In this document: in pieces, positions 1 to 64,000 of the stretch
Numbering within the stretch: position 1 is the first letter of the stretch
Layout: each line of letters starts with the position of its first letter
Assembly: GCF_000744655.1 (NCBI RefSeq)
Contig: NZ_JQMJ01000004.1
Location: forward strand, 1,860,001 to 1,924,000
DNA: 64,000 nt
Origin: Streptacidiphilus rugosus AM-16
GTDB taxonomy: Bacteria; Actinomycetota; Actinomycetes; Streptomycetales; Streptomycetaceae
Direction: 5' to 3'
The notes under the pieces: model-generated
The model's input: the letters and a program-made list of their open reading frames with translations, nothing else
What the model was told of the DNA's origin: nothing
Database searches by the model: none
Program-made: the position numbers and the translations under genes

Positions 1-99
1 GGACACCCAGGAGCCCCGAACACGGGACTGGTGGGGTCTTCAACAGATGCGAGCGCGACCTGCTCCGTCCGAGGCGCGCAGGCCCGCAGCGCAACTTGT

Positions 100-128
100 A
101 GCATACGGGGACAGCCGTGCACGGTCAA
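100..128 (-). promoter_or_regulatory. Near-consensus vegetative promoter reading out of the left edge
   Basis: On the minus strand TTGACC (123-128) and TATGCT (100-105) are separated by exactly 17 bp, as expected for a housekeeping sigma (HrdB-like) promoter. Transcription would start near 93 and run leftwards to a gene outside the window. Bases 1-250 hold no convincing coding region. In streptomycetes rpsA lies beside this methyltransferase (from memory), so rpsA is a plausible but unverified target. Confidence 0.5.
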
Positions 129-250
129 TGCGGACGCCGCACTGCCGGAAAGGGCCCGGACGGAGTGATGTCTATCGCTCGTACGGGACAATCCGCAAGA
201 CCCTGCGGCCACCTCGTTTGCTACGGCGCCAAGGCTACGCTATCGACGAC

Positions 251-1111
251 ATGATCGATGACACTCCCCCCGAGCCCCTGCCGCAGGCGACCGGCGACGA
301 CGACGCGGACGCCGTCCGCAGGGATTCCGGCGCCGCCGAGAGCAGCCGCGCCAACCGCGGCTGGTGGGACCGGAACGCCGACGAGTACCAGGACGAGCAC
401 GGCTCCTTCCTCGGTGACGCCCGCTTCACCTGGTGCCCCGAGGGCCTGGACGAGGCCGACGCCCGGCTGCTCGGCGACCCGGCCTCGCTGCGCGGTCGCC
501 GGGTGCTGGAGATCGGCGCCGGCGCGGCCCAGTGCTCGCGCTGGCTCGCCGCGCAGGGCGCCCTGCCGGTGGCACTGGACCTCTCGCACCGTCAGTTGCA
601 GCATTCGCTGCGGATCGACCAGCAGCTCGACCGCGAACCGGTCCCCCTGGTCCAGGCGGACGCGACGGAGCTGCCCTTCGCCGACGGCAGCTTCGACCTG
701 GCCTGCTCCGCCTACGGCGCCGTCCCCTTCGCCGCCGACACCGCGCGGCTGATGACCGAGGTGCACCGGGTGGTGCGTCCGGGCGGACACTGGGTCTTCT
801 CGGTGACCCACCCGATCCGCTGGGCCTTCCCCGACGAGCCCGGCCCCGAGGGACTGACGGCGCTCGCCTCCTACTTCGACCGCACGCCCTACGTCGAGGA
901 GGACGACGCCGGCGCGGCGGTCTACGTCGAGCACCACCGCACGATGGGCGACCGGGTGCGCGAGCTGACCCTGGCCGGCTTCCGGCTGGTCGACCTGGTC
1001 GAGCCCGAGTGGCCCGAGGGACTGACCTCAGAGTGGGGCGGCTGGAGTCCCCTGCGCGGCCGTCACATCCCCGGCACGGCGATCTTCGTCTGCGTCAGGG
1101 ACGGGAGTTGA
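251..1111 (+). CDS. Class I SAM-dependent methyltransferase
   Basis: This 286-residue soluble protein has the Rossmann-type methyltransferase core. Motif I (VLEIGAGAAQCSRWL) lies near residues 85-99, an acidic end of strand 2 follows (LDLS), and motif IV-like residues (DLACSAYGAVPF) and post-I segments lie further on. The substrate cannot be told; the family includes small-molecule and cofactor methylases. The ATG at 251 is chosen because upstream codons have no domain content; the roughly 35 residues after it are acidic and poorly conserved in appearance. The last 84 bp overlap antiparallel with the 3' end of the DUF3068 gene on the other strand. Confidence 0.85.
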   Translation: MIDDTPPEPLPQATGDDDADAVRRDSGAAESSRANRGWWDRNADEYQDEHGSFLGDARFTWCPEGLDEADARLLGDPASLRGRRVLEIGAGAAQCSRWLAAQGALPVALDLSHRQLQHSLRIDQQLDREPVPLVQADATELPFADGSFDLACSAYGAVPFAADTARLMTEVHRVVRPGGHWVFSVTHPIRWAFPDEPGPEGLTALASYFDRTPYVEEDDAGAAVYVEHHRTMGDRVRELTLAGFRLVDLVEPEWPEGLTSEWGGWSPLRGRHIPGTAIFVCVRDGS

Positions 1112-2068
1112 GCCGAGCGGCCGGGCCCGCCGCCGGGCCCGGCCCTCGGCCACGAAGGCGAGGCCGAGCAGGACGACACCCAGGGTCGGCAGACCCCAGG
1201 GGAGATAGGTGCTGAGCATCAGCACCAGCGTGCGCTGGCTCTTGACCAGGGCGAGCGCGCTCGCCCTGAAGTCGGGACGGATCTTCACGTCGCCGGAGAA
1301 GATCGTGACCGGGGCCATCCCCGAGGAGGCGGGGAAGCGCAGCTGCTCGTTGTGCAGCTCCTCGCCGTCGACCGGGGCGCCGGTCACCGGGTCGACCCAG
1401 AACTTGCGCACGGTGGTGTACCAGCGCTGGTAGCCCAGGGCGTCGATCTGGGCGGGGGTGATCGCCACGTTCTCCGGCATGGCCTTGGGAAAGGGGACGC
1501 GGGTCCACGGGATGGTCTGCTCGAAGTAGTAGACGGTCAGCCCGTCGAGCTTCTGCCTCCCCTTGTAGTGGATCGGTGCGGAGGCCCGCGTCTGCGGGTC
1601 GAAGTACTGGTAGTCGTGCGGCTGGGTGTCGAAGGGGAACTTGTACTCGACGCCGATCCGGCTGAGCGCGTCGCCGTCCACGCTCTCCCCGCAGCAGTGC
1701 ACCGGCTCCTGGGTACGGGCGTCGAAGACGTAGACCTCGGGGATCGCGGAGAGCCGCTTGCCGTCGTTGCCGAGGACGTAGGAGAGGCCGTCCCAGACGA
1801 CGACGCTGCGGCCGGTGCGACGCTTCTCCGCCTGCGCGGCCGCGGCATCGCCCTTCAGAGTCTGGACGATCGTCACGTGCTGGTGCGGGACGCCGACCAT
1901 CCGGCTGTAGTCGATCAGCGTCGCGTCCTTGGCCTCCAGCACCACGGCCTGGTACTGGTTGTCCGGCACGGCGACCACGCGCGGGTAGACCCAGACGCGC
2001 AGCATCACGCCGAGGACCGCGACGAAGGCCGCGAGCGCGACGAGGACCAGGCTGAGACGGTGGCGCAT
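1028..2068 (-). CDS. DUF3068 domain membrane-anchored protein
   Basis: This 346-residue protein has an N-terminal membrane segment (residues about 5-25), a large extracytoplasmic domain and a second hydrophobic segment near residues 290-315 followed by an Arg-rich cytoplasmic tail. The pattern and motifs (for example YQAVVLEAKDATLIDYS) match DUF3068, a family that includes the actinobacterial PorA-like proteins; function is unknown. The start is the ATG at 2068; a longer open frame upstream overlaps the small gene before it and looks non-coding. It follows the 44-residue membrane protein by 32 bp and is probably co-transcribed with it. Its final 28 codons overlap the methyltransferase gene in antisense. 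Confidence 0.8.
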   Translation of the reverse strand: MRHRLSLVLVALAAFVAVLGVMLRVWVYPRVVAVPDNQYQAVVLEAKDATLIDYSRMVGVPHQHVTIVQTLKGDAAAAQAEKRRTGRSVVVWDGLSYVLGNDGKRLSAIPEVYVFDARTQEPVHCCGESVDGDALSRIGVEYKFPFDTQPHDYQYFDPQTRASAPIHYKGRQKLDGLTVYYFEQTIPWTRVPFPKAMPENVAITPAQIDALGYQRWYTTVRKFWVDPVTGAPVDGEELHNEQLRFPASSGMAPVTIFSGDVKIRPDFRASALALVKSQRTLVLMLSTYLPWGLPTLGVVLLGLAFVAEGRARRRARPLGSTPVPDADEDRRAGDVTAAQGTPAAPL

Positions 2069-2100
2069 CGTTGTTCCGCTCCTCACGCGCTGCTCGCGCA

Positions 2101-2235
2101 CTACGGATGAGCCGGGGCGCTGGTCAGCAGCGGCTTGGCCGAGGTCGGGCCGTTCTGGCTCGCCAGCGGCACGGCGACCAGGGCGAGCAGGACGGCCAGC
2201 ACGGCTCCCGCGACCGCCGCCATCAGCACACGCAC
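2101..2235 (-). CDS. Small membrane protein, SPW_0924-like
   Basis: This is a 44-residue protein made of one transmembrane helix (VAGAVLAVLLALVAVPLA) and a short tail ending KPLLTSAPAHP. I recall the C-terminal KPLLTxxPAH pattern from the streptomycete SPW_0924 family, which usually sits beside the DUF3068 gene; no function is known. The GTG at 2235 is preferred over upstream starts because an AGGGGAG ribosome-binding site precedes it by about eight bases. It is the first gene of a likely two-gene unit with the DUF3068 protein. Confidence 0.65.
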   Translation of the reverse strand: MRVLMAAVAGAVLAVLLALVAVPLASQNGPTSAKPLLTSAPAHP

Positions 2236-2481
2236 GTCGGACAGCTCCCCTCGGCACCGGAGCTCGACAGCCTTGGGAGTCCGGGCAGAAGCGCACCGTA
2301 GCGCCGCGGACCACAAATGAGAACAGGTTCTACCGGGCTCTGCCGCCCGCCTGCCCGCCAGGCCGCCGCATCGGCCACCGGTCGCACCGGCGGGAGAAGG
2401 AGGCGGACGAACGGTCCGTCAGTTCCTCGATCCGGGACGACTGGCAGGGGACCCTGTCATGGTCGGAAGGACAGTCGCAGC

Positions 2482-2594
2482 TCCTCGGGGGCGCGAGGAA
2501 CTGCGCGCGAGACCACCCGACGGGACGGTGCCCCGAACGCGCAGGGCCGTCCGCCCGGAGTGGTCGCTCGCGCAGCTCCCCGCGCCCCCGAGGG
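2482..2594. repeat. Dispersed inverted-repeat element, copy A
   Basis: Two imperfect arms of about 35 bp (2482-2516 and 2560-2594) are inverted relative to each other around a 43-bp centre. Each arm carries the core GGGGCGCGAGGAACTGCGCG or a close variant. Related copies lie at 29936-30047, 39395-39676 and 60188-60251. This copy fills the gene-poor stretch 2236-2623, beyond the polA stop, where I see no coding region. Such elements can fold into long hairpins and may act in termination or mRNA protection; that role is inference. Confidence 0.75.
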
Positions 2595-2623
2595 TGTCGC
2601 CGGGCCGGCCCGGCGGAGCCGGA

Positions 2624-5395
2624 TCAGTGGCCCGCGTCCTCCCAGTTCGCGCCCGCGCCGACGGAGACGTCCAGCGGGGCGCGCAGCGGGTACGCGCCGG
2701 CCATCTCGCGGCGGACCAGCTCCTCGACCTGCGCCCGCTCGCCGGGGGCGATCTCCAGCACGATCTCGTCGTGCACCTGGAGCAGCATCCGCGAGACCAG
2801 GCCGGCCTCGCGCAGCGCCGCGTCGACCTTGAGCATGGCGATCTTGACGATGTCCGCCGCCGAACCCTGGATCGGCGCGTTGAGCGCCATCCGCTCCGCC
2901 ATCTCGCGGCGCTGGCGGTTGTCGCTGTTCAGATCCGGCAGGTACCGGCGGCGGCCCAGCAGCGTCTCGGTGTAGCCGGTGCCGCGGGCCTCCTCGACGA
3001 CGCGCTGCAGGTAGTCCCTGACGCCGCCGAAGCGCTCGAAGTAGGTGTCCATCAGGCGGCGCGCCTCGGCGGCCTCGATGCCGAGCTGCTGCGAGAGACC
3101 GAAGGCGGAGAGGCCGTAGGCCAACCCGTAGGACATGGCCTTCACCTTGCGCCGCATCTCCGCGTCGACCGCGCCGGGCTCGACGCCGAAGACGTACGAG
3201 CCGACCGTGGTGTGCAGATCCTCGCCGGAGGCGAACGCGGCCAGCAGACCCTCGTCCTCGGAGAGGTGGGCCATCACCCGGAGCTCGATCTGGCTGTAGT
3301 CGGCGGTCAGCAGCGTCTCGAAGCCCTCGCCCACGACGAAGGCCCGGCGGATCATCCGGCCCTCCTCGGTGCGGACCGGGATGTTCTGCAGGTTCGGGTC
3401 GGTGGAGGAGAGACGTCCCGTCGCGGCCACCATCTGGTTGAAGGTGGTGTGGATCCGGCCTCCGGCCGCGACCGTCTTGATCAGGCCCTCGACGGTGCTG
3501 CGCAGCCTGGTCTGGTCGCGGTGGCGCAGCAGGATGACCGGGAGCTCGTGCTCGGTCTGCCCGGAGAGCCAGGTCAGCGCGTCGGCATCGGTCGTGTATC
3601 CGGTCTTGATCTTCTTGGTCTTCGGCAGGCCGAGCTCGTTGAAGAGGATCTCCTGGAGCTGCTTGGGCGAGCCGAGGTTGAACTCGTGGCCGACCGCGTG
3701 GTGGGCCTCCTTGACCGCCCGCTGGACCGCGGCGCCGAACTGGATCTCCAGCTGGGTCAGCCACTCGCGGTCGGCGGCGATGCCGGTGCGCTCCATCCGG
3801 GCCAGCAGCTCGGCGATCGGCAGCTCGAGATCCCGCATCAGGCCGAGCGCGTTCTCCTGGGCGAGCCTGGCCTCCAGCACCTCACCGAGGTCGAGCACGG
3901 TGCGCGCCTGGACCATCAGCAGCTCGGCGGCGGCTGCGGCCTCGTCCTCCTCGGAGGCCTCGTCGCCGAAGGCGAGCTGGCCCGCGTCGGCGGCCGCGGC
4001 GGAGCCGAGCGTGCGGCCGAGGTACTCCTCCGCCAGCACGTCGAGGCCGAAGGTGCGGCGTCCCGGCTTCTCCAGGTAGGCCGCGAGGGCGCTGTCGCCC
4101 TCGACGCCGGCGACCTGCCAGCCGTGCTCGGCGAAGGCGCGCTGGACCTGCTTGGCGATGTGCAGCGCCTTGGGGCGCGAGGCGTCGGCGAGCCAGGCGG
4201 CCAGCGCCCGCTCGTCGGCCTCGGCGAGCGCGGTCGGGTCGAACCAGGCGGCGGGACCCTCGGCGACGGCCAGCGCCACCGCCTTGACGTGGCCCTCGCC
4301 CAGCGACCAGCTGTAGTCCGCGGCGAGGCCGACGCGGGCCTCGGCGGCGTGTTCGGCGATCCAGGCCGCCAGGGCGCCCTCGGCGGTCAGCAGTGTGCCG
4401 TGGATGTCGACCCCGGGGCCGGACGCGGCGGCGGCCGTCTCGGCGCCGGCGGAGCCCGCGCCCGGGTCGACCGCGAACAGGCGGTCACGCAGCTGCTGGT
4501 TGCGGAACTCCAGGGCGTCCAGCAGCAGCGTGGTGGCCGGGACGTCGTAGGGCCTGCGGTCCAGATCGGCCAGGCCGAGCGGCAGCTCGACGTCGCGGAT
4601 CAGCTCGGTGAGCTCGCGGTTGCGCTTGACGTCCTCCAGGCCGGCCCGGAGCTTCTCGCCGATCTTGCCCTTGACCTCCTCGGCGTGGGCGACCAGCTCG
4701 GCGAAGGAGCCGTACTGGTTGATCCACTTGGCGGCCGTCTTCTCGCCGACGCCGGGGATGCCGGGCAGGTTGTCCGACGGGTCCCCGCGCAGCGCGGCCA
4801 GATCCGGGTACTGGGCCGGGGTGACGCCGTACTTCTCGAACACCTTCTCGGGGGTGTACCGGGTGAACTCGGAGACGCCCTTGGTCGGGTAGAGCACCGT
4901 GACGTGCTCGCCGACCAGCTGCAGCGCGTCGCGGTCCCCGGTGAGGATCAGCACCTCCCAGCCGTCGGCCGCCGCCTCGGTGGCGAGGGTGGCGATGATG
5001 TCGTCGGCCTCGTACTCGGTGGAGCGCAGGTGTGGCACCTTGAGGGCGTCGAGCAGCTCGCCGACCAGCTCGACCTGGCCGCGGAAGCCCTCCGGCGAGG
5101 CGGAGCGGGTGGCCTTGTAGTCCGGGTAGATGGCGGCGCGGAAGGTCTTGCGCGAGACGTCGAAGGCGACGGCGAAGTGCGTCGGGGCCTCGTCCCGCAG
5201 GATGTTGGCGAGCATCGAGGTGAAGCCGTAGACCGCGTTGGTCGGCTGGCCGGTGGCGGTGCTGAAGTTCTCCTCGGGGAGGGCGTAGAAGGCGCGATAG
5301 GCCATCGAATGGCCGTCCATGAGCAGCAGCCGCCCCCGGGCGCCGCCGGACGCGCCCGCCGAACCGACCGCCGTCGCTGCCTTACTGCCTGCCAT
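2624..5395 (-). CDS. polA: DNA polymerase I
   Basis: This 923-residue protein is a complete family A polymerase for gap filling, Okazaki fragment maturation and repair. The N-terminal 5'-3' exonuclease/FEN domain (residues about 20-310) shows GHSMAYRAFYAL, VAFDVSRKTFR and the helix-hairpin-helix GIPGVGEKTAAKW. The middle domain corresponds to the 3'-5' exonuclease fold but its first acidic motif is not recognisable (ADYSWSLG at that place), so proofreading is probably absent, as in several actinobacterial enzymes. The polymerase domain has DPNLQNIPVRTEEG, DYSQIELRVMAHLS and the catalytic HDEIVLE. The ATG at 5395 has only a weak ribosome-binding site. Confidence 0.97.
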   Translation of the reverse strand: MAGSKAATAVGSAGASGGARGRLLLMDGHSMAYRAFYALPEENFSTATGQPTNAVYGFTSMLANILRDEAPTHFAVAFDVSRKTFRAAIYPDYKATRSASPEGFRGQVELVGELLDALKVPHLRSTEYEADDIIATLATEAAADGWEVLILTGDRDALQLVGEHVTVLYPTKGVSEFTRYTPEKVFEKYGVTPAQYPDLAALRGDPSDNLPGIPGVGEKTAAKWINQYGSFAELVAHAEEVKGKIGEKLRAGLEDVKRNRELTELIRDVELPLGLADLDRRPYDVPATTLLLDALEFRNQQLRDRLFAVDPGAGSAGAETAAAASGPGVDIHGTLLTAEGALAAWIAEHAAEARVGLAADYSWSLGEGHVKAVALAVAEGPAAWFDPTALAEADERALAAWLADASRPKALHIAKQVQRAFAEHGWQVAGVEGDSALAAYLEKPGRRTFGLDVLAEEYLGRTLGSAAAADAGQLAFGDEASEEDEAAAAAELLMVQARTVLDLGEVLEARLAQENALGLMRDLELPIAELLARMERTGIAADREWLTQLEIQFGAAVQRAVKEAHHAVGHEFNLGSPKQLQEILFNELGLPKTKKIKTGYTTDADALTWLSGQTEHELPVILLRHRDQTRLRSTVEGLIKTVAAGGRIHTTFNQMVAATGRLSSTDPNLQNIPVRTEEGRMIRRAFVVGEGFETLLTADYSQIELRVMAHLSEDEGLLAAFASGEDLHTTVGSYVFGVEPGAVDAEMRRKVKAMSYGLAYGLSAFGLSQQLGIEAAEARRLMDTYFERFGGVRDYLQRVVEEARGTGYTETLLGRRRYLPDLNSDNRQRREMAERMALNAPIQGSAADIVKIAMLKVDAALREAGLVSRMLLQVHDEIVLEIAPGERAQVEELVRREMAGAYPLRAPLDVSVGAGANWEDAGH

Positions 5396-5565
5396 CGCCT
5401 GCCACCCACCGCTCTGCCGACTGCTTGCTTGCTCCCGAAATCCTATGGCCCGGCACCGACAGATCGGGCCGCCCCGGACACGTGCCGCGATCCCCGCAAC
5501 GAGTGGGGCGGCGGGGCGTCGTACGATCGCACCGGATCACGCACGACGACGGCGTCAGGAGCAGC

Positions 5566-6048
5566 ATGTCCGACTTGTCCGAGCAGACCGGCCCCACCCC
5601 CGAGCACGGCCCCGAGCTGAAGGTCCCGCAGGACGTGCTGGACCACTTCGCCAAGCTGGGCGTGAACCCGGAGACCTTCTCCGGCGGCCACCTCGGCGAG
5701 CGGCTGGGCATCCGGGTCGTCGAGGCCTCTCCGGAGCGCGTGGTCGGCACCATGCCGGTCGAGGGCAACCAGCAGCCCTACGGACTGCTCCACGGCGGCG
5801 CGTCCGCCGCGCTCGCGGAGACGATCGGCTCGGTCGGCGCGATGCTGCACGCGGGGCCGGGCCGCTACGCGGTCGGCGTGGACCTGAACGCGACGCACCA
5901 CCGCTCGGCGACCTCCGGCCTGGTCACCGGGGTGGCCACGGCGGTGTTCCGCGGCCGCACGGCGGCGACCTACGAGATCGCCATCACGGACGACCAGGGC
6001 CGCCGGATCACCAGCTGCCGGCTGACCTGCATGCTGCGCGACCTCTGA
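5566..6048 (+). CDS. PaaI-family hotdog thioesterase
   Basis: This 160-residue protein has the hotdog fold signature HGGASAALAETIGSVGA (residues about 74-90), with the HGG turn and catalytic-position acidic residue typical of PaaI/DUF4442-like acyl-CoA thioesterases. Substrate is likely an aromatic or short-chain acyl-CoA, which the sequence cannot specify. The ATG at 5566 is supported by AGGAG five bases upstream; an in-frame upstream extension lacks domain content. It is divergent from polA, and a perfect short hairpin follows it at 6067-6085. Confidence 0.88.
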   Translation: MSDLSEQTGPTPEHGPELKVPQDVLDHFAKLGVNPETFSGGHLGERLGIRVVEASPERVVGTMPVEGNQQPYGLLHGGASAALAETIGSVGAMLHAGPGRYAVGVDLNATHHRSATSGLVTGVATAVFRGRTAATYEIAITDDQGRRITSCRLTCMLRDL

Positions 6049-6066
6049 CCCGACCGCGCGCGTTTG

Positions 6067-6085
6067 GCCCGGCCCCCGGCCGGGC
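6067..6085 (+). terminator. Compact hairpin after thioesterase gene
   Basis: A perfect 8-bp GC stem (6067-6074 with 6078-6085) closes a 3-base loop 19 bp past the stop codon. There is no U-tract, as is common in high-GC actinobacteria. Confidence 0.5.
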
Positions 6086-6135
6086 AACAAGCGACCGTCC
6101 ACGGGAGTCCCGGCGGGCGGAGGGGGCACGGGGCG

Positions 6136-6801
6136 ATGTCGCGAAGCGACCGAAGACGGGCCGGGGACGAACGTCCGGCGGAGTACGCGCACACCGGCGC
6201 GATCAGTGAGCCCGAGCTGGTCTGGGGCGACCAGGCGAGCGCCCCGGTGACCCAGCTGAGCGTCTCGGGGGGCAGCCGGCTGGAGCGCCGCGTGGGCTCG
6301 TGGTGGAGCGGGCTGAGCCGGCCGCGCCGCGCCGCCGCCCTGCTCGCACCGCCCGTGCTGCTCGCGGTGACGCTCTATCTGCTGGCCCCTCAGCCCGGCG
6401 CGCCCCAGGCGACCCCCTGGCCGGCCCTCTACGCCTCGGTTGTCTACCAGGGCAGCGTCACCCGGGCGGTGGCGATCCCGCGCGGCACCGTCTTCGTCGT
6501 CGGCGTCACCAACCGCGACACGGCCACCATGACGATCGGTCAGATCACGCAGCCCTACCGGGGCCTGACGTTCCACCCGGAGCCCCCGCTGCCGATCCCG
6601 GTGCAACAGGGACAGACCGTCTTCATCCAACTCTTCGCGGTCGTACAGGACTGCTCGAAGATTCCCGGAAACGACGCGATGCCCTTCATCGACGTCACCT
6701 TCAGTAACATCCGCGCAATCCAGACGGAAAGCGAAATACTCGGCGACCGATATACCGCCGACCTGCACCAGGCCATGACCGCCGCCTGCCGTCGAACCTG
6801 A
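6136..6801 (+). CDS. Single-pass membrane protein of unknown function
   Basis: I do not recognise this 221-residue protein. It has a charged cytoplasmic N-terminus (residues 1-70), one transmembrane segment (AALLAPPVLLAVTLYLL, about 75-91) and an extracytoplasmic domain of about 125 residues with two cysteines (one in VVQDCSK, one in AACRRT) that could pair. The ATG at 6136 follows a GGAGGGGG ribosome-binding site at about a dozen bases. It is 88 bp downstream of the thioesterase gene, with a hairpin between, so separate transcription is possible. The extracytoplasmic domain looks beta-rich and could bind a ligand, but this is a guess. Confidence 0.7.
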   Translation: MSRSDRRRAGDERPAEYAHTGAISEPELVWGDQASAPVTQLSVSGGSRLERRVGSWWSGLSRPRRAAALLAPPVLLAVTLYLLAPQPGAPQATPWPALYASVVYQGSVTRAVAIPRGTVFVVGVTNRDTATMTIGQITQPYRGLTFHPEPPLPIPVQQGQTVFIQLFAVVQDCSKIPGNDAMPFIDVTFSNIRAIQTESEILGDRYTADLHQAMTAACRRT

Positions 6802-6882
6802 AGTCTCAAATCTTCCTCAGCTCATAACAACCGCATCACATACCGACGCAACCGCTCCCGAAGGCGCACAGTGGAGCCCTAA

Positions 6883-6900
6883 AGTCACCGCCAGTCACCG
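6883..6900. repeat. Direct repeat AGTCACCG upstream of the liv operon
   Basis: The octamer AGTCACCG occurs at 6883-6890 and 6893-6900, a 10-bp period that places both copies on one DNA face, 66-83 bp before the binding-protein start. It may be a regulator site; I have no known consensus to match it to. Confidence 0.3.
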
Positions 6901-6965
6901 CGCCATCGGTACGACAGGTCGGGGCCTGCGCGCGGTTCGACCCTCGCAACAGAGGAAGGACTCAC

Positions 6966-8192
6966 GTGCGCAACCGTTCCCTGCTCGTGCTGACCGCCAT
7001 CGCGGCCACCACCACGCTCACCCTCACCGCTTGTGGTTCCCGCGCCAGCAGCACCGGAGGCGGCGGCAGCAGCAGCACCGTCACCATCGGTGTCGACGCT
7101 CCGCTGACCGGTTCGCTCTCCGCGCTGGGCCTCGGTATCCAGAACTCGGTCGACCTGGCGATCAAGAACGCCAACAAGACCAACGAGGTCCCCGGCATCA
7201 CCTTCAAGATCGAGGCGCTGGACGACAAGAAGTCGCCGCAGCAGGGTCAGCAGAACGCGACCACCCTCGTCGCCGACTCCAGCGTGGTCGGCGTGGTCGG
7301 CCCGCTGAACTCCAGTGTCGCCGGCTCGATGCAGAAGGTGTTCAACGACGCCAACCTCGTCGAGGTCTCGCCCGCCAACACCGGCGTGCCGCTCACCCAG
7401 GGCCCGGACTGGGCCAAGGGCGTCAAGGTCCGTCCGTTCAAGTCCTACTTCCGCACCGCCACCACGGACGCCATCCAGGGTCCGTTCGCGGCCACGTACG
7501 CGTACAACGACCTGGGCAAGAAGAAGGTCTACCTGGTCGACAACCAGCTCGCCTACGGCGTGGGCCTGGTCGGCACCTTCAAGGACGAGTTCACCAAGCT
7601 CGGCGGCACCGTCGTGGGCCAGGACCACGTCGTGGACGGCGCCAGCGACTACTCCGCCACCGTGGCGAAGATCAAGGCGTCCGGCGCCGACTTCGTCTAC
7701 TTCGGCGGCGAGTACCCGGACTCCGGCCCGCTCACCAAGCAGCTCAAGGACGCCGGCGTCAACATCCCGCTCGAGGGCGGCGACGGCATGTTCGACCCGA
7801 AGTACATCGACCTGGCCCAGGGCAAGGCCGAGGGCGACCTCGCCACCTCCGTCGGCGCGCCGGTCGAGAGCCTGGACTCCGCCAAGAAGTTCATCTCGGA
7901 CTACAACGCGGCCGGCTACAAGGACCCGTACGCGGCCTACGGCGGCTACTCCTACGACAGCGCCTGGGCGATCATCGAGGCCGTCAAGGCCGTGGTCAAC
8001 GCCAACAACGGCAAGCTGCCCAGCAACCCGCGCGCCGCGATCGAGGCCGCCATGGCCAACGTCAACTTCCAGGGCGTGACCGGCACGGTCTCCTTCGACC
8101 AGTACGGCGACGCGACCAACAAGCAGCTGACGGTCTACGGCGTCAAGGGCGGCAAGTGGGTCGCCATCAAGAGCGGCTCCTTCACCGGCTGA
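6966..8192 (+). CDS. livK: Branched-chain amino acid ABC transporter, substrate-binding lipoprotein
   Basis: This 408-residue protein starts with a lipoprotein signal peptide with lipobox LTAC (Cys at about residue 22), then a Ser/Gly-rich linker and a type I periplasmic-binding (Leu/Ile/Val-binding) domain: VTIGVDAPLTGSLSALG, VVGVVGPLNSSVAGS, and a C-terminal lobe with YAAYGGYSYDSAWAIIEAV. It captures branched-chain or related amino acids outside the membrane and delivers them to the LivH/LivM channel encoded next. The GTG at 6966 has GAGGAAGGA upstream. A perfect hairpin (8212-8248) separates it from livH. Confidence 0.93.
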   Translation: MRNRSLLVLTAIAATTTLTLTACGSRASSTGGGGSSSTVTIGVDAPLTGSLSALGLGIQNSVDLAIKNANKTNEVPGITFKIEALDDKKSPQQGQQNATTLVADSSVVGVVGPLNSSVAGSMQKVFNDANLVEVSPANTGVPLTQGPDWAKGVKVRPFKSYFRTATTDAIQGPFAATYAYNDLGKKKVYLVDNQLAYGVGLVGTFKDEFTKLGGTVVGQDHVVDGASDYSATVAKIKASGADFVYFGGEYPDSGPLTKQLKDAGVNIPLEGGDGMFDPKYIDLAQGKAEGDLATSVGAPVESLDSAKKFISDYNAAGYKDPYAAYGGYSYDSAWAIIEAVKAVVNANNGKLPSNPRAAIEAAMANVNFQGVTGTVSFDQYGDATNKQLTVYGVKGGKWVAIKSGSFTG

Positions 8193-8211
8193 CGCTCCCG
8201 CACCAACCCCG

Positions 8212-8248
8212 CCGCGCGGGGGCGCGCAACCGCAGCGCCCCCGCGCGG
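8212..8248 (+). terminator. Intercistronic hairpin between livK and livH
   Basis: Perfect 14-bp GC stem (8212-8225 with 8235-8248) with a 9-base loop lies in the livK-livH gap. By position it is a candidate for partial termination or mRNA stabilisation that gives more binding protein than membrane components; that role is inferred from other ABC operons. Confidence 0.6.
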
Positions 8249-8315
8249 TTCCATACCCGCCACCCTTGCGGGCCCAAGCTTTCCCAGCGAACACTCGAAC
8301 TCTCGGAGGCCGGCG

Positions 8316-9245
8316 GTGCACGAACTGCCGCAAAACCTGGCCAACGGCCTACTCCTCGGTGCGACCTACGGACTGATCGCCGTCGGCTACACGATGGTGT
8401 ACGGCATCGTCCAGCTCATCAACTTCGCCCACGGCGAGATCTTCATGACCGGCGCCTTCGGCGCGCTGACCGTGTGGACCAACCTCGGCAGCGGCGTGTC
8501 CCTGTGGGTCGCGCTGCCACTCATGCTCCTCGGCGGCATCATCTGTTCGACGGTCATCGCCGTCCTCGCCGAGCGCTTCGCCTACCGGCCTCTGCGCAAC
8601 GCACCGCGACTCGCACCGCTGATCACCGCGATCGGCCTCTCCATCGTGCTGCAGCAACTGGTGTGGGCCTACTACCCGGGCGCCACGTCCGCGCTGATCT
8701 TCCCCTCGCTGCCCGGCAAGGCCGTGCAGCTCGGCTCGGTGCTGATCCAGCCCGCCGACTTCTTCGTGGTCGCCGCCGCCCTGGTCTCCATGCTCTTCCT
8801 GGCCTGGTTCGTCAACCGCACCAGGACCGGCCGCGCCATGCAGGCCACCGCGCAGGACCCGGACACCGCCAGGCTGATGGGCATCGACACCGACCGGGTG
8901 ATCGTCATCGCCTTCGCCCTCGGCGCGACCTTCGCCGCCGTCGCCGGCGTCGCGCACGGCCTCCGCTACGGCCAGATCGACCCGTTCATCGGCTTCCTCA
9001 ACGGCCTCTACGCCTTCACCGCCGCGGTCGTCGGCGGCATCGGCAACATCTACGGCGCGATGCTCGGCGGCATCGTGATCGGCATGGTCCAGTCGCTGGC
9101 CGGCATCTACGTCAAGGACATCCCCGGCATGGGCCAGTTCAGCAGCGGCACCTGGGCCGGTGTGTGGACCTTCGTCGTACTCATCCTCGTGCTCATGTTC
9201 AGGCCACAAGGCCTGCTGGGCGAACGCGTCGCGGACAGGGCGTGA
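8316..9245 (+). CDS. livH: Branched-chain amino acid ABC transporter permease LivH
   Basis: This 309-residue protein consists of about eight transmembrane helices of the LivH permease family, with the characteristic start ANGLLLGATYGLIAVGYTMV and the cytoplasmic coupling region DPDTARLMGIDTDRVI. It forms half of the translocation channel. The GTG at 8316 has GGAGG about six bases upstream (8305-8309). The stop is followed four bases later by livM, which indicates translational coupling. Confidence 0.92.
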   Translation: MHELPQNLANGLLLGATYGLIAVGYTMVYGIVQLINFAHGEIFMTGAFGALTVWTNLGSGVSLWVALPLMLLGGIICSTVIAVLAERFAYRPLRNAPRLAPLITAIGLSIVLQQLVWAYYPGATSALIFPSLPGKAVQLGSVLIQPADFFVVAAALVSMLFLAWFVNRTRTGRAMQATAQDPDTARLMGIDTDRVIVIAFALGATFAAVAGVAHGLRYGQIDPFIGFLNGLYAFTAAVVGGIGNIYGAMLGGIVIGMVQSLAGIYVKDIPGMGQFSSGTWAGVWTFVVLILVLMFRPQGLLGERVADRA

Positions 9246-9249
9246 CATC

Positions 9250-11172
9250 ATGACCGATCTTCCGCTCACCGCCGAGGCCACCTACGGCCTGACGAAGGAC
9301 ACCGCGCGGCCGCTGCTCCCGCTGCCCGCCACCGCGGCCCGCGCGCTCACCGCCGTGGGCGGTCTGCTGACCGCCGGCTCCGCGTTCCTCGCCTGGACCT
9401 ACAGCTCCGACTTCCCTGACAACCTCACGGTCAACGGCTACCCGGCCGGGCTCCAGTGGGTCACCCTCGCCGCCGGACTGCTGACGACGCTCTTCGCGAT
9501 CGCCGCCTTCCGCCCGTCCGGGATGCGCTGGCTCTCCCCCTCCGGAGACGCCGACGCGGCCGGGTTCATCCTCGCGATCGGCGCGTTCTGCACCACCTGG
9601 TACACCCTGCTGACCATCAGCTTCGAGCTCGGCGGCCTGGCCAACCTCACGACCGGCGGTCTGATCGCCGGCGGGGCGGCGCTGGTGACCCTGGTCGGCG
9701 GCCTCGCCCTGCCGCGCGGCACGGCCGGCGACAGCTCGGTCACCGGTCAGCTGGCCCTGAAGGTGGTCGGGGCCGCGGCCGGCCTCGGCGTCCTCGGCGT
9801 GATCTCGATCCCGGTCGGCACCGGCCTTGACGGACTGTGCTGGATCGTCGCCGGTCTCGTCCTGCTGGCGCTGGTGCTCATGATCGTCGCCAACTACGCC
9901 GGCCAGGCAGTGACCCCGCGCCCGCTGCGCCGACTCCCCGGCGTGGTCGAGATCCTGCTGATCGTCGCCATCCTGGCGGTGGGCCTCGTCGTCTTCATGT
10001 ACGGCATCGACACCTCCTCCGGCGAGCTCTTCACCGGCTTCATGATCGCGTTCTGCTTCGCCCTCTGGGGCCTGCGCTACACGGGCCTGCTGACCCGCAT
10101 GGGCGAGCTCTTCGCCCGCCAGCGGGCGGCACTGGCGATCGGCACCTTCGTCGCCGCCGCCGTCTTCCCGCTCACGCAGACCAGCGACGTCAACGCCACC
10201 ATCGGCGTCAACCTGCTGATCTTCGGCACCACCGCGCTCGGCCTCAACGTGGTCGTCGGCATGGCCGGTCTGCTGGACCTCGGCTACGTCGCCTTCCTCG
10301 GCGTCGGCGCCTACACCGCGGCCCTGGTCTCCGGCGCCGCCACCTCCGCGCTCCACGTCACCTTCCCCTTCTGGGCGGCGGCGCTGACCGGCGCGGCGGT
10401 CTCCGGCATCTTCGGCGTCATCCTCGGCGCACCGACCCTGCGGGTGCGCGGCGACTACCTCGCCATCGTCACCCTCGGCTTCGGTGAGATCTTCCGCATC
10501 GTCGTCGGCAACCTCGACGGCGTCTCGGGCCCGAACCTCACCGGCGGCCCGAACGGCATCGTCAACATCCCCGACCTCAACATCTTCGGATTCGACTTCG
10601 GGGCCTCGCACTCGGTGCTCGGCGTCAGCCTGGGCCGGTTCTCGAACTACTTCGAGCTGATGCTGCTGGTCACCGCGCTGGTGGTGCTGATCTTCAGCCG
10701 GGCCAGCGACTCCCGCATCGGCCGCGCCTGGATCGCCATCCGCGAGGACGAGATCGCCGCCTCGGCGATGGGCATCAACGGCTTCCGGTTCAAGCTGCTC
10801 GCCTTCGCCCTCGGCGCGACCCTGGCCGGCCTCGCCGGCACCGTCATGGCCCACGTCACCCTGAGCGTGGTGCCCGACCCGTTCCAGTTCGCCGGATCCG
10901 TGCCGCCCAACTCGGCCTTCCTGCTCGCCGCCGTCGTCATCGGCGGCATGGGCACCGTGCCGGGGCCGTTCGTCGGCGCGATGCTCTTCTACGTCCTGCA
11001 GTCCAAGCTGCAGTTCCTGCAGAGCCACCAGCTGCTCGTCTTCGGCGCCGCGCTGATCCTCTTCATGCGCTTCCGCCCGGAGGGCATCATCGCCAGCAAG
11101 CGCCAGCAGCTGGAGTTCCACGAGGCCGAGACCGAGCCCTCCGCCGCCCACCTCAGCACCGCAGGGGCGTGA
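9250..11172 (+). CDS. livM: LivM permease with a long extra N-terminal membrane region
   Basis: The C-terminal part (from about residue 290) is a standard LivM permease: GVNLLIFGTTALGLNVVVG, GAPTLRVRGDYLAIVTLGFGE and RIGRAWIAIREDEIAASAMG. The total is 640 residues, far longer than the usual 320-420. The first 290 residues contain about seven further hydrophobic segments with no motif I recognise. It forms the second half of the channel with LivH. The ATG at 9250 lies four bases after livH; the stop overlaps the livG GTG by four bases. Confidence 0.9.
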   Translation: MTDLPLTAEATYGLTKDTARPLLPLPATAARALTAVGGLLTAGSAFLAWTYSSDFPDNLTVNGYPAGLQWVTLAAGLLTTLFAIAAFRPSGMRWLSPSGDADAAGFILAIGAFCTTWYTLLTISFELGGLANLTTGGLIAGGAALVTLVGGLALPRGTAGDSSVTGQLALKVVGAAAGLGVLGVISIPVGTGLDGLCWIVAGLVLLALVLMIVANYAGQAVTPRPLRRLPGVVEILLIVAILAVGLVVFMYGIDTSSGELFTGFMIAFCFALWGLRYTGLLTRMGELFARQRAALAIGTFVAAAVFPLTQTSDVNATIGVNLLIFGTTALGLNVVVGMAGLLDLGYVAFLGVGAYTAALVSGAATSALHVTFPFWAAALTGAAVSGIFGVILGAPTLRVRGDYLAIVTLGFGEIFRIVVGNLDGVSGPNLTGGPNGIVNIPDLNIFGFDFGASHSVLGVSLGRFSNYFELMLLVTALVVLIFSRASDSRIGRAWIAIREDEIAASAMGINGFRFKLLAFALGATLAGLAGTVMAHVTLSVVPDPFQFAGSVPPNSAFLLAAVVIGGMGTVPGPFVGAMLFYVLQSKLQFLQSHQLLVFGAALILFMRFRPEGIIASKRQQLEFHEAETEPSAAHLSTAGA

Positions 11173-12014
11173 CCGAGATGACCGACACCCTCACCACCCC
11201 GGCAGGCACTCCGCTGCTGGAAGCCCAGAGCGTCGTGATGCGCTTCGGCGGCCTCACCGCCGTCGGCGGGGTCGACCTGACCGTCAACACCGGCGAGATC
11301 ATCGGCCTGATCGGCCCCAACGGGGCCGGCAAGACCACCTTCTTCAACTGCCTCACCGGGCTGTACGTGCCCACCGAGGGCAAGGTGACCTACCGGGACA
11401 AGGTGCTTCCGCCGACCCCGCACAAGGTCACCGCGTCCGGCATGGCCCGCACCTTCCAGAACATCCGCCTGTTCCACAACATGACGGTGCTGGAGAACGT
11501 CCTGGTCGGCCGGCACACCCGGATGAAGGAGGGCCTGATCTCGGCCCTGCTGCGCGGCCCCGGCTACCACCGGGCCGAGAAGGAGTCCCGCGAGAAGGCC
11601 CTGGAACTCCTGGAGTTCGTCGGCCTGGGCGCCAAGCGCGACTGGCTGGCCCGCAACCTCCCCTACGGCGAGCAGCGCAAGCTGGAGATCGCCAGGGCCC
11701 TGGCCAGCGACCCCGGCCTGCTGCTGCTGGACGAGCCCACCGCCGGCATGAACCCGCAGGAGACCCGCGCGACCGAGGAGCTGGTCTTCGCGATCCGCGA
11801 CCGCGGCGTCGCGGTCCTGGTCATCGAGCACGACATGCGCTTCATCTTCAACCTCTGCGACCGGGTGGCCGTGCTGGTCCAGGGTCAGAAGCTGGTCGAG
11901 GGCGACGCGCAGACCGTGCAGAGCGACGAGCGGGTCATCGCCGCCTACCTCGGCACGCCCTACGAGGGCGACGGCACCACCGGCACCACCACCAGCACCG
12001 AGGAGTCCCAGTGA
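11169..12014 (+). CDS. livG: Branched-chain amino acid ABC transporter ATP-binding protein LivG
   Basis: This 281-residue ATPase has Walker A GPNGAGKTTFFN, a Q-loop in ARTFQNIRLF, the LivG-type ABC signature LPYGEQRKLEIARAL, Walker B LLLLDEPTAGMN and switch His in VLVIEHDMRF. It powers uptake together with LivF. It starts at a GTG that overlaps the livM stop (GTGA); an ATG nine bases later is an alternative. Its Thr/Gly-rich tail (GTTGTTTSTEE) overlaps the livF start. Confidence 0.94.
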   Translation: MTEMTDTLTTPAGTPLLEAQSVVMRFGGLTAVGGVDLTVNTGEIIGLIGPNGAGKTTFFNCLTGLYVPTEGKVTYRDKVLPPTPHKVTASGMARTFQNIRLFHNMTVLENVLVGRHTRMKEGLISALLRGPGYHRAEKESREKALELLEFVGLGAKRDWLARNLPYGEQRKLEIARALASDPGLLLLDEPTAGMNPQETRATEELVFAIRDRGVAVLVIEHDMRFIFNLCDRVAVLVQGQKLVEGDAQTVQSDERVIAAYLGTPYEGDGTTGTTTSTEESQ

Positions 12015-12727
12015 CCGCGCTGCTCGAGGTCAAGGACCTCCGCGTCGCCTACGGCAAGATCGAGGCCGTCAAGGGCATCTCCTTCTCGATCGAGGCCGGC
12101 CAGGTCGTCTCGCTGATCGGAACCAACGGCGCCGGCAAGAGCACGACGCTGCGCACGATCTCGGGTCTGCTCAAGCCGGTCTCCGGCGAGATCCACTTCG
12201 ACGGGCAGCGGATCGACGGCATGGCCGCCAACAAGATCGTCGGCCTTGGCCTGGCCCACTCCCCCGAGGGCCGGCGGATCTTCGCCCGCATGACCATCGA
12301 GGAGAACCTGCTGCTCGGCGCCTTCCTCCGGAAGGACCAGGCCGGCATCGACGCGGACGTGGAGCAGGCGTACGCCCGCTTCCCGATCCTCGGAGAGCGC
12401 CGCAAGCAGGCGGCCGGCACGCTCTCCGGCGGTGAGCAGCAGATGCTGGCGATGGGCCGCGCGATGATGTCGCAGCCCAAGCTGCTGATGCTGGACGAGC
12501 CCAGCATGGGCCTGTCGCCGATCATGATGCAGAAGATCATGGCGACCATCACCGAGCTGCGCGACCAGGGCACGACGATCCTCCTGGTCGAGCAGAACGC
12601 CCAGGCCGCGCTGTCGCTGGCCGACCAGGGGCACGTGATGGAGATCGGCAAGATCTCCCTCTCCGGCACCGGCCAGGACCTGCTGACCGACGAGTCGGTC
12701 CGCAAGGCCTACCTCGGCGAGGACTGA
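12011..12727 (+). CDS. livF: Branched-chain amino acid ABC transporter ATP-binding protein LivF
   Basis: This 238-residue ATPase has Walker A GTNGAGKSTTLRT, signature LSGGEQQMLAMGRAMM, Walker B LLMLDEPSMGLSP and the LivF-typical LVEQNAQAAL. It forms the ATPase pair with LivG. The GTG start overlaps the livG stop by four bases. It ends the operon; a perfect 20-bp hairpin follows 19 bp downstream. Confidence 0.94.
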   Translation: MTALLEVKDLRVAYGKIEAVKGISFSIEAGQVVSLIGTNGAGKSTTLRTISGLLKPVSGEIHFDGQRIDGMAANKIVGLGLAHSPEGRRIFARMTIEENLLLGAFLRKDQAGIDADVEQAYARFPILGERRKQAAGTLSGGEQQMLAMGRAMMSQPKLLMLDEPSMGLSPIMMQKIMATITELRDQGTTILLVEQNAQAALSLADQGHVMEIGKISLSGTGQDLLTDESVRKAYLGED

Positions 12728-12746
12728 GCACGACCGCACCACCGCA

Positions 12747-12790
12747 CGCGAAGAGGGGGCGGGCCCGTTCGGGCCCGCCCCCTCTTCGCG
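12747..12790. terminator. Perfect bidirectional hairpin between livF and the ANTAR regulator
   Basis: A perfect 20-bp inverted repeat (12747-12766 with 12771-12790) closes the loop GTTC. It sits between two convergent genes and can terminate both directions. Confidence 0.8.
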
Positions 12791-12810
12791 TTCCTGCCGC
12801 TGCGCCGCGG

Positions 12811-13449
12811 CTACTCCGCCTTCTTCTTGGCGTCCTGCGCGGCGCCCTCCTCGATGACGGCCTCGGCGACGGCCTTCATGGTCATCCGGCGGTCCATGGA
12901 CGTCTTCTGGATCCAACGGAAGGCGGCCGGCTCGGAGAGCCCGAACTTCGTCTGCAGCACGCTCTTGGCCCGGTCGACCAGCTTGCGGGTGTCCAGCCGC
13001 TGGTTGAGGTCCTCGACCTCGAGCTCCAGCGCGCGGATCTCGCTGTACCGGGAGACGGCCATCTCGATGGCGGGGACGAGGTCCCCTTTGTTGAACGGCT
13101 TGACGATGTAGGCCATCGCCCCGGCGTCCCTGGCCCGGTCGACGAGCTCGCGCTGCGAGAACGCGGTCAGCATCAGGGTCGGCGCGATGTGCGCCTCGTG
13201 GATCTGCTCGGCGGCGGACAGCCCGTCCAGGATGGGCATCTTCACATCCAGGATCACCAGATCCGGCCGCAGCTCCTGCGCGAGCTTGACGGCGGTCTCC
13301 CCGTCCCCGGCCTCACCGACGACGGTGTAACCCTCCTCCTCGAGCATCTCCTTGAGGTCGAGACGGATCAGCGCCTCGTCCTCCGCGATGACGACTCGAG
13401 TCGTCGTCGGCGGGACATGCGGGTCCTGCGGCTCGTCGGCGACGGTCAC
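12811..13449 (-). CDS. Response regulator with RNA-binding ANTAR domain
   Basis: The 212-residue product has an N-terminal receiver (phospho-acceptor Asp near residue 68 in VILDVKMP, Lys in IVKPF) and a C-terminal ANTAR domain (residues about 140-200: coiled-coil lead-in RALELEVEDLNQRLDTRKLVDRAK). ANTAR regulators bind nascent RNA and cause antitermination; the architecture is that of mycobacterial PdtaR. No histidine kinase lies beside it. The GTG at 13449 is preferred because AGGAG precedes it, though by only four bases; an ATG at 13461 and a GTG at 13482 are alternatives in the same frame. Confidence 0.9.
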   Translation of the reverse strand: MTVADEPQDPHVPPTTTRVVIAEDEALIRLDLKEMLEEEGYTVVGEAGDGETAVKLAQELRPDLVILDVKMPILDGLSAAEQIHEAHIAPTLMLTAFSQRELVDRARDAGAMAYIVKPFNKGDLVPAIEMAVSRYSEIRALELEVEDLNQRLDTRKLVDRAKSVLQTKFGLSEPAAFRWIQKTSMDRRMTMKAVAEAVIEEGAAQDAKKKAE

Positions 13450-13544
13450 GATGCTCCTCATAGCTACCGGGGGTGCGTGCACGAGCCTACCCGGACACGG
13501 TATCTTTGAGTTGCAGCGGGGGAGGCTCAGCCTTCGATCCGTAG

Positions 13545-13619
13545 GCCCCGGTAGCCCAATTGGCAGCAGGCAGTGGATTCAAAACCCACACAGTGTCGGT
13601 TCGAGTCCGACCCGGGGCA
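13545..13619 (+). tRNA. tRNA with anticodon CAA (Leu), unusual short variable loop
   Basis: The cloverleaf folds as acceptor GCCCCGG/CCGGGGC (13545-13551 with 13612-13618), a 3-bp D stem, an anticodon stem 13573-13577/13585-13589 with an A-C mismatch at its last pair, loop TTCAAAA with anticodon CAA (13580-13582), and a perfect T arm GTCGG-TTCGAGT-CCGAC. Discriminator is A; CCA is not encoded. The variable loop has only five bases, whereas bacterial tRNA-Leu normally has a long class II arm. It is therefore decoded as Leu only by anticodon; it may be a divergent or degenerate tRNA. Confidence 0.75.
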
Positions 13620-13728
13620 CTTTACCTTCGATTCGAAGGATTCCGATCATTGGACCGCTTCACGCAAATGAGCGAAGTCGGCCGGGAATAGGCAACGCCT
13701 CGGCAGCGCCGGTCCAATCCTGGCGCGC

Positions 13729-14331
13729 ATGTACGACTCGGCCACACGACAGCGCTCGCACGTTCGGGGCCTGACACTCAGTGAGACCAGCCGCGCCACA
13801 GAGATCTCCCGGTCGACTCTGCGCACCTGGCTGCTTCACGACGGGCACCCCACCCCCAATGCCACAGGGCTGATCGACGCCTGCGAGCGGACCCTGACGG
13901 AGGTTCTGCCCACGAACAGGGTCTGTCGCGTTGCCTGCCCCGGGTGCACGAGCGTGGTCGGCTACAGCAAGCACCGGCCCTGCCTCTTCCCCCAGGCCGG
14001 TCCGGGTCCCGAGCACCTGCGCCCGATCGTGCTCGCCGACTGGCGGCGGACCATCGTCGCCGAGCACCTGCGGGAGCTGGTACGCGGCCTGATCCACTCC
14101 GACGGCTGCGGGTTCACCAACCGGGCGACGGGCCGCGGACGCCGCTACGCGTACCCGCGGTGCGTCTTCACGAACAAGTCCGACGACATCCGTCGGATCT
14201 TCACCGACGCCCTCGACGAGGTCGGCGTCGAGTGGAAAGTGACAAAACGTGGGAGCAGTCCTTACAACATCTCCCTCGCCCGCCGCGCCTCCGTGGCACT
14301 GATGGATGAGCATGTCGGACCCAAGCACTGA
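13729..14331 (+). CDS. HTH plus LAGLIDADG-type protein, internally shortened
   Basis: This 200-residue protein starts with a helix-turn-helix of the kind in transposase-like regulators (residues about 14-36) and has one LAGLIDADG-type motif, LVRGLIHSDG, at residues 117-126. It ends with the conserved-looking segment SVALMDEHVGPK. From memory, full-length streptomycete relatives have about 250-260 residues and two such motifs, with the first (LLGLYLGDG-like) between the HTH and the segment matching GLIDAC here. That part is missing, so this copy is probably an inactive or altered derivative of a homing-endonuclease-like protein. It lies 110 bp after the odd tRNA. No good ribosome-binding site is seen at the ATG. 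Confidence 0.6.
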   Translation: MYDSATRQRSHVRGLTLSETSRATEISRSTLRTWLLHDGHPTPNATGLIDACERTLTEVLPTNRVCRVACPGCTSVVGYSKHRPCLFPQAGPGPEHLRPIVLADWRRTIVAEHLRELVRGLIHSDGCGFTNRATGRGRRYAYPRCVFTNKSDDIRRIFTDALDEVGVEWKVTKRGSSPYNISLARRASVALMDEHVGPKH

Positions 14332-14586
14332 CGATTCCCAAGTGAGCCCTGCCGACCCCATGAGATTCCAAGGTCTACACGCGTCACATCGTGAATATTC
14401 ATGACCGAGATGTTCAATGCTCAAATTTCCCTCAGGTGTCGCTCAGCGCAGTCGATGGCCTCCGAACTGCAAAGACGACCGGCCAGTAGGCATCTATTCA
14501 GTAACGGGATCTATGCATGGGATAAATACGTCGCTTAACTTTGGGCAACTCTCAAGCAACAGCTCCCCACCCTCGAGAGGCTCTGC
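14332..14586. other. AT-richer intergenic stretch without genes
   Basis: The stretch has clearly lower GC than its surroundings and contains a perfect AT-rich palindrome TGAATATTCA (14392-14401). I find no coding region, tRNA or duplicated tRNA end in it. It must contain the promoter of the downstream permease gene, but no strong -35/-10 pair stands out. Confidence 0.5.
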
Positions 14587-16221
14587 ATGAGCACCACTAC
14601 CAAGCTCCCCGCCCCTCCGGCCACCGGCCGGTCGCTGAAGCGACACGTCGGCCTGATCGGCCTGATGTGGGCGTCAGTCGGTTCGATTATCGGATCCGGC
14701 TGGCTCTACGGGGCCAAGAACGCTGTCGTCGCCGCCGGTCCCGCGGCCATCATCTCGTGGGGCGTCGGCGCCGTCGCGATCGTGTTGTTGGCGCTCGTGC
14801 ATGCCGAGCTCGGTGGCATGTTCCCCGTGGCGGGCGGGACGGCGCGGTATCCGCACTACGTCTTCGGCGGGCTCGCCGGGATGTCGTTCGGCTGGTTCTC
14901 CTGGCTGCAGGCGGCCACGGTCGCGCCGATCGAGGTCGAGGCGATGATCGGCTACGCCGGTCACTGGTCCTTCGCCTCGGGCTTCCAGAACGCCGACGGG
15001 ACGCTGACCGCCTCCGGTCTGCTCGTGGCGGTCTTCCTGATGGCCTTCTTCGTGGCGATCAACTTCCTCGGCGTACGGGTGCTCGCCCACGCCAACAGCG
15101 CCACCACCTGGTGGAAGATCTTCGTCCCGCTGGTGACGATCTTCGCGGTCGCGCTCACGCACTTCCACTCGAGCAACTTCACCTCGCACGGCTTCGCGCC
15201 GTTCGGCGCCAAGGGCGTGCTCGCCGCGATCAGCACCTCCGGCATCATCTTCGCGCTGCTCGGCTTCGAGCAGGCGATCCAGCTGGCCGGTGAGAGCAAG
15301 AACCCGAAGAGGGACATCCCGCGCGCGGTGCTCGGCTCGGTCGCGATCGGCTCCACCATCTACGTGCTGCTGCAGGTCGCCTACATCGGCGCGCTGCCCG
15401 GCGCCTCCTTCGCCAAGGGCTGGGCCAACCTGGCCTACGCGGGCATCTCCGGCCCGTGGGCCGGCCTCGCCTCGGTGATCGGCATGGGTCTGCTGGCCAA
15501 GGTGCTCTTCCTGGACGCGGTGATCTCCCCGGCCGGCACCGGCCTGATCTACACCACCTCCACCTCCCGCATCTCCTACGGCCTGGCCCGCAACGGCTAC
15601 GCGCCGGAGGCCTTCGAGAAGACCGGCGAGCAGGGTGTGCCGTGGTTCGGCCTGGCCCTCTCCTTCGTCGTCGGCGTCATCTGCTTCCTGCCCTTCCCGA
15701 GCTGGCAGCAGCTGGTCTCCTTCATCACCTCCGCCTCGGTGCTGATGTACGCGGGCGCCCCGCTGGCCTACGGCGCGCTGCGCAAGCAGCTGCCGAACCG
15801 TGAGCGCCCCTACCGCCTGCCGTTCGGTCAGATCATCTCGCCGGTGTCGTTCGTCGTCGCCAGCCTGATCATCTACTGGTCCGGCTGGGAGACCCTGTGG
15901 CGGCTCGGCATCGCCATCGTCCTCGGCTACGCGCTGCTCGGCGGCTACGCCTGGTACGCGCACTCCGCCAACAAGCCGAACGCGCCGCGCATGGACTGGA
16001 AGTCCGCGCAGTGGCTGCCGGTCTACCTGGTGGGCCTGGGGATCATCTCCTGGCAGGGCGGCTTCGGCGGTGAGAGCCACATCGGCCTCTGGGTCGACAT
16101 GGGCATCATCGCGGCCTTCTCGCTCGGCATCTACTACTGGGCCGTGAACACCTCGCTGAAGACCGCCGCGATCGAGCGGAACATCGAGGACGTCGAGGTC
16201 GTGGACGCGGGCGGTCACTGA
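14587..16221 (+). CDS. APC-superfamily amino acid permease
   Basis: This 544-residue integral membrane protein has about 12 hydrophobic segments and the APC family start LIGLMWASVGSIIGSGWLYG (helix 1 with the glycine-rich substrate-binding break), plus GIIFALLGFEQAIQLAGESKNPKRDIPRAV in helix 6 and its following loop, which is diagnostic. It probably imports an amino acid by proton symport; the substrate is not predictable. The ATG has GAGAGG about eight bases upstream. It stands alone between the tRNA locus and convergent pyk. Confidence 0.88.
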   Translation: MSTTTKLPAPPATGRSLKRHVGLIGLMWASVGSIIGSGWLYGAKNAVVAAGPAAIISWGVGAVAIVLLALVHAELGGMFPVAGGTARYPHYVFGGLAGMSFGWFSWLQAATVAPIEVEAMIGYAGHWSFASGFQNADGTLTASGLLVAVFLMAFFVAINFLGVRVLAHANSATTWWKIFVPLVTIFAVALTHFHSSNFTSHGFAPFGAKGVLAAISTSGIIFALLGFEQAIQLAGESKNPKRDIPRAVLGSVAIGSTIYVLLQVAYIGALPGASFAKGWANLAYAGISGPWAGLASVIGMGLLAKVLFLDAVISPAGTGLIYTTSTSRISYGLARNGYAPEAFEKTGEQGVPWFGLALSFVVGVICFLPFPSWQQLVSFITSASVLMYAGAPLAYGALRKQLPNRERPYRLPFGQIISPVSFVVASLIIYWSGWETLWRLGIAIVLGYALLGGYAWYAHSANKPNAPRMDWKSAQWLPVYLVGLGIISWQGGFGGESHIGLWVDMGIIAAFSLGIYYWAVNTSLKTAAIERNIEDVEVVDAGGH

Positions 16222-16244
16222 CCCTCGCGCAGCCGTAACGGACC

Positions 16245-16280
16245 GAGCCCGGTCGGAGCAGTGTCGCTCCGGCCGGGCTC
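16245..16280. terminator. Hairpin between APC permease and pyk
   Basis: A 15-bp stem with one G-T wobble (16245-16259 with 16266-16280) and a 6-base loop lies in the gap between convergent genes, so it can serve both. Confidence 0.7.
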
Positions 16281-16322
16281 TTCCGTTGTCCCGTCACCCG
16301 GGAGTGGCTCACCCGGGGGTGG

Positions 16323-17768
16323 TCACCGCCTGGTCGGCAGCGGCAGGTCGTCCTGGCCGACGTGGTGGACCCGGACCAGGTTGGTGGAGCCGGCCAGGCC
16401 GGGAGGGGAGCCGGCGGTGATGACGACGATGTCGCCGACCTCGCAGCGGCCGATGGCCAGCAGCGCGGCGTCGACCTGCTCGATCATCTCGTCGGTGGTC
16501 TCCACGAAGGGGCCGAGGAACGTCTCGACGCCCCAGCTCAGCGCGAGCTGGCTGCGCACGGCCGGCTCGTAGGTGAAGGCCAGCACCGGGATCGGCGAGC
16601 GGTAGCGGGAGAGCCGCTTGGCCGTGTCGCCGGACTGGGTGAAGGCGACCAGGTAGCGGGCGTGGAGGAAGTCGCCGATCTCCGCCGCGGCGCGGGCGAC
16701 GGCGCCGCCCTGGGTGCGGGGCTTGCCGGCGCCGGTGAGCGGCGGCAGGCCCGCCGCGATGATCTCCTCCTCGGCCGCGCAGACGATCCGGCTCATGGTG
16801 CGGACGGTCTCGACCGGGTACTTGCCGACGCTGGTCTCGCCGGACAGCATCACCGCGTCCGCGCCGTCGAGGACGGCGTTGGCGACGTCGGAGGCCTCGG
16901 CGCGGGTCGGGCGCGAGGCGTTGATCATCGAGTCGAGCATCTGGGTCGCGACGATGACCGGCTTCGCGTTGCGGCGGCACAGCTTGATGGCCTGCTTCTG
17001 CACCAGCGGGACCTGCTCCAGCGGCATCTCGACGCCGAGGTCGCCGCGGGCGACCATCACGCCGTCGAACGCGTCGACGATCTCTTCGAGGTTGTCGACG
17101 GCCTGGGGCTTCTCCACCTTGGCGATGACCGGGACGAAGCGTCCCTCCTCGCTCATGATGCGGTGGACGTCCTTGATGTCGTCCGCGCTGCGGACGAAGG
17201 AGAGCGCGACCAGGTCGGCGCCGATGCGGAGGCCCCAGCGCAGGTCGGCGACGTCCTTGTCGCTGAGCGCGGGAACGGAGACGGCGACGCCGGGGAGGTT
17301 GAGTCCCTTGTGGTCGGAGACCATGCCGCCCTCGACCACCGTGCAGTGCACGTTCTGGCCTTCGACGGAGGCGACTTCGAGGCAGACCCGGCCGTCGTCG
17401 ACGAGGATCCGCTCGCCGGGGGTGACGTCGCCGCAGAGTCCCTTGTAGGTGGTGCCGCAGCGGTGGCGGTCGCCCTCGACGTCGGCGGTGGTGATGGTGA
17501 ACTCGTCGCCGCGCTCGAGGAGCACGGGGCCCTCGGCGAAGGTCTCGAGACGGATCTTGGGGCCCTGCAGGTCGACCAGGATGCCGACGCTGCGGCCGGT
17601 CTCGTCCGCGGCTTTGCGGACGCGACGGTAACGGTCCTCGTGCTCGGCGTAGCTGCCGTGGCTGAGGTTGAAGCGGGCGACGTCCATGCCGGCGACGACC
17701 AGAGTCTTGATCTGGTCGTAGCTGTCGGAGGCGGGCCCGAGAGTACAGACGATTTTTGCTCGGCGCAT
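16323..17768 (-). CDS. pyk: Pyruvate kinase
   Basis: This 481-residue enzyme makes pyruvate and ATP from phosphoenolpyruvate and ADP. The (beta/alpha)8 barrel carries MRRAKIVCTLGPAS, DVARFNLSHGSY, VEKPQAVDNLEEI, the metal/substrate motif VMVARGDLGVEMPLE and VATQMLDSM; a C-terminal allosteric domain follows. The B domain is present between about residues 70 and 170. The ATG is preceded by TACGCT six bases upstream and no ribosome-binding site, which suggests a leaderless mRNA. It is monocistronic. Confidence 0.97.
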   Translation of the reverse strand: MRRAKIVCTLGPASDSYDQIKTLVVAGMDVARFNLSHGSYAEHEDRYRRVRKAADETGRSVGILVDLQGPKIRLETFAEGPVLLERGDEFTITTADVEGDRHRCGTTYKGLCGDVTPGERILVDDGRVCLEVASVEGQNVHCTVVEGGMVSDHKGLNLPGVAVSVPALSDKDVADLRWGLRIGADLVALSFVRSADDIKDVHRIMSEEGRFVPVIAKVEKPQAVDNLEEIVDAFDGVMVARGDLGVEMPLEQVPLVQKQAIKLCRRNAKPVIVATQMLDSMINASRPTRAEASDVANAVLDGADAVMLSGETSVGKYPVETVRTMSRIVCAAEEEIIAAGLPPLTGAGKPRTQGGAVARAAAEIGDFLHARYLVAFTQSGDTAKRLSRYRSPIPVLAFTYEPAVRSQLALSWGVETFLGPFVETTDEMIEQVDAALLAIGRCEVGDIVVITAGSPPGLAGSTNLVRVHHVGQDDLPLPTRR

Positions 17769-17938
17769 GGAACGAGCGTAGGTCCTACCCGGTGGTAGCT
17801 TCGCGGCCCCAACTGGGCGTCAGATGTCTTTTGACCGACCCCGGGTTGAACATTCCGAAACGTACCTGCGGATGAACCCGGGGGGAACACTCGGTTGACG
17901 CATTCCGCTCCCCCTTTCGAACATCGGCGGGCGCTGCC

Positions 17939-17951
17939 TAGCATCGGCGCA
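17939..17951 (+). promoter_or_regulatory. -10 element TAGCAT for a leaderless efeO transcript
   Basis: TAGCAT (17939-17944) lies exactly seven bases before the efeO ATG, and no ribosome-binding site is present. A weak -35 (TTCGAA, 17916-17921) is 17 bp further upstream. No iron-box palindrome is visible here. Confidence 0.45.
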
Positions 17952-19136
17952 ATGGAACAGGTACGGCGCAAGGCGGTCGTGACGGCCGCGGCGGTTCTCG
18001 CGTTGGCGGGCCTCGCGGCGTGGGAACTCTCCGGGGGCGCGCAGGGTGCACCACGCTCCCCTGTCACGGACTCCACGCCGACCGACTACGCCTCGCTTCG
18101 GCACACGACGATCCACGTCTCGCCCGGCGGCTGCGGGGCCGGCTGGACCACGCCGACCGCGGGACTGCAGGTCTTCGACGTCACCGACGCGGGCCGCGCC
18201 CCCGCCGACGTCTACCTGCTGGAGCCCGCGACGGGTGCGGTGGTCGGCGAGATCGAGGGGCTCTCGCCGAACCGCTCCCGCCCGATGGTCGTCGACCTCG
18301 CGCCGGGCGCGTACGCGTTCCGCTGCCTGGAGCAGGACGCCGACGCGGTGACCGGCCCGGCCGTGACGGTCAGGGCGGCGGGAAGCACGGGAGGCGGTGG
18401 GACACCCGCCGTCGTCCCGGTCACCCAGCAGGACCTGATCCCGGCCACGCTCGCCTACCAGCACTGGGTCGCGGCCCAACTGCCCGGGCTAGTCGCCGCC
18501 GTGGACGCGCTGCACAGCGCCGTCGCGAGCGGGGACGTGGCGGCCTCCCGGCAGCGCTGGCTGACCGCCCATCTCGCCTACGAGCGTCTCGGCGCCGCCT
18601 ACGGGGCCTTCGGCGACGTGGACGAGGAGATGAACGGGCCGCGTCAGCACGACACCGGCTTCCACGCCGTGGAGTACGGGCTCTGGCACGACGGCGGTTC
18701 CACCACCGGCCTGGAGCCGGTCGCGGCCCGGCTGCTGGCCGACGCCAGGGGACTGCAGGCGGGCTGGCCGAAGGTGCAGCTGGACCCGCTGGTGCTGGGA
18801 GTGCGCGCCCACGAGATCGTCGAGAACGCGATCGAGTTCGAGCTGAGCGGCCGGACCGACTACGGCAGCGGGTCCAACCTCGCGACCGTGCAGGCGAATC
18901 TGGACGGCACGGCGGAGGTCCTCACCCTGGTCCGCCCGCTGCTGGCGACCCGCGTCGCCCTGCCGGGCGTCGACGCGGCGATGGCCGCGGCGCAGGCGGA
19001 GCTGCGGGCGCTGGGCGGGGTCCCGCTGGAGTCGCTGGCCCTGGCGCAGCGGGAGAAGTTGAACGCGGTCTTCGGAGACCTGGTGGAGCGGCTCGCGCCG
19101 GTGGCGGCGGTGCTGGATGTGCGGAGGACGTCATGA
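17952..19136 (+). CDS. efeO: EfeO-type iron uptake protein (cupredoxin plus imelysin/M75 domains)
   Basis: This 394-residue exported protein has an N-terminal hydrophobic signal or anchor (residues 5-24), a cupredoxin-like beta domain (about 45-145) and a C-terminal imelysin-like M75 domain (about 155-385) with the HxxE motif in [15 protein letters not shown]. In the EfeUOB system EfeO binds ferrous iron outside the membrane and works with the heme peroxidase EfeB and the permease EfeU. EfeB overlaps its stop by four bases; no efeU is found here. The ATG at 17952 is chosen because of the -10 element seven bases upstream. Confidence 0.88.
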
Positions 19137-20362
19137 GCGCGGTGGGCAGGCGATCGGTGCTGGCGGGTGCGCTGGCGGCGGGGACGGTGGCCACGGTGGC
19201 GGCCGCCGTGCCGGCGTCGCGCGCGGAGCGGGCCGCCGCCGCGGGCGATGCGGCACGCGGCTTCCACGGAGTGCGCCAGGCGGGCGTCCTGACGCCGAAG
19301 CGCCGCTGCGCGGCCTTCGTGGCCTTCGACGTCACCGCCGCCGACCGCGCCGGGCTCGCGGACCTGTTCGGCACGCTCACCGAGCGGCTGCGCTTCCTGA
19401 CCACCGGGGGCGCCACCGGCGGCGTGCCGGAGCCGCTGGGGATCTCGGCCTCGCCCTCCGACTCGGGCGTGCTGGGCCCGCAGCTGCCGGGCGGGGCGCT
19501 GACGGCGCTGCTCGGGGTGGGCGCCTCGCTGTTCGACCAGCGTTTCGGGCTGGCGGCGCGCAGGCCGCTGCGACTCTCCACGATGCCGGCGTTCCCCGAC
19601 GACGACCTCGACCCCGCCGTCTGCCACGGCGATCTGCTGCTGCAGCTGGAGGCGGACGAGACGGACGTGCTCGCGCACGCGCTGCGCGACCTGGCCCGGC
19701 ACACCCGGGGCGGGATGCAGGTGCGCTGGCGGATCGACGGCTTCAGCTCGCCGCCGCGCCCGGCCGGCACGCCGCGCAATCTGCTGGGCTTCCGCGACGG
19801 CACGGCCAACCCCGACACGGCCGACGCGCGGCTGATGGACCGGCTGGTCTGGGTGGGGCCGGGACAGGGCGAGCCGGCCTGGGCGACGAACGGCTCGTAT
19901 CTGGCGGTGCGGCTGATCCGGATGCTCGTGGAGTTCTGGGACCGGGTGGGCATCACCGAGCAGGAGCGGATGTTCGGCCGACAGAAGACCTCCGGCGCGC
20001 CGCTGGACGGTCAGCGGGAGACGGACGTGCCCGACTTCGGCGCGGATCCGACCGGTGACGTGATCCCGATGGACTCCCACATCCGGATGGCGAACCCGCG
20101 CACCCCCCGGACGGAGCAGCAGCGGCTGCTGCGGCGCGGCTTCAACTACGACCGGGGCACCGATCCGAACGGCAACCTCGACATGGGCCTGGTCTTCTGC
20201 GCGTTCCAGCAGGACCTGGAGCGGCAGTTCGCGACCGTCCAGAAGCGGCTCGCGGGAGAGCCGCTGGTCGACTACGTCCGCCCGTTCGGCGGTGGCTACT
20301 TCTTCGCGCTCCCAGGGGTCAGGGACGCCCACGACCGTTACGGCGCGGGGCTGTTGGCCTGA
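19133..20362 (+). CDS. efeB: EfeB-type DyP heme peroxidase, Tat-exported
   Basis: This 409-residue protein begins with a twin-arginine signal peptide ([13 protein letters not shown]), consistent with export of a folded heme enzyme. The DyP fold shows the catalytic GFRDGTANP motif (around residue 220), the segment [17 protein letters not shown] that carries the active-site arginine region, and a C-terminal RRGFNYDRG. EfeB enzymes act with EfeO in iron uptake and oxidise ferrous iron or dyes with peroxide. The ATG overlaps the efeO stop as ATGA, so translation is coupled. Confidence 0.92.
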
Positions 20363-20430
20363 CGCGTATCCGACATGCCGTTCCCCGACTCCTGCCGATC
20401 TACGCGCGAAGAAGCTAGGCTTCCCCCGCC

Positions 20431-20452
20431 GTTCACGGGCCCGTCACCCAAG
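20431..20452 (+). promoter_or_regulatory. Candidate PHO box (PhoP operator)
   Basis: Two adjacent 11-bp units, GTTCACGGGCC and CGTCACCCAAG, resemble the direct-repeat units bound by PhoP in streptomycetes (consensus near GTTCACCCGGC). They lie about 80-100 bp before a secreted phosphoesterase gene, as expected for phosphate-starvation control. The second unit is a partial match. Confidence 0.45.
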
Positions 20453-20532
20453 CGCTCCGGGCGCGTACGCCGTGGCTTGAAGGATGCGGTCCGCAGCTGA
20501 TGAGAGTTCAGTCCCACTGGAGGGGTAACGGG

Positions 20533-22389
20533 ATGACCGGGAAGTCCGGCAGTACGAAGACCACGCGTCGCGGCGCACGCTTCGCCGCGCTGGCGGGAGC
20601 GGCCGCGCTGACCGTCGCCGCGGGCACCGCCCCGGCGTGGGCGGCCGCTGGCGCCGACCACGGCTCGGGCCACGGCAGGGTGCACACCACCACGCCGATC
20701 AAGCACCTCGTGGTGATCTTCCAGGAGAACGTCTCCTTCGACCACTACTTCGGCACCTACCCGAAGGCCGCCAACACGGACGGCACCACCTTCACCGCGG
20801 CGCGGAACACGCCGAAGTCGGTGAACACCCTGGTCAACTCCGGCCTGCTGACCAGTAACCCGAACCTGTACGCGCCGCAGCGGCTCAGCGGCAAGCAGGC
20901 CATGACCTGCGACCAGAACCACGGCTACACCGCCGAGCAGTACGCGGCCGACGGCGGCGCGATGGACAAGTTCGTCCAGTACACCTCCAAGGACACCTGC
21001 TCCGGCGGCCTCTACGGCGCGCCCGGCCTGGCCATGGACTACTACGACGGCAACACCGTCACCGCGCTGTGGAACTACGCCCAGCACTACACGCTGAGCG
21101 ACAACTCCTTCAGCGACGTGTACGGCCCGTCCACTCCCGGCGCGCTGAACCTGGTCTCCGGCCAGACCCACGGCGTGGTCTCGGTCTCCGGCACCGGCAG
21201 CACGGAGAACCCGGTGCAGACGGCGACGCCCGACACGTACACCGTGCACTCGCCGGACGCCAAGGGCGTCGGCACCGTCATCGCCGACCCCGACCCGGCG
21301 TTCGACGACTGCGCGGACAACAACCACACCTCCACCTCCGCGCTGGCGGAGATGCAGGGCAAGAACGTCGGCGACCTGCTCAACTCCAAGAACGTCACCT
21401 GGGGCTGGTTCCAGGGCGGCTTCCGGCCGACCACCGCCTACAACGGCACCAGCGGCTACGCGGCCTGCGGCGCGACGCACACCAACGTGGGCGGCGCCAC
21501 GGTGGCCGACTACAGCGCGCACCACAACCCGTTCGAGTACTACAAGTCGACCTCCAACCCGCACCACCTCGCCCCGGCGAGCACCTCGGAGATCGGCAAC
21601 AACGGCCGGGCCAACCACGAGTACGACCTGACCGACTTCGACGCGGCGCTGTCCGCGGGCGACCTGCCCGCGGTGAGCTTCCTGAAGGCCGGCGAGTACC
21701 AGGACGGCCACGCCGCCTACTCCGACCCGGTCGACGAGCAGAACTTCCTCGTCAAGGAGATCAACGCGCTGCAGTCCTCCCCGGAGTGGGCCTCCACGGC
21801 GGTCGTCGTGGCCTACGACGACTCGGACGGCTGGTACGACCACGTCTACCACGCGCCCACCAACGGCTCCACGGACACCTCGGCGGCCTCGGCCACCACG
21901 ACCACGGACGGCACGGCCTGCCAGGCCGGTCCGGCCGCGGCCAAGGGCTACGCCGACCGCTGCGGCGCCGGCCCGCGTCAGCCGCTGCTGGTGATCTCGC
22001 CCTACGCGCGCACCAACCACGTCTCGCACACCTTCACCACCCAGGCCTCGATCACCCGCTTCATCGAGGACAACTGGAAGCTCGGCCGGGTCGGCGACGG
22101 CTCCTTCGACGCGAAGGCCGGTCACCTCTCCACCGCGTTCGACTTCAACCACCCGAACAACGTCCGGGTGCTGCTGAACACGAACGGCTCGGTCGCCTCG
22201 GTCAAGCCGATCCGTCACGGTGACCAGGCCGACACCCCGATGGCGATCCAGGCCTCCCCGACGGCCGCGTCCGCGTCCTCGGACAACGGCGCGACGATGC
22301 TGTCGATCAGCCTCGGCGCCGCGGCGGTCGCGGCGCTCGGCACCGGCGTCGCGGTGTCCCGCCGGGCCCGTCGCAAGGCCACCGTGTAA
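20533..22389 (+). CDS. Secreted phosphoesterase (phospholipase C / acid phosphatase family)
   Basis: This 618-residue protein belongs to the phosphoesterase family that includes bacterial phospholipase C and AcpA-type acid phosphatases. A signal peptide (residues 1-39, ending near AWAAA) is followed by HLVVIFQENVSFDHYFGTYP, where Glu-Asn provide the metal and nucleophile region, and by VVVAYDDSDGWYDHVYH, which supplies further metal ligands. The C-terminus has a hydrophobic helix and a basic tail (SRRARRKATV), so the enzyme may remain on the cell surface. The ATG at 20533 has GGAGGGG upstream. Two tandem hairpins follow. Confidence 0.88.
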   Translation: MTGKSGSTKTTRRGARFAALAGAAALTVAAGTAPAWAAAGADHGSGHGRVHTTTPIKHLVVIFQENVSFDHYFGTYPKAANTDGTTFTAARNTPKSVNTLVNSGLLTSNPNLYAPQRLSGKQAMTCDQNHGYTAEQYAADGGAMDKFVQYTSKDTCSGGLYGAPGLAMDYYDGNTVTALWNYAQHYTLSDNSFSDVYGPSTPGALNLVSGQTHGVVSVSGTGSTENPVQTATPDTYTVHSPDAKGVGTVIADPDPAFDDCADNNHTSTSALAEMQGKNVGDLLNSKNVTWGWFQGGFRPTTAYNGTSGYAACGATHTNVGGATVADYSAHHNPFEYYKSTSNPHHLAPASTSEIGNNGRANHEYDLTDFDAALSAGDLPAVSFLKAGEYQDGHAAYSDPVDEQNFLVKEINALQSSPEWASTAVVVAYDDSDGWYDHVYHAPTNGSTDTSAASATTTTDGTACQAGPAAAKGYADRCGAGPRQPLLVISPYARTNHVSHTFTTQASITRFIEDNWKLGRVGDGSFDAKAGHLSTAFDFNHPNNVRVLLNTNGSVASVKPIRHGDQADTPMAIQASPTAASASSDNGATMLSISLGAAAVAALGTGVAVSRRARRKATV

Positions 22390-22415
22390 CGACGGAGGCA
22401 CTCCAGCGGTGACTG

Positions 22416-22460
22416 CGGAGGCGTGACCCGCCCGGTTCCCCCGGGCGGGTCACGCCTCCG
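22416..22460 (+). terminator. Perfect 20-bp hairpin after the phosphoesterase gene
   Basis: The arms 22416-22435 and 22441-22460 are perfectly complementary with loop TTCCC. A second perfect 11-bp hairpin begins at 22459 and overlaps its last two bases. Confidence 0.8.
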
Positions 22461-22483
22461 CCCTTCCGGGAACCGGAAGGGCG
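22459..22483 (+). terminator. Second tandem hairpin
   Basis: The arms 22459-22469 and 22473-22483 pair perfectly (11 bp) around GAA. Sharing two bases with the preceding hairpin means the two cannot form fully at once. It ends 20 bp before the next start codon, so it could also affect initiation there. Confidence 0.55.
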
Positions 22484-22502
22484 GCCCGGCCGTCCCAGGG
22501 AC

Positions 22503-23453
22503 ATGCGTCCGACGAAAGCCCTAGCCCTGGCCGCCGTGATCCTGACGGCCGCCGCGGGATGCGCGAGCACCAGCGTCACACAGGCCGACCAATCGCCGCC
22601 CGCCAGGACCGCCCCCGGGACGGGAGCCCCGTCGGCAGGAGCGGCGGACCCCGACCCGTTCCCCGTCCGCGCCGCGAACCTCGCCGGTGGCTGGGACGGC
22701 TCGCCGACCGAGCAGGCCTGGGACTTCGGCTACGTGCCGCTGAGCCGGACCCTCAGCCTTCCCGCGGGCGCGTTCCACTCCGGCCCGGACAAGGAGGCCT
22801 ACCTCGCGGGGAACTTCCGCTTCGCCGTCCCGCTGCCCAAGGCCCCCGCACAGCAGACGATCCGCTTCGACAAGGGCTCGCCGCTGACGCGCCCGGGGCT
22901 CTCCCCCGACGCCGCGCTGCGCTCCGACGCCAACGGCTCGTGCCCGACCACCGGCTGCTCCGGCTCGCTGACCGTGACCGGCGCGAGCGCGACCACCCTG
23001 CGGGTACGGACCAGCCGCGGCGAGGCGACGGTTCCTGCATGGTCGTTCCTGCTCGCCGGGTACCAGGGGGCGTTCGTCTACGCGGCGGTGAAGGCCGACC
23101 CGTTGCCGAGCTCACTGCCCGGGGCCTCCCCCGGCCCCTCGCTGAAGCCGCGGCTCGTCGGGTACACCGGCGCGTCCCTGGAGAAGATCTCCGCCGACGG
23201 CCGCACGCTGACGCTCGGCTACGTCGTCGGATGCGGCAAGAGTCCGTCGACCGGACTGGTCAGCGAGGCGAAGAGCGTCGTGGTGGTCGGTTTGACGGAT
23301 CCGCCCGCGGCGCCGACGTTCGTCACCTGCACCCTCGAAGCCCGCCTCGCTACGGCGCAGGTCCACCTGTCCGAACCGCTCGGGGCCCGTGCGGTGCTCA
23401 ATGTCGGCGACGGGCTGCCGCTGGTCCCGACGCCCGGTGTGCCGCCGCAATGA
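22503..23453 (+). CDS. Lipoprotein of unknown function
   Basis: I do not recognise this 316-residue protein. It has a short signal peptide with lipobox TAAAGC (Cys20), a Pro/Ala/Thr-rich linker (residues 25-55) and a beta-rich extracytoplasmic domain with cysteine pairs (SCPTTGCSG near 145-153; VGCGKS and FVTCTLE further on) that could form disulfides. It lies between the phosphoesterase gene and convergent gltD and appears monocistronic. The start codon is the only ATG that gives a complete signal peptide. Confidence 0.75.
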   Translation: MRPTKALALAAVILTAAAGCASTSVTQADQSPPARTAPGTGAPSAGAADPDPFPVRAANLAGGWDGSPTEQAWDFGYVPLSRTLSLPAGAFHSGPDKEAYLAGNFRFAVPLPKAPAQQTIRFDKGSPLTRPGLSPDAALRSDANGSCPTTGCSGSLTVTGASATTLRVRTSRGEATVPAWSFLLAGYQGAFVYAAVKADPLPSSLPGASPGPSLKPRLVGYTGASLEKISADGRTLTLGYVVGCGKSPSTGLVSEAKSVVVVGLTDPPAAPTFVTCTLEARLATAQVHLSEPLGARAVLNVGDGLPLVPTPGVPPQ

Positions 23454-23456
23454 ACA

Positions 23457-23504
23457 ACGGCACCAGCCCCCCGAACTTGGTCGGGGACAGGGGGCGGGTG
23501 CCGT
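23457..23504. terminator. Long hairpin between lipoprotein gene and gltD
   Basis: Fifteen-base arms (23457-23471 and 23490-23504) pair with one mismatch. The 18-base loop can form a short inner stem (CCGA/TCGG). It lies between convergent genes. Confidence 0.65.
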
Positions 23505-23568
23505 CTGGTTCGCCGCGTGCGATCCGGCGCCGTTGCAGGCCACGCGGTTGCCCGTCAGATCGTCGGCG

Positions 23569-25032
23569 TCACACCGTGAGCGGACGATCCGTCGGGCGGA
23601 TCGGGGCGGGCAGCGTCGAGGCGCGGCCCGAGAGGTAGGAGTCGACGGCCTTGGCCGCGCTGCGGCCTTCGGCGATCGCCCACACGATCAGCGACTGTCC
23701 GCGGCCGGCGTCGCCGGCCACGAAGACGCCATCGACGTTGGTGGCGAATCGGTTGTCGCGGGCGACGTTGCCACGCGGGTCCAGCTCCACACCGAGCTGC
23801 TCGACCAGACCGTTCTTCACGTCCGTCCCGGTGAAGCCCATGGCCAGGGTGACCAACTGCGCCGGGATGGCACGCTCGGTGCCGGGGACGGGCTCGAAAC
23901 GACCCTCGGTGAAGACTACCTCAACCAGGTGCAGCTGCTGGACGTTGCCGTCCTCGTCGCCGCTGAAGTGGGTGGTGTTCACGGAGTAGATCCGCTCGCC
24001 GCCCTCCTCGTGCGCGGAGGTGACCTTGAAGACCATCGGCATGGTCGGCCAGGGCTGACCGGCCGGGCGGTCGTCGCCGGGACGCGGCATGATCTCCAGC
24101 TGGGTCACCGAGGCCGCGCCCTGGCGGTGCGCGGTGCCGACGCAGTCGGCTCCGGTGTCGCCGCCGCCGATCACGACGACGTGCTTGCCGGCGGCGCTGA
24201 TCGGCGAGTCGACGTAGTCGCCCTCCTGCACCTTGTTGGCCAGCGGCAGGTACTCCATGGCCTGGTGGATGCCGGCCAGCTCGCGGCCGGGCACGTTCAG
24301 GTCGCGCGCCGTCGTCGCGCCCGCGGCCACCACGACCGCGTCGAAGCGGTCGCGCAGCTGACGGCCGGTGAGGTCGACGCCGATCTCGACCCCGGTGCGG
24401 AACCGGGTGCCCTCCGCGCGCATCTGCTCGACGCGGCGGTTGATGTGGCGCTTCTCCATCTTGAACTCGGGGATGCCGTAGCGCAGCAGGCCTCCGACGC
24501 GGTCCGCGCGCTCGTACACCACGACCGTGTGCCCGGCCCGGGTGAGCTGCTGGGCGACGGCCAGCCCCGCGGGGCCGGAGCCGACCACGGCGACGGTCTT
24601 GCCGGAGAGGCGGTCCGGGATCTGCGGCGTGACGTCGCCGTGGTCCCAGGCCTTGTCGATGATGGTGACCTCGACGTTCTTGATGGTCACCGCGTCCTGG
24701 TTGATGCCGAGCACGCAGGCCGACTCGCAGGGGGCCGGGCAGAGGCGACCGGTGAACTCCGGGAAGTTGTTGGTCGCGTGCAGGCGCTCGGTGGCGCCCT
24801 TCCAGTCGTCGCGGAAGGCCAGGTCGTTCCACTCGGGGATCAGGTTCCCCAGCGGGCAGCCGTTGTGGCAGAACGGGATGCCGCAGTCCATGCAGCGGCC
24901 GGCCTGCTTGCTGATGATGGGCAGCAGGCTGCGCTCGACGTAGACCTCGTTCCAGTCACGGACGCGCTCGGCGACGGGACGGCGCTCGGCCAGCTGCTTC
25001 GGGGTGGTGAGGAAGCCCTTCGGGTCAGCCAT
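23569..25032 (-). CDS. gltD: Glutamate synthase (NADPH) small subunit
   Basis: This 487-residue flavoprotein passes electrons from NADPH through FAD and Fe-S clusters to the large subunit. N-terminal cysteines [17 protein letters not shown] hold the cluster ligands, followed by the FAD Rossmann motif [15 protein letters not shown] and the NADPH motif [12 protein letters not shown]; the C-terminal [21 protein letters not shown] is typical. The ATG overlaps the end of gltB by eight bases, so the two are one transcription unit. Confidence 0.96.
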
Positions 25033-28000
25033 TTGCCGCCTCCATCATCTTGCGGGTGGTCTCGGACTCGGAGAGCCCGTCTCGCTCGGCGGCGTCCTTG
25101 GCGGCGAGCACTGCCTTGTAGTCGGTGGGCATGATCTTGGAGAAGCGGGAGACGCCGCTGCCCCAGTCGGCGAGGAGTTCGGCGGCCACCGTGGAGCCGG
25201 TCTCCTCGTAGTGCTGCTGCACGGTGTCGCGCAGCCAGTCGCGGTCCTTCGCGTCGGGCGCCTCGATGCCGACCATGCCGCCGTTGACGTTGGCGGGCCG
25301 CAGGTCGAGGACGTAGGCGATGCCGCCGGACATGCCGGCCGCCAGGTTGCGGCCGGTCTCGCCGAGGATCACGACGCGACCGCCGGTCATGTACTCCAGG
25401 CCGTGGTCGCCCACACCCTCCACGACGAGGGTGGCGCCGGAGTTGCGGACGGCGAAACGCTCACCGGCCTTGCCGCGCAGATGGATCCGGCCCGAGGTGG
25501 CGCCGTAGCCGACGGTGTTGCCGGCGATCACGTGGTTCTGCGCGTCGGCCCCGATCGCCGAGGCGTCACGGGCCGGGCGGACGATCACGACGCCGCCGGA
25601 GAGGCCCTTGCCGACGTAGTCGTTGGCGTCGCCCTCCAGGCGCAGCGTGATGCCGCGCGGCACGAACGCGCCCAGCGACTGGCCGGCCGAGCCGGTCAGG
25701 GTGATGTCGACGGTGCCCTCGGGCAGGCCCTCACCGCGGTAACGCTTGGTCACCTCGTGGCCGAGCATGGTGCCGACCGTGCGGTTGACGTTGCGGACCG
25801 GCAGCTGGATCCTGACGGACTCGCCGAGCTCCAGCGCGTCGTGGGCCAGCTCGATCAGCTGGTTGTCGAGCGCCTTGTCCAGACCGTGGTCCTGCTCGGT
25901 GGTGCAGTAGAGCGAGGAGTCGGTGTCGGGGACGTGCAGCAGCGGGGCGATGTCCAGGCCGGAGGCCTTCCAGTGGTCGATCGCCTCGGAGGCGTCGATC
26001 AGCTCGGCGTGGCCGACGGCCTCCTGGATGCTGCGGAAGCCCAGCTCGGCGAGGATCTCGCGGACCTCCTCGGCGATGAACTCGAAGAAGTTCACCACGA
26101 ACTCGGGCTTGCCGCTGAACCGCTCGCGCAGCACCGGGTTCTGCGTGGCGACGCCGACCGGGCAGGTGTCCAGGTGGCAGACGCGCATCATGATGCAGCC
26201 GGAGACCACCAGCGGGGCGGTGGCGAAGCCGAACTCCTCCGCGCCGAGCAGCGCGGCGATGACGACGTCGCGGCCGGTCTTCAGCTGGCCGTCGGTCTGC
26301 ACGACGATGCGGTCGCGCAGGCCGTTGAGCAGCAGGGTCTGCTGGGTCTCGGCCAGGCCGAGCTCCCAGGGGCCACCGGCGTGCTTGAGCGAGGTCAGCG
26401 GCGAGGCACCGGTGCCGCCGTCGTGGCCGGAGACCAGCACGACGTCCGCGTGGGCCTTGCTGACGCCCGCCGCGACCGTGCCCACGCCGACCTCGGAGAC
26501 CAGCTTCACGTGGATGCGGGCGACCGGGTTGGCGTTCTTCAGGTCGTGGATGAGCTGGGCGAGGTCCTCGATGGAGTAGATGTCGTGGTGCGGCGGCGGG
26601 GAGATCAGGCCGACGCCGGGGGTGCTGTGCCGGGTCTGGGCCACCCACGGGTAGACCTTGTGGCCGGGCAGCTGACCGCCCTCACCGGGCTTGGCGCCCT
26701 GGGCCATCTTGATCTGGATGTCGTCCGCGTTGACCAGGTACTCGCTGGTGACGCCGAAGCGGCCGGAGGCGACCTGCTTGATCGCGGAGCGGCGCTCCGG
26801 GTCGTAGAGGCGGTCCGGGTCCTCGCCGCCCTCACCGGTGTTGGACTTGGCGCCCAGCCGGTTCATGGCGATGGCGAGGGTCTCGTGGGCCTCCAGCGAG
26901 ATCGAGCCGTAGGACATCGCGCCGGTGGAGAAGCGCTTGACGATCTCGCTGACCGGCTCGACCTCCTCGATCGGGATCGGTCCGCGGCCCTCGGCGAACT
27001 TGAAGAGCCCGCGCAGCGTCATCAGGCGCTCGGACTGCTCGTTCACGCGCGAGGTGTACTGCTTGAAGATGTCGTAGCGCTTGGTGCGGGTGGCGTGCTG
27101 CAGGCGGAAGACCGTGTCCGGGTCGAACAGGTGCGGCTCGCCCTCGCGGCGCCACTGGTACTCGCCGCCGATCTCCAGCCGGCGGTGCGCCGGGGAGATG
27201 CCGGAGACCGGGTAGGCCTGGGCGTGGCGGGCGGCGGTCTCCTTGGCGACCTCGTCCAGGCCGATGCCGCCGAGCTTGGTGGTGGTGCCCGCGAAGTAGG
27301 CGTCCACCAGCTCCTGGCTGAGGCCGATGGCCTCGAAGACCTGCGCGCCGCGGTAGGAGGCGACGGTGGAGATGCCCATCTTGGACATCACCTTGAGCAC
27401 GCCCTTGCCCAGGCCGTAGATCAGGTTGCGGATCGCCTTCTCCGGCTCGATGCCGGTGATGAAGGTGCCCTGGGCGACCAGGTCCTCGACCGACTCCATG
27501 GCCAGGTAGGGGTTGACCGCGCCGGCGCCGAAGCCGATGAGCAGCGCGACGTGGTGCACCTCGCGGACGTCCCCCGCCTCGACGATGAGGCCGACCTTGG
27601 TCCGCTGCTTGGTGCGGATCAGGTGGTGGTGGACCGCGGAGGTGAGCAGCAGCGAGGGGATCGGCGCGTGCTCGGCGTCCGAGTGGCGGTCGGAGAGCAC
27701 GATCAGGCGGGCGCCGTCGGCGATCGCCGCGTCGGCCTCGGCCGCTATCTCGACGAGCCGGCCGGCCAGGGCCGCGCCGCCGCCGGAGACCTTGTAGAGG
27801 CCGGAGAGCGTGACCGCCTTCAGGCCCGGCAGGTCGCCGTCCGCGTTGATGTGGATGAGCTTGGCGAGCTCGTCGTTGTCGATGACCGGGAACGGCACGA
27901 CGACGGAGCGGCAGGAGGCCGCCTCGGCGTGCAGCAGGTTGCCCTCGGGGCCCAGGTTGGAGCCGAGCGAGGTGACCAGCTCCTCGCGGATGGCGTCCAG

Positions 28001-29608
28001 CGGCGGGTTGGTGACCTGCGCGAACAGCTGCGTGAAGTAGTCGAACAGCAGGCGCGGCTTGGCGGAGAGCGCGGCGATGGGCGAGTCGGTGCCCATCGAG
28101 CCGAGCGCCTCGCCGCCGGTCTTGGCCATCGGCGCGAGGATGACCCGCAGCTCCTCCTCGGTGTAGCCGAAGGTCTGCTGACGACGCGTCACCGAGGCGT
28201 GGGTGTGCGCGATGTGCTCGCGCTCGGGCAGCGCGTCGAGCTTGATGGAGCCCGCGTGCAGCCACTCGCCGTACGGGTTCTCGGCGGCCAGCGCCGACTT
28301 GATCTCCTCGTCGTCGACGATGCGGCCCTCGGCGGTGTCCACCAGGAACATCCGGCCCGGCTGCAGACGGCCCTTGCGGACGACCTGCTCCTGCGGGATG
28401 TCGAGGACGCCGACCTCGGAGGCGAGCACGACCAGGCCGTCGGCGGTGACCCAGTAGCGGGCCGGGCGCAGGCCGTTGCGGTCGAGCACGGCGCCGATCT
28501 GGGTGCCGTCGGTGAAGGTGACGCAGGCCGGGCCGTCCCAGGGCTCCATCAGGTTGGAGTGGAACTGGTAGAAGGCACGGCGGGCCGGGTCCATGGTGGC
28601 GTGGTTCTCCCACGCCTCCGGGATCATCATCAGCACGGAGTGCGGCAGCGAGCGGCCGCCGAGGTGGAGCAGCTCCAGCACCTCGTCGAAGGAGGCCGTG
28701 TCGGAGTGGTCCGGGGTGCAGATCGGGAAGATCCGGTCCAGGTCGCCGGGGATCAGGTCCGTGGCGAGCTGCGACTCGCGGGCCGTCATCCAGTTGCGGT
28801 TGCCCTTGACGGTGTTGATCTCGCCGTTGTGGGCGACGAACCGGTAGGGGTGCGCGAGCGGCCAGCTCGGGAAGGTGTTGGTGGAGAAGCGGGAGTGCAC
28901 CAGACACAGCGTCGAGGCGAAGCTGCGGTCCGACAGGTCGGGGAAGAACGGCTCCAGCTGGCCGGTGGTGAGCATGCCCTTGTAGACGATGGTGCGGGCG
29001 GAGAGGGAGGGGAAGTAGACCCCGCTCTCGCGCTCGGCGCGCTTGCGCACGACGAAGGCGACCCGGTCCAGGTCGAGGCCGGTCCGCGTGCCTTCGGCGT
29101 CGGTGACGAAGAGCTGACGGAAGCGCGGCATGACCGAGCGGGCGGTCGCGCCCAGCAGGTCAGGGGTGACCGGGACGTCACGCCAGCCGAGGACGGTCAG
29201 GCCCTCGGCCGCGGCGATGGCCTCGATGGCGGCGACGGCCGCCGCGTCGGCGGCGTCCTCGTCGGGGAGGAAGGCGATGCCGACGGCGTAGTGGCCCTGC
29301 TCGGGGAGCTGGAAACCGGCCTCGGCGGCCTTGGCGCTCAGGAACGCGTGCGGGATCTGGGTCAGGATGCCGGCCCCGTCACCGGAGTCCGGCTCGGAGC
29401 CGGTGGCCCCGCGGTGCTCCAGGTTACGAAGGACGGTCAGTCCCTGCTCCACGATGCGGTGCTCGGCGACTCCGCTCAGTGAGGCGACGAAACCGACGCC
29501 ACAGGCGTCGTGCTCGTTGCTCGGGTCGTACAGGCCCTGCTTGGCGGGTCGCGCATCCGCCAAGGCCGCGTAGGGGCGGGGGGCGGGGTGCGAAGACGCA
29601 GGCAGCAT
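25025..29608 (-). CDS. gltB: Glutamate synthase large subunit
   Basis: This 1,527-residue enzyme transfers the amide of glutamine to 2-oxoglutarate. The N-terminal class II amidotransferase nucleophile is Cys36 in [10 protein letters not shown], probably exposed by removal of the leader. The central and FMN-binding domains include [17 protein letters not shown] and [19 protein letters not shown], the 3Fe-4S cysteines lie in [15 protein letters not shown], and the Gly-rich GXGXG domain closes the protein. The ATG at 29608 has GGGAG eight bases upstream; an ATG at 29635 in frame has no ribosome-binding site. gltD follows with an overlap. Confidence 0.96.
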
Positions 29609-29635
29609 CGGCTCTCCCGTCGTCGTGGTTGGCAT

Positions 29636-29933
29636 GGAGTCAATTCACATGCGCATACGGGACGACGCTGGCCCTTTGCGTTTGCGTGTCGTGCAGGTTA
29701 CATGATGCCCGAGATTCCACTCAGTGGATTTTTCAGTCCATCATGTGGACCAGCCAGCGGCGTGCAGCCCAGGGTGGGGGGCTGTGAAGGGGGGGACATC
29801 CCGTTACGTCCTTTCACCCAGGGTCAGGGGTATTCGGACGTCCTCGCAAGTCTGCCCGATCGCCCCGCTCGTGAAACAGAGCATTCGTGCGATTGCGGTG
29901 TGTGAGTAACACCACGCGACAGTGCCATGGCAC
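29636..29933. promoter_or_regulatory. gltB upstream region with nested palindromes
   Basis: This gene-free leader region holds an outer inverted repeat ACATGATG/CATCATGT (29700-29707, 29739-29746) around an inner palindrome TCCACTCAGTGGA (29716-29728). On the minus strand GTAAC-N6-GACAC (29686-29701) resembles half of a GlnR nitrogen box. No coding region is seen. The structure is likely regulatory for gltBD; which protein binds is unknown. Confidence 0.4.
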
Positions 29934-29935
29934 AC

Positions 29936-30047
29936 CTCAGGGGCGCGCGGAACTGCGCGACAAGCCACCGTGCGAGGGAGAGGCCCGATCGCGCGGGCCG
30001 TCCGCTCATCAGTGGTTGTTGCCCGCGCAGTTCCTCGCGCCCCTGGA
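29936..30047. repeat. Dispersed inverted-repeat element, copy B
   Basis: Arms 29936-29968 and 30012-30047 are inverted copies of the element at 2482-2594, with the cores GGGGCGCGCGGAACTGCGCG and, on the right, its complement. It lies 21 bp beyond the stop of the VIT-family gene, the same placement as copy A beyond polA. Confidence 0.75.
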
Positions 30048-30068
30048 GACGGGTGCAACCGAGCCAGA

Positions 30069-30806
30069 TCAGCCCACGTGGCTGCCGATGAGCTGGCCGA
30101 GCAGGAAGGTCACCCCGGCCGCAGCGGCCCCGAGCGTGAGCTGGCGCAGGCCGCTGAACCACCAACTGCGGGCGGTCACCTTGCTGACCACCGCGCCGCA
30201 GAGGAAGAGGCCGAGGACGGAGAGGATCACCGCGGGGATCAGCGAGGTCGCGCCCAGCAGGTAAGGAAGCAGGGGCAGCAGCGCGCCCAGGGCGAAGGCC
30301 GTGAAGGAGGAGACCGCGGCGACCAGCGGGGAGGGGAGGTCGTGGGGGTCGATGCCCATCTCCTCGCGGGCGTGGACCTCCAGGGCCCGCTCCGGGTCGG
30401 CCGTGAGCTGCTGGGCCACCTCGAAGGCGAGCCGGGGCTCGACCCCGCGCTCCACGTAGACCTGCGCGAGCTCGGCCAGCTCCTCGCGCGGGTTGCGCTT
30501 GAGCTCCAGTCGTTCGATCTCCAGCTCCGCCTGGACCAGCTCACGCTGCGACGCGACGGAGGTGTACTCGCCCGCGGCCATCGAACAGGCGCCAGCCGCC
30601 AGGCCGGCCAGGCCGGTCAGCACCACGACGCTGTGACCCGCGCTGCCGCCGACGACGCCGGACATCAGGGCGAAGTTCGAGACGAGGCCGTCCATCGCCC
30701 CGAAGACCGCAGGACGCAGCCAGCCGCCGTTCACGTCGCGGTGGTCGTGCTTGTAGGCCTCGGCGGTCTCGGCTATGTCCTGGGCGGTCATCATCGTCGT
30801 CGTCAC
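30069..30806 (-). CDS. VIT1/CCC1-family iron or manganese transporter
   Basis: This 245-residue membrane protein has five predicted helices with the family motif GWLRPAVFGAMDGLVSNFALMSGV in helix 1 and GEYTSVASQRELVQAELEIERLEL leading into the cytoplasmic metal-binding helical domain; the C-terminal helices are ALGALLPLLPYLLG and GLRQLTLGAAAAGVTFLLGQLIG. VIT/CCC1 proteins move Fe(II) or Mn(II) out of the cytoplasm. The GTG at 30806 follows TAGTTT by exactly seven bases, without a ribosome-binding site. An iron-box-like palindrome sits 77-95 bp upstream. Confidence 0.88.
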   Translation of the reverse strand: MTTTMMTAQDIAETAEAYKHDHRDVNGGWLRPAVFGAMDGLVSNFALMSGVVGGSAGHSVVVLTGLAGLAAGACSMAAGEYTSVASQRELVQAELEIERLELKRNPREELAELAQVYVERGVEPRLAFEVAQQLTADPERALEVHAREEMGIDPHDLPSPLVAAVSSFTAFALGALLPLLPYLLGATSLIPAVILSVLGLFLCGAVVSKVTARSWWFSGLRQLTLGAAAAGVTFLLGQLIGSHVG

Positions 30807-30813
30807 ACCAGGG

Positions 30814-30819
30814 AAACTA
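30814..30819 (-). promoter_or_regulatory. -10 element TAGTTT for a leaderless VIT-family transcript
   Basis: TAGTTT on the minus strand ends seven bases before the GTG start, the same spacing as at efeO, hisD and others in this window. A weak -35-like TGGAAA lies 17 bp upstream. Confidence 0.45.
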
Positions 30820-30882
30820 ACGCCCCAGGAGATTCATTTCCAGCAAGCCAGTACTGCCTTACCAACGCTCTGACCTGCATAG

Positions 30883-30901
30883 TTAGGCGATCCTTGCCTA
30901 A
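30883..30901. promoter_or_regulatory. Iron box (DmdR/IdeR-type operator) candidate
   Basis: The 19-bp sequence TTAGGCGATCCTTGCCTAA has perfect 6-bp arms TTAGGC/GCCTAA in the DtxR/IdeR layout (consensus TTAGGTTAGGCTAACCTAA). It overlaps the last codons of the ABC ATPase gene and lies 77-95 bp upstream of the predicted start of the VIT-family transcript. That distance fits activation by iron-loaded regulator rather than promoter occlusion. Confidence 0.6.
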
Positions 30902-31656
30902 GCCGAGGCGGCCTCGAGGAGTCGGCCGTCGACCATCTCCAGCACCCGGTCGGCGGCGGCGAGCTGCGCCTTGTCGTGGGTGACCATCACCGTCGCCGTA
31001 CCGTGCTCGCGGGTGATCGCCGCCAGCAGGCCGACGATCTGCTCGCCGCGCTCGTGGTCGAGTGCGGACGTGGGTTCGTCCACCAGCAGCACCGCCGGCT
31101 CGGCGAAGAGCGCGCGGGCGATGTTGACGCGCTGGCGCTCGCCGCCGGAGAGCTGGTGGGGACGCCGGTGCTGCTTGCCGCCGGTCAGGCCGACCGAGGC
31201 CAACAGCGCCTCGGCGCGTGGGGCGGCGGCCCGCGGCTTCTCGCCGCGCAGGTGGGCGACGGCCAGCAGCTGCTCGACGGCGGTGAGGGAGGCGAGCAGG
31301 TTGGACTGCTGGAAGACGATGCCGATCCGGTCCCTGCGCAGCGCGGTGCGCTCGCGGTCGGAGAGCGCGGCGGCGTCCTGGCCGCCGACCAGCACGCTCC
31401 CGCTGTCCGGGGTGAGCAGCGTGGCGGCCACGGCGAGCAGGCTGGACTTGCCGGAGCCGGAGGGGCCCACCACGGCGGCGAACTCCCCCGCGTCGACCTC
31501 GAGGGAGACCCGGTCCAGCGCGGTCAGCCGGCGGTCGCCGTCGGGGTAGGTGAGGACGATGTCGGACAGGCGCAGGCCTGCGCCCACCTCGCTGCGCTCG
31601 GCCGGGCCCTGGCCAATGGGCGCCTCCATGGTGACTCTCTCGCTTCGCTCGTTCAT
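30898..31656 (-). CDS. ABC transporter ATP-binding protein, MacB/LolD type
   Basis: This 252-residue ATPase has Walker A GPSGSGKSSLLAV, Q-loop IVFQQSNLLASLTAVEQL, signature LSGGERQRVNIARAL and Walker B VLLVDEPTSALD, all typical of the MacB/LolD class that partners FtsX-like permeases. The permease gene overlaps its start by four bases. Divergent two-component genes lie beyond the permease, so this may be an exporter or stress-response transporter under their control; no substrate can be assigned. An internal ATG at 31629 is an alternative start. Confidence 0.9.
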   Translation of the reverse strand: MNERSERVTMEAPIGQGPAERSEVGAGLRLSDIVLTYPDGDRRLTALDRVSLEVDAGEFAAVVGPSGSGKSSLLAVAATLLTPDSGSVLVGGQDAAALSDRERTALRRDRIGIVFQQSNLLASLTAVEQLLAVAHLRGEKPRAAAPRAEALLASVGLTGGKQHRRPHQLSGGERQRVNIARALFAEPAVLLVDEPTSALDHERGEQIVGLLAAITREHGTATVMVTHDKAQLAAADRVLEMVDGRLLEAASA

Positions 31657-32726
31657 CGGTTGGCTCCCAGCGCGGTCAGCGGGTCGACGGAGGTGATGCG
31701 GCGGACGGCCAGCGCCGCGCCGAGGAGGCCCAGCAGGACCATGACGAGGACCGGGACGGCCACCGTCGCCGCGCCGAGGGTGAACGGCATGCCCGTGCCG
31801 CCGAGCAGCGCGCCGCCCGCGAAGCCGATGACCGCGCCGGTGAGCGCGCCGCCGAGCAGCATCGCGAGGGCCTGGGCCAGCGCGTCGCGGACCAGGTAGG
31901 CGCTGGAGGCGCCGACCGCCTTGAGGACGGCGATGTCCGCCCGGCGTTGCACCGTCCAGACCGTGAAGAAGGCCCCGACGACCAGGGCGCTGACCGCGAA
32001 GAGGAAGCCCTGGATCATCTGCAGGCTGCCCTGCTCGGCGGAGAAGCCGTCGATGCCGGCGAGCGCCGCGTCGCGGGAGACCGTCTTCGTGTTCTGGGCC
32101 CGGTCCAGGGCGGCGGTGTCCGCGCGGCCGGGGTCGACCGCGAGGGCGTTGGGCTCGCGGGCGCCGGTCACCTGCTGCCAGGTGGCCTCCGGCGTCCAGA
32201 CGCTGGGCGCGTGGCCGTAGGAGCGGTCGGCGGTGATGCCGGAGACGGTGAGGGTCTTGGCCCCGACGGCGACCCGGTCGCCCGGCCTGAGGCCGTCGGC
32301 GTCGGCGACCTTGTGGCTCACCGCGACCTGGTCGGCCTGCGGGGCCGTGCCGGACTCGAGCGGGGGTATCAGCCCGGCGGGTGCGCCCATGACGCTCACC
32401 GACGTCGCCCCCGAGCCGCCCGTGAGGCGCGACATCGCCACTCCGAAGGGCTGCACCGAGCCGATCCCCGGCGCCGACGCCCAGGCCTGCTGCTGGGCCG
32501 CGCCGATTCCGCTGTTGCTGAAGGACACCTCCGGCGTCGCGCCCGCGGGGGCGGCGAAGACGATGTCCGCGGCCGGCAGCTTCGCGACGGCGGAGGAGGC
32601 GTCGGAGGCCAGGCCGCCGGTGAGGCCGTAGAGGAAGACCACGAGAGTGGTGATGAGCGTGACGACCGCGCCCATCAGGGCGAAGCGCCCCTTGGCGAAG
32701 CGGATGTCACGCAGGGCGACGAACAC
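31653..32726 (-). CDS. FtsX-like ABC transporter permease
   Basis: This 357-residue protein has one N-terminal helix (ALMGAVVTLITTLVVFLYG), an extracytoplasmic domain of about 200 residues and three C-terminal helices with the FtsX-like domain (FLFAVSALVVGAFFTVWTVQ, AVLKAVGASSAYLVRDAL, AAVRRITSVDPLTALG-like end). It pairs with the ATPase that follows. The GTG at 32726 has a perfect AGGAGG seven bases upstream, which outweighs longer in-frame starts. It is divergent from the sensor kinase gene at 32884. Confidence 0.88.
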   Translation of the reverse strand: MFVALRDIRFAKGRFALMGAVVTLITTLVVFLYGLTGGLASDASSAVAKLPAADIVFAAPAGATPEVSFSNSGIGAAQQQAWASAPGIGSVQPFGVAMSRLTGGSGATSVSVMGAPAGLIPPLESGTAPQADQVAVSHKVADADGLRPGDRVAVGAKTLTVSGITADRSYGHAPSVWTPEATWQQVTGAREPNALAVDPGRADTAALDRAQNTKTVSRDAALAGIDGFSAEQGSLQMIQGFLFAVSALVVGAFFTVWTVQRRADIAVLKAVGASSAYLVRDALAQALAMLLGGALTGAVIGFAGGALLGGTGMPFTLGAATVAVPVLVMVLLGLLGAALAVRRITSVDPLTALGANR

Positions 32727-32870
32727 GGTGCGGCCTCCTGGAGAGCCGGGATGCGGGCTGACGTGCTCCACCCTCGCGGGAATCGGGCGGCTTTCCATCA
32801 GGGAGACGATCGGTCCCGAATCAACCGAACGATGGATGCCGCGGCCCGCCCGGCCGTCCGCGCCGGGACG

Positions 32871-32876
32871 TAGGGT
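32871..32876 (+). promoter_or_regulatory. -10 element TAGGGT for a leaderless sensor-kinase transcript
   Basis: TAGGGT ends seven bases before the GTG start of the kinase, and no ribosome-binding site is present. The 157-bp divergent region 32727-32883 must also hold the promoter for the ABC genes. Confidence 0.4.
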
Positions 32877-32883
32877 CGATGCC

Positions 32884-34221
32884 GTGACCAGCACCTCCCC
32901 CGCCGACAACGACCTGGCGCGCTCCTCCGCGCTCCGGGTCATGCGGATCGCCCTGCCGGCGATGTTCTACGTGCTGCTGGTGATCGGCTCGATCGGCGGC
33001 GGGGCTCCCGCCTGGACGATGGGCGCCGCCCTCGGGCTGGCCTACGCCGCGGGCGGGCGCTTCGCCCGGCCCGACACGCCCCGCTGGGCCACGCTCGGGT
33101 GGCTGGCCCTGGTCACCCTGCTCTGGGTGGCGCTCGCCTTCCTCTCCCCCTCGGCGGGTTACGTCGCGTTCCCGCTCTACTTCCTCTATCTCCACCTGCT
33201 CCGCCCGCGCTGGGCCCTGCTCTGGGTGGCGGTACTGACCGCGGTCGTGGTGGCCGGCCAGTCCACCACGGCGGGCGGCCTGACCGCGGCCAAGGTGATA
33301 GGGCCGTGCGCGGGCGCGGCGGTGGCGGTGCTCACCGCTTACGGCTACGCGGGGCTCTACCGGGAGAGCCGCCGCCGTCAGGCGCTCATCGACGATCTCG
33401 TGCGCACCAGGGACGAACTGGCCGCCTCCCAGCGGGAGGCGGGCGTGCTCGCCGAACGCCAGCGCCTGGCCAGGGAGATCCACGACACCCTGGCCCAGGG
33501 CCTCTCCTCGATCGTGCTGCTGGCCCGCACCGCGGAGTCCGCGCTGCCGCCCGAGGCCGGGGCCGCCGCCGAGCGGGTGCGCGAGATCGGCGCGACGGCG
33601 AGCGCGAACCTCGCCGAGGCGCGCCGCTTCGTCGCCGCCCTGACGCCCCCTTCGCTGCAGGACGCCTCGCTCTCCGAGGCGCTGCGCCGGGTCAGCGCCG
33701 GCTACGGCCCGGTGCCCGAGGTCGCCTTCCACCTCGACGGCGAGCCCTACCCGCTCCCGGTCGAGGCGGAGGTGGCGCTGCTGCGGCTGACCCAGGAAGC
33801 GCTGGCCAACGTCCGCCGCCACGCGCGTGCGGGGCGTGCCGCGGTCACCCTCTCCTATCTTGACGACCAGGTGACCCTCGACGTCTTCGACGACGGGGTC
33901 GGCTTCGATCCTCAGGCCGAGCCGAACGACAACACCGGCCGCCCCCGGTTCGGCCTGCACGGCATGCGCGAACGGATCGCCGGCCTCGGCGGCAGTCTCA
34001 CCATCGAATCCGCGCCCGGCGAGGGCACGGCGGTCGCAGCGGCCATTCCGCTGACGGCGCTGGACGCGCCCGCTCACCCCACCGCCGGGGCTCCGTCGGC
34101 CACCGAAGTCGCACCGGCCACGGAAGCTCCGGCCACCGAAGCTCCGACCACCGAAGGTCCGACCACCGCCGACGGGTCCGCCGCCTGCTCGGCGCGCCCG
34201 CCCCAGGAGCAGCCGCTGTGA
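32884..34221 (+). CDS. Membrane sensor histidine kinase (HisKA_3 / NarL-type system)
   Basis: This 445-residue kinase has about five hydrophobic segments (residues 20-150) with almost no extracytoplasmic loops, a short coiled coil, the phospho-acceptor His200 in RQRLAREIHDTLAQG, and a HATPase domain (TQEALANVRRHA, DDGVGFD, GLHGMRERIAGLGG). Small-loop sensors of this kind often detect membrane stress or antibiotics. A Thr/Glu/Ala/Pro-rich tail of about 40 residues follows. The response regulator gene overlaps its stop by four bases, and an ABC exporter lies divergently upstream. Confidence 0.9.
   Translation: MTSTSPADNDLARSSALRVMRIALPAMFYVLLVIGSIGGGAPAWTMGAALGLAYAAGGRFARPDTPRWATLGWLALVTLLWVALAFLSPSAGYVAFPLYFLYLHLLRPRWALLWVAVLTAVVVAGQSTTAGGLTAAKVIGPCAGAAVAVLTAYGYAGLYRESRRRQALIDDLVRTRDELAASQREAGVLAERQRLAREIHDTLAQGLSSIVLLARTAESALPPEAGAAAERVREIGATASANLAEARRFVAALTPPSLQDASLSEALRRVSAGYGPVPEVAFHLDGEPYPLPVEAEVALLRLTQEALANVRRHARAGRAAVTLSYLDDQVTLDVFDDGVGFDPQAEPNDNTGRPRFGLHGMRERIAGLGGSLTIESAPGEGTAVAAAIPLTALDAPAHPTAGAPSATEVAPATEAPATEAPTTEGPTTADGSAACSARPPQEQPL
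34105..34167 (+). repeat. 15-bp tandem repeat in kinase tail
   Basis: Three units of 15 bp (34123-34167) follow a related 18-bp unit and encode (E-A/G-P-A/T-T)-type repeats at the kinase C-terminus. Unit copy number may vary among strains. Confidence 0.6.
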
Positions 34222-34862
34222 TCACCGTTCTGCTCGTCGACGACCACCCGGTCGTGCGTCGGGGCATGCGCGCGCTGCTGGAGGAGCTCCCCGAGGTGGA
34301 GCCGGTGGGCGAGGCCGCCGACGGGGCCGAGGCCCTGGCCGTGCTCGAACGCTTCGCCGCCGAGGGCCGGCCGCGGCCCGACGTCGTGCTGATGGACCTG
34401 CAGATGGGCTCCGGCATGCACGGGGTCGAGGCCACCCGCAGGATCACCGCGCTCTCCTCGCCGCCGGCCGTGCTGATCCTCACGACCTACAGCACCGACG
34501 CCGACATCCTCTCCGCCGTCGAGGCGGGGGCGACGGGCTATCTGCTCAAGGACGCCCCGCCCGAGGAGTTGGCCGCGGCCGTCCGCGCCGCCGCCCGGGG
34601 CGAGACGGTCCTCGCGCCGCCGGTCGCCGCCAGGCTCCTGGGCCGGGTCCGGGCCGGAAGGCCGACGCTGTCGCCGCGGGAGTCGGAGATCCTGGAGCTG
34701 GTCGCCGAGGGCCTGACCAACCGTCTGATCTCCAAGCGGCTCTTCATCAGCGAGGCCACCGTGAAGACGCACCTCGTGCACGTCTACGACAAGCTGGGCG
34801 TCGACAGCCGCACCGCGGCCATCGCCGCCGCCATGCAGACGGGGCTGATCCGGCCGAGGTAG
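34218..34862 (+). CDS. NarL/LuxR-family response regulator
   Basis: This 214-residue regulator has a receiver with phospho-acceptor Asp60 (VVLMDLQM) and the conserved Thr/Lys positions in LILTTYS and YLLKDAPPEE, and a C-terminal GerE/LuxR helix-turn-helix (LSPRESEILELVAEGL, ISEATVKTHLVHVYDKLGV). It is the partner of the kinase encoded upstream; the GTG start overlaps the kinase stop. Likely targets include the divergent ABC operon, by position only. Confidence 0.92.
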   Translation: MITVLLVDDHPVVRRGMRALLEELPEVEPVGEAADGAEALAVLERFAAEGRPRPDVVLMDLQMGSGMHGVEATRRITALSSPPAVLILTTYSTDADILSAVEAGATGYLLKDAPPEELAAAVRAAARGETVLAPPVAARLLGRVRAGRPTLSPRESEILELVAEGLTNRLISKRLFISEATVKTHLVHVYDKLGVDSRTAAIAAAMQTGLIRPR

Positions 34863-34914
34863 CCCCCGGTGATCGGATCAGCCCGGTGCGGGCGGGCCGC
34901 TGCGGGCCGCAGGC

Positions 34915-35781
34915 TCAGGAGCCGCTGGGGCTCGGAGCCGGGTTGTTGTGGGCGGTCGGCGAGGCCAGCGCCGCGGCGCTCGCCGGGGGGATGCTCGCGG
35001 GCTGCTTGCCCTTGTTCGCCGCGTCGACCCACTTGACCAGGTTCGCGGGCGAGATCTGCTCGTTGTTGTAGGTCGGGTAGGCGGGGGTGCCGTTCAGCAG
35101 CACGGTCGGGGTCGAGGTGAAGCCGGACTTGTCGAAGTCCGCCTGCACGGCCGTGACCCAGTTGCCGAACCTGTTGTCGTTGACGCAGGACTCGAAGTCC
35201 GGCGTGTCCAGGCCCGGCACCTGCTTGGCGAGCCCGATCAGCACGCTCTTGTCGGCCCAGGCGTCGTCCGTCTCCTGCGGCTGGTTGGCGTACAGGACGT
35301 CGTGGTAGTTGTGGAAGTGACCGGCGTTCTGCGCGCAGGCGAGGGCGTTGGCCCCGTTCTTCGATCCCTTGCCGCCGTCGTGTCGGTCGATGAACGAGAC
35401 GATGTGGTACTGGACCTGGATCTTGCCCTGGGACAGCAGCTGGTTGACGGTGCTCTTCATCGTGGTCTCGAAGCTCTCACAGGCCGGGCAGCGCGGGTCC
35501 TCGTAGACCGTCAGCGTGGAGGGGGCGTTGCTCGCGCCGACCGGGATCAGCAGGTTGTTGGTGCCGACCGCGCCCGCAGGGGCGTCCTTGGCCGCGTCGT
35601 AACTGCTGGAGCGGTTGTTCTGGATCAGGATGCCGACCACCACGGCCACCACGATCACGGCCAGCGCCACACCGATGGCGCTCAGTTGGCGCACCTTACG
35701 CGCCTTGGCGTCCTGTTTCGCCCGCTCCTCCAGCATCCTGGCGCGGGCGCTGCGCTTGCCGTCGTCGTTCTTCTGGCTCAT
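34915..35781 (-). CDS. Membrane-anchored DsbA-like thiol-disulfide protein
   Basis: This 288-residue protein has a charged cytoplasmic head, one transmembrane helix (residues 34-54) and an extracytoplasmic thioredoxin/DsbA domain with CPAC (Cys98, Cys101) and the cis-Pro region SGFTSTPTVLLNG. The tail is Pro/Ala/Ser-rich. It should catalyse disulfide formation or reduction in exported proteins. The ATG at 35781 is the obvious start; longer upstream codons are non-coding. A MauE-like gene lies 53 bp upstream on the same strand and may supply its electrons. Confidence 0.9.
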   Translation of the reverse strand: MSQKNDDGKRSARARMLEERAKQDAKARKVRQLSAIGVALAVIVVAVVVGILIQNNRSSSYDAAKDAPAGAVGTNNLLIPVGASNAPSTLTVYEDPRCPACESFETTMKSTVNQLLSQGKIQVQYHIVSFIDRHDGGKGSKNGANALACAQNAGHFHNYHDVLYANQPQETDDAWADKSVLIGLAKQVPGLDTPDFESCVNDNRFGNWVTAVQADFDKSGFTSTPTVLLNGTPAYPTYNNEQISPANLVKWVDAANKGKQPASIPPASAAALASPTAHNNPAPSPSGS

Positions 35782-35834
35782 GGAATCTTCTGTTCTGTTC
35801 GGAACGTGGGGAGAGGTGGGAGAGCGGCGCGCGG

Positions 35835-36287
35835 TCACCCGGCCAGCCAGCCGTCCAGCGACAGGCGGCTCTTGGGCCGCCAGACCAACCAGCCCGCCAG
35901 CACCAGGAATCCGCAGTCGCGCAGGATCTCCTGCCAGTACGCGGTCTGCGAGGCGGCCACCGCGCCGCCGCCGCCGAAGCAACCGCAGTCGATCGAGATG
36001 CCACGGGCCCAGACCGAGGCGATGGCCCCGATGTAGACGACCAGCAGCACGCAGGAGACGATCGCCGCGATCCGGGTGCCGAGCCCGACGAGCAGCAGCA
36101 GCGCGAGCGCGATCTCCAGGAAGGGCATGCCGTAGCCGATCGGCTTGACCAGCGCCTCCGGCAGGATCCGGTAGACGCGGACCGCCTGCGCCGCCGCCTC
36201 GGGATCGGACACCTTGGCCAGCCCCGCCCAGGCCCAGACCACCGACAGGGCCAGTCGCACGACCGTGCTGATCCAGGCGGTGATCAC
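35835..36287 (-). CDS. MauE/DoxX-like membrane redox protein
   Basis: This 150-residue protein has four predicted helices and a conserved CxC in DCGCFGGGG (Cys101 and Cys103), the hallmark of the MauE family, which passes redox equivalents across the membrane to thioredoxin-like partners such as MauD. The GTG at 36287 has GGGAGA about ten bases upstream. The neighbouring DsbA-like gene is the natural partner, a role like that of DsbB or VKOR; this pairing is inference. Confidence 0.82.
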   Translation of the reverse strand: MITAWISTVVRLALSVVWAWAGLAKVSDPEAAAQAVRVYRILPEALVKPIGYGMPFLEIALALLLLVGLGTRIAAIVSCVLLVVYIGAIASVWARGISIDCGCFGGGGAVAASQTAYWQEILRDCGFLVLAGWLVWRPKSRLSLDGWLAG

Positions 36288-36365
36288 TGCTGTTCGTCTC
36301 CCTGCGGCGGCCGGTCCGTCATCAATACGGACTAATCCTGCCTTATGCTGCTGAACTGGCATGCG

Positions 36366-36935
36366 TCATTCTCCGCGATTCGCCGCATTCTGCACGTAGC
36401 TCCGGAGTGCGCTGGGGCTCTCCAGAAGCTCGGGCCGGGTGCCGAGGTCCACCTCGCTGCCGTTCAGCAGCATCGAGGGCGTGCCGTGATGCACCCCCGC
36501 GGCGTCGTGGAGGTGCTGCGCCGCGTCGACCCAGGGCTTCCAGTACAGCGCGCGCCTCGGCGTCGGATCCCGGCCCGCGCAGCGCCGGTCCACGGGAGAC
36601 GAGGTCGGGCAGTCCCCGCGGGGTGAACCCGTCGAGGTCCTCGGGCCCTGGTCGGCCGGCAACAGGGCGTGGAGCAGCGGAAATCCGCCGTGGGCGACAG
36701 CGGCGCGGGCGGAGTTCGCGGCCAAGAGCGCGCCGGGTCCGGGCAGATGTTCGTCGAGTGAGGACGCGATGACGTAGTGGACGCGGACGGTGTGGCGCCC
36801 CGACCACCTCGCGCAGGGCGGGCCCCATGGCGGGCCTCGGAACGGGCCGTCGCCCGCGTGCGGGCCGCCGCGCGCCGCCCGCGTACGCCACCTGCCGGAT
36901 CACGAACGAGGCGAAGCCACGCGCTCACCGGAACG
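36366..36935 (-). pseudogene. Frameshifted DsbA-like gene
   Basis: Fragments in all three minus-strand frames line up as one DsbA-like protein: a piece with GPALREVVGA near 36800-36828, then VRVHYVIASSLDEHLPGPG and GGFPLLHALLPADQ, then EDLDGFTPRGLPDLVSR in a second frame, and finally YWKPWVDAAQHLHDAAGVHHGTPSMLLNGSEVDLG back in the earlier frame. At least three frame changes are needed, and the place expected for CxxC reads without cysteines. It is therefore a decayed paralogue beside the intact DsbA-like gene. Indel errors in the assembly are the alternative for some of the frameshifts but not for the missing cysteines. Confidence 0.65.
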
Positions 36936-36981
36936 AGGAGGCCGCCCGAGTACTCCGTGCGGGCGGACCGTACGCACGACG

Positions 36982-37019
36982 ACGGGAGGGGCGCGCACCA
37001 GCGTGCGCACCCCTCCCGT
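36982..37019 (-). terminator. Terminator hairpin after trpA
   Basis: Seventeen-base arms (36982-36998 and 37003-37019) pair with one mismatch around CAGC, 12 bp beyond the trpA stop. It closes the trpC-trpM-trpB-trpA block. Confidence 0.8.
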
Positions 37020-37030
37020 GACGTGTCCGG

Positions 37031-37840
37031 CTAGCGCTTGCGCACGCCCTGCGCGAGCTCGGCTGCCAGTTCGCGGACCGACGCCAAGGCGGCCTCCTCC
37101 GACAGCGCGTCAAGGATGCGCTGCACGAACGCCGATCCGACGATCACACCGTCCGCGAACGCCGCCACCTCGGCCGCCTGCTCGGCGTTGGAGACGCCCA
37201 GTCCGACGCAGACCGGGAGGTCGGTGGTGGCCCGGGTCCGGGCGACCAGATCCTCGGCCATCGAGCCCACCTGAGCGCGGGTCCCGGTGACCCCCATGAC
37301 AGCCGCCGCGTAGACGAAGCCGGTGCCCTTCGCGGTGATCTGGGCCAGCCGGTGGTCCTGGCTGGACGGCGCGACGACGAAGACCGTCGCCAGCCCGTGG
37401 GCCGCGGCCGCCTCCAGCCACTCGGCCGACTCCTCGACCGGAAGGTCCGGCAGGATGCAGCCGGCCCCGCCGGCCGCCGCGAGGTCGGCGGCGAAGCGGG
37501 CCTGGCCGTACCGGTCGACCGGGTTCCAGTAGGTCATGACCAGCACCGGGACGGTCGGGTTGGCGGCCGTCACCTCGCGGACCGTGGCCAGCACGTCCTT
37601 GGTGCGGATACCGGCCCTGAGCGCGATGTCGTCGGCCGTCTGGATCGTCGGGCCGTCGAGGACCGGGTCACTGTGCGGCAGTCCGATCTCGACGATGTCC
37701 GCGCCGCCGTCGATCACGGCCTGCACGGCCTGCGCGGCGCCCTCGATGGAGGGGAAGCCGGCCGGCAGGTAGCTGATCAGGGCGGCCCGGTTCTCGGCCT
37801 TGGCGGCGGCGAGGGTCTCGGTCAGCAAGGCGTTCGTCAC
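37031..37840 (-). CDS. trpA: Tryptophan synthase alpha subunit
   Basis: This 269-residue TIM barrel cleaves indole-3-glycerol phosphate to indole, which passes to TrpB. The active-site segments are [13 protein letters not shown] (substrate loop), [21 protein letters not shown] with the catalytic Glu and Asp, and GVTGTRAQV plus [10 protein letters not shown] for phosphate binding. The GTG overlaps the trpB stop (GTGA), so translation is coupled. A hairpin terminator follows. Confidence 0.97.
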
Positions 37841-39066
37841 TTGGCACCCCCGGTGGCGCTGTTGTCGTCGAGCAGGCCGAAGTACGCGGCGGCGGTGTGC
37901 ATGTCCTTGTCGCCGCGACCGGAGAGGTTGACCAGGATCACCGCGTCCGGGCCGAGCTCGCGGCCCAGCTCCAGCGCGCCCGCGAGGGCGTGGGCGCTCT
38001 CGATCGCCGGGATGATGCCCTCGGTGCGCGAGAGCAGCAGCAGCGCGGCCATCGCGTCCGCGTCGGTGCAGGGCCGGTACTCGGCCCGCCCGACGTCCTT
38101 GAGGAAGGAGTGCTCGGGGCCCACGCCCGGGTAGTCCAGTCCGGCGGAGATCGAGTGGGACTCGATCGTCTGGCCGTCCTCGTCCTGCAGCACGTAGGTA
38201 CGGGAACCGTGCAGCACGCCGGGGTCGCCCTTGGTGAGGGTCGCCGCGTGCTTCGGGGTCTCGACGCCCTCGCCGGCCGCCTCGATCCCAATCAGACGCA
38301 CGTCGGCGTCAGGGATGAAGTCGTAGAACGCCCCGATCGCGTTGGACCCGCCGCCGACGCAGGCGACGACGGCGTCGGGCAGTCGGCCCACCCGCTCCTG
38401 CACCTGGACCCTGGCCTCCTGGCCGATGACCCGGTGGAAGTCGCGGACCATCATCGGGAAGGGGTGCGGCCCGGCGACGGTGCCGAAGAGGTAGTGCGTG
38501 GAGTCGACGTTGGCGACCCAGTCGCGGAACGCCTCGTTGATCGCGTCCTTGAGGGTCCGGCTGCCGGACGTCACCGGCACGACCTCGGCGCCGAGCATGC
38601 GCATCCGGGCGACGTTCAGCGCCTGGCGCTGGGTGTCGACCTCGCCCATGTAGATGGTGCAGTCCATGCCGAACAGCGCGGCGGCGGTCGCGGTGGCGAC
38701 GCCGTGCTGGCCGGCGCCGGTCTCGGCGATCAGGCGGGTCTTGCCCATCCGCTTGGTGAGCAGCGCCTGACCGAGCACGTTGTTGATCTTGTGGGAGCCG
38801 GTGTGGTTCAGATCCTCGCGCTTGAGCAGGATCCGGGCGCCGCCGGCCTCCGCGGAGAAGCGGCGGACGTCGGTGAGCGGGCTGGGCCGGCCGGTGTAGT
38901 CCTTGAGCAGGGCGGCGAGCTCGGCGGCGAAGGCGGGATCGGCCTTGGCCTTCTCGTACTCGTCGGCGACCTGTTCGACGGCGGCGACCAGCGCCTCCGG
39001 GATGAAGCGTCCGCCGTACGCGCCGAAGTAACCGCGCGCGTCGGGGAAGGATGTCACGTCGGACAT
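37837..39066 (-). CDS. trpB: Tryptophan synthase beta subunit
   Basis: This 409-residue PLP enzyme condenses indole with serine. It shows [13 protein letters not shown] at the start, the PLP lysine in [15 protein letters not shown], the catalytic Glu region [13 protein letters not shown] and the glycine-rich phosphate loop [10 protein letters not shown]. The ATG at 39066 is preceded by GAGGGA; the in-frame extension to 39117 is not conserved-looking. trpM lies 75 bp upstream and trpA overlaps the stop. Confidence 0.97.
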
Positions 39067-39141
39067 GGGAGTTCCCTCGGGGATGTGAGCTGACGTGGGC
39101 AGGGTGCACGCAGCCACGCGCCCACGCGGAGACCTGTGGTC

Positions 39142-39339
39142 TCAGCGCGACGCCGCGGCCCGCGTCTCCCGCTGCCATCGCCGACCCGGCACCTGGCCAG
39201 GCTCCGCGCCGATGACGTACCGCACGCGCCGCCCCAGGACGCGCCGGGCAGGCGCACGGCACCCGCGCGGCTTGCAGCCGCGCTGGAGGCCGGCGTAGCC
39301 GGGCTGCTTGATGGTCTCGGGGCTCACAGGACCGATCAT
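39142..39339 (-). CDS. trpM: TrpM-like small protein modulating tryptophan metabolism
   Basis: This protein of 61-65 residues lies between trpC and trpB, exactly where streptomycetes carry trpM. Its second half (RGCKPRGCRAPARRVLGRRV and RYVIGAEPGQVPGRRW) matches the TrpM pattern I recall; in S. coelicolor TrpM was reported to modulate Trp biosynthesis and differentiation. It is very basic, with two cysteines. The start is the ATG at 39339 or a GTG at 39327; neither has a good ribosome-binding site. Confidence 0.75.
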   Translation of the reverse strand: MIGPVSPETIKQPGYAGLQRGCKPRGCRAPARRVLGRRVRYVIGAEPGQVPGRRWQRETRAAASR

Positions 39340-39385
39340 AGCGTCAGTCGCGCCCCTTCCTGCCCGGCGAAAGGGCCACTCGGTG

Positions 39386-39676
39386 CCCCCCCCCGGGGGG
39401 CGCGAGGAACTGCGCGGCCCTGCCGCGCGGACGCGGCACCTCACAGCAGAGGGCCGGTTGCACGACCTCAGGGGCGCGGGGCTCTTCTTGATCAACTGCG
39501 TGCGCGACAAGCCACCGGCGTGCGGACGGTCCTCAGTGCGCAGGGCAATCCGCCCAGGGTGGTTGCTCGCGCAGTTCCTCGCGCCCCTGAGGTCGTGCCT
39601 GGTCGCTCACATGCAGAAGCCCCGCGCCCCTGAGGCACTGCCTGGTTGCCCGCCTGCAGAAGCCCCGCGCCCGGGC
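39386..39676. repeat. Compound cluster of dispersed inverted-repeat elements, copy C
   Basis: This gene-free stretch between trpM and trpC holds a nested set of the dispersed repeat: a left core at 39395-39416, a second left arm GGGGCGCGGGGCT near 39471-39483, a right arm 39559-39592 (GGTTGCTCGCGCAG, CTCGCGCCCC), and two further right-hand units with GCAGAAGCCCCGCGCCC at 39614-39630 and 39656-39672. It opens with C9G6 (39386-39400), a possible assembly trouble spot. I see no coding region. Confidence 0.7.
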
Positions 39677-39678
39677 GA

Positions 39679-40485
39679 CTACCGGCCGTGCCGGAGGGCG
39701 GGGTGGGCGCCCGCGGCGACGAGGTCGGCGACGGCGGACTTGGGGTCGCGGCCGGTGACCAGGGACTCGCCGACGAGGACCGCGTCCGCGCCCGCGTTGG
39801 CGTAGGCGATGAGGTCGTGGGGGCCGCGGACGCCGGACTCCGCGACGCTGACGATCCCGGACGGGATCGCATGCGCCACGTTCGCGAACGTGTTGCGGTC
39901 GACCTCGAGGGTCTTCAGGTTCCGCGCGTTCACGCCGATGATCCGCGCGCCGGCGTCGACCGCGCGGGCGATCTCCTCCTCGTCGTGGACCTCCACCAGC
40001 GGGGTGAGCCCGATCGACTCGGCCCGCTCGATCAGCGAGACCAGCGCGGGCTGCTCCAGCGCGGCCACGATCAGCAGGGCCAGGTCCGCGCCGTAGGCGC
40101 GGGCCTCCCACAGCTGGTAGGCCGTGACGATGAAGTCCTTGCGCAGCACCGGCGTGTCGACGGCCGCGCGGACCGCCTTGAGGTCGGCCAGCGAGCCGCC
40201 GAAGCGGCGCTCCTCGGTCAGGACCGAGATCGCCGCCGCGCCGCCCGCGGCGTAGTCCGCCGCCAGCGCGGCCGGGTCCGCGATCGCGGCCAGCGCGCCC
40301 TTGGACGGGCTGGAGCGCTTGACCTCGCAGATGACCGCGACGCCCTCGCCGCCGAGCGCGGCCACGCCGTCCTTCGCCTCGGGCGCCTTCGCTGCCAGCT
40401 CCTTGAGCTCGTCCAGCGACACCCGCGACTGACGCTCGGCGAGGTCCTCTCGGACTCCGGCGATGATCTCGTCGAGCACGCTCAC
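39679..40485 (-). CDS. trpC: Indole-3-glycerol phosphate synthase
   Basis: This 268-residue TIM barrel converts CdRP to indole-3-glycerol phosphate. The motifs [12 protein letters not shown] (catalytic Glu and Lys), [37 protein letters not shown] and [12 protein letters not shown] cover all active-site loops. The GTG at 40485 yields the typical [19 protein letters not shown] start. The repeat cluster 39386-39676 separates it from trpM, so trpMBA may have separate expression from trpC. Confidence 0.96.
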
Positions 40486-40664
40486 TCGGGGGCCCCCATT
40501 CGTCGGGTCGGACTGCTCGGGCTTTGCCTCGGTCTCGTGCACCTGCCTTCCGACACACGTCGGATTCCTGTGTTCGACGACCTCGGGTCGATGGTATCCG
40601 TCCGACTACGCAGAACCCGCATCGAGAGGGCTCCGGTCTCGCTGGACGGACAGGTCCTCGCTGC

Positions 40665-41126
40665 TCACGGGGCGAGAAACGCACCGGTGGGAAGGTTGCG
40701 CAGGACGGTGAAGACGAGGACGACGGCCAGCAGGAGGAAGATCCACGGACGGCCCAACCGGATCGTCGGGCGCGGTCGTCCGGCCGCGACGCGGGTCGTC
40801 CAGAAGGCCCAGACGCCGACGGCCGTCGCGCAGAGGAGGACCCCCAGCGCGTTGTCGTGGAGGGCGCCGGTGAGGTCGCCGCGCGTCAGCGCGTGCACCG
40901 CGCGCAGGCCGCCGCAGCCTGGGCACCACCAGCCGGTCAGCCGCAGGAAGGGGCAGACCGGGTAGTGACCGGGCCGGTTGGGGTCGACGGCGCCGACGTA
41001 GGCCGTCGCGGCCGCCGTGGCGCCGAACAGGCCCAGGGACGCGACAAGCCCCCGCGCGCGAGATCCGCGAGGCCCGTCCGCAGGGGAGGGGGACGCGTGG
41101 GCAGGGGCTGGTGCGGCGGCCGTCAT
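40665..41126 (-). CDS. DUF2752 membrane protein
   Basis: This 153-residue protein has three hydrophobic segments and the DUF2752 signature PVCPFLRLTGWWCPGCGGLRAVHALTRGD, whose cysteines (CP..CPGCG) resemble a metal or redox site. Function is unknown. The ATG at 41126 is selected because the preceding open frame lacks domain features. It lies in the conserved streptomycete trp neighbourhood, 179 bp before trpC. Confidence 0.85.
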   Translation of the reverse strand: MTAAAPAPAHASPSPADGPRGSRARGLVASLGLFGATAAATAYVGAVDPNRPGHYPVCPFLRLTGWWCPGCGGLRAVHALTRGDLTGALHDNALGVLLCATAVGVWAFWTTRVAAGRPRPTIRLGRPWIFLLLAVVLVFTVLRNLPTGAFLAP

Positions 41127-41223
41127 GGCTCGATTCTCGGGCGGGCACGGCGGCGATCCCGGCAGGGACACAGCCGCCGTGGCGGAAACCCGAGGAGCGA
41201 GCGGCGAGGGATCGGGCCTGGGA

Positions 41224-41472
41224 TCAGACCGAGGCGCCCGAGGTCGCCGACTCCTTGGCCAGCGCGACAGTGCTCGCGGACGACTTCTTGCCGAAGCCCG
41301 CGGCGGACAGCAGCTTGCCCACGATCGCACCGGCGGCGGCGAGCACCAGGCCGACGACGACGAGGACCGGGCTGGGCATGACCATCGCCACGCCGGCCAG
41401 CATGAAGCCGATGAAGGAAACCGTGACGCCGGTCCAGGCGGCGGTCGTGTGTCCGTGGGCGTTAGCCGACAT
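41224..41472 (-). CDS. HGxxPAAW-type small membrane protein
   Basis: This 82-residue protein has two transmembrane helices and an N-terminal HGHTTAAW motif at residues 6-13. The family is named for HGxxPAAW; here Thr replaces the Pro. The function is unknown, but the gene regularly accompanies trp genes in streptomycetes (from memory). AGGAG lies about five bases before the ATG. It is 97 bp upstream of the DUF2752 gene. Confidence 0.82.
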   Translation of the reverse strand: MSANAHGHTTAAWTGVTVSFIGFMLAGVAMVMPSPVLVVVGLVLAAAGAIVGKLLSAAGFGKKSSASTVALAKESATSGASV

Positions 41473-41543
41473 TACTGCTCCTAGTTCTAGGCCTCCCCCG
41501 CGCGGGAGAGCTCATCTCGTCCATTGTCCCGTACTGCCGAGGG

Positions 41544-42224
41544 TCAGCTCGCAGTGGGGTCCTCGCCCCGGTCCAGAGCCTTCCAAAGATCTGCCGGGGT
41601 CTGCGTCACCGCGGACCCTCCGGCGCGCCGCGGCGCCGGCTTCGCCGCTCCGCGCGTGGGCGCGTCGTAGCGGGCCGACATGCCCGGCCAGGCGCGGCCC
41701 TTCGCCACGGTCAGCAGCCCGGCCAGGACCAGCAGCAGTCCGCCGACCGCGGCGAGCCACGGCCAGAGGGTGTGCGCCACGCCGGTGGCCTGTATGTCGG
41801 CCAGGCCGACCGATCGGGCCGCCTTCTCGTCCAGCGCGCGGCTGCCGGAGCCGAGCGCGGCGGCGACGGCGGCGTAGACGGCGCCGACACCGGCCAGCGC
41901 GACCAGCGCGCCGAGCAGCGCCCGGAACCTGCCGCGCACCGCGAACACCGCGACCACCGAGGCCAGGCCGACCAGGGCCAGCGCGCCGGGAAGGCCGGTG
42001 ACCTGCCCGCCGGTGGCGCTGAGCGATCTGGTCACGCCCTGCGCCCGCACATGTCCTGTGACCCAGTTCTGCCCAGCCGCGACCAGCAGCAGCGTCGCGC
42101 CGAGGACGGAGAGCAGCAGGGTCACCGCGAGGCTGCGGCGGTCGGCCCGGGGCCGGCCCGCTGCGCCCTGCCGGCCGGCGACGGGCTGCTCGGCCACGGA
42201 AGCTGGGGACTGTTCGGCGTTCAC
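41544..42224 (-). CDS. TIGR02234-type membrane protein of the trp region
   Basis: This 226-residue protein has four hydrophobic segments and the signature of the Trp-operon-associated conserved membrane family (WVTGHV, then [21 protein letters not shown]), common beside trpE in actinobacteria. Its role is unknown. The GTG at 42224 overlaps the trpE stop by four bases, so it is co-translated with trpE. The C-terminus is hydrophilic ([20 protein letters not shown]). Confidence 0.83.
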
Positions 42225-43789
42225 CGCTCCAGTGTGCCCTGCTCCGTCGCTCCGGCCGGACGCAGGGTGGCCGCCGACGCGATGGCGCGCAGCACCGCCG
42301 CGGCCTTGTTGCGGCACTCGGTGTCCTCGCTCTCCGGGTCGGAGTCGGCGACGACGCCCGCTCCGGCCTGCACGTAGGCGCGGCCGTCGCGGAGCAGCGC
42401 GGTGCGGATCGCGATGGCGGTGTCCGAGTCGCCGGCGAAGTCGAAGTAGCCGACGCAGCCGCCGTAGAGGCCGCGCCGGGTCGGCTCCAGCTCCTCGATG
42501 ATCTGCATGGCGCGCGGCTTCGGCGCGCCGGAGAGGGTGCCGGCGGGGAAGCAGGCGGTGAGCACGTCGAAGGCGGTGCGGTCGGCGGCGACCTTGCCGG
42601 TGACGGTCGAGACGATGTGCATCACGTGGCTGTACCGCTCGATGGTGATGAAGTCGACAACCTCGACGCTGCCGGGGGCGCAGACCCGGCCGAGGTCGTT
42701 GCGGCCCAGGTCGACGAGCATCAGGTGCTCGGCGCGCTCCTTGGGGTCGGCGAGCAGTTCGGCGGCGAGCTCCGCGTCGTGCTCGGGCGTGGCGCCGCGC
42801 GGCCTGGTCCCGGCGATCGGGTGCACCATCGCCTCGCCGTCCTCGACCTTGACCAGCGCCTCGGGGCTGGATCCGACCACGTCGAAGGGCCTGCCCTCGG
42901 GGCCTGAGGCGCCGAAGCGGAACAGGTACATGTACGGGCTGGGGTTGGTGGTCCGCAACACCCGGTAGACGTCCAGCGCGGACGCCGGGCAGTCGACCTC
43001 GAAGCGCTGGGAGGGGACGACCTGGAAGGCCTCCCCCGCGCGGATCTTCTCCTTCACCGCCTCGACGGCCGCACGGTAGGGCGCGCCGCCGAACGGCGAG
43101 ACGGCGTCGACGGCCGCGACCGGGGTGAGCGTGGCCGCGCCGCCCTCGGTGGGCTCGACCAGGTCGGCGGTCATCGCGTCCAGGCGGGCCACCGCGTCGG
43201 CGTAGGCGGCGTCGACGCCGGTGGGCCGGTCGTCGCGGTTGACCGCGTTGGCGATCAGCAGCACCGAGCCGTCCTTGTGGTCGAGCACGGCCAGGTCGTC
43301 GGCGAAGAGCATGGTCAGCTCGGGCAGGCCGAGGTCGTCCGGGGCCAGGGTGGGCAGCTTCTCCAGCCGGCGGACGATGTCGTAGCCGAGGTAGCCGACC
43401 AGGCCGCCGGTGAACGGCGGCAGCTCGCCGCCGCGGTGCAGGTCGCGCGGACCGCGCAGGGCCTCGATCGTGGCGCGCAGCACCTGGAGCGGATCGCCCT
43501 CGGTCGGCACGCCGACGGGCGGCGTGCCGAGCCAGCGGGCGTTGCCCTCGGCGTCGACGGTGAGCGAGGCGCTGCTGCGGACGCCGACGAAGGAGTACCG
43601 CGACCAGTGGCGGCCCTGCTCGGCGCTCTCCAGCAGGAAGGTGTTCGGCCGCTCCCCCGCGAGCTTGCGGTAGACGCCGACGGGCGTGTCCCCGTCGGCG
43701 AGCAGGCGCCTGGTCACCGGGATCACCCGGCGGTCCACGGCGAGCTTGCGGAAGGTGTCGAGGTCGGGGGTGACGCTACCGCTGGTCAT
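42221..43789 (-). CDS. trpE: Anthranilate synthase component I
   Basis: This 522-residue enzyme makes anthranilate from chorismate. The feedback-inhibition motif LLES (residues near 52-55 in [10 protein letters not shown]) suggests Trp sensitivity, and the chorismate-binding domain has [30 protein letters not shown] and [15 protein letters not shown]. No trpG or trpD is in the window. Its ATG lies only 19 bp after hisI, so there is no room for a leader-peptide attenuator and the two genes probably share a transcript. Confidence 0.96.
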
Positions 43790-43808
43790 GTCCCCGAAGC
43801 GTAGCGGC

Positions 43809-44195
43809 TCAGGCGCCGGTGATCGGGAGCTGTCCGGCGTCGAAGCAGGTGCGGTCGCCGGTGTGGCAGGCCGCGCCGATCTGGTCGACCCTGACCAGCA
43901 CGGTGTCGCCGTCGCAGTCGAGCGCCACGGACTTGACCAGCTGCAGGTGGCCGGAGGTGTCGCCCTTGACCCAGTACTCGGCGCGGCTGCGGCTCCAGTA
44001 GGTGCAGCGGCCGGTGGTGAGGGTGCGGTGCAGCGCCTCGTCGTCCATCCAGCCCATCATCAGCACCTCGCCGGTGTCGTACTGCTGGGCGATGGCCGGG
44101 ACGAGCCCGTGGGCGTCGCGCTTGAGGCGCGCGGCGACGGCGGGGTCGAGGGCGGTGGTGTTCGGCAGGGCCGGAGCGGCAGGAGAGCTGGACAT
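43809..44195 (-). CDS. hisI: Phosphoribosyl-AMP cyclohydrolase
   Basis: This 128-residue enzyme opens the adenine ring in step three of histidine synthesis. It has [36 protein letters not shown] and the zinc/magnesium ligands in [28 protein letters not shown]. It is a HisI-only protein without a HisE domain. The ATG at 44195 lies directly against a palindrome shared with the divergent WYL regulator, and CACAAT lies seven bases upstream. Confidence 0.95.
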
Positions 44196-44210
44196 GGCAC
44201 CTATTGTGCC
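44196..44210. promoter_or_regulatory. Palindrome in the 19-bp divergent hisI / WYL-regulator gap
   Basis: GGCAC-CTATT-GTGCC (44196-44210) begins at the base after the hisI ATG and contains most of the -10 element of the WYL regulator (TATTGT, 44202-44207, seven bases before its ATG). A protein bound here would cover both starts; autoregulation by the WYL protein is plausible. Confidence 0.5.
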
Positions 44211-44214
44211 AAGC

Positions 44215-45195
44215 ATGCGCGCCGCCCGACTCGTCTCGATCCTGCTGCTGCTCCAGGCCAGGGGCCGGTTGACCGCGTCCCAGCTCGCGGAGGAGCTGGA
44301 GGTGTCGGTCCGCACCATCTACCGGGACGTGGAGTCGCTGCACGGCGCCGGGATCCCCCTCTACGGAGACGCGGGCCACCGCGGCGGCTACCGCCTGCTC
44401 GACGGCTACCGGACCCGGCTGACCGGGCTCAACCCGGACGAGGCCGAGGCGCTGTTCCTCTCCGGGCTGCCGGGACCCGCGGCGGAGTTGGGCCTGGGTT
44501 CGGTCCTGGCCGCCGCGCAGCGCAAGGTCCGGGCGGCGCTGCCCGCCGAGCTGGCGGAGCAGGCCGGCCGAGTGCAGTCGCGGTTCCACTTGGACGCGGC
44601 GGGCTGGTACGCGGAGCGGGACGAGACCCCGTTCCTGGCGGAGGTCGCCGACGCGGTGTGGAACTCCCGCGTGCTGCACGTGCGTTACCGCCGCTGGAAG
44701 GAGCCGACGGACGTCGAACGGCGCTGGGAGCCCTACGGCCTGGTGCTGAAGGCCGGCCGCTGGTACGTCGTCGCGGGGCCGGGTCCCTTCGCCTACCGGG
44801 TGGACCAGATCCTCGACGTCCTCGACGCGGGCCCGGGAGCGGACCCGGACGGGGAGTCCTTCAGTCCGCCCGCCGACTTCGACCTGGCCGGCTGGTGGCA
44901 GCGCTACCAGGTCGACTTCCTCAGCCGCCTGCACCGCGGTGACGCGACGGTCCGGCTCTCCCCCGTCGCCCTCGCGCGCCTGACCGGCGTCTCGGCCCGG
45001 GCGGTCGCCGAGAACGGCAGGCCGGAGTCGGACGGCTGGACCCGCGCCGTCCTCCCGATCGAGTCGCTCGACCACGCCTGCGCGGAGTTCCTCGCGCTCG
45101 GCCCCGACGTCGAGGTCCTCGACCCGCCGGAGCTGCGGGCGCAGATCGCCACGACGATCCGCACGATGCTCGCCCACTACCCGGAGCAGCCGTAG
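44215..45195 (+). CDS. WYL-domain transcriptional regulator (YafY/DeoR type)
   Basis: This 326-residue regulator has an N-terminal winged HTH (residues 1-60: [25 protein letters not shown], followed by the wing [11 protein letters not shown]) and a WYL domain (about 140-230: [26 protein letters not shown]) with a C-terminal WCX-like extension. WYL domains bind nucleotides or nucleic acids and link DNA damage or metabolic signals to gene control. The ATG at 44215 follows TATTGT by seven bases. It is divergent from hisI with only 19 bp between. Confidence 0.9.
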
Positions 45196-45255
45196 CCGCG
45201 TCGCGGCTCCCGGGGAGTCCACGACGCACCCTGTCGCGTACGCGGCACAGACGGC

Positions 45256-45837
45256 ATGCTGGGACGCATGGGGTTTTCCGGGGGGTGGTCGAGGCTGCGG
45301 CGATCGCGGGCCGCGCTCGCGACGACGTTGATCGCGGTGATCGCGGCGGTCGTGCTGGTGCTGGTCCTGGTGCTCCAGCAGAAGCCGCCGCAGGCCGCCG
45401 CGAAGGCCGCGCCGTCGCCCACCCCGGCAGCCTCGCACACACCGACGCCGACGCCGAGTCCGACGCCGTCGCTGCCGAACACCTTCGCCTACATCTCGCT
45501 GCAGCCCGGCGACTGCTTCGACTCCCCCGCCTTCACCAAGAGCGTCAAGGTGCTGACGAAGCGCGCCTGCACCGACCCGCACGACGCCGAGGTCACCCAG
45601 CTGACCGCGCTGCCGGACGGGCTGTCCGACTACCCCGCGATCATCCACCAGGCCCTGACGCTCTGCCAGCCGATCGACGCGGCCGCGTACCGCAGGCAGA
45701 GCGTCAAGCAGCTCCAGTACTACGAGCTCTACGCGAGCTTCGCGGACTACTCCCACGGTCGACACACCGTCACCTGTGCTCTCTCCGGGGGAAGTTACCT
45801 GGGCGCCAGGAAACTCCTGGCCCCGCTCACGCGCTAG
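45256..45837 (+). CDS. Membrane-anchored Septum_form-like protein
   Basis: This 193-residue protein has a transmembrane helix (about residues 22-41: a run of Ala/Val/Leu), a Pro/Thr/Ser-rich stalk and a C-terminal domain with LQPGDCFDSP, KRACTDPHDAEVTQLTALP and CQPI, which match the Septum_form family pattern in actinobacteria. Function is unproven; relatives are exported and disulfide-bonded. An ATG at 45268 is an alternative start. Confidence 0.75.
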   Translation: MLGRMGFSGGWSRLRRSRAALATTLIAVIAAVVLVLVLVLQQKPPQAAAKAAPSPTPAASHTPTPTPSPTPSLPNTFAYISLQPGDCFDSPAFTKSVKVLTKRACTDPHDAEVTQLTALPDGLSDYPAIIHQALTLCQPIDAAAYRRQSVKQLQYYELYASFADYSHGRHTVTCALSGGSYLGARKLLAPLTR

Positions 45838-45857
45838 GCGGGTCGCGCGCGGCAATC

Positions 45858-45908
45858 TGGTCTAGTCCTCTTGACGCGGACAGCCCCACGCTGTTTGGTA
45901 TGTACCAA
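45858..45908 (+). promoter_or_regulatory. Chitinase promoter with a dre-like site
   Basis: TGGTCTAGTCCT (45858-45869) resembles the DasR-responsive element and chitinase promoter repeats of streptomycetes (core TGGTCTAGACCA). It is followed directly by TTGACG (45871-45876). A perfect palindrome TTGGTA-TG-TACCAA (45895-45908) covers the probable -10 region. The chitinase start lies 74 bp downstream. Confidence 0.5.
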
Positions 45909-45981
45909 CGCCAGGCCTGAGCGTGCACGGACGCCCCCACATCCCCCACGCCCGACGGGCATCCCGGAAGGGATCACTGTC

Positions 45982-47691
45982 ATGCACGTGGCAAGACTTG
46001 CCGCCTCCGCCTGCGCTCTCACCCTCGCCACCGCCGGTGCGGTCGTCGCTCTGGCCCCCACCAGCAGCGCCGCCACCAGCGTCTACTCCGTCGCCCCCTA
46101 CGTCGACATGTCGAACGGCCAGGAAGGCATGCTCGACACGGCCGTGACCGGCCATCACCTCAAGGCCTACACCGCCGCCTTCGTGCTCGGCGAGGGCTGC
46201 ACCCAGATCTGGGGCGACACGCTCCCCATCGGCGCCGACTCCTACACCGACCCGGAGATCGCCAGGGCGAAGTCCGAGGGCGCCTCGGTCATCATCTCCT
46301 CGGGCGGTTCCGCGGGCGAGCCGCTCGCCTGGACCTGCTCCACGCAGAGCAGCATCGACGCCGGCTACCAGGCCATCCTCAACGACTACGGCGTCACCCA
46401 GCTCGACTTCGACGTCGAGGGCGCCGCCGTCGCCGACACCGCCTCGGCCGCACGGCAGATGCAGGCGATGAAGGACCTGAAGGCGACCAACCCCGGCCTG
46501 CAGTTCTCCATGACCCTGCCGGTGCTCGCCAGCGGGCTGACCAACGACGGCGTGAACATCCTCAAGGCCGCCAAGAACGCGGGCATCAGGATCGACGTGG
46601 TCAACATCATGACCATGGACTACTACTCGGGCTCCGGCACCGAGATGGGCCAGGGCTCGGTCGCCGCCGCGCAGGCCACCCTGGCGCAGATGCAGTCCGT
46701 CGACCCCGGCTACACCTACGCCAACCTCGGCATCACGCCGATGATCGGCAAGAACGACGACGGCTCGACCTTCACCCTGGCCGATGCCCAGACCGTCGAG
46801 AGCTTCGCCGCGCAGCACGGCGTGGGCCGGCTCGCCTTCTGGTCGATCGACCGGGACCAGCCGTGCAGCGGCAGCGCCAACTCGCTGTCCACCTGCAGTG
46901 AGATCAGCCAGAGCAGCCTGGCCTTCACCGACGCCTTCGTCCCGTACGAGGGCAGCTCGGGCGGTGGCGGCGGTGGCGGGACCAGCGACTTCTCGGTCTC
47001 GGTCGCGCCCTCCTCGGCCTCGGTCGCCCAGGGCGGCTCGACCACCGCGACCGTCTCCACGGCGGTCACCGCGGGCAGCGCCGAGTCCGTCGGCCTGGCC
47101 GCCTCCGGCGCACCGTCGGGCGTCAGCGTCTCGCTCAGCCCGACCTCGGTCAGCTCCGGCGGCAGTTCGACCCTGACGGCGACGGTCGGCTCCTCGGTCG
47201 CGGCGGGCACCTACCCGATCACGGTCACCGGCACCGCCGCCACCGGCAGCCACACGGCGACGTTCTCGCTGACCGTCACCACCAGCGGCGGAGGCGGCGG
47301 CGGGGGCGGCGGATCGCTGACCAACGCCGGCTTCGAGTCCGGCGGCCTCAGCCCCTGGACCTGCCAGAGCGGCAGCGCGGTCGTCTCGACCCCGGTCCAC
47401 TCGGGCGCGCACGCGCTCCAGGTCGCGCCCGGAGCGAGCACCACCGGCGAGTGCGACCAGACGGTCACCCTCGCCCCCAACCACAGCTACACGCTGACCG
47501 GATGGGTCCAGGGCCCCTACGCCTACGTCGGCGTCACCGGCGGGGCCAGCGCCAGCACCTGGTCCAACAGCAGCAGCTGGAACCAGCTGACGGTGAACTT
47601 CACCACCGGCAGCAGCGGCACGGTCACCGTCTTCGTCCACGGCTGGTACGGCCAGGCGAACGTCTACGCCGACGACTTCACGCTCGGCTAG
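45982..47691 (+). CDS. Secreted GH18 chitinase with Ig-like and carbohydrate-binding modules
   Basis: This 569-residue enzyme has a signal peptide (residues 1-31), a GH18 barrel (about 35-310) with the SxGG-like segment IISSGGSAG and the catalytic LDFDVEG (Asp142, Asp144, Glu146 as acid), a poly-Gly linker, an Ig-like module (about 335-430), a second poly-Gly linker and a C-terminal beta-sandwich module (about 445-569; [19 protein letters not shown]) likely to bind carbohydrate. It should hydrolyse chitin to small N-acetylglucosamine oligomers. The first Asp of the usual DxxDxDxE is Thr (VTQLDFDVE), as in some GH18 subfamilies. GGAAGGGA precedes the ATG. Confidence 0.9.
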
Positions 47692-47703
47692 CCGAACGGC
47701 CTC

Positions 47704-47736
47704 GCGGTGCTCCGTCCCTCCCGGGCGGAGCACCGC
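47704..47736. terminator. Hairpin after the chitinase gene
   Basis: Perfect 11-bp arms (47704-47714 and 47726-47736) with an 11-base loop lie between the chitinase stop and the convergent monooxygenase-fold gene. Confidence 0.65.
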
Positions 47737-47757
47737 TGTCGAGGGTGCGGTCCGGGC

Positions 47758-48081
47758 TCAGCCCTTCGGCGAAGCCTGCTGGATCACCTCGAAGGACCAC
47801 AGCGTCGAGCCGGACGCGGCCGGCCTCGGCGCGCCGCCCTCACCGCCGCCGCCACCGTGCGCGGCCTGCATCGAGCCGGACATCCACGCCTGGAAGTCCT
47901 CCTCGCTGCGCCACCGCGTGTAGACCAAGTACTGGTCGGTGCCCTCCAGGGGGCGCAGCAGCTCGAACCACTCGAAGCCGTCCGAGTTCTCCACCGCGCC
48001 GGCCCGCGCGGCGAACCGCTTCTCCAGGGTCTCGGCCATCTCGGACGGGACGGTGAGAACGTTGATCTTCACGATGCTCAT
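47758..48081 (-). CDS. Antibiotic biosynthesis monooxygenase (ABM)-fold protein
   Basis: This 107-residue protein is a dimeric alpha/beta-barrel (ABM/heme-degrading-like) member: MSIVKINVLTVPSEMAETLEKRFAAR, GFEWFELLRPLEGTDQYLVYTRW and SEEDFQAWM, with the Asn and Trp positions that heme-degrading members use. A Gly/Ala-rich insertion sits near residue 75. It could degrade heme or act on small aromatics; the sequence does not decide. GGGGA precedes the ATG closely. Confidence 0.8.
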   Translation of the reverse strand: MSIVKINVLTVPSEMAETLEKRFAARAGAVENSDGFEWFELLRPLEGTDQYLVYTRWRSEEDFQAWMSGSMQAAHGGGGGEGGAPRPAASGSTLWSFEVIQQASPKG

Positions 48082-48145
48082 GTCCCCATCCTGCCAGTCG
48101 CCGCCCTCTGGACAGGGACGCCGGCGTGCTCCAGGCTGCACAGCC

Positions 48146-48967
48146 ATGACGTCGACCACCCTCACCCCGCAGCTGCGCCAGGAGCTGCACGACGCCGTGC
48201 TCGGCGCCGCCAGGGACATCGCCGCGCTGCTCGGCCCGCAGACCGACCCGACGGTCCCGATCCCCGGGGCCGAGTGGAACGTGGGCGAGGCGGCCGCGCA
48301 CCTGCTGCTGGCCAACCAGCTGATGGCCGAGGTCGCCGCGGGCACGGAGCGCCCCTACGGCGACGGCACGCCCGGCGGGATCGCCGCCGCCAACGCCGTC
48401 TCGCTGGACCAGTTCACCGAGCGGACGCCCGCCGTGCTGGCCCAGGGCATCGTGGCGCACGCCACGGCCTTCGTCGACGCGGCGAACGGGCAGCAGGGAG
48501 ACACGCCGACGGTCACCCCGATGGGTCCGATGGACCTCGACACCTTCGCCTCCTACCTGCTCACCCACATGCTCGGGCACGGCTGGGACCTGGCCCGCGC
48601 CCTGCGCCGCCCGCACATGGTCGACCGTCGGCGGGTCGAGCTCTGCCTGCCGTTCCTGATGACGGCCATGCCCCGGGTGGTCGACCAGGGCGCGGCCAAG
48701 GACCTCACCGCCACGTACACCCTGGGCCTGCGCGGTCTGGACCGCCGATGGACCGCCGCGTTCACCCGGGGAGAGGTCACCGTGACGGAGGGGGCCGCGC
48801 CCCCCGGCGGCAGCGACTGCACGATCGTCACCGAACCTGTCACCTTCTTCCTGATCGCGCTGGGCCGCTGCTCGCCGTGGTCCGCCATCGCCCGAGGCAA
48901 GATCCTCAGCTGGGGCCGCAAGCCGTGGCTCGGCCCGGTCTTTCCCCGCTGTTTCCGCGCTCCCTGA
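48146..48967 (+). CDS. Mycothiol-dependent MDMPI-fold protein (TIGR03083-like)
   Basis: This 273-residue protein has an N-terminal DinB/MDMPI-type four-helix domain (GAEWNVGEAAAHLLLANQLM, a C-terminal HMLGHGWDLARAL with metal-ligand His) and a C-terminal SCP2-like lobe. Actinobacterial members use mycothiol or bind metal; some are maleylpyruvate isomerases. The role of this one is unknown. The ATG lies 64 bp from the divergent monooxygenase-fold gene. Confidence 0.78.
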   Translation: MTSTTLTPQLRQELHDAVLGAARDIAALLGPQTDPTVPIPGAEWNVGEAAAHLLLANQLMAEVAAGTERPYGDGTPGGIAAANAVSLDQFTERTPAVLAQGIVAHATAFVDAANGQQGDTPTVTPMGPMDLDTFASYLLTHMLGHGWDLARALRRPHMVDRRRVELCLPFLMTAMPRVVDQGAAKDLTATYTLGLRGLDRRWTAAFTRGEVTVTEGAAPPGGSDCTIVTEPVTFFLIALGRCSPWSAIARGKILSWGRKPWLGPVFPRCFRAP

Positions 48968-48983
48968 TTCGCGCCCGTCGTCG

Positions 48984-48989
48984 TACTCT
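48984..48989 (+). promoter_or_regulatory. -10 element TACTCT for a leaderless TIGR03085-type transcript
   Basis: TACTCT ends seven bases before the ATG at 48997. There is no ribosome-binding site, and the preceding gene ends at 48967, so the promoter spans its 3' end. Confidence 0.45.
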
Positions 48990-48996
48990 TGGCCGC

Positions 48997-49629
48997 ATGC
49001 CGAATCTGGGACGTCGTGAACGACTGCTCCTCGCCGACCTGCTGGAGAGCGTCGGGCCCGACGCTCCGACGCTCTGCGAGGGGTGGACGACCGCGGATCT
49101 CGCCGCCCACGTGGTCGTGCGCGAGCGCCGACCCGACGCCGCGGGCGGGCTCCTGCTGAAGTCGCTCGCGGCGCGGCTCGCCCGGGTACAGGCCGAGTAC
49201 CTCGCCAAGCCCTATCCCGAGCTGGTCGAGGCGATCAAGGCGGGGCCGCCGGCCTACTCGCCGTTCCGGCTGCCCGGGGCCGAGGACGCGGGCAACACCG
49301 TCGAGTTCTTCGTCCACGGCGAGGACGTGCGACGCGCCCAGGCGGACTGGTCGCCACGGGTGCTGGACCAGGAGCTGAGCGAGTCGCTGTGGAAGCGGCT
49401 GAGCGCGACGGCCAGGGTCAACGGCCGCCGTTCGCCGGTCGGGCTGGTGCTGCGCCGCCCCGACGGCCAGACGGCGGTGGCCCGCAAGGGGACGCCGGTG
49501 GTGACGGTCACCGGGGAGCCGGGCGAGCTGCTGCTGTTCTCGATGGGTCGTCAGGCCCACGCGCGGGTGGAGTGCGAGGGGCCGGAGGACGCCGTCGCCC
49601 AGGTCATGGAGACGAAGTTCGGCCTCTGA
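48997..49629 (+). CDS. TIGR03085-type metal-binding MDMPI-fold protein
   Basis: This 210-residue protein has the TIGR03085 pattern: RRERLLLADLLESVGPDAPTLCEGWTTADLAAHVVVRERRPDAA, with His and Glu metal ligands, then EFFVHGEDVRRAQ. It belongs to the same broad fold as the preceding gene product but lacks the SCP2-like lobe. Its role is unknown. It converges with the PucR-type gene, and the two overlap by 26 bp at their 3' ends. Confidence 0.8.
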   Translation: MPNLGRRERLLLADLLESVGPDAPTLCEGWTTADLAAHVVVRERRPDAAGGLLLKSLAARLARVQAEYLAKPYPELVEAIKAGPPAYSPFRLPGAEDAGNTVEFFVHGEDVRRAQADWSPRVLDQELSESLWKRLSATARVNGRRSPVGLVLRRPDGQTAVARKGTPVVTVTGEPGELLLFSMGRQAHARVECEGPEDAVAQVMETKFGL

Positions 49630-50794
49630 GCGCGATCTCGAGTTCGAAGCGGGCGTCGGCGTCGCCCAGCGCCGGGCCGAAGAGCCGCTGCACCTGGTGC
49701 AGCCGCTGACGGGCGGTCTGCGGGTGGATGCCCAGGCGCGCGGCGATGTCGGGCGCGCTGCCGCGGTTGGTCTGCAGCCAGGCGAGCAGGGTCTCGGCCA
49801 GGCGCTGGCGCTGCTTGGGTGTGAGCCCCTCCAGCGCGCGCAGGCGTCGGTCCGCGATGAGGCGGACCAGGGCCGGGTCGGCCAGCAGCAGCAGCTCGGC
49901 GAAGCGGCTCTCGCAGTCGACCGGCCCCTTCGCCCCGTCGGGGAGCGTGGCCTGGAGGGCGCGGGCCCAGCGCAGTGAGTCGGCCGTGTGCTCGGGCGGC
50001 ACGACCGGTCCGACGACGCCGCGGCGCTGCTCCAGCAGGGCGCGGACCTGACCGTCGCGCAGGTAGAGCCCGGGTTCGGGCACGATCATGAAGGGTGTGG
50101 GGCCGTCGAGTTCGGCCAGCACGAGCTCGGGCAGGCAGCGTCTTCGCGAGCCGGTGGCACCGGGCGGCCGGGGTGAGCCCGGCTGCGGCTGCTCCGGCGC
50201 GAGCGCGACGGCGCAGAGTTCCCAGGGCAGCGGCCAGTCGGCCAGGGTCGCGGCGGCGTCCAGTTCGGTGTGCTCCGCCCCGCGTTCGAGCAGCGCGACC
50301 AGCTGCGAGCGGGAGCGCCCGAGCGCGCCGGCCTCGTCGGCCTGCGCCTGGGCGTAGCCCTGGACGGAGGCGGCGGCCAGCTCGTCGATGTGGGCGAAGA
50401 TCGCCTCGGCGAGCACGACCAGCTGTTCGGTGCCCAGGCCGACCCTGCGGGCCACCCGGGCGTAACGCCGCCAGGCGACGCGGGCGCCGAGCCGGTAGGC
50501 GGCCTGCAGCGCGTCCAGACTGCGGCCCTCGGCGAGCTCCCCGCGACCGAGCGCGCGATAGACGCGCATGCGTTCGGGATTCTCCTGACCGGCACCGGCG
50601 ATCAGGTCCGTGAATTCCGCGAGCGCGGTCTCCACGCCGTGTTGAATTCCCGCACCGAATTGCCCCGCGAGCGGCCGGGAGAAATCGGGCACCTGGCTCC
50701 TGATCTCCCTGATGATTTCCGCCGCGATGGTCTGCTGCTCCCTGCGCAGTTCGATCGCCAGCGACCTGGGCAGCGCTCTCCAAGGCCCGCTCAA
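49604..50794 (-). CDS. PucR/CdaR-type helix-turn-helix regulator
   Basis: This 396-residue regulator has a helical N-terminal domain (RYARVARRVGLGTEQLVVLAEAIFAHIDEL), a GGDEF-like middle and the C-terminal PucR HTH (ETLLAWLQTNRGSAPDIAARLGIHPQTARQRLHQVQRLFG). Such proteins often control catabolic or differentiation genes. The TTG at 50794 is favoured because GGAGG lies eight bases upstream; a TTG at 50809 is further upstream in the same frame. Targets are unknown, but the divergent lipase is the nearest candidate. Confidence 0.85.
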   Translation of the reverse strand: MSGPWRALPRSLAIELRREQQTIAAEIIREIRSQVPDFSRPLAGQFGAGIQHGVETALAEFTDLIAGAGQENPERMRVYRALGRGELAEGRSLDALQAAYRLGARVAWRRYARVARRVGLGTEQLVVLAEAIFAHIDELAAASVQGYAQAQADEAGALGRSRSQLVALLERGAEHTELDAAATLADWPLPWELCAVALAPEQPQPGSPRPPGATGSRRRCLPELVLAELDGPTPFMIVPEPGLYLRDGQVRALLEQRRGVVGPVVPPEHTADSLRWARALQATLPDGAKGPVDCESRFAELLLLADPALVRLIADRRLRALEGLTPKQRQRLAETLLAWLQTNRGSAPDIAARLGIHPQTARQRLHQVQRLFGPALGDADARFELEIALRGRTSSP

Positions 50795-50955
50795 GCCCAC
50801 TCCCTCCAACCTACCGGCCAGTATGGAGCGATGTTACCGGCGGGTCAATAGGGATGCACCTGCAGGTTTCGCTAGGTTTGGTGAGCGTTTCAGCAAGATC
50901 ACCGACCCTTTACTGACAGTTGTTCATATGATTCGCCGTCACACTGCTTTTCTTC

Positions 50956-50984
50956 TTGACCGGCTTCGGGGCCGCTCCTAGCAT
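50956..50984 (+). promoter_or_regulatory. Housekeeping-type promoter of the lipase gene
   Basis: TTGACC (50956-50961) and TAGCAT (50979-50984) are 17 bp apart. The start codon lies 44 bp after the -10 hexamer, leaving a short leader that contains the ribosome-binding site GAGGA. Confidence 0.65.
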
Positions 50985-51027
50985 CACCGCCGAAATCCAC
51001 CCGAAATCCCGGACGAGGATGGACCCC

Positions 51028-51963
51028 ATGCGCAGAAGAACAGCACTCGGAGTCGCGGCCGCGGCCGCCGGAATGGTCACGTTCGCGACGCAGCCGGCCT
51101 CCGCCGCCTGGTATCCGGTCGACTACCACTTCAGCACCGGATTCGTCGCCGGCTTCTTCGCCCCCGGCATCTCGCCCGCCGGCGCGAACAACTGGAACTG
51201 CCGGCCCTCGGCCTCCCACCCCGAGCCGGTCGTCCTGGTGCACGGCACCTTCGAGAACGGCGACGACAACTGGGGCGGCGCGGCCCCGCTGCTCGCCGAC
51301 TCCGGCTACTGCGTCTTCTCCTTCAACTACGGCGGCCCGGCGTCCTGGTCGCCGATCCAGGGCGTCGGCTCCATCGAGGGCGGCGCGGCCCAGCTCTCCG
51401 GCTTCGTCGACCAGGTGCTGGGCGCGACCGGGGCGGCCAAGGTCGACCTGGTGGGCCACTCCCAGGGCGGGATGCTGCCCCGCTACTACATCAAGAACCT
51501 GGGCGGCGCCGACAAGGTCGCCAAGCTCGTCGCGCTCACCCCCAGCAACAACGGCACCACCCTGGACGGGATCACCGAACTGGGCCGGCAACTGGGCCTG
51601 CTGGAGCCGGCGAACAACTTCCTGGCCCAGGCCTGCGACGCCTGCGTGGAGCAGGAGATCGGCTCCCCCTTCCTCACCGCGCTCAACGCGGGCGGGGAGA
51701 CCGTCCCCGGCATCGCCTACACCGTGATCGCGACGAAGAACGACGAGGTCGTGACGCCCTACACGAACGCGCTGCTGCCCGCCGCGCCGAACGTCACCGA
51801 CATCACCGTCCAGGACCAGTGCGCACTGGACCAGTCCGACCACCTCGAGATCGCCTACGACCCCGTCGCCCTGACCGACGTCCTCAACGCCCTGGACCCG
51901 GCCCACCCGCAGCCCGTCCCCTGCGAGGTGGTCCTGCCGGTCACCGGTCCGCTGATCGGCTAG
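51028..51963 (+). CDS. Secreted class 2 lipase / alpha/beta hydrolase
   Basis: This 311-residue protein has a twin-arginine-like signal peptide (MRRRTALGVAAAAAG, cleavage near Ala27) and an alpha/beta hydrolase domain with the oxyanion segment VVLVHGTFENG and nucleophile Ser145 in GHSQGG; DHLEIAYD near the end supplies the catalytic His. Cysteine pairs suggest disulfides. It resembles the class 2 lipases (EstA/LipA type) that cleave acylglycerols. The ATG at 51028 has GAGGA eight bases upstream; an ATG at 51019 is in frame. Confidence 0.88.
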   Translation: MRRRTALGVAAAAAGMVTFATQPASAAWYPVDYHFSTGFVAGFFAPGISPAGANNWNCRPSASHPEPVVLVHGTFENGDDNWGGAAPLLADSGYCVFSFNYGGPASWSPIQGVGSIEGGAAQLSGFVDQVLGATGAAKVDLVGHSQGGMLPRYYIKNLGGADKVAKLVALTPSNNGTTLDGITELGRQLGLLEPANNFLAQACDACVEQEIGSPFLTALNAGGETVPGIAYTVIATKNDEVVTPYTNALLPAAPNVTDITVQDQCALDQSDHLEIAYDPVALTDVLNALDPAHPQPVPCEVVLPVTGPLIG

Positions 51964-51976
51964 CGCCGCCGGGGCC

Positions 51977-54256
51977 CTAGGACTTCGGCGGACCCGAGGG
52001 CGAGGAGGCGTCCTGCTCCACGGCCACGTCGTGGAGCGCCGACTCGCCCTCGGTGTCCAGGTGGGGCAGCATCCGGTCCAGCCACCTGGGCGCCCACCAG
52101 GCGTGCGGACCGAGCAGCGTCATGACGGCCGGGACCAGCAGCAGGCGGACGACGGTGGCGTCCACCAGGACGCTGACGGCGAGGCCAAGGCCGAGCATCT
52201 TCACCACGATGTTGTCGCTCAGGATGAAGGCCGCGAAGACGCTGAACATGATCAGCGCCGCGCAGGTGATCACCCGGGCGGTGATCTCCAGACCGTAGGC
52301 GACGCTGTCCTCCGCCCGTTTGGTGCGGACCCACGCCTCGTGCACCCGGGAGAGCAGGAAGATCTCGTAGTCCATGCTCAACCCGAAGATGATCGCGAAC
52401 ATCATCATCGGCACGTAGCTCTCGATCGGCACCTTGCCGGCGACGCCCAGCGCCGTACCGCCCCATCCCCACTGGAAGACCGCGACCACCACGCCGTAGG
52501 AGGCGCCGATCGAGAACAGGTTCAGCACGGCCGCCTTCACCGCGACCAGCAGGCCACGGAAGACCGCGAGGATGATCAGGAAGGCGAGGCAGACCACGAC
52601 CACGATGATCAGTGCCAGCCGGGAGCTGATGATCTCGGTGAAGTCCTGCTGGGCCGCGGTCACCCCGGTCACGTAGGTCGTGGCCGCCGTCCCCTTCGCG
52701 CCCTGCGGCAGCGAGACGTCCTTCAGGTGGTTGAACAGGTGGGTGGTGACCGCGTCCTGCGGTCGCCCGGTCGACAGCGCGGTCGCGGTCAGCACGTTGC
52801 CGTTGCTGGTGGCCTGGAGCGGACCGATGCTGGCCGCGTTCGGCACGCCGGTCAGCGCCTTCTGCATGTTCGAAGCCAGCGTGGAGCGCTGACTCGACGG
52901 CACGTCGGTCTGGTCCACGACCAGGTTGAGCGGCCCGTTGGCGCCCGGACCGAAGCCCTGGCTGATCAGGTCGAACGCGCGGCGGTCGGTGAAGGAGGTC
53001 GGGTCGGCTCCGTCGTCGATGTGGTCGAGCCGCATCGAGAACAGCGGGATCGCCAGGATGCCGAGCACCACCACCCCGGCCGCCAGGAACCACAGCGGGC
53101 GGCGTTCGACGCGCTTGGCGTAGCGGTGCCAGAAGCCGTGCTGCTCGTCGACGGACTCCTCGGCCTTCTTCCCGGCGTCCTCGCCGGCCACCGCGCCGCC
53201 CTCGGCCACCGGGGTCTTCAGACAGAACCGGTCGATCCGCCGCCCGATCAGCCCGGCCAGCGCGGGAACCAGGGTCAGCGCGCCCGCCACCGCGGTGACC
53301 ACCGTGACGGCGGCCGCGATGCCGAGGCGGCCGATGAAGCTCAGGCCCGACACGTACAGGCCGGCCAGGGCCACGATGACGGTGCAACCCGAGACCAGGA
53401 CGGCGCGTCCACTGGTGGTGACCGCGATGCCCGCCGCGGCGTGGGGCTCCACCCTGTCCATGATCAACTGTCGGAAGCGGGTGATCAGGAACAGCGCGTA
53501 GTCGATGCCCACGCCGAGCCCGATCATCGTGGCGAGGGTCGGCGACACACTGGCGAAGTCGATGGCGGCCGCCAGCAGGCTGAGGCAGCTCAGCCCGACG
53601 ATCACGCTGACCAGCGCGGTCACCAGCGGCAGGCCGGCCGCGATCAGGCTGCCGAAGCCGATGACCAGGACCACGATCGCCACCGCGAAGCCGATGGCCT
53701 CACTGGTCAGGTCCTTCGCGTGGGGCCTGGCCGCCTCGCCGAGCGGTCCGCCGTACTCGACGTCGACCCCCGCCGAGCGCAGCGGCTGGACCGCCGCGTC
53801 GACCCCGTTCAGGTAGTCGCTGCCCAGCGCGGTCGGGTTCTCGTCGAAGCGGACGGTGATGTACCCGATCGTGCCGTCCTTGGACAACGCCCCGGTCTGG
53901 GTCGTGGTGCCCGAGGAGGTGGTCTGCGGCAGCGGGTTCTGCACCGAGATCACGTGGTCCAGCTTCTGCAGGTTCGCGACCACCTGGTTCACCTGGGTGG
54001 TGAAGTCCGTCAGCGGCTTCGCGTCGTGCATCACCACCGTCGCGCTGGTGCCGCCGATACTGGGGGCGTTCGCCTGGAGGACGTCGGCGCCCTTCTGCGA
54101 CTGACTGTCAGGGAGGTTGAAGTCGTCGGAGTAGGTGCCGCCGAAACTGTTCTGCAGCCCATGGAGCACGCCCAGGACCGCCAGCCACACCACGATCACA
54201 ATGATCGCGTGGCGGGCGCACCATTCACCGAGTCGCTGCAGGATTCCTTTTCGCAC
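51977..54256 (-). CDS. MMPL-family RND transporter
   Basis: This 759-residue protein has about 12 helices in two RND halves, each with a large extracytoplasmic domain (after helices 1 and 7). The proton-relay motifs GIDYALFLITRFRQ and GLSMDYEIFLLSRVHEAW mark helices 4 and 10. MMPL proteins export lipids, siderophores or drugs. The gene converges with the lipase gene with 13 bp between, and starts at a GTG preceded by AAAGGA-like bases. It is 65 bp from hisF but that gene lies upstream on the same strand and has its own operon. Confidence 0.92.
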   Translation of the reverse strand: MRKGILQRLGEWCARHAIIVIVVWLAVLGVLHGLQNSFGGTYSDDFNLPDSQSQKGADVLQANAPSIGGTSATVVMHDAKPLTDFTTQVNQVVANLQKLDHVISVQNPLPQTTSSGTTTQTGALSKDGTIGYITVRFDENPTALGSDYLNGVDAAVQPLRSAGVDVEYGGPLGEAARPHAKDLTSEAIGFAVAIVVLVIGFGSLIAAGLPLVTALVSVIVGLSCLSLLAAAIDFASVSPTLATMIGLGVGIDYALFLITRFRQLIMDRVEPHAAAGIAVTTSGRAVLVSGCTVIVALAGLYVSGLSFIGRLGIAAAVTVVTAVAGALTLVPALAGLIGRRIDRFCLKTPVAEGGAVAGEDAGKKAEESVDEQHGFWHRYAKRVERRPLWFLAAGVVVLGILAIPLFSMRLDHIDDGADPTSFTDRRAFDLISQGFGPGANGPLNLVVDQTDVPSSQRSTLASNMQKALTGVPNAASIGPLQATSNGNVLTATALSTGRPQDAVTTHLFNHLKDVSLPQGAKGTAATTYVTGVTAAQQDFTEIISSRLALIIVVVVCLAFLIILAVFRGLLVAVKAAVLNLFSIGASYGVVVAVFQWGWGGTALGVAGKVPIESYVPMMMFAIIFGLSMDYEIFLLSRVHEAWVRTKRAEDSVAYGLEITARVITCAALIMFSVFAAFILSDNIVVKMLGLGLAVSVLVDATVVRLLLVPAVMTLLGPHAWWAPRWLDRMLPHLDTEGESALHDVAVEQDASSPSGPPKS

Positions 54257-54321
54257 GCGTCCAGTTCAGAACGGCGCCGGGATCACCGCAATCCGGACAG
54301 AGCCGTTCGGATGGCGTACCG

Positions 54322-55095
54322 TCAGATCCGGACGGGGTGGCCCGCCTCGCGCAGCGACTGCTTCACCTCGGCGATCGTGAGGTCTCCGAAGTGGAAGACG
54401 CTGGCCGCCAGCACCGCGTCCGCCCCCGCGCCGACGGCGGGAGCGAAGTCGCCGAGCTTGCCGGCGCCACCGCTCGCGATGACCGGGACGGTGACCGCCT
54501 TGCGCACCGCGGTGATCAGCTCCAGGTCGTAGCCGTCCTTGGTGCCGTCCGCGTCCATGGAGTTGAGCAGGATCTCGCCCGCGCCGAGCTCGGCCGCGCG
54601 CACCGCCCACTCGACGGCGTCGATGCCGGTGCCGGTCCGGCCGCCGTGCGTGGTGACCTCGAAGCCGGAGGCGGTCTCCGTGCCCTCGTGCACCCGGCGG
54701 GCGTCCGCCGACAGGACCAGCACCTGCCGGCCGAAGCGCTGCGCGATCTCGCGGATCAGCTCAGGCCTGGCGATCGCGGCGGTGTTGACGCCGACCTTGT
54801 CCGCACCGGCGCGCAGCAGCTTGTCCACGTCCTCGACGGTCCGCACCCCGCCGCCGACCGTGAGCGGGATGAAGACCTGCTCGGCGGTGCGCCGCACGAT
54901 GTCGTAGGTCGTCTCCCGGTCCCCGGACGAGGCCGTGATGTCAAGGAACGTCAGTTCGTCGGCGCCCTGGGCGTCGTAGAGCTTGGCCAGCTCGACCGGG
55001 TCCCCCGCGTCGCGCAGGTTCTGGAAGTTGACGCCCTTCACCACCCGCCCGGCGTCGACGTCCAGGCAGGGGATCACACGGACCGCGAGGGTCAT
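54322..55095 (-). CDS. hisF: Imidazole glycerol phosphate synthase, cyclase subunit
   Basis: This 257-residue (beta/alpha)8 barrel combines ammonia from HisH with PRFAR to give imidazole glycerol phosphate and AICAR. Catalytic Asp12 is in [16 protein letters not shown]; the second catalytic Asp is in VLSADARR, with phosphate sites in [11 protein letters not shown] and [11 protein letters not shown]. The ATG overlaps the RidA stop by four bases. It is the last gene of the his operon. Confidence 0.96.
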
Positions 55096-55499
55096 GTCGG
55101 GAGCTCCAAATTCTTCTTGTACGCGTCCACCTCGACCTCGACCGACATCCGCGAGTCGACCAGGGCGTTGATGACGACCATCGTGCAGGCGGGCCGGACC
55201 TCGCCGAGCACGTCCTTGTGGGCCCGGCCCACCTCGTCGGTGTCACGCGCGTGCGTGACGTAGAGCCGGGTGCGGACGACGTCCGCGGCGGTGAGACCGA
55301 AACGGGAGATCGCGTCGAGGGCGACGCCGAAGGCGGCGACGGTCTGCTCGTAGGGCGAGCCCTCGAAGCGGACCGAGCCGTCGTCCCAGGCGGTGCAGCC
55401 GGAGACGAAGACGAAGTCCCCTATCGCGACGGCACGTGCGAAGCCGAACTGGTCCTCCCAGGGGGAGTAACCGCCCACGTGCCGTCGGTCCTGCCTCAT
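55092..55499 (-). CDS. RidA-family protein
   Basis: This 135-residue protein is of the RidA/YjgF family: [25 protein letters not shown] and [13 protein letters not shown] with the conserved arginine and cysteine positions in altered form (TMV-type strand). RidA enzymes hydrolyse reactive enamine/imine intermediates such as 2-aminoacrylate. The canonical catalytic Arg is not obvious (the C-terminal region reads RPACTMV, which keeps an Arg), so activity is likely but not certain. It sits between priA and hisF, with a 4-bp overlap to hisF. Confidence 0.83.
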
Positions 55500-55528
55500 C
55501 CCGCGACCTCCGTCGATAGGTCTTCCGC

Positions 55529-56260
55529 TCAGGACACCGCGGCCAGTGCCTCTTCGAGCGTGAACGCCTGCGCGTAGAGGGCCTTGCCCACAATGGCCCC
55601 CTCCACACCCTGGGGCACCAGGGTCGCGATGTCACGGAGGTCCTGCAGCGAGGACACGCCGCCCGAGGCGACGACCGCCCGGTCGGTCGCGGCGCAGACG
55701 TTGCGCAGCAGATCGAGGTTGGGGCCGGTGAGCGTGCCGTCCTTGTCGACGTCGGTGACGACGTAGCGGGCGCAGCCCTCCGCGTCGAGGCGGGCCAGCG
55801 CCTCGTACAGGTCGCCGCCCTCGCTGGTCCAGCCGCGGCCGCGCAGCGTGGTGCCCACGACGTCGAGGCCGACCGCGATGCGGTCGCCGAACTCGGCGAT
55901 GACCTTGGCGACCCACTCCGGGGACTCCAGGGCGGCGGTGCCGAGGTTGACCCTGGCGCAACCGGTGGCGAGCGCCGCGCGCAGCGACTCGTCGTCGCGG
56001 ATGCCGCCGGAGAGCTCGACCTTGACGTCCAGTCGGCCGGTGACCTCGGCCAGCAGGGCGCGGTTGTCGCCGGTGCCGAACGCGGCGTCGAGGTCGACCA
56101 GGTGGATCCACTCGGCGCCGGCCTGCTGCCAGGCCAGCGCGGCGGCCAGCGGCTCGCCGTAGGAGGTCTCCGAGCCGGACGCGCCCTTGACCAGGCGCAC
56201 GGCCTGACCGTCGCGGACGTCCACGGCGGGCAGCAGCACGAGCTTGTTCGTAGTGGTCAC
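55529..56260 (-). CDS. priA: Bifunctional HisA/TrpF isomerase PriA
   Basis: This 243-residue TIM barrel does the Amadori rearrangement of both ProFAR (histidine) and PRA (tryptophan) in actinobacteria. The active-site Asp14 is in [13 protein letters not shown], and the second in [25 protein letters not shown] and [11 protein letters not shown] form phosphate sites. No trpF occurs in this window, in keeping with PriA's dual role. The GTG overlaps the hisH stop. Confidence 0.95.
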
Positions 56261-56892
56261 AGCGTTGCGATCCAGTTCTTCAGCAGGGCGGCGCCGGCGT
56301 CGCCGGACTTCTCGGGGTGGAACTGCGTGGCGGACAGCGGGCCGTTCTCGACCGCGGCGACGAAGGGCTCGCCGTGCTCGGCCCAGGTGACCTTCGGCGG
56401 GCGCAGCTGCTCGATCGGCGGCAGCTCCCAGTGCCGGACGCCGTAGGAGTGCACGAAGTAGTACCGCGCGTCCTCGGGCAGGTCGGCGAAGAGGACGGTG
56501 CCCTCCGCCGGCTCGACGGTGTTCCAGCCCATGTGCGGCACCACCGGCGCGCGCAGCGGCTCGACCGTGCCGGGCCACTCGTCGCAGCCCTCGGTCTCGA
56601 TGCCGTGCTCGACGCCGCGCGCGAAGAGGATCTGCATGCCGACGCAGATGCCCAGCACCGGACGGCCGCCGGCCAGGCGGCGGCCGATCAGCCGGTCGCC
56701 CCTGACGGCCCGCAGCCCGTCCATGCAGGCGGCGAAGGCCCCGACGCCGGGCACCAGCAGGCCGTCGGCGTCGAGGGCCTGCTGGAAGTCGGAGGTGATG
56801 ACGGCCTCCGCGCCGACGCGCTCCAGCGCGCGCTGCGCGGAGCGGACGTTGCCGGAGCCGTAGTCGAGGACGACCACGCTCTTGGCGGTCAT
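56257..56892 (-). CDS. hisH: Imidazole glycerol phosphate synthase, glutaminase subunit
   Basis: This 211-residue class I amidotransferase supplies ammonia to HisF. The nucleophile is Cys83 in [10 protein letters not shown]; the catalytic His-Glu pair is in QFHPEKS near the C-terminus. The start is the ATG at 56892, and priA overlaps its stop. Unlike many operons, hisH and hisF are separated here by priA and a RidA gene. Confidence 0.96.
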
Positions 56893-56911
56893 GGGGTACG
56901 CCCTTTCCGGG

Positions 56912-57064
56912 TCAGATGCGGAGCAGGCCCGCGGCGAGGCTCATCACGGCGCAGATGGCGAGCAGCACGACGACGCCCTTGGGAAGCTTCTGCTTCCAGA
57001 ACGAGTAGGCGCCGCCGCCGAGGAACAGTCCGATGAAGATCAGCAGAAAAGCAATCGTGCTCAC
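56912..57064 (-). CDS. Fifty-residue membrane peptide within the his operon
   Basis: This 50-residue peptide has two hydrophobic stretches ([20 protein letters not shown] and [19 protein letters not shown]) joined by a basic KQKLPKG loop. The GTG at 57064 overlaps the hisB stop as GTGA, and hisH begins 19 bp later, so it is translated as part of the operon. I know of no function. Its position and coupling suggest conservation in relatives. Confidence 0.7.
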
Positions 57065-57669
57065 AGCGCGCCCTTGGTCGAGGGAATGATTCCCGCGGCG
57101 CGCGGGTCCAGCTCGCTGGCGTACCGCAGCGCCCGGGCGAGCGCCTTGAACTGGCACTCGACAATGTGGTGGGCATTGCGTCCATACGGTACGTGGACGT
57201 GCAGGGCGATCTGCGCCTGGGCCACGAAGGACTCCAGGATGTGCCGGGTCATGGTGGTGTCGTAGGAGCCGATCATCGGCGCCATGCCCTCGGGCTCGGT
57301 GTGCACCAGGTAGGGGCGGCCGGAGAGGTCGACGGTCACCTGGGCGAGCGACTCGTCCAGCGGCACGGAGGCGTCGGCGAAGCGGCGGATGCCGACCTTG
57401 TCGCCCAGCGCCTGGCGGAACGCGGCGCCCAGCGCCAGCGAGGTGTCCTCGATGGTGTGGTGCGTGTCGATGTGCAGGTCGCCGTCGGTCTTCACGGTGA
57501 GGTCGAAGAAGCCGTGCCGGCCGAGCTGGTCGAGCATGTGGTCGTAGAAGCCGACACCGGTGGAGATGTCGGTCTTCCCCGTGCCGTCGAGGTCTATCTC
57601 GACCTTGACCGAGGTCTCCTTGGTGGTGCGCTCGACGCGGCCGATGCGGTGCTGGTCGCTGTTGGACAT
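57061..57669 (-). CDS. hisB: Imidazoleglycerol-phosphate dehydratase
   Basis: This 202-residue enzyme removes water from imidazole glycerol phosphate. It is the single-function form without a HisN phosphatase domain. The two manganese-binding repeats are FYDHMLDQLGRHG...HIDTHHTIEDTSLALG and the later HILESFVAQAQIALHV...NAHHIVECQFKALARAL. It starts four bases after hisC ends. Confidence 0.97.
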   Translation of the reverse strand: MSNSDQHRIGRVERTTKETSVKVEIDLDGTGKTDISTGVGFYDHMLDQLGRHGFFDLTVKTDGDLHIDTHHTIEDTSLALGAAFRQALGDKVGIRRFADASVPLDESLAQVTVDLSGRPYLVHTEPEGMAPMIGSYDTTMTRHILESFVAQAQIALHVHVPYGRNAHHIVECQFKALARALRYASELDPRAAGIIPSTKGAL

Positions 57670-57673
57670 GTTC

Positions 57674-58771
57674 CTAGAGCTCCTTGATGGCGTTGCGGAC
57701 GGCGTCGAGGAAGGCGTCGTTCTCGGCGGGGGTGCCCGCCGTGACGCGGAGCCGGCCGGGCACGCCGTTGTCGCGCACCAGCACGCCCTGGGCGAGGATC
57801 GCGCTCCAGACCGCGTGGGTGTCCTCGAAGCGGCCGAACTGGACGAAGTTGGCGTCGGACTCGGTGACGTCCAGGCCCATCGCGCGCAGTTCGGTGACGA
57901 TGCGGTCCCGCTCGGCCTTGAGCCGCTCGACGTAGCCGAGCAGGACGTCGGTGAAGTCCAGCGCGGCCAGCGCCGTCGCCTGGGTCACCGCGGAGAGGTG
58001 GTACGGCAGCCTGACCAGCTGCACCGCGTCCACCACGGCGGGCGCGGCGCAGAAGTAGCCGAGCCGCAGCCCGGCGGCGCCGAAGGCCTTCGACATGGTC
58101 CGGGTGACCACCATCAGCGGGCGGCCTTCGAGCAGCGGCAGCAGCGAGGGCTGGTGCGAGAACTCGACATAGGCCTCGTCGACGATCACCAGCGTCGGCT
58201 TGACCGCCTGCGCCGCGTCGTAGAGCCGCTCGACCGCGGCGCGCGTCAGCGCGGTGCCGGTCGGGTTGTTCGGCGAGCAGAGGAAGAGCACGTCCGGACG
58301 CTCGGCGTCGAGCGCGGCGACGGCGGCCGCCTCGTCGATGGTGAAGTCCGGGTTGCGCGGTCCCTCGATCCAGCGGGTGCCGGTGCCGCGCGAGATCAGG
58401 TCGTGCATCTGGTAGGTCGGCGAGAAGCCGAGCGCGGTGCGCCCCGAGCCGCCGAAGGTCTGCATCAGCTGCTGGATGATCTCGTTGGACCCGTTGGCGG
58501 CCCAGACCTGCTCGGTGCCGACGGCGTGTCCGGTGGACGCGGTCAGGTAGGCGGCGAGCCGGGTGCGCAGCTCGACCGCGTCGCGGTCCGGGTAGCGGTT
58601 GAGGTTCCGCGCGGCGGCCGAGACGCGCTCGGCGATCCGGGCGACCAGCTCGTCGGGCAGGGAGTACGGGTTCTCGTTGGTGTTGAGCAGCACCGGCACG
58701 TCCAGCTGCGGTGCGCCGTACGGCGACTTGCCCTTGAGTTCGTCGCGGATGGGAAGGTCGTCGATCTGCAT
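57674..58771 (-). CDS. hisC: Histidinol-phosphate aminotransferase
   Basis: This 365-residue fold-type I PLP enzyme transaminates imidazole acetol phosphate. The PLP lysine is in [15 protein letters not shown], the substrate cleft includes [13 protein letters not shown] and the cofactor segment NNPTGTAL. The ATG overlaps the hisD stop by one base (TAATG). Confidence 0.96.
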
Positions 58772-60102
58772 TACTGCGGCACACTCCAGTCGCTGCGCTG
58801 TTCGAGTTCGCCTTCGGTAAAACGTGCACGGACAGCGTCACCGTGGCCCGGAAGATCCTCTGCGTTGGCGAGCGTGACCACGTGGCCGGCCACCTCGGCC
58901 AGCGCGTCGCGGTCGTAGGCCACCACATGGATGCCACGCAGGAAGGACTGGACGGAGAGTCCGGAGGAGTGGCAGGCGCAGCCGCCGGTCGGCAGCACGT
59001 GGTTGGAACCGGCCGCGTAGTCGCCCAGCGAGACCGGGGCGAACGGGCCGACGAAGACCGCGCCCGCGTTGACCACGCGCGCGGCGACCGCCTCGGCGTC
59101 GGCGGTCTGGATCTCCAGGTGCTCGGCCGCGTAGGCGTTGACGATCTCCAGGCCCTGTTCGACGTCGCGGACCAGCACGATGCCGGACTGCGGGCCGGCC
59201 AGCGCGGTGGCGATCCGCTCGCTGTGCTTGGTCGCCTCGACCTGCTTGGGCAGCTCGGCCTCGACGGCCTCGGCCAGCTCGACCGAGTCGGTCACCAGGA
59301 CGGCGGCGGCCATCGGGTCGTGCTCGGCCTGGCTGATCATGTCAGCGGCGACGTGCCGCGGGTCGGCGGTGGCGTCGGCGAGGATGGCGATCTCGGTCGG
59401 CCCGGCCTCGGCGTCGATGCCGATCCGGCCCTTGAGCAGCCGCTTGGCGGCGGCGACCCAGATGTTGCCGGGGCCGGTCACCAGGTTGACCGGGCGGCAC
59501 TCGCCCGCGCCGTAGGCGAACATCGCCACGGCCTGGGCGCCGCCCACGGCGTAGACCTCGTCCACGCCGAGCAGCGCGCAGGCGGCCAGGATGGTCGGGT
59601 GCGGCAGCCCCCCGAACTCCTTCTGCGGCGGCGAGGTCACCGCGAGCGAGGCGACGCCCGCCTCCTGCGCGGGGACCACGTTCATGACCACGGACGAGGG
59701 GTAGACGGCGAGCCCGCCGGGCACGTAGAGGCCCACGCGCTCGACCGGCACCCACCGCTCGGTCACGGTGCCGCCGGGGACGACCTGCACGGTGTGATCG
59801 GTGCGGCGCTGCTCGCGGTGGACCAGGCGGGCGCGGCGGATCGACTCCTCCAGCGCGGCGCGGACGGCGGGGTCCAGCGTCTCCAGGGCGCCGGTGACAG
59901 CAGCCTTGGGCACGCGGATGTCGGACAGTCGAACCCCGTCGAAACGCTCCGTGATCTCGATCAGCGCCTCGACGCCACGATGGTGCACGTCCTCGCAGAT
60001 CGGCCGCACCTTCTCCAGGGCGGCCTCGACGTCGAGCTCGGCGCGCGGCAGGACGCTGCGCGGGTCGTCGGTGGTGCTGCGGAGGTCGATTCGAGAAATC
60101 AC
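58771..60102 (-). CDS. hisD: Histidinol dehydrogenase
   Basis: This 443-residue zinc enzyme oxidises histidinol to histidine in two NAD-dependent steps. Motifs include [48 protein letters not shown] (zinc ligands Gln and His) and [17 protein letters not shown]. The GTG at 60102 follows TAGACT by seven bases and no ribosome-binding site, so the operon mRNA may be leaderless. It heads hisD-hisC-hisB-peptide-hisH-priA-ridA-hisF; hisI and others lie elsewhere. Confidence 0.96.
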
Positions 60103-60109
60103 GTTGTCA

Positions 60110-60158
60110 AGTCTAGTGATCGGGAGAAAACGCCGTGCTCCCATATCACTCTCTGATA
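60110..60158 (-). promoter_or_regulatory. hisD -10 element and upstream palindrome
   Basis: TAGACT (60110-60115, minus strand) ends seven bases before the hisD GTG. A palindrome TATCA-N5-TGATA (60144-60158) lies 42-56 bp upstream, near the expected -35/-50 region, and could be an operator. No -35 match is clear. Confidence 0.4.
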
Positions 60159-60187
60159 CACACCCTGAGACGATCAGTTGCACCATC

Positions 60188-60251
60188 CGGGGCGCGCAGG
60201 GCCATCCTCCCCGGAGGGTCCCTCGCACAGTTCCTCGCGCCCCCTGGGGGT
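60188..60251. repeat. Dispersed inverted-repeat element, copy D (reduced)
   Basis: The right arm (60211-60251) keeps the core CAGTTCCTCGCGCCCC; the left arm is only GGGGCGCGCAGGG (60190-60202), so it is a shortened copy. It fills part of the 322-bp gene-free hisD-LON gap. Confidence 0.65.
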
Positions 60252-60347
60252 TGCCACTGACCCGTTTGCCTCGTCCTGGTCGCCGTGGGGGGCGGCAGCG
60301 GGCAGCGTGGTGGCGGGGCTGCGGCGTCAGCCGCCCAGCCGCTCAGC

Positions 60348-60389
60348 GCCCGTACCGGCGAGCTGCCCCGAGCGCGACCCGGTACGGGC
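60348..60389. repeat. Perfect 11-bp inverted repeat upstream of the LON-domain gene
   Basis: The arms 60348-60358 and 60379-60389 (GCCCGTACCGG and its complement) enclose 20 bp and end 23 bp before the predicted -10 of the downstream gene. It could be an operator or a cruciform. Confidence 0.45.
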
Positions 60390-60411
60390 ACCGGCAGCCC
60401 TCAGCAGGCCT

Positions 60412-60417
60412 TAATCT
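60412..60417 (+). promoter_or_regulatory. -10 element TAATCT for a leaderless LON-domain transcript
   Basis: TAATCT ends seven bases before the GTG at 60425. There is no ribosome-binding site. Confidence 0.45.
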
Positions 60418-60424
60418 TGCGCAC

Positions 60425-61135
60425 GTGACGGAACGGCTCCCCCTCTTCCCGCTGGGCACAGTGCTCTATCCCGGGCTGGTACTCCCCCTGCACGTCTTCG
60501 AGGAGCGCTACCGGCGGCTGATGGCCGATCTGACGGCCGGACCCGAGCCGCACCGCTTCGGCGTGGTGGCGATCCGCGACGGTCGCGAGGTCGCCCCGAC
60601 CGGCACGGAGTCCGCCTCGCCCGCGCTGGCCGGGCTCGGACCCGACCCGCAGCGGGCCCTGTTCGAGATGGGCTGCGTCGCCGAGATCGCCCAGCTGCAG
60701 CCGCATCCCGACGGGCGCTACGAGCTGCTCGCCACCGGCACGACCAGGTTCCGGATTCTCTCCATAGACGCGAGCGGCCCGTATCTGACGGCCGAGGTCG
60801 AGCCCGTGGAGGAGCAGACCGGGCCGGAGGCGCAGGTGCTCGCCGCGGGGGTCGAGCGCGTCTTCCGCGCCTACCAGAAGCGGCTGGCCGGCGCCCAGGA
60901 GACCACGGTCACCGGTCTGCAGGAGCTGCCGGACGACCCGAACATCCTGTCCTACCTGGTCGCGGCCGCGTCCGTGCTGGACACCCACGACAAGCAGCGG
61001 CTGCTGGCCGCCGAGACCGCGAGCGACCGGCTGCGCACGGAGCTGCGGCTGCTGCGGCGCGAGGCCGCGGTGCTGGCCAAGCTGCCCTCGCTGCCGGCCG
61101 TCGAACTGACCCGCCAGGCCTCCAACCCGAACTGA
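60425..61135 (+). CDS. LON substrate-binding (LAN) domain protein
   Basis: This 236-residue protein consists of the Lon N-terminal domain only: LPLFPLGTVLYPGLVLPLHVFEERYRRLM, then GCVAEIAQLQPHPDGRYELLATGTTRFRI and a helical C-terminus. It has no AAA or protease domain. Its role is unknown. The GTG at 60425 is chosen because of the leaderless promoter element. The gene is divergent from hisD and lies 57 bp before ybaK. Confidence 0.88.
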   Translation: MTERLPLFPLGTVLYPGLVLPLHVFEERYRRLMADLTAGPEPHRFGVVAIRDGREVAPTGTESASPALAGLGPDPQRALFEMGCVAEIAQLQPHPDGRYELLATGTTRFRILSIDASGPYLTAEVEPVEEQTGPEAQVLAAGVERVFRAYQKRLAGAQETTVTGLQELPDDPNILSYLVAAASVLDTHDKQRLLAAETASDRLRTELRLLRREAAVLAKLPSLPAVELTRQASNPN

Positions 61136-61192
61136 CCGCAGACCCCCGAGCGACGACGACCTACCACCCAGAACCGGGAGCGGACCGCGCCG

Positions 61193-61690
61193 ATGGCCAA
61201 GAAGACCAAGGGCGGCCAGGGCACGCCCGCGACCGTGGCCCTGGACCGGGCCGGCGTCCCGCACACGGTGCACGCCTACGCCCACGACCCCGCCGCCGCC
61301 TCCTACGGCGGCGAGGCGGCCGAGGCGCTGGGCATCGCGCCGGAGCGGGTCTTCAAGACGCTGGTCGCCGACGTCGACGGCGCGCTCGTGGTCGGCGTCG
61401 TTCCGGTGGCGGGCCAGCTGGACCTGAAGGCGCTGGCGGCCGCCGTCGGCGGCAAGCGGGCCGCGATGGCCGACCCCGCCGCGGCCGAGCGCAGCAGCGG
61501 CTACGTCCGCGGCGGCATCTCGCCGCTCGGCCAGCGGAAGGCGCTGCGCACCGTGCTCGACGCCTCCGCGCTGGACCACCCGACGGTCTTCGTCTCCGCG
61601 GGGCGGCGCGGGCTGGAGGTCGAGCTCGCGCCGAGCGCCCTCGCCGAGCTCACCGGCGCCGCCTTCGCCCCGATCGGGCGGCCCGGCTGA
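61193..61690 (+). CDS. ybaK: YbaK-type Cys-tRNA(Pro)/Cys-tRNA(Cys) deacylase
   Basis: This 165-residue protein has the YbaK/ProX editing fold: VPHTVHAYAHD, GIAPERVFKTLVAD (with the substrate Lys), VPVAGQLDLKALA and GYVRGGISPLG, which match YbaK rather than ProXp. It hydrolyses mischarged Cys-tRNA(Pro) in trans and so guards proline codons. It ends within a few bases of the convergent DUF5707-like gene. Confidence 0.9.
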   Translation: MAKKTKGGQGTPATVALDRAGVPHTVHAYAHDPAAASYGGEAAEALGIAPERVFKTLVADVDGALVVGVVPVAGQLDLKALAAAVGGKRAAMADPAAAERSSGYVRGGISPLGQRKALRTVLDASALDHPTVFVSAGRRGLEVELAPSALAELTGAAFAPIGRPG

Positions 61691-62458
61691 TCAGGCGACG
61701 TTGACCTGCGCGGCCTGGCTCATGGTCGGCGCCGACCAGAAGGCGCCCCCGTAGTACCAGGCGTAGGTGCCTGTGCCGGACGCCTTCACCTCGGCGCTCA
61801 TCGAACCGTGGCTGTCGGTCCGCGTCGTCGCCACCCTCTGCCACGGGGAGCCGTTCGCGGGGCGGAAGAGCAGCTGCACGACCGCGCCGGGGTTGTAGAC
61901 CCAGAGCCTGCTGCCCCAGTCCGGCTTGGTGAGCTGGCCCTCGATCTGCATCGCCTGGCCCGGCCTGGCGATCGGCAGGACCCCGCTGATCACCGCGGCG
62001 GCCGCCTTCTGGATCGAGAAGGTGCCGGCGGTGTCCGACTCGAAGCGGTCGCCGTCGTTGGCGTTGGCCGTCGCCTGGACGTGCCAGCGGCCCGCCATGT
62101 CGTCGAAGACCTGGCGCCGGCTCACGTCGACCGTGGCGGTCCCGCGGCAGACCGAGATCTGCTTGGACTTCGCCTGGCAGGTGGTGGCGGTCGGCCTGAG
62201 CACGCCGTAGTTGCTGCCCCAGATGCCGACGTGGTCGACGGACCTGATCCCCGACTTGTCCTCGGCCGTCACCGCGAAGTCGAAGGTGGTCCGGTCGGTG
62301 GGGCCGAGCACCACCGGCTTTCCGCCGTTGACCTCCACGGACAGGATTCTGGTGTCGCCGCTGGACTGGCGCTGGCCGATCGAGGGCAGCACGATGCCGC
62401 CGACCGCGAGCACCCCCGACACCAACAGGAGCACGGACCTTCTGCGCATCTTCCTCAT
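61691..62458 (-). CDS. DUF5707-like exported protein
   Basis: This 255-residue protein has a signal peptide (residues 4-24), then two beta-rich domains. The pattern ILSVEVNGGKPVVLGPTD, IRSVDHVGIWGSNYG, CRGTATVDVSR and a later QLTKPDWGSRLWVYNPG resembles DUF5707 as I recall it. Two cysteines in the first domain may pair. No function is known. The ATG at 62458 is chosen; a second ATG nine bases later is possible. Its stop directly abuts that of ybaK. Confidence 0.65.
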   Translation of the reverse strand: MRKMRRRSVLLLVSGVLAVGGIVLPSIGQRQSSGDTRILSVEVNGGKPVVLGPTDRTTFDFAVTAEDKSGIRSVDHVGIWGSNYGVLRPTATTCQAKSKQISVCRGTATVDVSRRQVFDDMAGRWHVQATANANDGDRFESDTAGTFSIQKAAAAVISGVLPIARPGQAMQIEGQLTKPDWGSRLWVYNPGAVVQLLFRPANGSPWQRVATTRTDSHGSMSAEVKASGTGTYAWYYGGAFWSAPTMSQAAQVNVA

Positions 62459-62596
62459 CCAACCGCTCGACCGGCACCCATTGTCCCCGAACGGCGGACC
62501 GACCCGGCCACCCCTGTCGACATCGTCGCCCGCGAGCGGCGTAGGCTCTACGGCGGCCGGGACTACCCCAGCGTCCGAGGCCTGGTGAGGGAGCAC

Positions 62597-63607
62597 GTGA
62601 ACACGGTGGCAACAGCAGGGACGGCGCAGCTCGCCGCCGGCGCCACTCTCTGCTGCTCGGTACGGGACGTCGTGAAGACGTACCGGGTCGGGCGCGGCGC
62701 GGCAGCCACCGAGGTGCGGGCCAACGCCGGCATCTCGCTGGAGATCCGCCGCGGCGAGGTCTTCGGCCTGCTGGGGCCGAACGGCGCCGGCAAGTCGACG
62801 CTGGTGCGCCAGCTGACCGGGCTGCTGCGTCCGGACGCGGGCGCCATCGAGATCCTCGGCCACGACATCGTCCGCCACCCGGACCGCGCCGCACGCCTGC
62901 TCGCCTATCTGGGCCAGGAGTCGACGGCGCTGGACGAGCTCACGGTGCACCTCGCCGTGGAGACCACCGCCCGGCTGCGCGGCCTGGGGGCCGCGGCCGC
63001 CCGCCGGACCACCGACGAGGTCGTCGAGGAGCTCGCGCTCGGCCCGATCGCGCAGCGACCGCTGGCCAAGCTCTCCGGCGGCCAGCGCCGACTGGCCTGC
63101 TTCGGCGCGGCGCTCGCGGGGCCGCGTCCGCTACTGGTGCTGGACGAGCCGACCACCGGCATGGACCCGATCGCGCGCCGTGCCGTCTGGTCCGCCGTGG
63201 ACCGCCGCCGCCGTGCGGACGGCACGACGGTGCTGCTGGTCACCCACAACGTCATCGAGGCGGAGACCGTGCTGGACCGGGTCGCGGTCATCGACGAGGG
63301 GCGGGTCATCGCCTGCGACACCCCCGGCGGCCTCAAGGCGATGGTCGACGGCGACGTCAGGCTGGACCTCGTCTGGCGCGAGGAGGCCCCCACCGCGCTG
63401 CCGCTGGTCGCGGCGCTCGCCCGCCGGGCCTCGGTGAACGGCCGCCGCTGGACGGTCCGGGCGACCCCGGAGGAGGCGCGCGAGCTGGTCGCCGAGGTGA
63501 CCTCGGGGCCCGCGTTCGCCGCCCTGGACGACTTCTCGCTCAGCACGCCCAGCCTGGAGGACGTCTACCTGCTGCTCGGCGGCCGACACGAGGGGTTCGA
63601 GAAGTGA
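62597..63607 (+). CDS. ABC transporter ATP-binding protein (DrrA-type exporter)
   Basis: This 336-residue ATPase has Walker A GPNGAGKSTLVRQL, Q-loop YLGQESTALDELTV, signature LSGGQRRLACFGAAL, Walker B LLVLDEPTTGMDP and an H-loop LLVTHNVIEAE, plus the DrrA-type C-terminal extension after residue 230. It probably drives an exporter with the overlapping permease gene. The GTG at 62597 has GAGGGAG three bases upstream; a GTG at 62585 is in frame. Confidence 0.88.
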   Translation: MNTVATAGTAQLAAGATLCCSVRDVVKTYRVGRGAAATEVRANAGISLEIRRGEVFGLLGPNGAGKSTLVRQLTGLLRPDAGAIEILGHDIVRHPDRAARLLAYLGQESTALDELTVHLAVETTARLRGLGAAAARRTTDEVVEELALGPIAQRPLAKLSGGQRRLACFGAALAGPRPLLVLDEPTTGMDPIARRAVWSAVDRRRRADGTTVLLVTHNVIEAETVLDRVAVIDEGRVIACDTPGGLKAMVDGDVRLDLVWREEAPTALPLVAALARRASVNGRRWTVRATPEEARELVAEVTSGPAFAALDDFSLSTPSLEDVYLLLGGRHEGFEK

Positions 63608-64000
63608 GCACGGTGTTCCCGCTGGCTCCGCGCGCCGCGCTGCTCCCCTCGCTGGGCGCGGTCTACCGGGCCCAGCTCTCCCGGGCCAGGGTGGCCAGGA
63701 TTCCGCTGATGTTCGTGGCGACCTTCCAGTCGCTCGGCATCCTGGTCATGATGCGCGGCGTCGTCGGCGCGCACGACACCGAGGCGGCGCGCGATGTCGT
63801 CGCGGGCTCCAGCGTGCTGGTGGTCGCCTTCGTGGCGCTGAACCTGCTGGCCCAGTACTTCGGCAGGCTCCGCGCGACCGGCGGCCTGGACCACTACGCG
63901 ACGCTTCCGGTCCCCGCCGCCTCGGTGGTGCTGGGCACGGCGGCGGCGTACGCGTCGTTCACCGTGCCGGGCACGGCGCTGACGGCCGCGGTCGGCTGCG
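63604..64000 (+). CDS. ABC transporter permease, 5' part only
   Basis: The open frame starts with a GTG that overlaps the ATPase stop (GTGA) and runs past the right edge, so only the first 132 codons are seen. It has a hydrophilic start and hydrophobic segments RIPLMFVATFQSLGILVMMRG, SSVLVVAFVALNLLAQY and ASVVLGTAAAYASFTVPGTA, typical of an ABC-2-type permease. It completes an exporter with the preceding ATPase. Confidence 0.85.
   Translation, partial: MSTVFPLAPRAALLPSLGAVYRAQLSRARVARIPLMFVATFQSLGILVMMRGVVGAHDTEAARDVVAGSSVLVVAFVALNLLAQYFGRLRATGGLDHYATLPVPAASVVLGTAAAYASFTVPGTALTAAVGC

Follow-up and report, generated by a model that had tools for sequence, protein, structure and literature searches.

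A 64,000-nucleotide stretch of the Streptacidiphilus rugosus AM-16 genome (hereafter the window) carries a short tRNA gene with a leucine CAA anticodon, followed by a shortened open reading frame (ORF) with a helix-turn-helix (HTH) and a LAGLIDADG-type motif (Table 1). This arrangement raises the question of whether the tRNA belongs to a mobile element or to the host. A sequence-only reading had raised the first possibility, noting that the tRNA does not look like a normal tRNA-Leu and might have been altered by its neighbor or might serve it. We think it probable, with real room for doubt, that the window instead holds an ordinary tRNA-Leu(CAA) and the dead relic of a tRNA-Leu-anchored LAGLIDADG homing family, whose intact members probably cut and replace tRNA alleles. 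The replacement step is the less certain half of this reading, and on its own we would lean neither way.

Table 1. Annotated features at the tRNA-Leu(CAA) locus of the window
Feature	Position	Strand	Basis or remark
pdtaR-like ANTAR response regulator (presumed product), divergent neighbor	12811..13482	-	marks the tRNA(CAA) locus across the class
tRNA leader after -10-like GGTATCTTT	13500..13544	+	sequence
tRNA-Leu(CAA), class I architecture, intact	13545..13619	+	ARAGORN, Rfam, model R1, alignment
tRNA-ORF spacer	13620..13728	+	carries palindrome CCTTCGATTCGAAGG
decayed HTH-LAGLIDADG homing-type gene	13729..14331	+	Pfam, alignment to relatives

The divergent neighbor was named from general family knowledge, and we take its product to be a PdtaR-like ANTAR regulator; the gene is called pdtaR below.

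A class I-shaped tRNA-Leu(CAA) and its distribution

The features that had drawn attention to the tRNA (a leucine anticodon, a five-base variable region, a mismatch in the anticodon stem, and class I size) were all seen again with ARAGORN, which called tRNA-Leu(caa) at 13545-13620, and with Rfam, whose tRNA match covered the full length at 13545-13619 (52.7 bits, E 1.1e-9); the score with model R1 was 91.8 bits. The RNA fits the tRNA model well and is not a class II tRNA, the form with a long variable arm that is canonical for bacterial tRNA-Leu. Compared with that form, the short tRNA shares the anticodon, A73, the D-arm, and the 15:48 determinants but lacks the long arm. Its mismatch is a single A-C at pair 31-39, at the base of the anticodon loop, and because this common allele type (loop TTCAAAA) is also present beside intact ORFs, the mismatch is not read as damage. 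Alignment revealed that the LeuRS determinants A73, A15-U48, G18G19, and A20a are all kept; these positions matter for leucylation in E. coli, where the long arm is reported to be dispensable (PMC9976931), so leucine charging is expected and, judging by these determinants, most likely. Among 31 distinct short alleles, standard pairs make up 99.2% of pair cells, both-side changes occur at 13 pairs, and the 15:48 tertiary pair covaries AU/GC, with G15-C48 replacing A15-U48 in 10 alleles. These pairing and covariation values are far above both controls. By sequence, we take the short tRNA to be a functional, class I-shaped tRNA-Leu(CAA) of the host, the ordinary one in actinobacteria.

Two elements accompany the short alleles. 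The first, CCTTCGAT, lies at 13531-13538 in the leader and is found upstream of about half of the short alleles and none of the class II alleles. The second is the palindrome CCTTCGATTCGAAGG at 13625-13639, of a type that stands behind 82-92% of short alleles compared with 2-5% in shuffles, and that trails most ORF-less short loci as well. Both may perhaps serve pre-tRNA processing or termination.

The idea that the short form is peculiar to the element did not hold, as it is usual across Actinomycetes and is found at 22 of the 34 Streptomycetaceae loci that have no ORF. A tRNA(CAA) gene stands beside pdtaR in all 110 Streptomycetaceae loci surveyed, 64 of them short and 46 class II. By hand counts from tables, the short form was detected in 65 of 111 family genomes with a covariance model of that form, and class II tRNA(CAA) in 47 with a pattern search. 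The two are mutually exclusive with the sole exception of the window's own genome (65 + 47 - 1 = 111). Across Actinomycetes, 362 of 395 genomes match the short-form model, a figure that is approximate for CAA because some matches may be to related class I tRNA-Leu(CAG). The best 20 short-form loci of Actinomycetes were all called 74-79-nt Leu(CAA) by ARAGORN and 19 adjoin pdtaR, while the class II CAA pattern is also present in 5 of 60 Actinomycetes genomes picked for strong short-form matches. With a stricter limit applied to 246 genomes from the wider phylum, 54 matched. From these sequence matches, the short form appears to be usually the resident tRNA-Leu(CAA) at the pdtaR locus throughout the class Actinomycetes.

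Several further tRNA calls were made in the window's genome. Its extra class II tRNA-Leu(CAA) lies at C1:97385-97468 beside IS21-type transposase genes (L129/L280). At C4:2123687-2123838 (L133/L279) stands a tandem of tRNAs of class I size, whose Leu anticodons are CAG and GAG; the CAG member scored 68.6 bits with the short-CAA model, exceeding all ordinary tRNAs tested, and similar matches, at 64-72 bits, were found in most of the genus's genomes. Oddly built calls (Gly GCC, Asp AUC, Trp CCA) were found at C4:5339529-5339679 (L134/L281) and C4:2597655-2597729 (L131). Within the window, ARAGORN also called a 96-base tRNA-Val at 31001-31096, which is missing from the whole-genome Rfam tRNA search and is probably a false call.

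A decayed LAGLIDADG gene and its intact relatives

The window ORF encodes 200 aa and starts 109 bases behind the tRNA. It has an HTH at residues 13-35 and one LAGLIDADG-like half at 114-189; the Pfam LAGLIDADG_3 match (E 0.009) is sub-threshold, the HTH match is likewise below cut-off, and NCBIfam has no family for it. The suspicion that relatives have two motifs agrees with the alignment: intact relatives are about 250-262 aa long, with an N-terminal HTH and the motifs LLGLYLGDG and RGLIHSDG, and Pfam finds HTH and LAGLIDADG_3 only. Relative to these, the window ORF has lost about 58 residues, comprising the linker and motif 1, in an in-frame deletion, and keeps the HTH and motif 2 (GLIHSDG). 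Additionally, about ten near-invariant positions are substituted (H144, K149, Q160, Q161, P168, W169, R182, W186, Y203, and F204, in the numbering of the relatives). Because motif 1 is lost and these positions are changed, we read the ORF as a decayed copy, by its sequence a dead remnant from a family of free-standing LAGLIDADG homing endonucleases. The downstream gap does have the lower GC that had been pointed out (53% compared with 71% for the window), which is unremarkable for an intergenic region.

The intact relatives carry the marks of working proteins of this fold. The motif aspartates are kept in 145 of 148 (LGDG) and 148 of 148 (HSDG) cases, and dN/dS is 0.05-0.21 in close pairs, indicating purifying selection. 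An AF2 model of one intact relative (L049) reached a pLDDT of 87.5, and the best PDB matches of its LAGLIDADG part were I-Tsp061I, I-AniI, and I-DmoI, along with inteins, at Z about 15, with the regulator WhiA nearly tied at Z 15.2; the predicted model thus has the LAGLIDADG fold. Intact members probably bind DNA through the N-terminal HTH and two LAGLIDADG halves. They share with I-DmoI, I-Tsp061I, and I-AniI the two-motif single-chain fold and both acidic residues, but differ in being without an intron or intein and in having an extra N-terminal HTH; nuclease activity is a prediction for the family here, and the window copy is short of one half.

The earlier suggestion of a tRNA-linked, homing-endonuclease-like element that has lost its first motif proved correct, and the link to tRNA genes is stronger than had been guessed. 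The first two homologue searches returned 80 relatives in a public genome set and 6 places in the same genus, and tRNA-Leu(CAA) lies directly upstream of the ORF in all 86 loci, far above chance; by upstream neighbors, all but one form a single syntenic group. A class-wide search of 390 genomes detected the ORF family in 85 of them, spread over 26 genera. Outside the family Streptomycetaceae, 20 loci and one more fetched with the class-wide search were read; one contig ends too soon, and in all 20 with a readable flank the ORF match and a tRNA-Leu gene lie no more than about 130 bases apart. Of these tRNAs, 17 are CAA, either class I or class II, and 3 are tRNA-Leu(UAG), from a single genus (g20) that we infer to be of Mycobacterium type. 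Five outside-family loci carry the tRNA on the other strand from the ORF, its 5' end toward the ORF, and four of these have no pdtaR match nearby. The UAG loci, opposite-strand tRNAs, and loci without pdtaR indicate that the common factor is tRNA-Leu, not pdtaR. Every readable relative thus sits beside a tRNA-Leu gene and most have both motifs, the reverse of homologues that uniformly lack the first motif and lie away from tRNA genes.

The presence/absence comparison that had been called for was run on 110 family genomes: the ORF is absent in 34 and detectable in 76, including about 12 in which it is decayed. Tandem ORF copies occur at four loci (L144, L200, L358, and L362). Residence at one kind of site with presence, absence, and decay constitutes homing-like dynamics. 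A search of phage and plasmid collections found no relative of the ORF.

Block replacement of tRNA alleles and its possible causes

Host closeness was judged by flanking-gene identity, and pairs of loci were compared segment by segment. Averaged over pairs whose pdtaR genes share at least 96% identity, the identities by segment are as follows: pdtaR 97%, promoter part 93%, leader 70%, tRNA 79%, spacer 76%, the first two parts of the ORF 78-80%, the last part of the ORF 91%, and the downstream segment 93%. It is highly unusual for a tRNA gene to be less conserved than flanking coding DNA. In the pair L045/L060, flanks are 94-98% identical, compared with 55% in the leader, 59% in the tRNA, 56% in the N part of the ORF, and 95% in its C part; the tRNA class and the 5' half of the ORF have been exchanged together here and in L096/L098 and L100/L102. 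The earlier suspicion of a tRNA altered by the element finds support in a different sense, as what these pairs show is block replacement of tRNA alleles.

We propose that an intact member would cut sensitive alleles at or next to a tRNA-Leu gene, and that repair from an element-bearing chromosome, or from incoming DNA with the element, would copy in leader, tRNA, spacer, and nuclease gene. Each round would replace the tRNA with an allele resisting that nuclease. Under this proposal, tRNA bodies are swapped between near-identical flanks, even class I for class II, because repair replaces the tRNA allele. What speaks for it is the association with tRNA-Leu genes, the fold, the conserved aspartates, purifying selection, decay and loss, and the block replacement; cleavage, its target position, resistance, and the route of spread are predictions of the model, and leucine charging is predicted from the tRNA sequence.

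The tRNA locus might also be an ordinary hot spot of homologous recombination, where ORF and tRNA variants are simply linked and the nuclease has no part in tRNA replacement. We regard this as unlikely, although some of the data fit it. The HTH type tracks tRNA class, with MYD-type HTHs beside 62 short and 0 class II tRNAs, which speaks for the homing proposal, but the linkage to tRNA class fades toward the C-terminus (delta 0.23 for the HTH, 0.09 for the motif-1 half, and 0.003 for the C half), a pattern that physical linkage alone may produce. In L054/L083, leader, tRNA, and spacer alone are swapped (57-58% identity) and the ORFs remain 93-95% identical. However, divergence peaks exactly at leader, tRNA, and spacer, between flanks at least 93% identical, and the tRNAs of ORF-less relatives are stable: in the same anchor bins, tRNAs are 97.6-100% identical with 0 class differences in ORF-less pairs (11 pairs from two clades), compared with 75-90% identity in pairs with the ORF.

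A second alternative, which we consider quite improbable, is that a WhiA-like DNA-binding protein has been domesticated to regulate the tRNA-Leu(CAA) promoter or its own operon, and is not a mobile nuclease. Its N-terminal HTH, the near-tied WhiA match, the palindromes between tRNA and ORF, and the purifying selection are all in keeping with such a role, and WhiA too combines an HTH with a LAGLIDADG fold and belongs to the same phylum. The order is reversed, however: WhiA has an N-terminal LAGLIDADG part followed by a C-terminal HTH, whereas the family here has its HTH first, keeps both motif aspartates almost invariant, is patchily distributed, and is bound to tRNA genes. Absence and decay on the scale seen among the 110 genomes would be unexpected for a needed regulator, and other genera have the gene beside a different tRNA-Leu gene and on its other side. 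An inverted repeat, TCAC-N5-GTGA, is enriched in the spacer yet occurs at less than half of loci, and was set aside as too weak a candidate for an operator or cut site.

We consider a third alternative very improbable: that the short tRNA is suppressor-like, or specific for an amino acid other than leucine, and was made for the element. In its favor, the combination of a Leu anticodon and a class I shape departs from the textbook (PMC7609411). Against it, no other tRNA(CAA) was detected in 64 of the 111 family genomes, and the short form is usual across the class, often without the ORF. The short form also keeps the LeuRS determinants (with A15-U48 or G15-C48), and the window ORF has 0 UUG or UUA codons. 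Two narrower ideas were dropped. A short tRNA special to ORF-bearing loci fitted the first 14 genomes and failed at the 22 ORF-less short-tRNA loci, and a tRNA decoding rare codons of its own ORF does not fit a window ORF without TTG or TTA and relatives with only 3.5 TTG per 1000.

Returning to replacement by a homing nuclease, we give about equal credence for and against its broader form, in which bacteria harbor a class of homing elements that target tRNA-Leu genes and spread by putting their own resistant tRNA in place of the host's essential one. These elements would drive a genome's only tRNA(CAA) to switch repeatedly from class I to class II, and subfamilies would have specialized on different tRNA-Leu genes (CAA, and UAG in Mycobacterium-type genomes). 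Within the same class, tRNA sequences with and without the ORF are not separated by any obvious resistance site. If the proposal is true, a selfish nuclease gene repeatedly swaps a tRNA that is essential for decoding, even across structural classes, and LeuRS must accept both shapes; how tRNA identity evolves could then be tested in nature. It would also follow that a whole bacterial class can dispense with the long variable arm, the feature by which tRNA-Leu has long been defined.

Likeness to known homing systems

The proposed elements would be a bacterial counterpart to the WHO elements of yeast, in which an allele-specific LAGLIDADG nuclease gene lies downstream of FBA1 and each homing event replaces the FBA1 3' end, building clusters (Coughlan et al. 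2020, PMC7282813). In both, the neighbor of one conserved essential host gene is a LAGLIDADG-type nuclease gene or its pseudogene, which forms tandem clusters and undergoes gain, decay, and loss. In both, the host-gene allele next to the nuclease gene is also divergent as a block between conserved flanks, as in the four locus pairs described above. By this analogy, we class the ORF family as homing-endonuclease-like, and it probably works as WHO elements do; we claim likeness and not membership. Unlike WHO, the family here is bacterial, its target is a tRNA-Leu gene, the whole tRNA and leader are exchanged, and allele-specific cleavage is a prediction. An HTH takes the place of the intein-zinc finger architecture, and the displaced target-gene fragments found downstream in WHO are absent here, with no tRNA fragments downstream of the ORF at any of 190 loci.

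Our search of the open literature found neither a description of tRNA class exchange by a nuclease gene nor one of a bacterial WHO counterpart. On the subjects of tRNA-bound LAGLIDADG genes and of short forms of tRNA-Leu in Actinobacteria or Streptomyces, it returned only the WHO elements and a report of a mycobacterial tRNA-Leu(UAG) that is cluster-encoded and has a short loop (PMC6582537). Group I introns with homing endonucleases in bacterial tRNA genes (PMC3984707) similarly tie a homing nuclease to such genes, but the tRNA here is uninterrupted and the nuclease gene lies outside it. At the three UAG loci (L374, L375, and L376), which hold a subfamily of the ORF, the tRNA-Leu(UAG) is on the opposite strand to the ORF, and the three tRNA sequences are markedly unlike each other.

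Follow-up and report, generated by a model that had tools for sequence, protein, structure and literature searches.

A probable dsbA2 pseudogene between trpA and mauE in Streptacidiphilus rugosus AM-16

In the window, as we call the whole stretch of 64,000 nucleotides of Streptacidiphilus rugosus AM-16 analysed here, pieces of a DsbA-like protein are spread over three reading frames between trpA and an intact mauE. This raises the question of what gene stood there and whether a working disulfide system was damaged when it broke, since MauE has a role in disulfide formation. Our reading is that a pseudogene of dsbA2 occupies the stretch, the intact gene coding for a membrane-anchored DsbA-fold protein of a trpA-dsbA2-mauE-dsbA1 locus, and we give this explanation as a whole a probability of about 0.9. 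At the same place, 11 of 13 relatives have an open gene and the window copy is disrupted.

Table 1. Features of the trpA-dsbA1 region (positions in the window)
Feature	Position	Strand	Basis
trpA, intact	37031..37840	(-)	matched over most of its length in relatives
Hairpin directly after trpA, probable trp operon terminator	36982..37019	(-)	folding energy
Conserved upstream element (CTCGTTCCGGTGA ... TGATCCGGCAGGTGGCG), preceding dsbA2 in relatives	36886..36937	(-)	fixed pattern
dsbA2 remnant (3' portion of a decayed Thioredoxin_4/DsbA-like gene, three frames)	36366..36845	(-)	orthologue matches; DNA-level alignment with four intact copies and two further decayed ones
Retained tail of the remnant with probable mauE ribosome-binding site	36363..36389	(-)	comparison with intact consensus
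mauE, intact MauE/DoxX-like membrane protein	35835..36362	(-)	PF07291, E 1.3e-30
dsbA1, intact membrane-anchored Thioredoxin_4 protein, CPAC	34915 to ~35781, start inferred	(-)	PF13462, E 9.1e-27 (match made with frame 34915-35982); CPAC seen in the tree alignment

The remnant and its neighbours

The locus order on the minus strand is trpA, hairpin, dsbA2 remnant, mauE and dsbA1 (Table 1). The remnant reads SEARHG in the first frame, MGPALREVV and EDLDGFTP..DAEAR in the second, and VRVHYVIASSLDEHLPGPGALLAANSARAA, ALYWKPWVDAAQ and GVHHGTPSMLLNG in the third, its stop codon lying three bases ahead of the mauE start. A Pfam scan of these three frames gave no match at E 0.1, so the homology was shown via relatives instead: the third frame alone matches syntenic orthologues in 11 of the 13 other Streptacidiphilus genomes (E 4.0e-52 to 2.1e-32), and its likeness to DsbA is therefore not due to chance. 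The three-frame fragments and the syntenic orthologues bear out the preliminary description, which had claimed that a second DsbA-like gene had decayed beside an intact mauE-dsbA pair. The frame changes, read from the assembly, fall at ~36.83-36.80, 36.64 and 36.55 kb, near the indels claimed there at about 36795, 36640 and 36560, and inspection of the translations likewise found no CxxC in any of the three frames. From its proposed extent of 36366-36935, the DsbA homology occupies only ~36845-36366, and 36846-36935 is upstream DNA with the conserved element.

The gap between trpA and mauE measures 668 bases in the window vs 1058, 1076, 1157 and 1144 in four intact relatives; it is 497 bases in G008 and 466 in G006. 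The remaining homology begins directly after the active-site position of the open copies, and the upstream element is only ~40 bases away from that point. These two observations indicate that the 5' part of dsbA2 (membrane anchor, linker and CxxT site) was deleted in the window lineage, with the frame changes in what follows. Some 400-500 bases are missing, including the whole N-terminal part. No second close match to dsbA2 was found in the window's genome (9.0 Mb in 4 contigs, rated 100% complete, with the window at 1,860,001-1,924,000 of the 7.1-Mb contig C4), the other three matches having 30-35% identity.

Around the remnant, the region of the hairpin (36970-37030) has a folding energy of -46.6 kcal/mol (z -5.9), with 0 of 200 shuffles as low. 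In MauE, Cys126 and Cys128 (DCGCFG) are both conserved throughout the alignment (19 of 19 sequences). The window has a complete mauE-dsbA1 pair, and G006, G008 and seven g14 genomes likewise have such a pair, with no open dsbA2 in any of them. An apparent insertion in the trpA of G008 was discarded, being a run of N in that assembly.

Two side observations concern other DsbA-like genes. Among the 28 family genomes with no mauE match (loci L095-L122), 26 have a CPxC DsbA-domain frame downstream of trpA on the same strand, and no such frame matched at L107 and L120. A VKOR gene, present in 14 of 14 genomes of the genus, adjoins another DsbA-like gene elsewhere in the window's genome (G000:C3:731159-732144).

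Open orthologues and their single cysteine

The comparison at the same locus in related genomes gave a syntenic open orthologue of the thioredoxin domain in 11 of the 13 other genomes of the genus, while G006 and G008 have remnants of their own, decayed differently from that of the window. The remnant of G008 was found as a partial match to the third frame (E 6.1e-17) and that of G006 by closer search (E 8.4e-08). PF13462 is matched by all 11 open orthologues (best E 1.2e-11). G007 is counted as open for the thioredoxin domain, its anchor being in another frame of an assembly 76% complete, with trpA only partly matched. One TGA is present in each of G003, G010 and G013, which we read as lying upstream of the start, and from the chosen starts the frames run open for 310, 276 and 271 aa. 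The active site is FED[YF]RC-x-x-T in every open copy, with CSTT in four, CSST in three, CSET in two, and CDST and CSDT in one each. All 11 copies keep, without variation, the Cys, the Thr and the GTPSM loop, in which the proline is presumably cis.

The orthologue of g11, which is another genus in the family, reads CPDC in two of three genomes (G023 and G036) and DPGS in G044, where this motif replaces CxxC (L015) yet the frame is open up to 363 aa. A profile of the orthologues compared with 297 family genomes scored 249-490 bits in the 11 genus and three g11 genomes; none of the other family genomes exceeded 183 bits, and the window's remnant reached 179. A contig scan for dsbA2 relatives returned 8 loci, 7 of them from Streptacidiphilus and one from Microlunatus at 30% identity. 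Separately, seven g14 genomes (L024, L025, L027-L031) have between trpA and mauE an ORF of 53-88 aa that matches only the N-terminal anchor of DsbA2 (for example L028, 1004-1252 in mauE strand orientation; a GTG start was chosen). The frames match at E 8.5e-9 to 2.9e-5, values that come from a small set of frames, and pN/pS is 0.44-0.88 over 21 pairs. These ORFs could be either a stub of dsbA2 or an ancestral mini-protein.

A tree of 68 DsbA-like proteins (191 columns) places the dsbA2 proteins of the genus and of g11 on one branch with an ultrafast bootstrap of 100, the grouping of the G031 copy with dsbA2 resting on midpoint rooting. On this tree, dsbA2 is a paralogue on a branch separate from dsbA1, and CPxC is present in all 53 proteins not labelled dsbA2. 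The change from CxxC to CxxT occurred, by parsimony, once, in the ancestor of the genus and before the decay seen in the window. Since all 11 open orthologues of the genus have CxxT, loss of the second cysteine most likely preceded the breakdown of the gene, and the absence of CxxC is most likely an older conserved change and not a product of decay.

The core of the S. jiangxiensis DsbA2 is predicted to have a DsbA fold. AlphaFold gave pLDDT 96.6 and pTM 0.92 with an alignment of 65 rows, which is without three dsbA1 proteins (G001, G005, G012) missed by the motif pattern, and the model places Cys36 directly ahead of a long helix. A first model, with 11 full-length rows, had pLDDT 57.6, and its Foldseek matches were already DsbA-like. 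Among the 554 chains compared (VIA), the nearest solved structure is BdbD (Z 21.8, rmsd 2.3 over 175 residues), with M. tuberculosis DsbA at Z 20.8-21.2, C. diphtheriae MdbA at 20.9 and TsdA at 18.6. The CxxC required of a functional DsbA dithiol oxidase is CxxT in the 11 genus orthologues, and in the window the site is deleted.

Selection, repeated loss and retained ends

Omega was estimated by Nei-Gojobori in 10 pairs for the dsbA2 core, and for dsbA1, mauE and trpA in identical pairs. The values range over 0.160-0.480 in dsbA2, 0.154-0.508 in dsbA1, 0.123-0.339 in mauE and 0.075-0.295 in trpA, and they show that the open one-cysteine copies are under purifying selection. In four pairs from the second clade of the genus, dsbA2 exceeds dsbA1 (0.443/0.210, 0.307/0.297, 0.449/0.303 and 0.480/0.265), which indicates weaker constraint in that clade. 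The CxxT protein might itself contribute little by now and be drifting, with the decayed copies only further advanced on that path. We consider this rather unlikely, since Cys, Thr and the GTPSM loop are kept without exception and none of the 10 pairs has an omega as high as 0.5, although the reading gains from values of 0.44-0.48 in three pairs, from decayed copies in 3 of 14 genomes of the genus, and from the DPGS of G044 and the anchor-like stub that is all g14 has.

The preliminary description can be read to mean that decay removed the CxxC, so that a working CxxC DsbA would have disappeared recently and the disulfide system would now be crippled. In favour of this, the remnant is indeed that of a DsbA-like gene, and the g11 orthologue still has CPDC in two of its three genomes; however, CxxT in all the open copies of the genus speaks against a recent loss of the cysteine pair. 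The statement that one component of the system was lost is overstated, given that mauE-dsbA1 is complete in the window, that G006, G008 and the seven g14 genomes have the pair with no open dsbA2, and that VKOR with another DsbA-like gene is encoded elsewhere in the genome. We hold this version to be very unlikely.

The dsbA2 gene has decayed more than once. A species tree from trpA, trpB, trpC, mauE and dsbA1 (19 genomes, 1359 columns) pairs the window with G004 (87) and G006 with G008 (80), the latter two beside G011 (100); the support values are those of the Newick string, since rerooting displaced some labels. In both G004 and G011 dsbA2 is open. G006 and G008 have in common a 5' deletion and an internal deletion, which the window lacks. 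This placement, with the open copies of G004 and G011 and the distinct deletions, implies at least two independent losses, the G006/G008 lineage having lost dsbA2 separately from that of the window. The window lineage has 37 substitutions in 257 sites at codon positions 1+2 and 20 in 82 at position 3, a pattern only partly relaxed. The bias between codon positions is gone in G008 (21/219 and 6/69) and G006 (49/201 and 8/66); the intact controls gave 22/280 and 27/109 in G004, 8/266 and 9/91 in G011, and 4/262 and 7/89 in G009.

A short working protein could still be encoded by the remnant, for example by the frame ending at 36366, which is open for 177 codons and has a third-position GC of up to 0.87-0.97 in parts. 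Its middle (~36640-36560), however, is non-homologous, because the homologous codons are in another frame there, and the frame has no Pfam match, no anchor and no cysteine site, which makes this highly improbable. Sequencing or assembly errors could also make an intact gene look frameshifted, single-base shifts being a frequent kind of error. This is hardly credible here, since some 400-500 bases are absent, including the entire N-terminal part, the neighbouring genes are open, two relatives have remnants of their own with a common internal deletion, and the genome is rated complete in 4 contigs.

Both ends of the dsbA2 pseudogene are better preserved. In the tail, GGAG at 36371-36374 is eight bases ahead of the mauE ATG. 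The tail agrees with the intact consensus at 26 of 27 bases in the window and in G008 and at 27 of 27 in G006, and the window's other ten remnant blocks match at 58-88%. Among open copies, G011 has 27/27 and G004, in which mauE starts further downstream, 21/27. At the other end, the fixed pattern of the upstream element was found in the window and in 8 of the 13 other genomes of the genus (L013, L014, L016-L019, L021, L023), with no match in G002, G006, G008, G009 and G011. The element, which contains a partially palindromic stretch (CTCGTTCAGGTGA-like) and TGATCCGGCAGGTG, may be a promoter or operator with a possible regulator site; a thiol-stress sigma promoter in it was considered by eye only and set aside. 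Similar CGGGTGA words are found between trpA and mauE in the g14 loci. With the probable promoter element at one end and the probable ribosome-binding site of mauE at the other, the remnant may persist as a leader of mauE-dsbA1. This idea draws on the 3' tail, which all three decayed copies retain, and on the 5' element in the window only.

Possible role of DsbA2 and comparison with known systems

The pseudogene is ordinary in itself, and the interesting part is the conserved CxxT DsbA paralogue, of putative role, beside MauE. A CxxT protein would be unable by itself to store or hand on a disulfide, but its single Cys could attack mixed disulfides of clients or of mycothiol. The open DsbA2 may thus be a one-cysteine helper alongside the MauE-DsbA1 oxidation pair, acting as a holdase or isomerase or stripping mycothiol from proteins, and this helper would be gone in the window. 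Such a task could be dispensable, which would account for the repeated loss. As a tentative proposal, possible but not the probable outcome, Streptacidiphilus would have evolved a dedicated CxxT DsbA by MauE-DsbA1 for extramembrane covalent holdase/isomerase work or demycothiolation, and repeated loss would mark the species that do not need it. To our knowledge, no DsbA is known with a one-cysteine holdase/isomerase or mycothiol-removal job.

The related genera offer a natural series at one locus, from CxxC through CxxT and no cysteine to an anchor stub and a wreck. It lets one ask what a DsbA does with the attacking cysteine alone, and also whether MauE has a single DsbA partner or two. Literature searches linking MauE, DsbA and Streptomyces found nothing; those on MauE with disulfide, or with thioredoxin or actinobacteria, had by title no paper on the dsbA2 locus among the matches listed, and those on Streptacidiphilus and thioredoxin had none on dsbA2 by title.

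The closest known proteins differ from DsbA2 at the active site. MdbA, TsdA and the DsbA of M. tuberculosis share the fold (VIA Z 18.5-21.2), the Thioredoxin_4 domain (11 of 11 open copies) and a hydrophobic N-terminal stretch, whereas their catalytic CxxC is CxxT in the open DsbA2 and the window copy has no site. The activity of TsdA needs its CxxC, according to PMC9974433, and the DsbA proteins characterised up to 2016 all contain CxxC, as summarised in PMC4960241. DsbA1 is encoded at the same locus, with the same layout of anchor and Thioredoxin_4, but its CPAC is kept in the genus, and it has ~30% identity to DsbA2 and a separate branch. A PDI with CxxC uses its first Cys for attack and its second to release the client, and CxxS forms hold clients for longer, a classic test having left isomerisation only (PMC12384036). 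Monothiol glutaredoxins have the second Cys replaced by Ser and less often by Thr, as PMC2757866 describes. These glutaredoxins, ArsC and ERp44/AGR2 keep the first Cys and replace the second, as DsbA2 does; they belong, however, to different subfamilies, and none is a DsbA encoded beside MauE.
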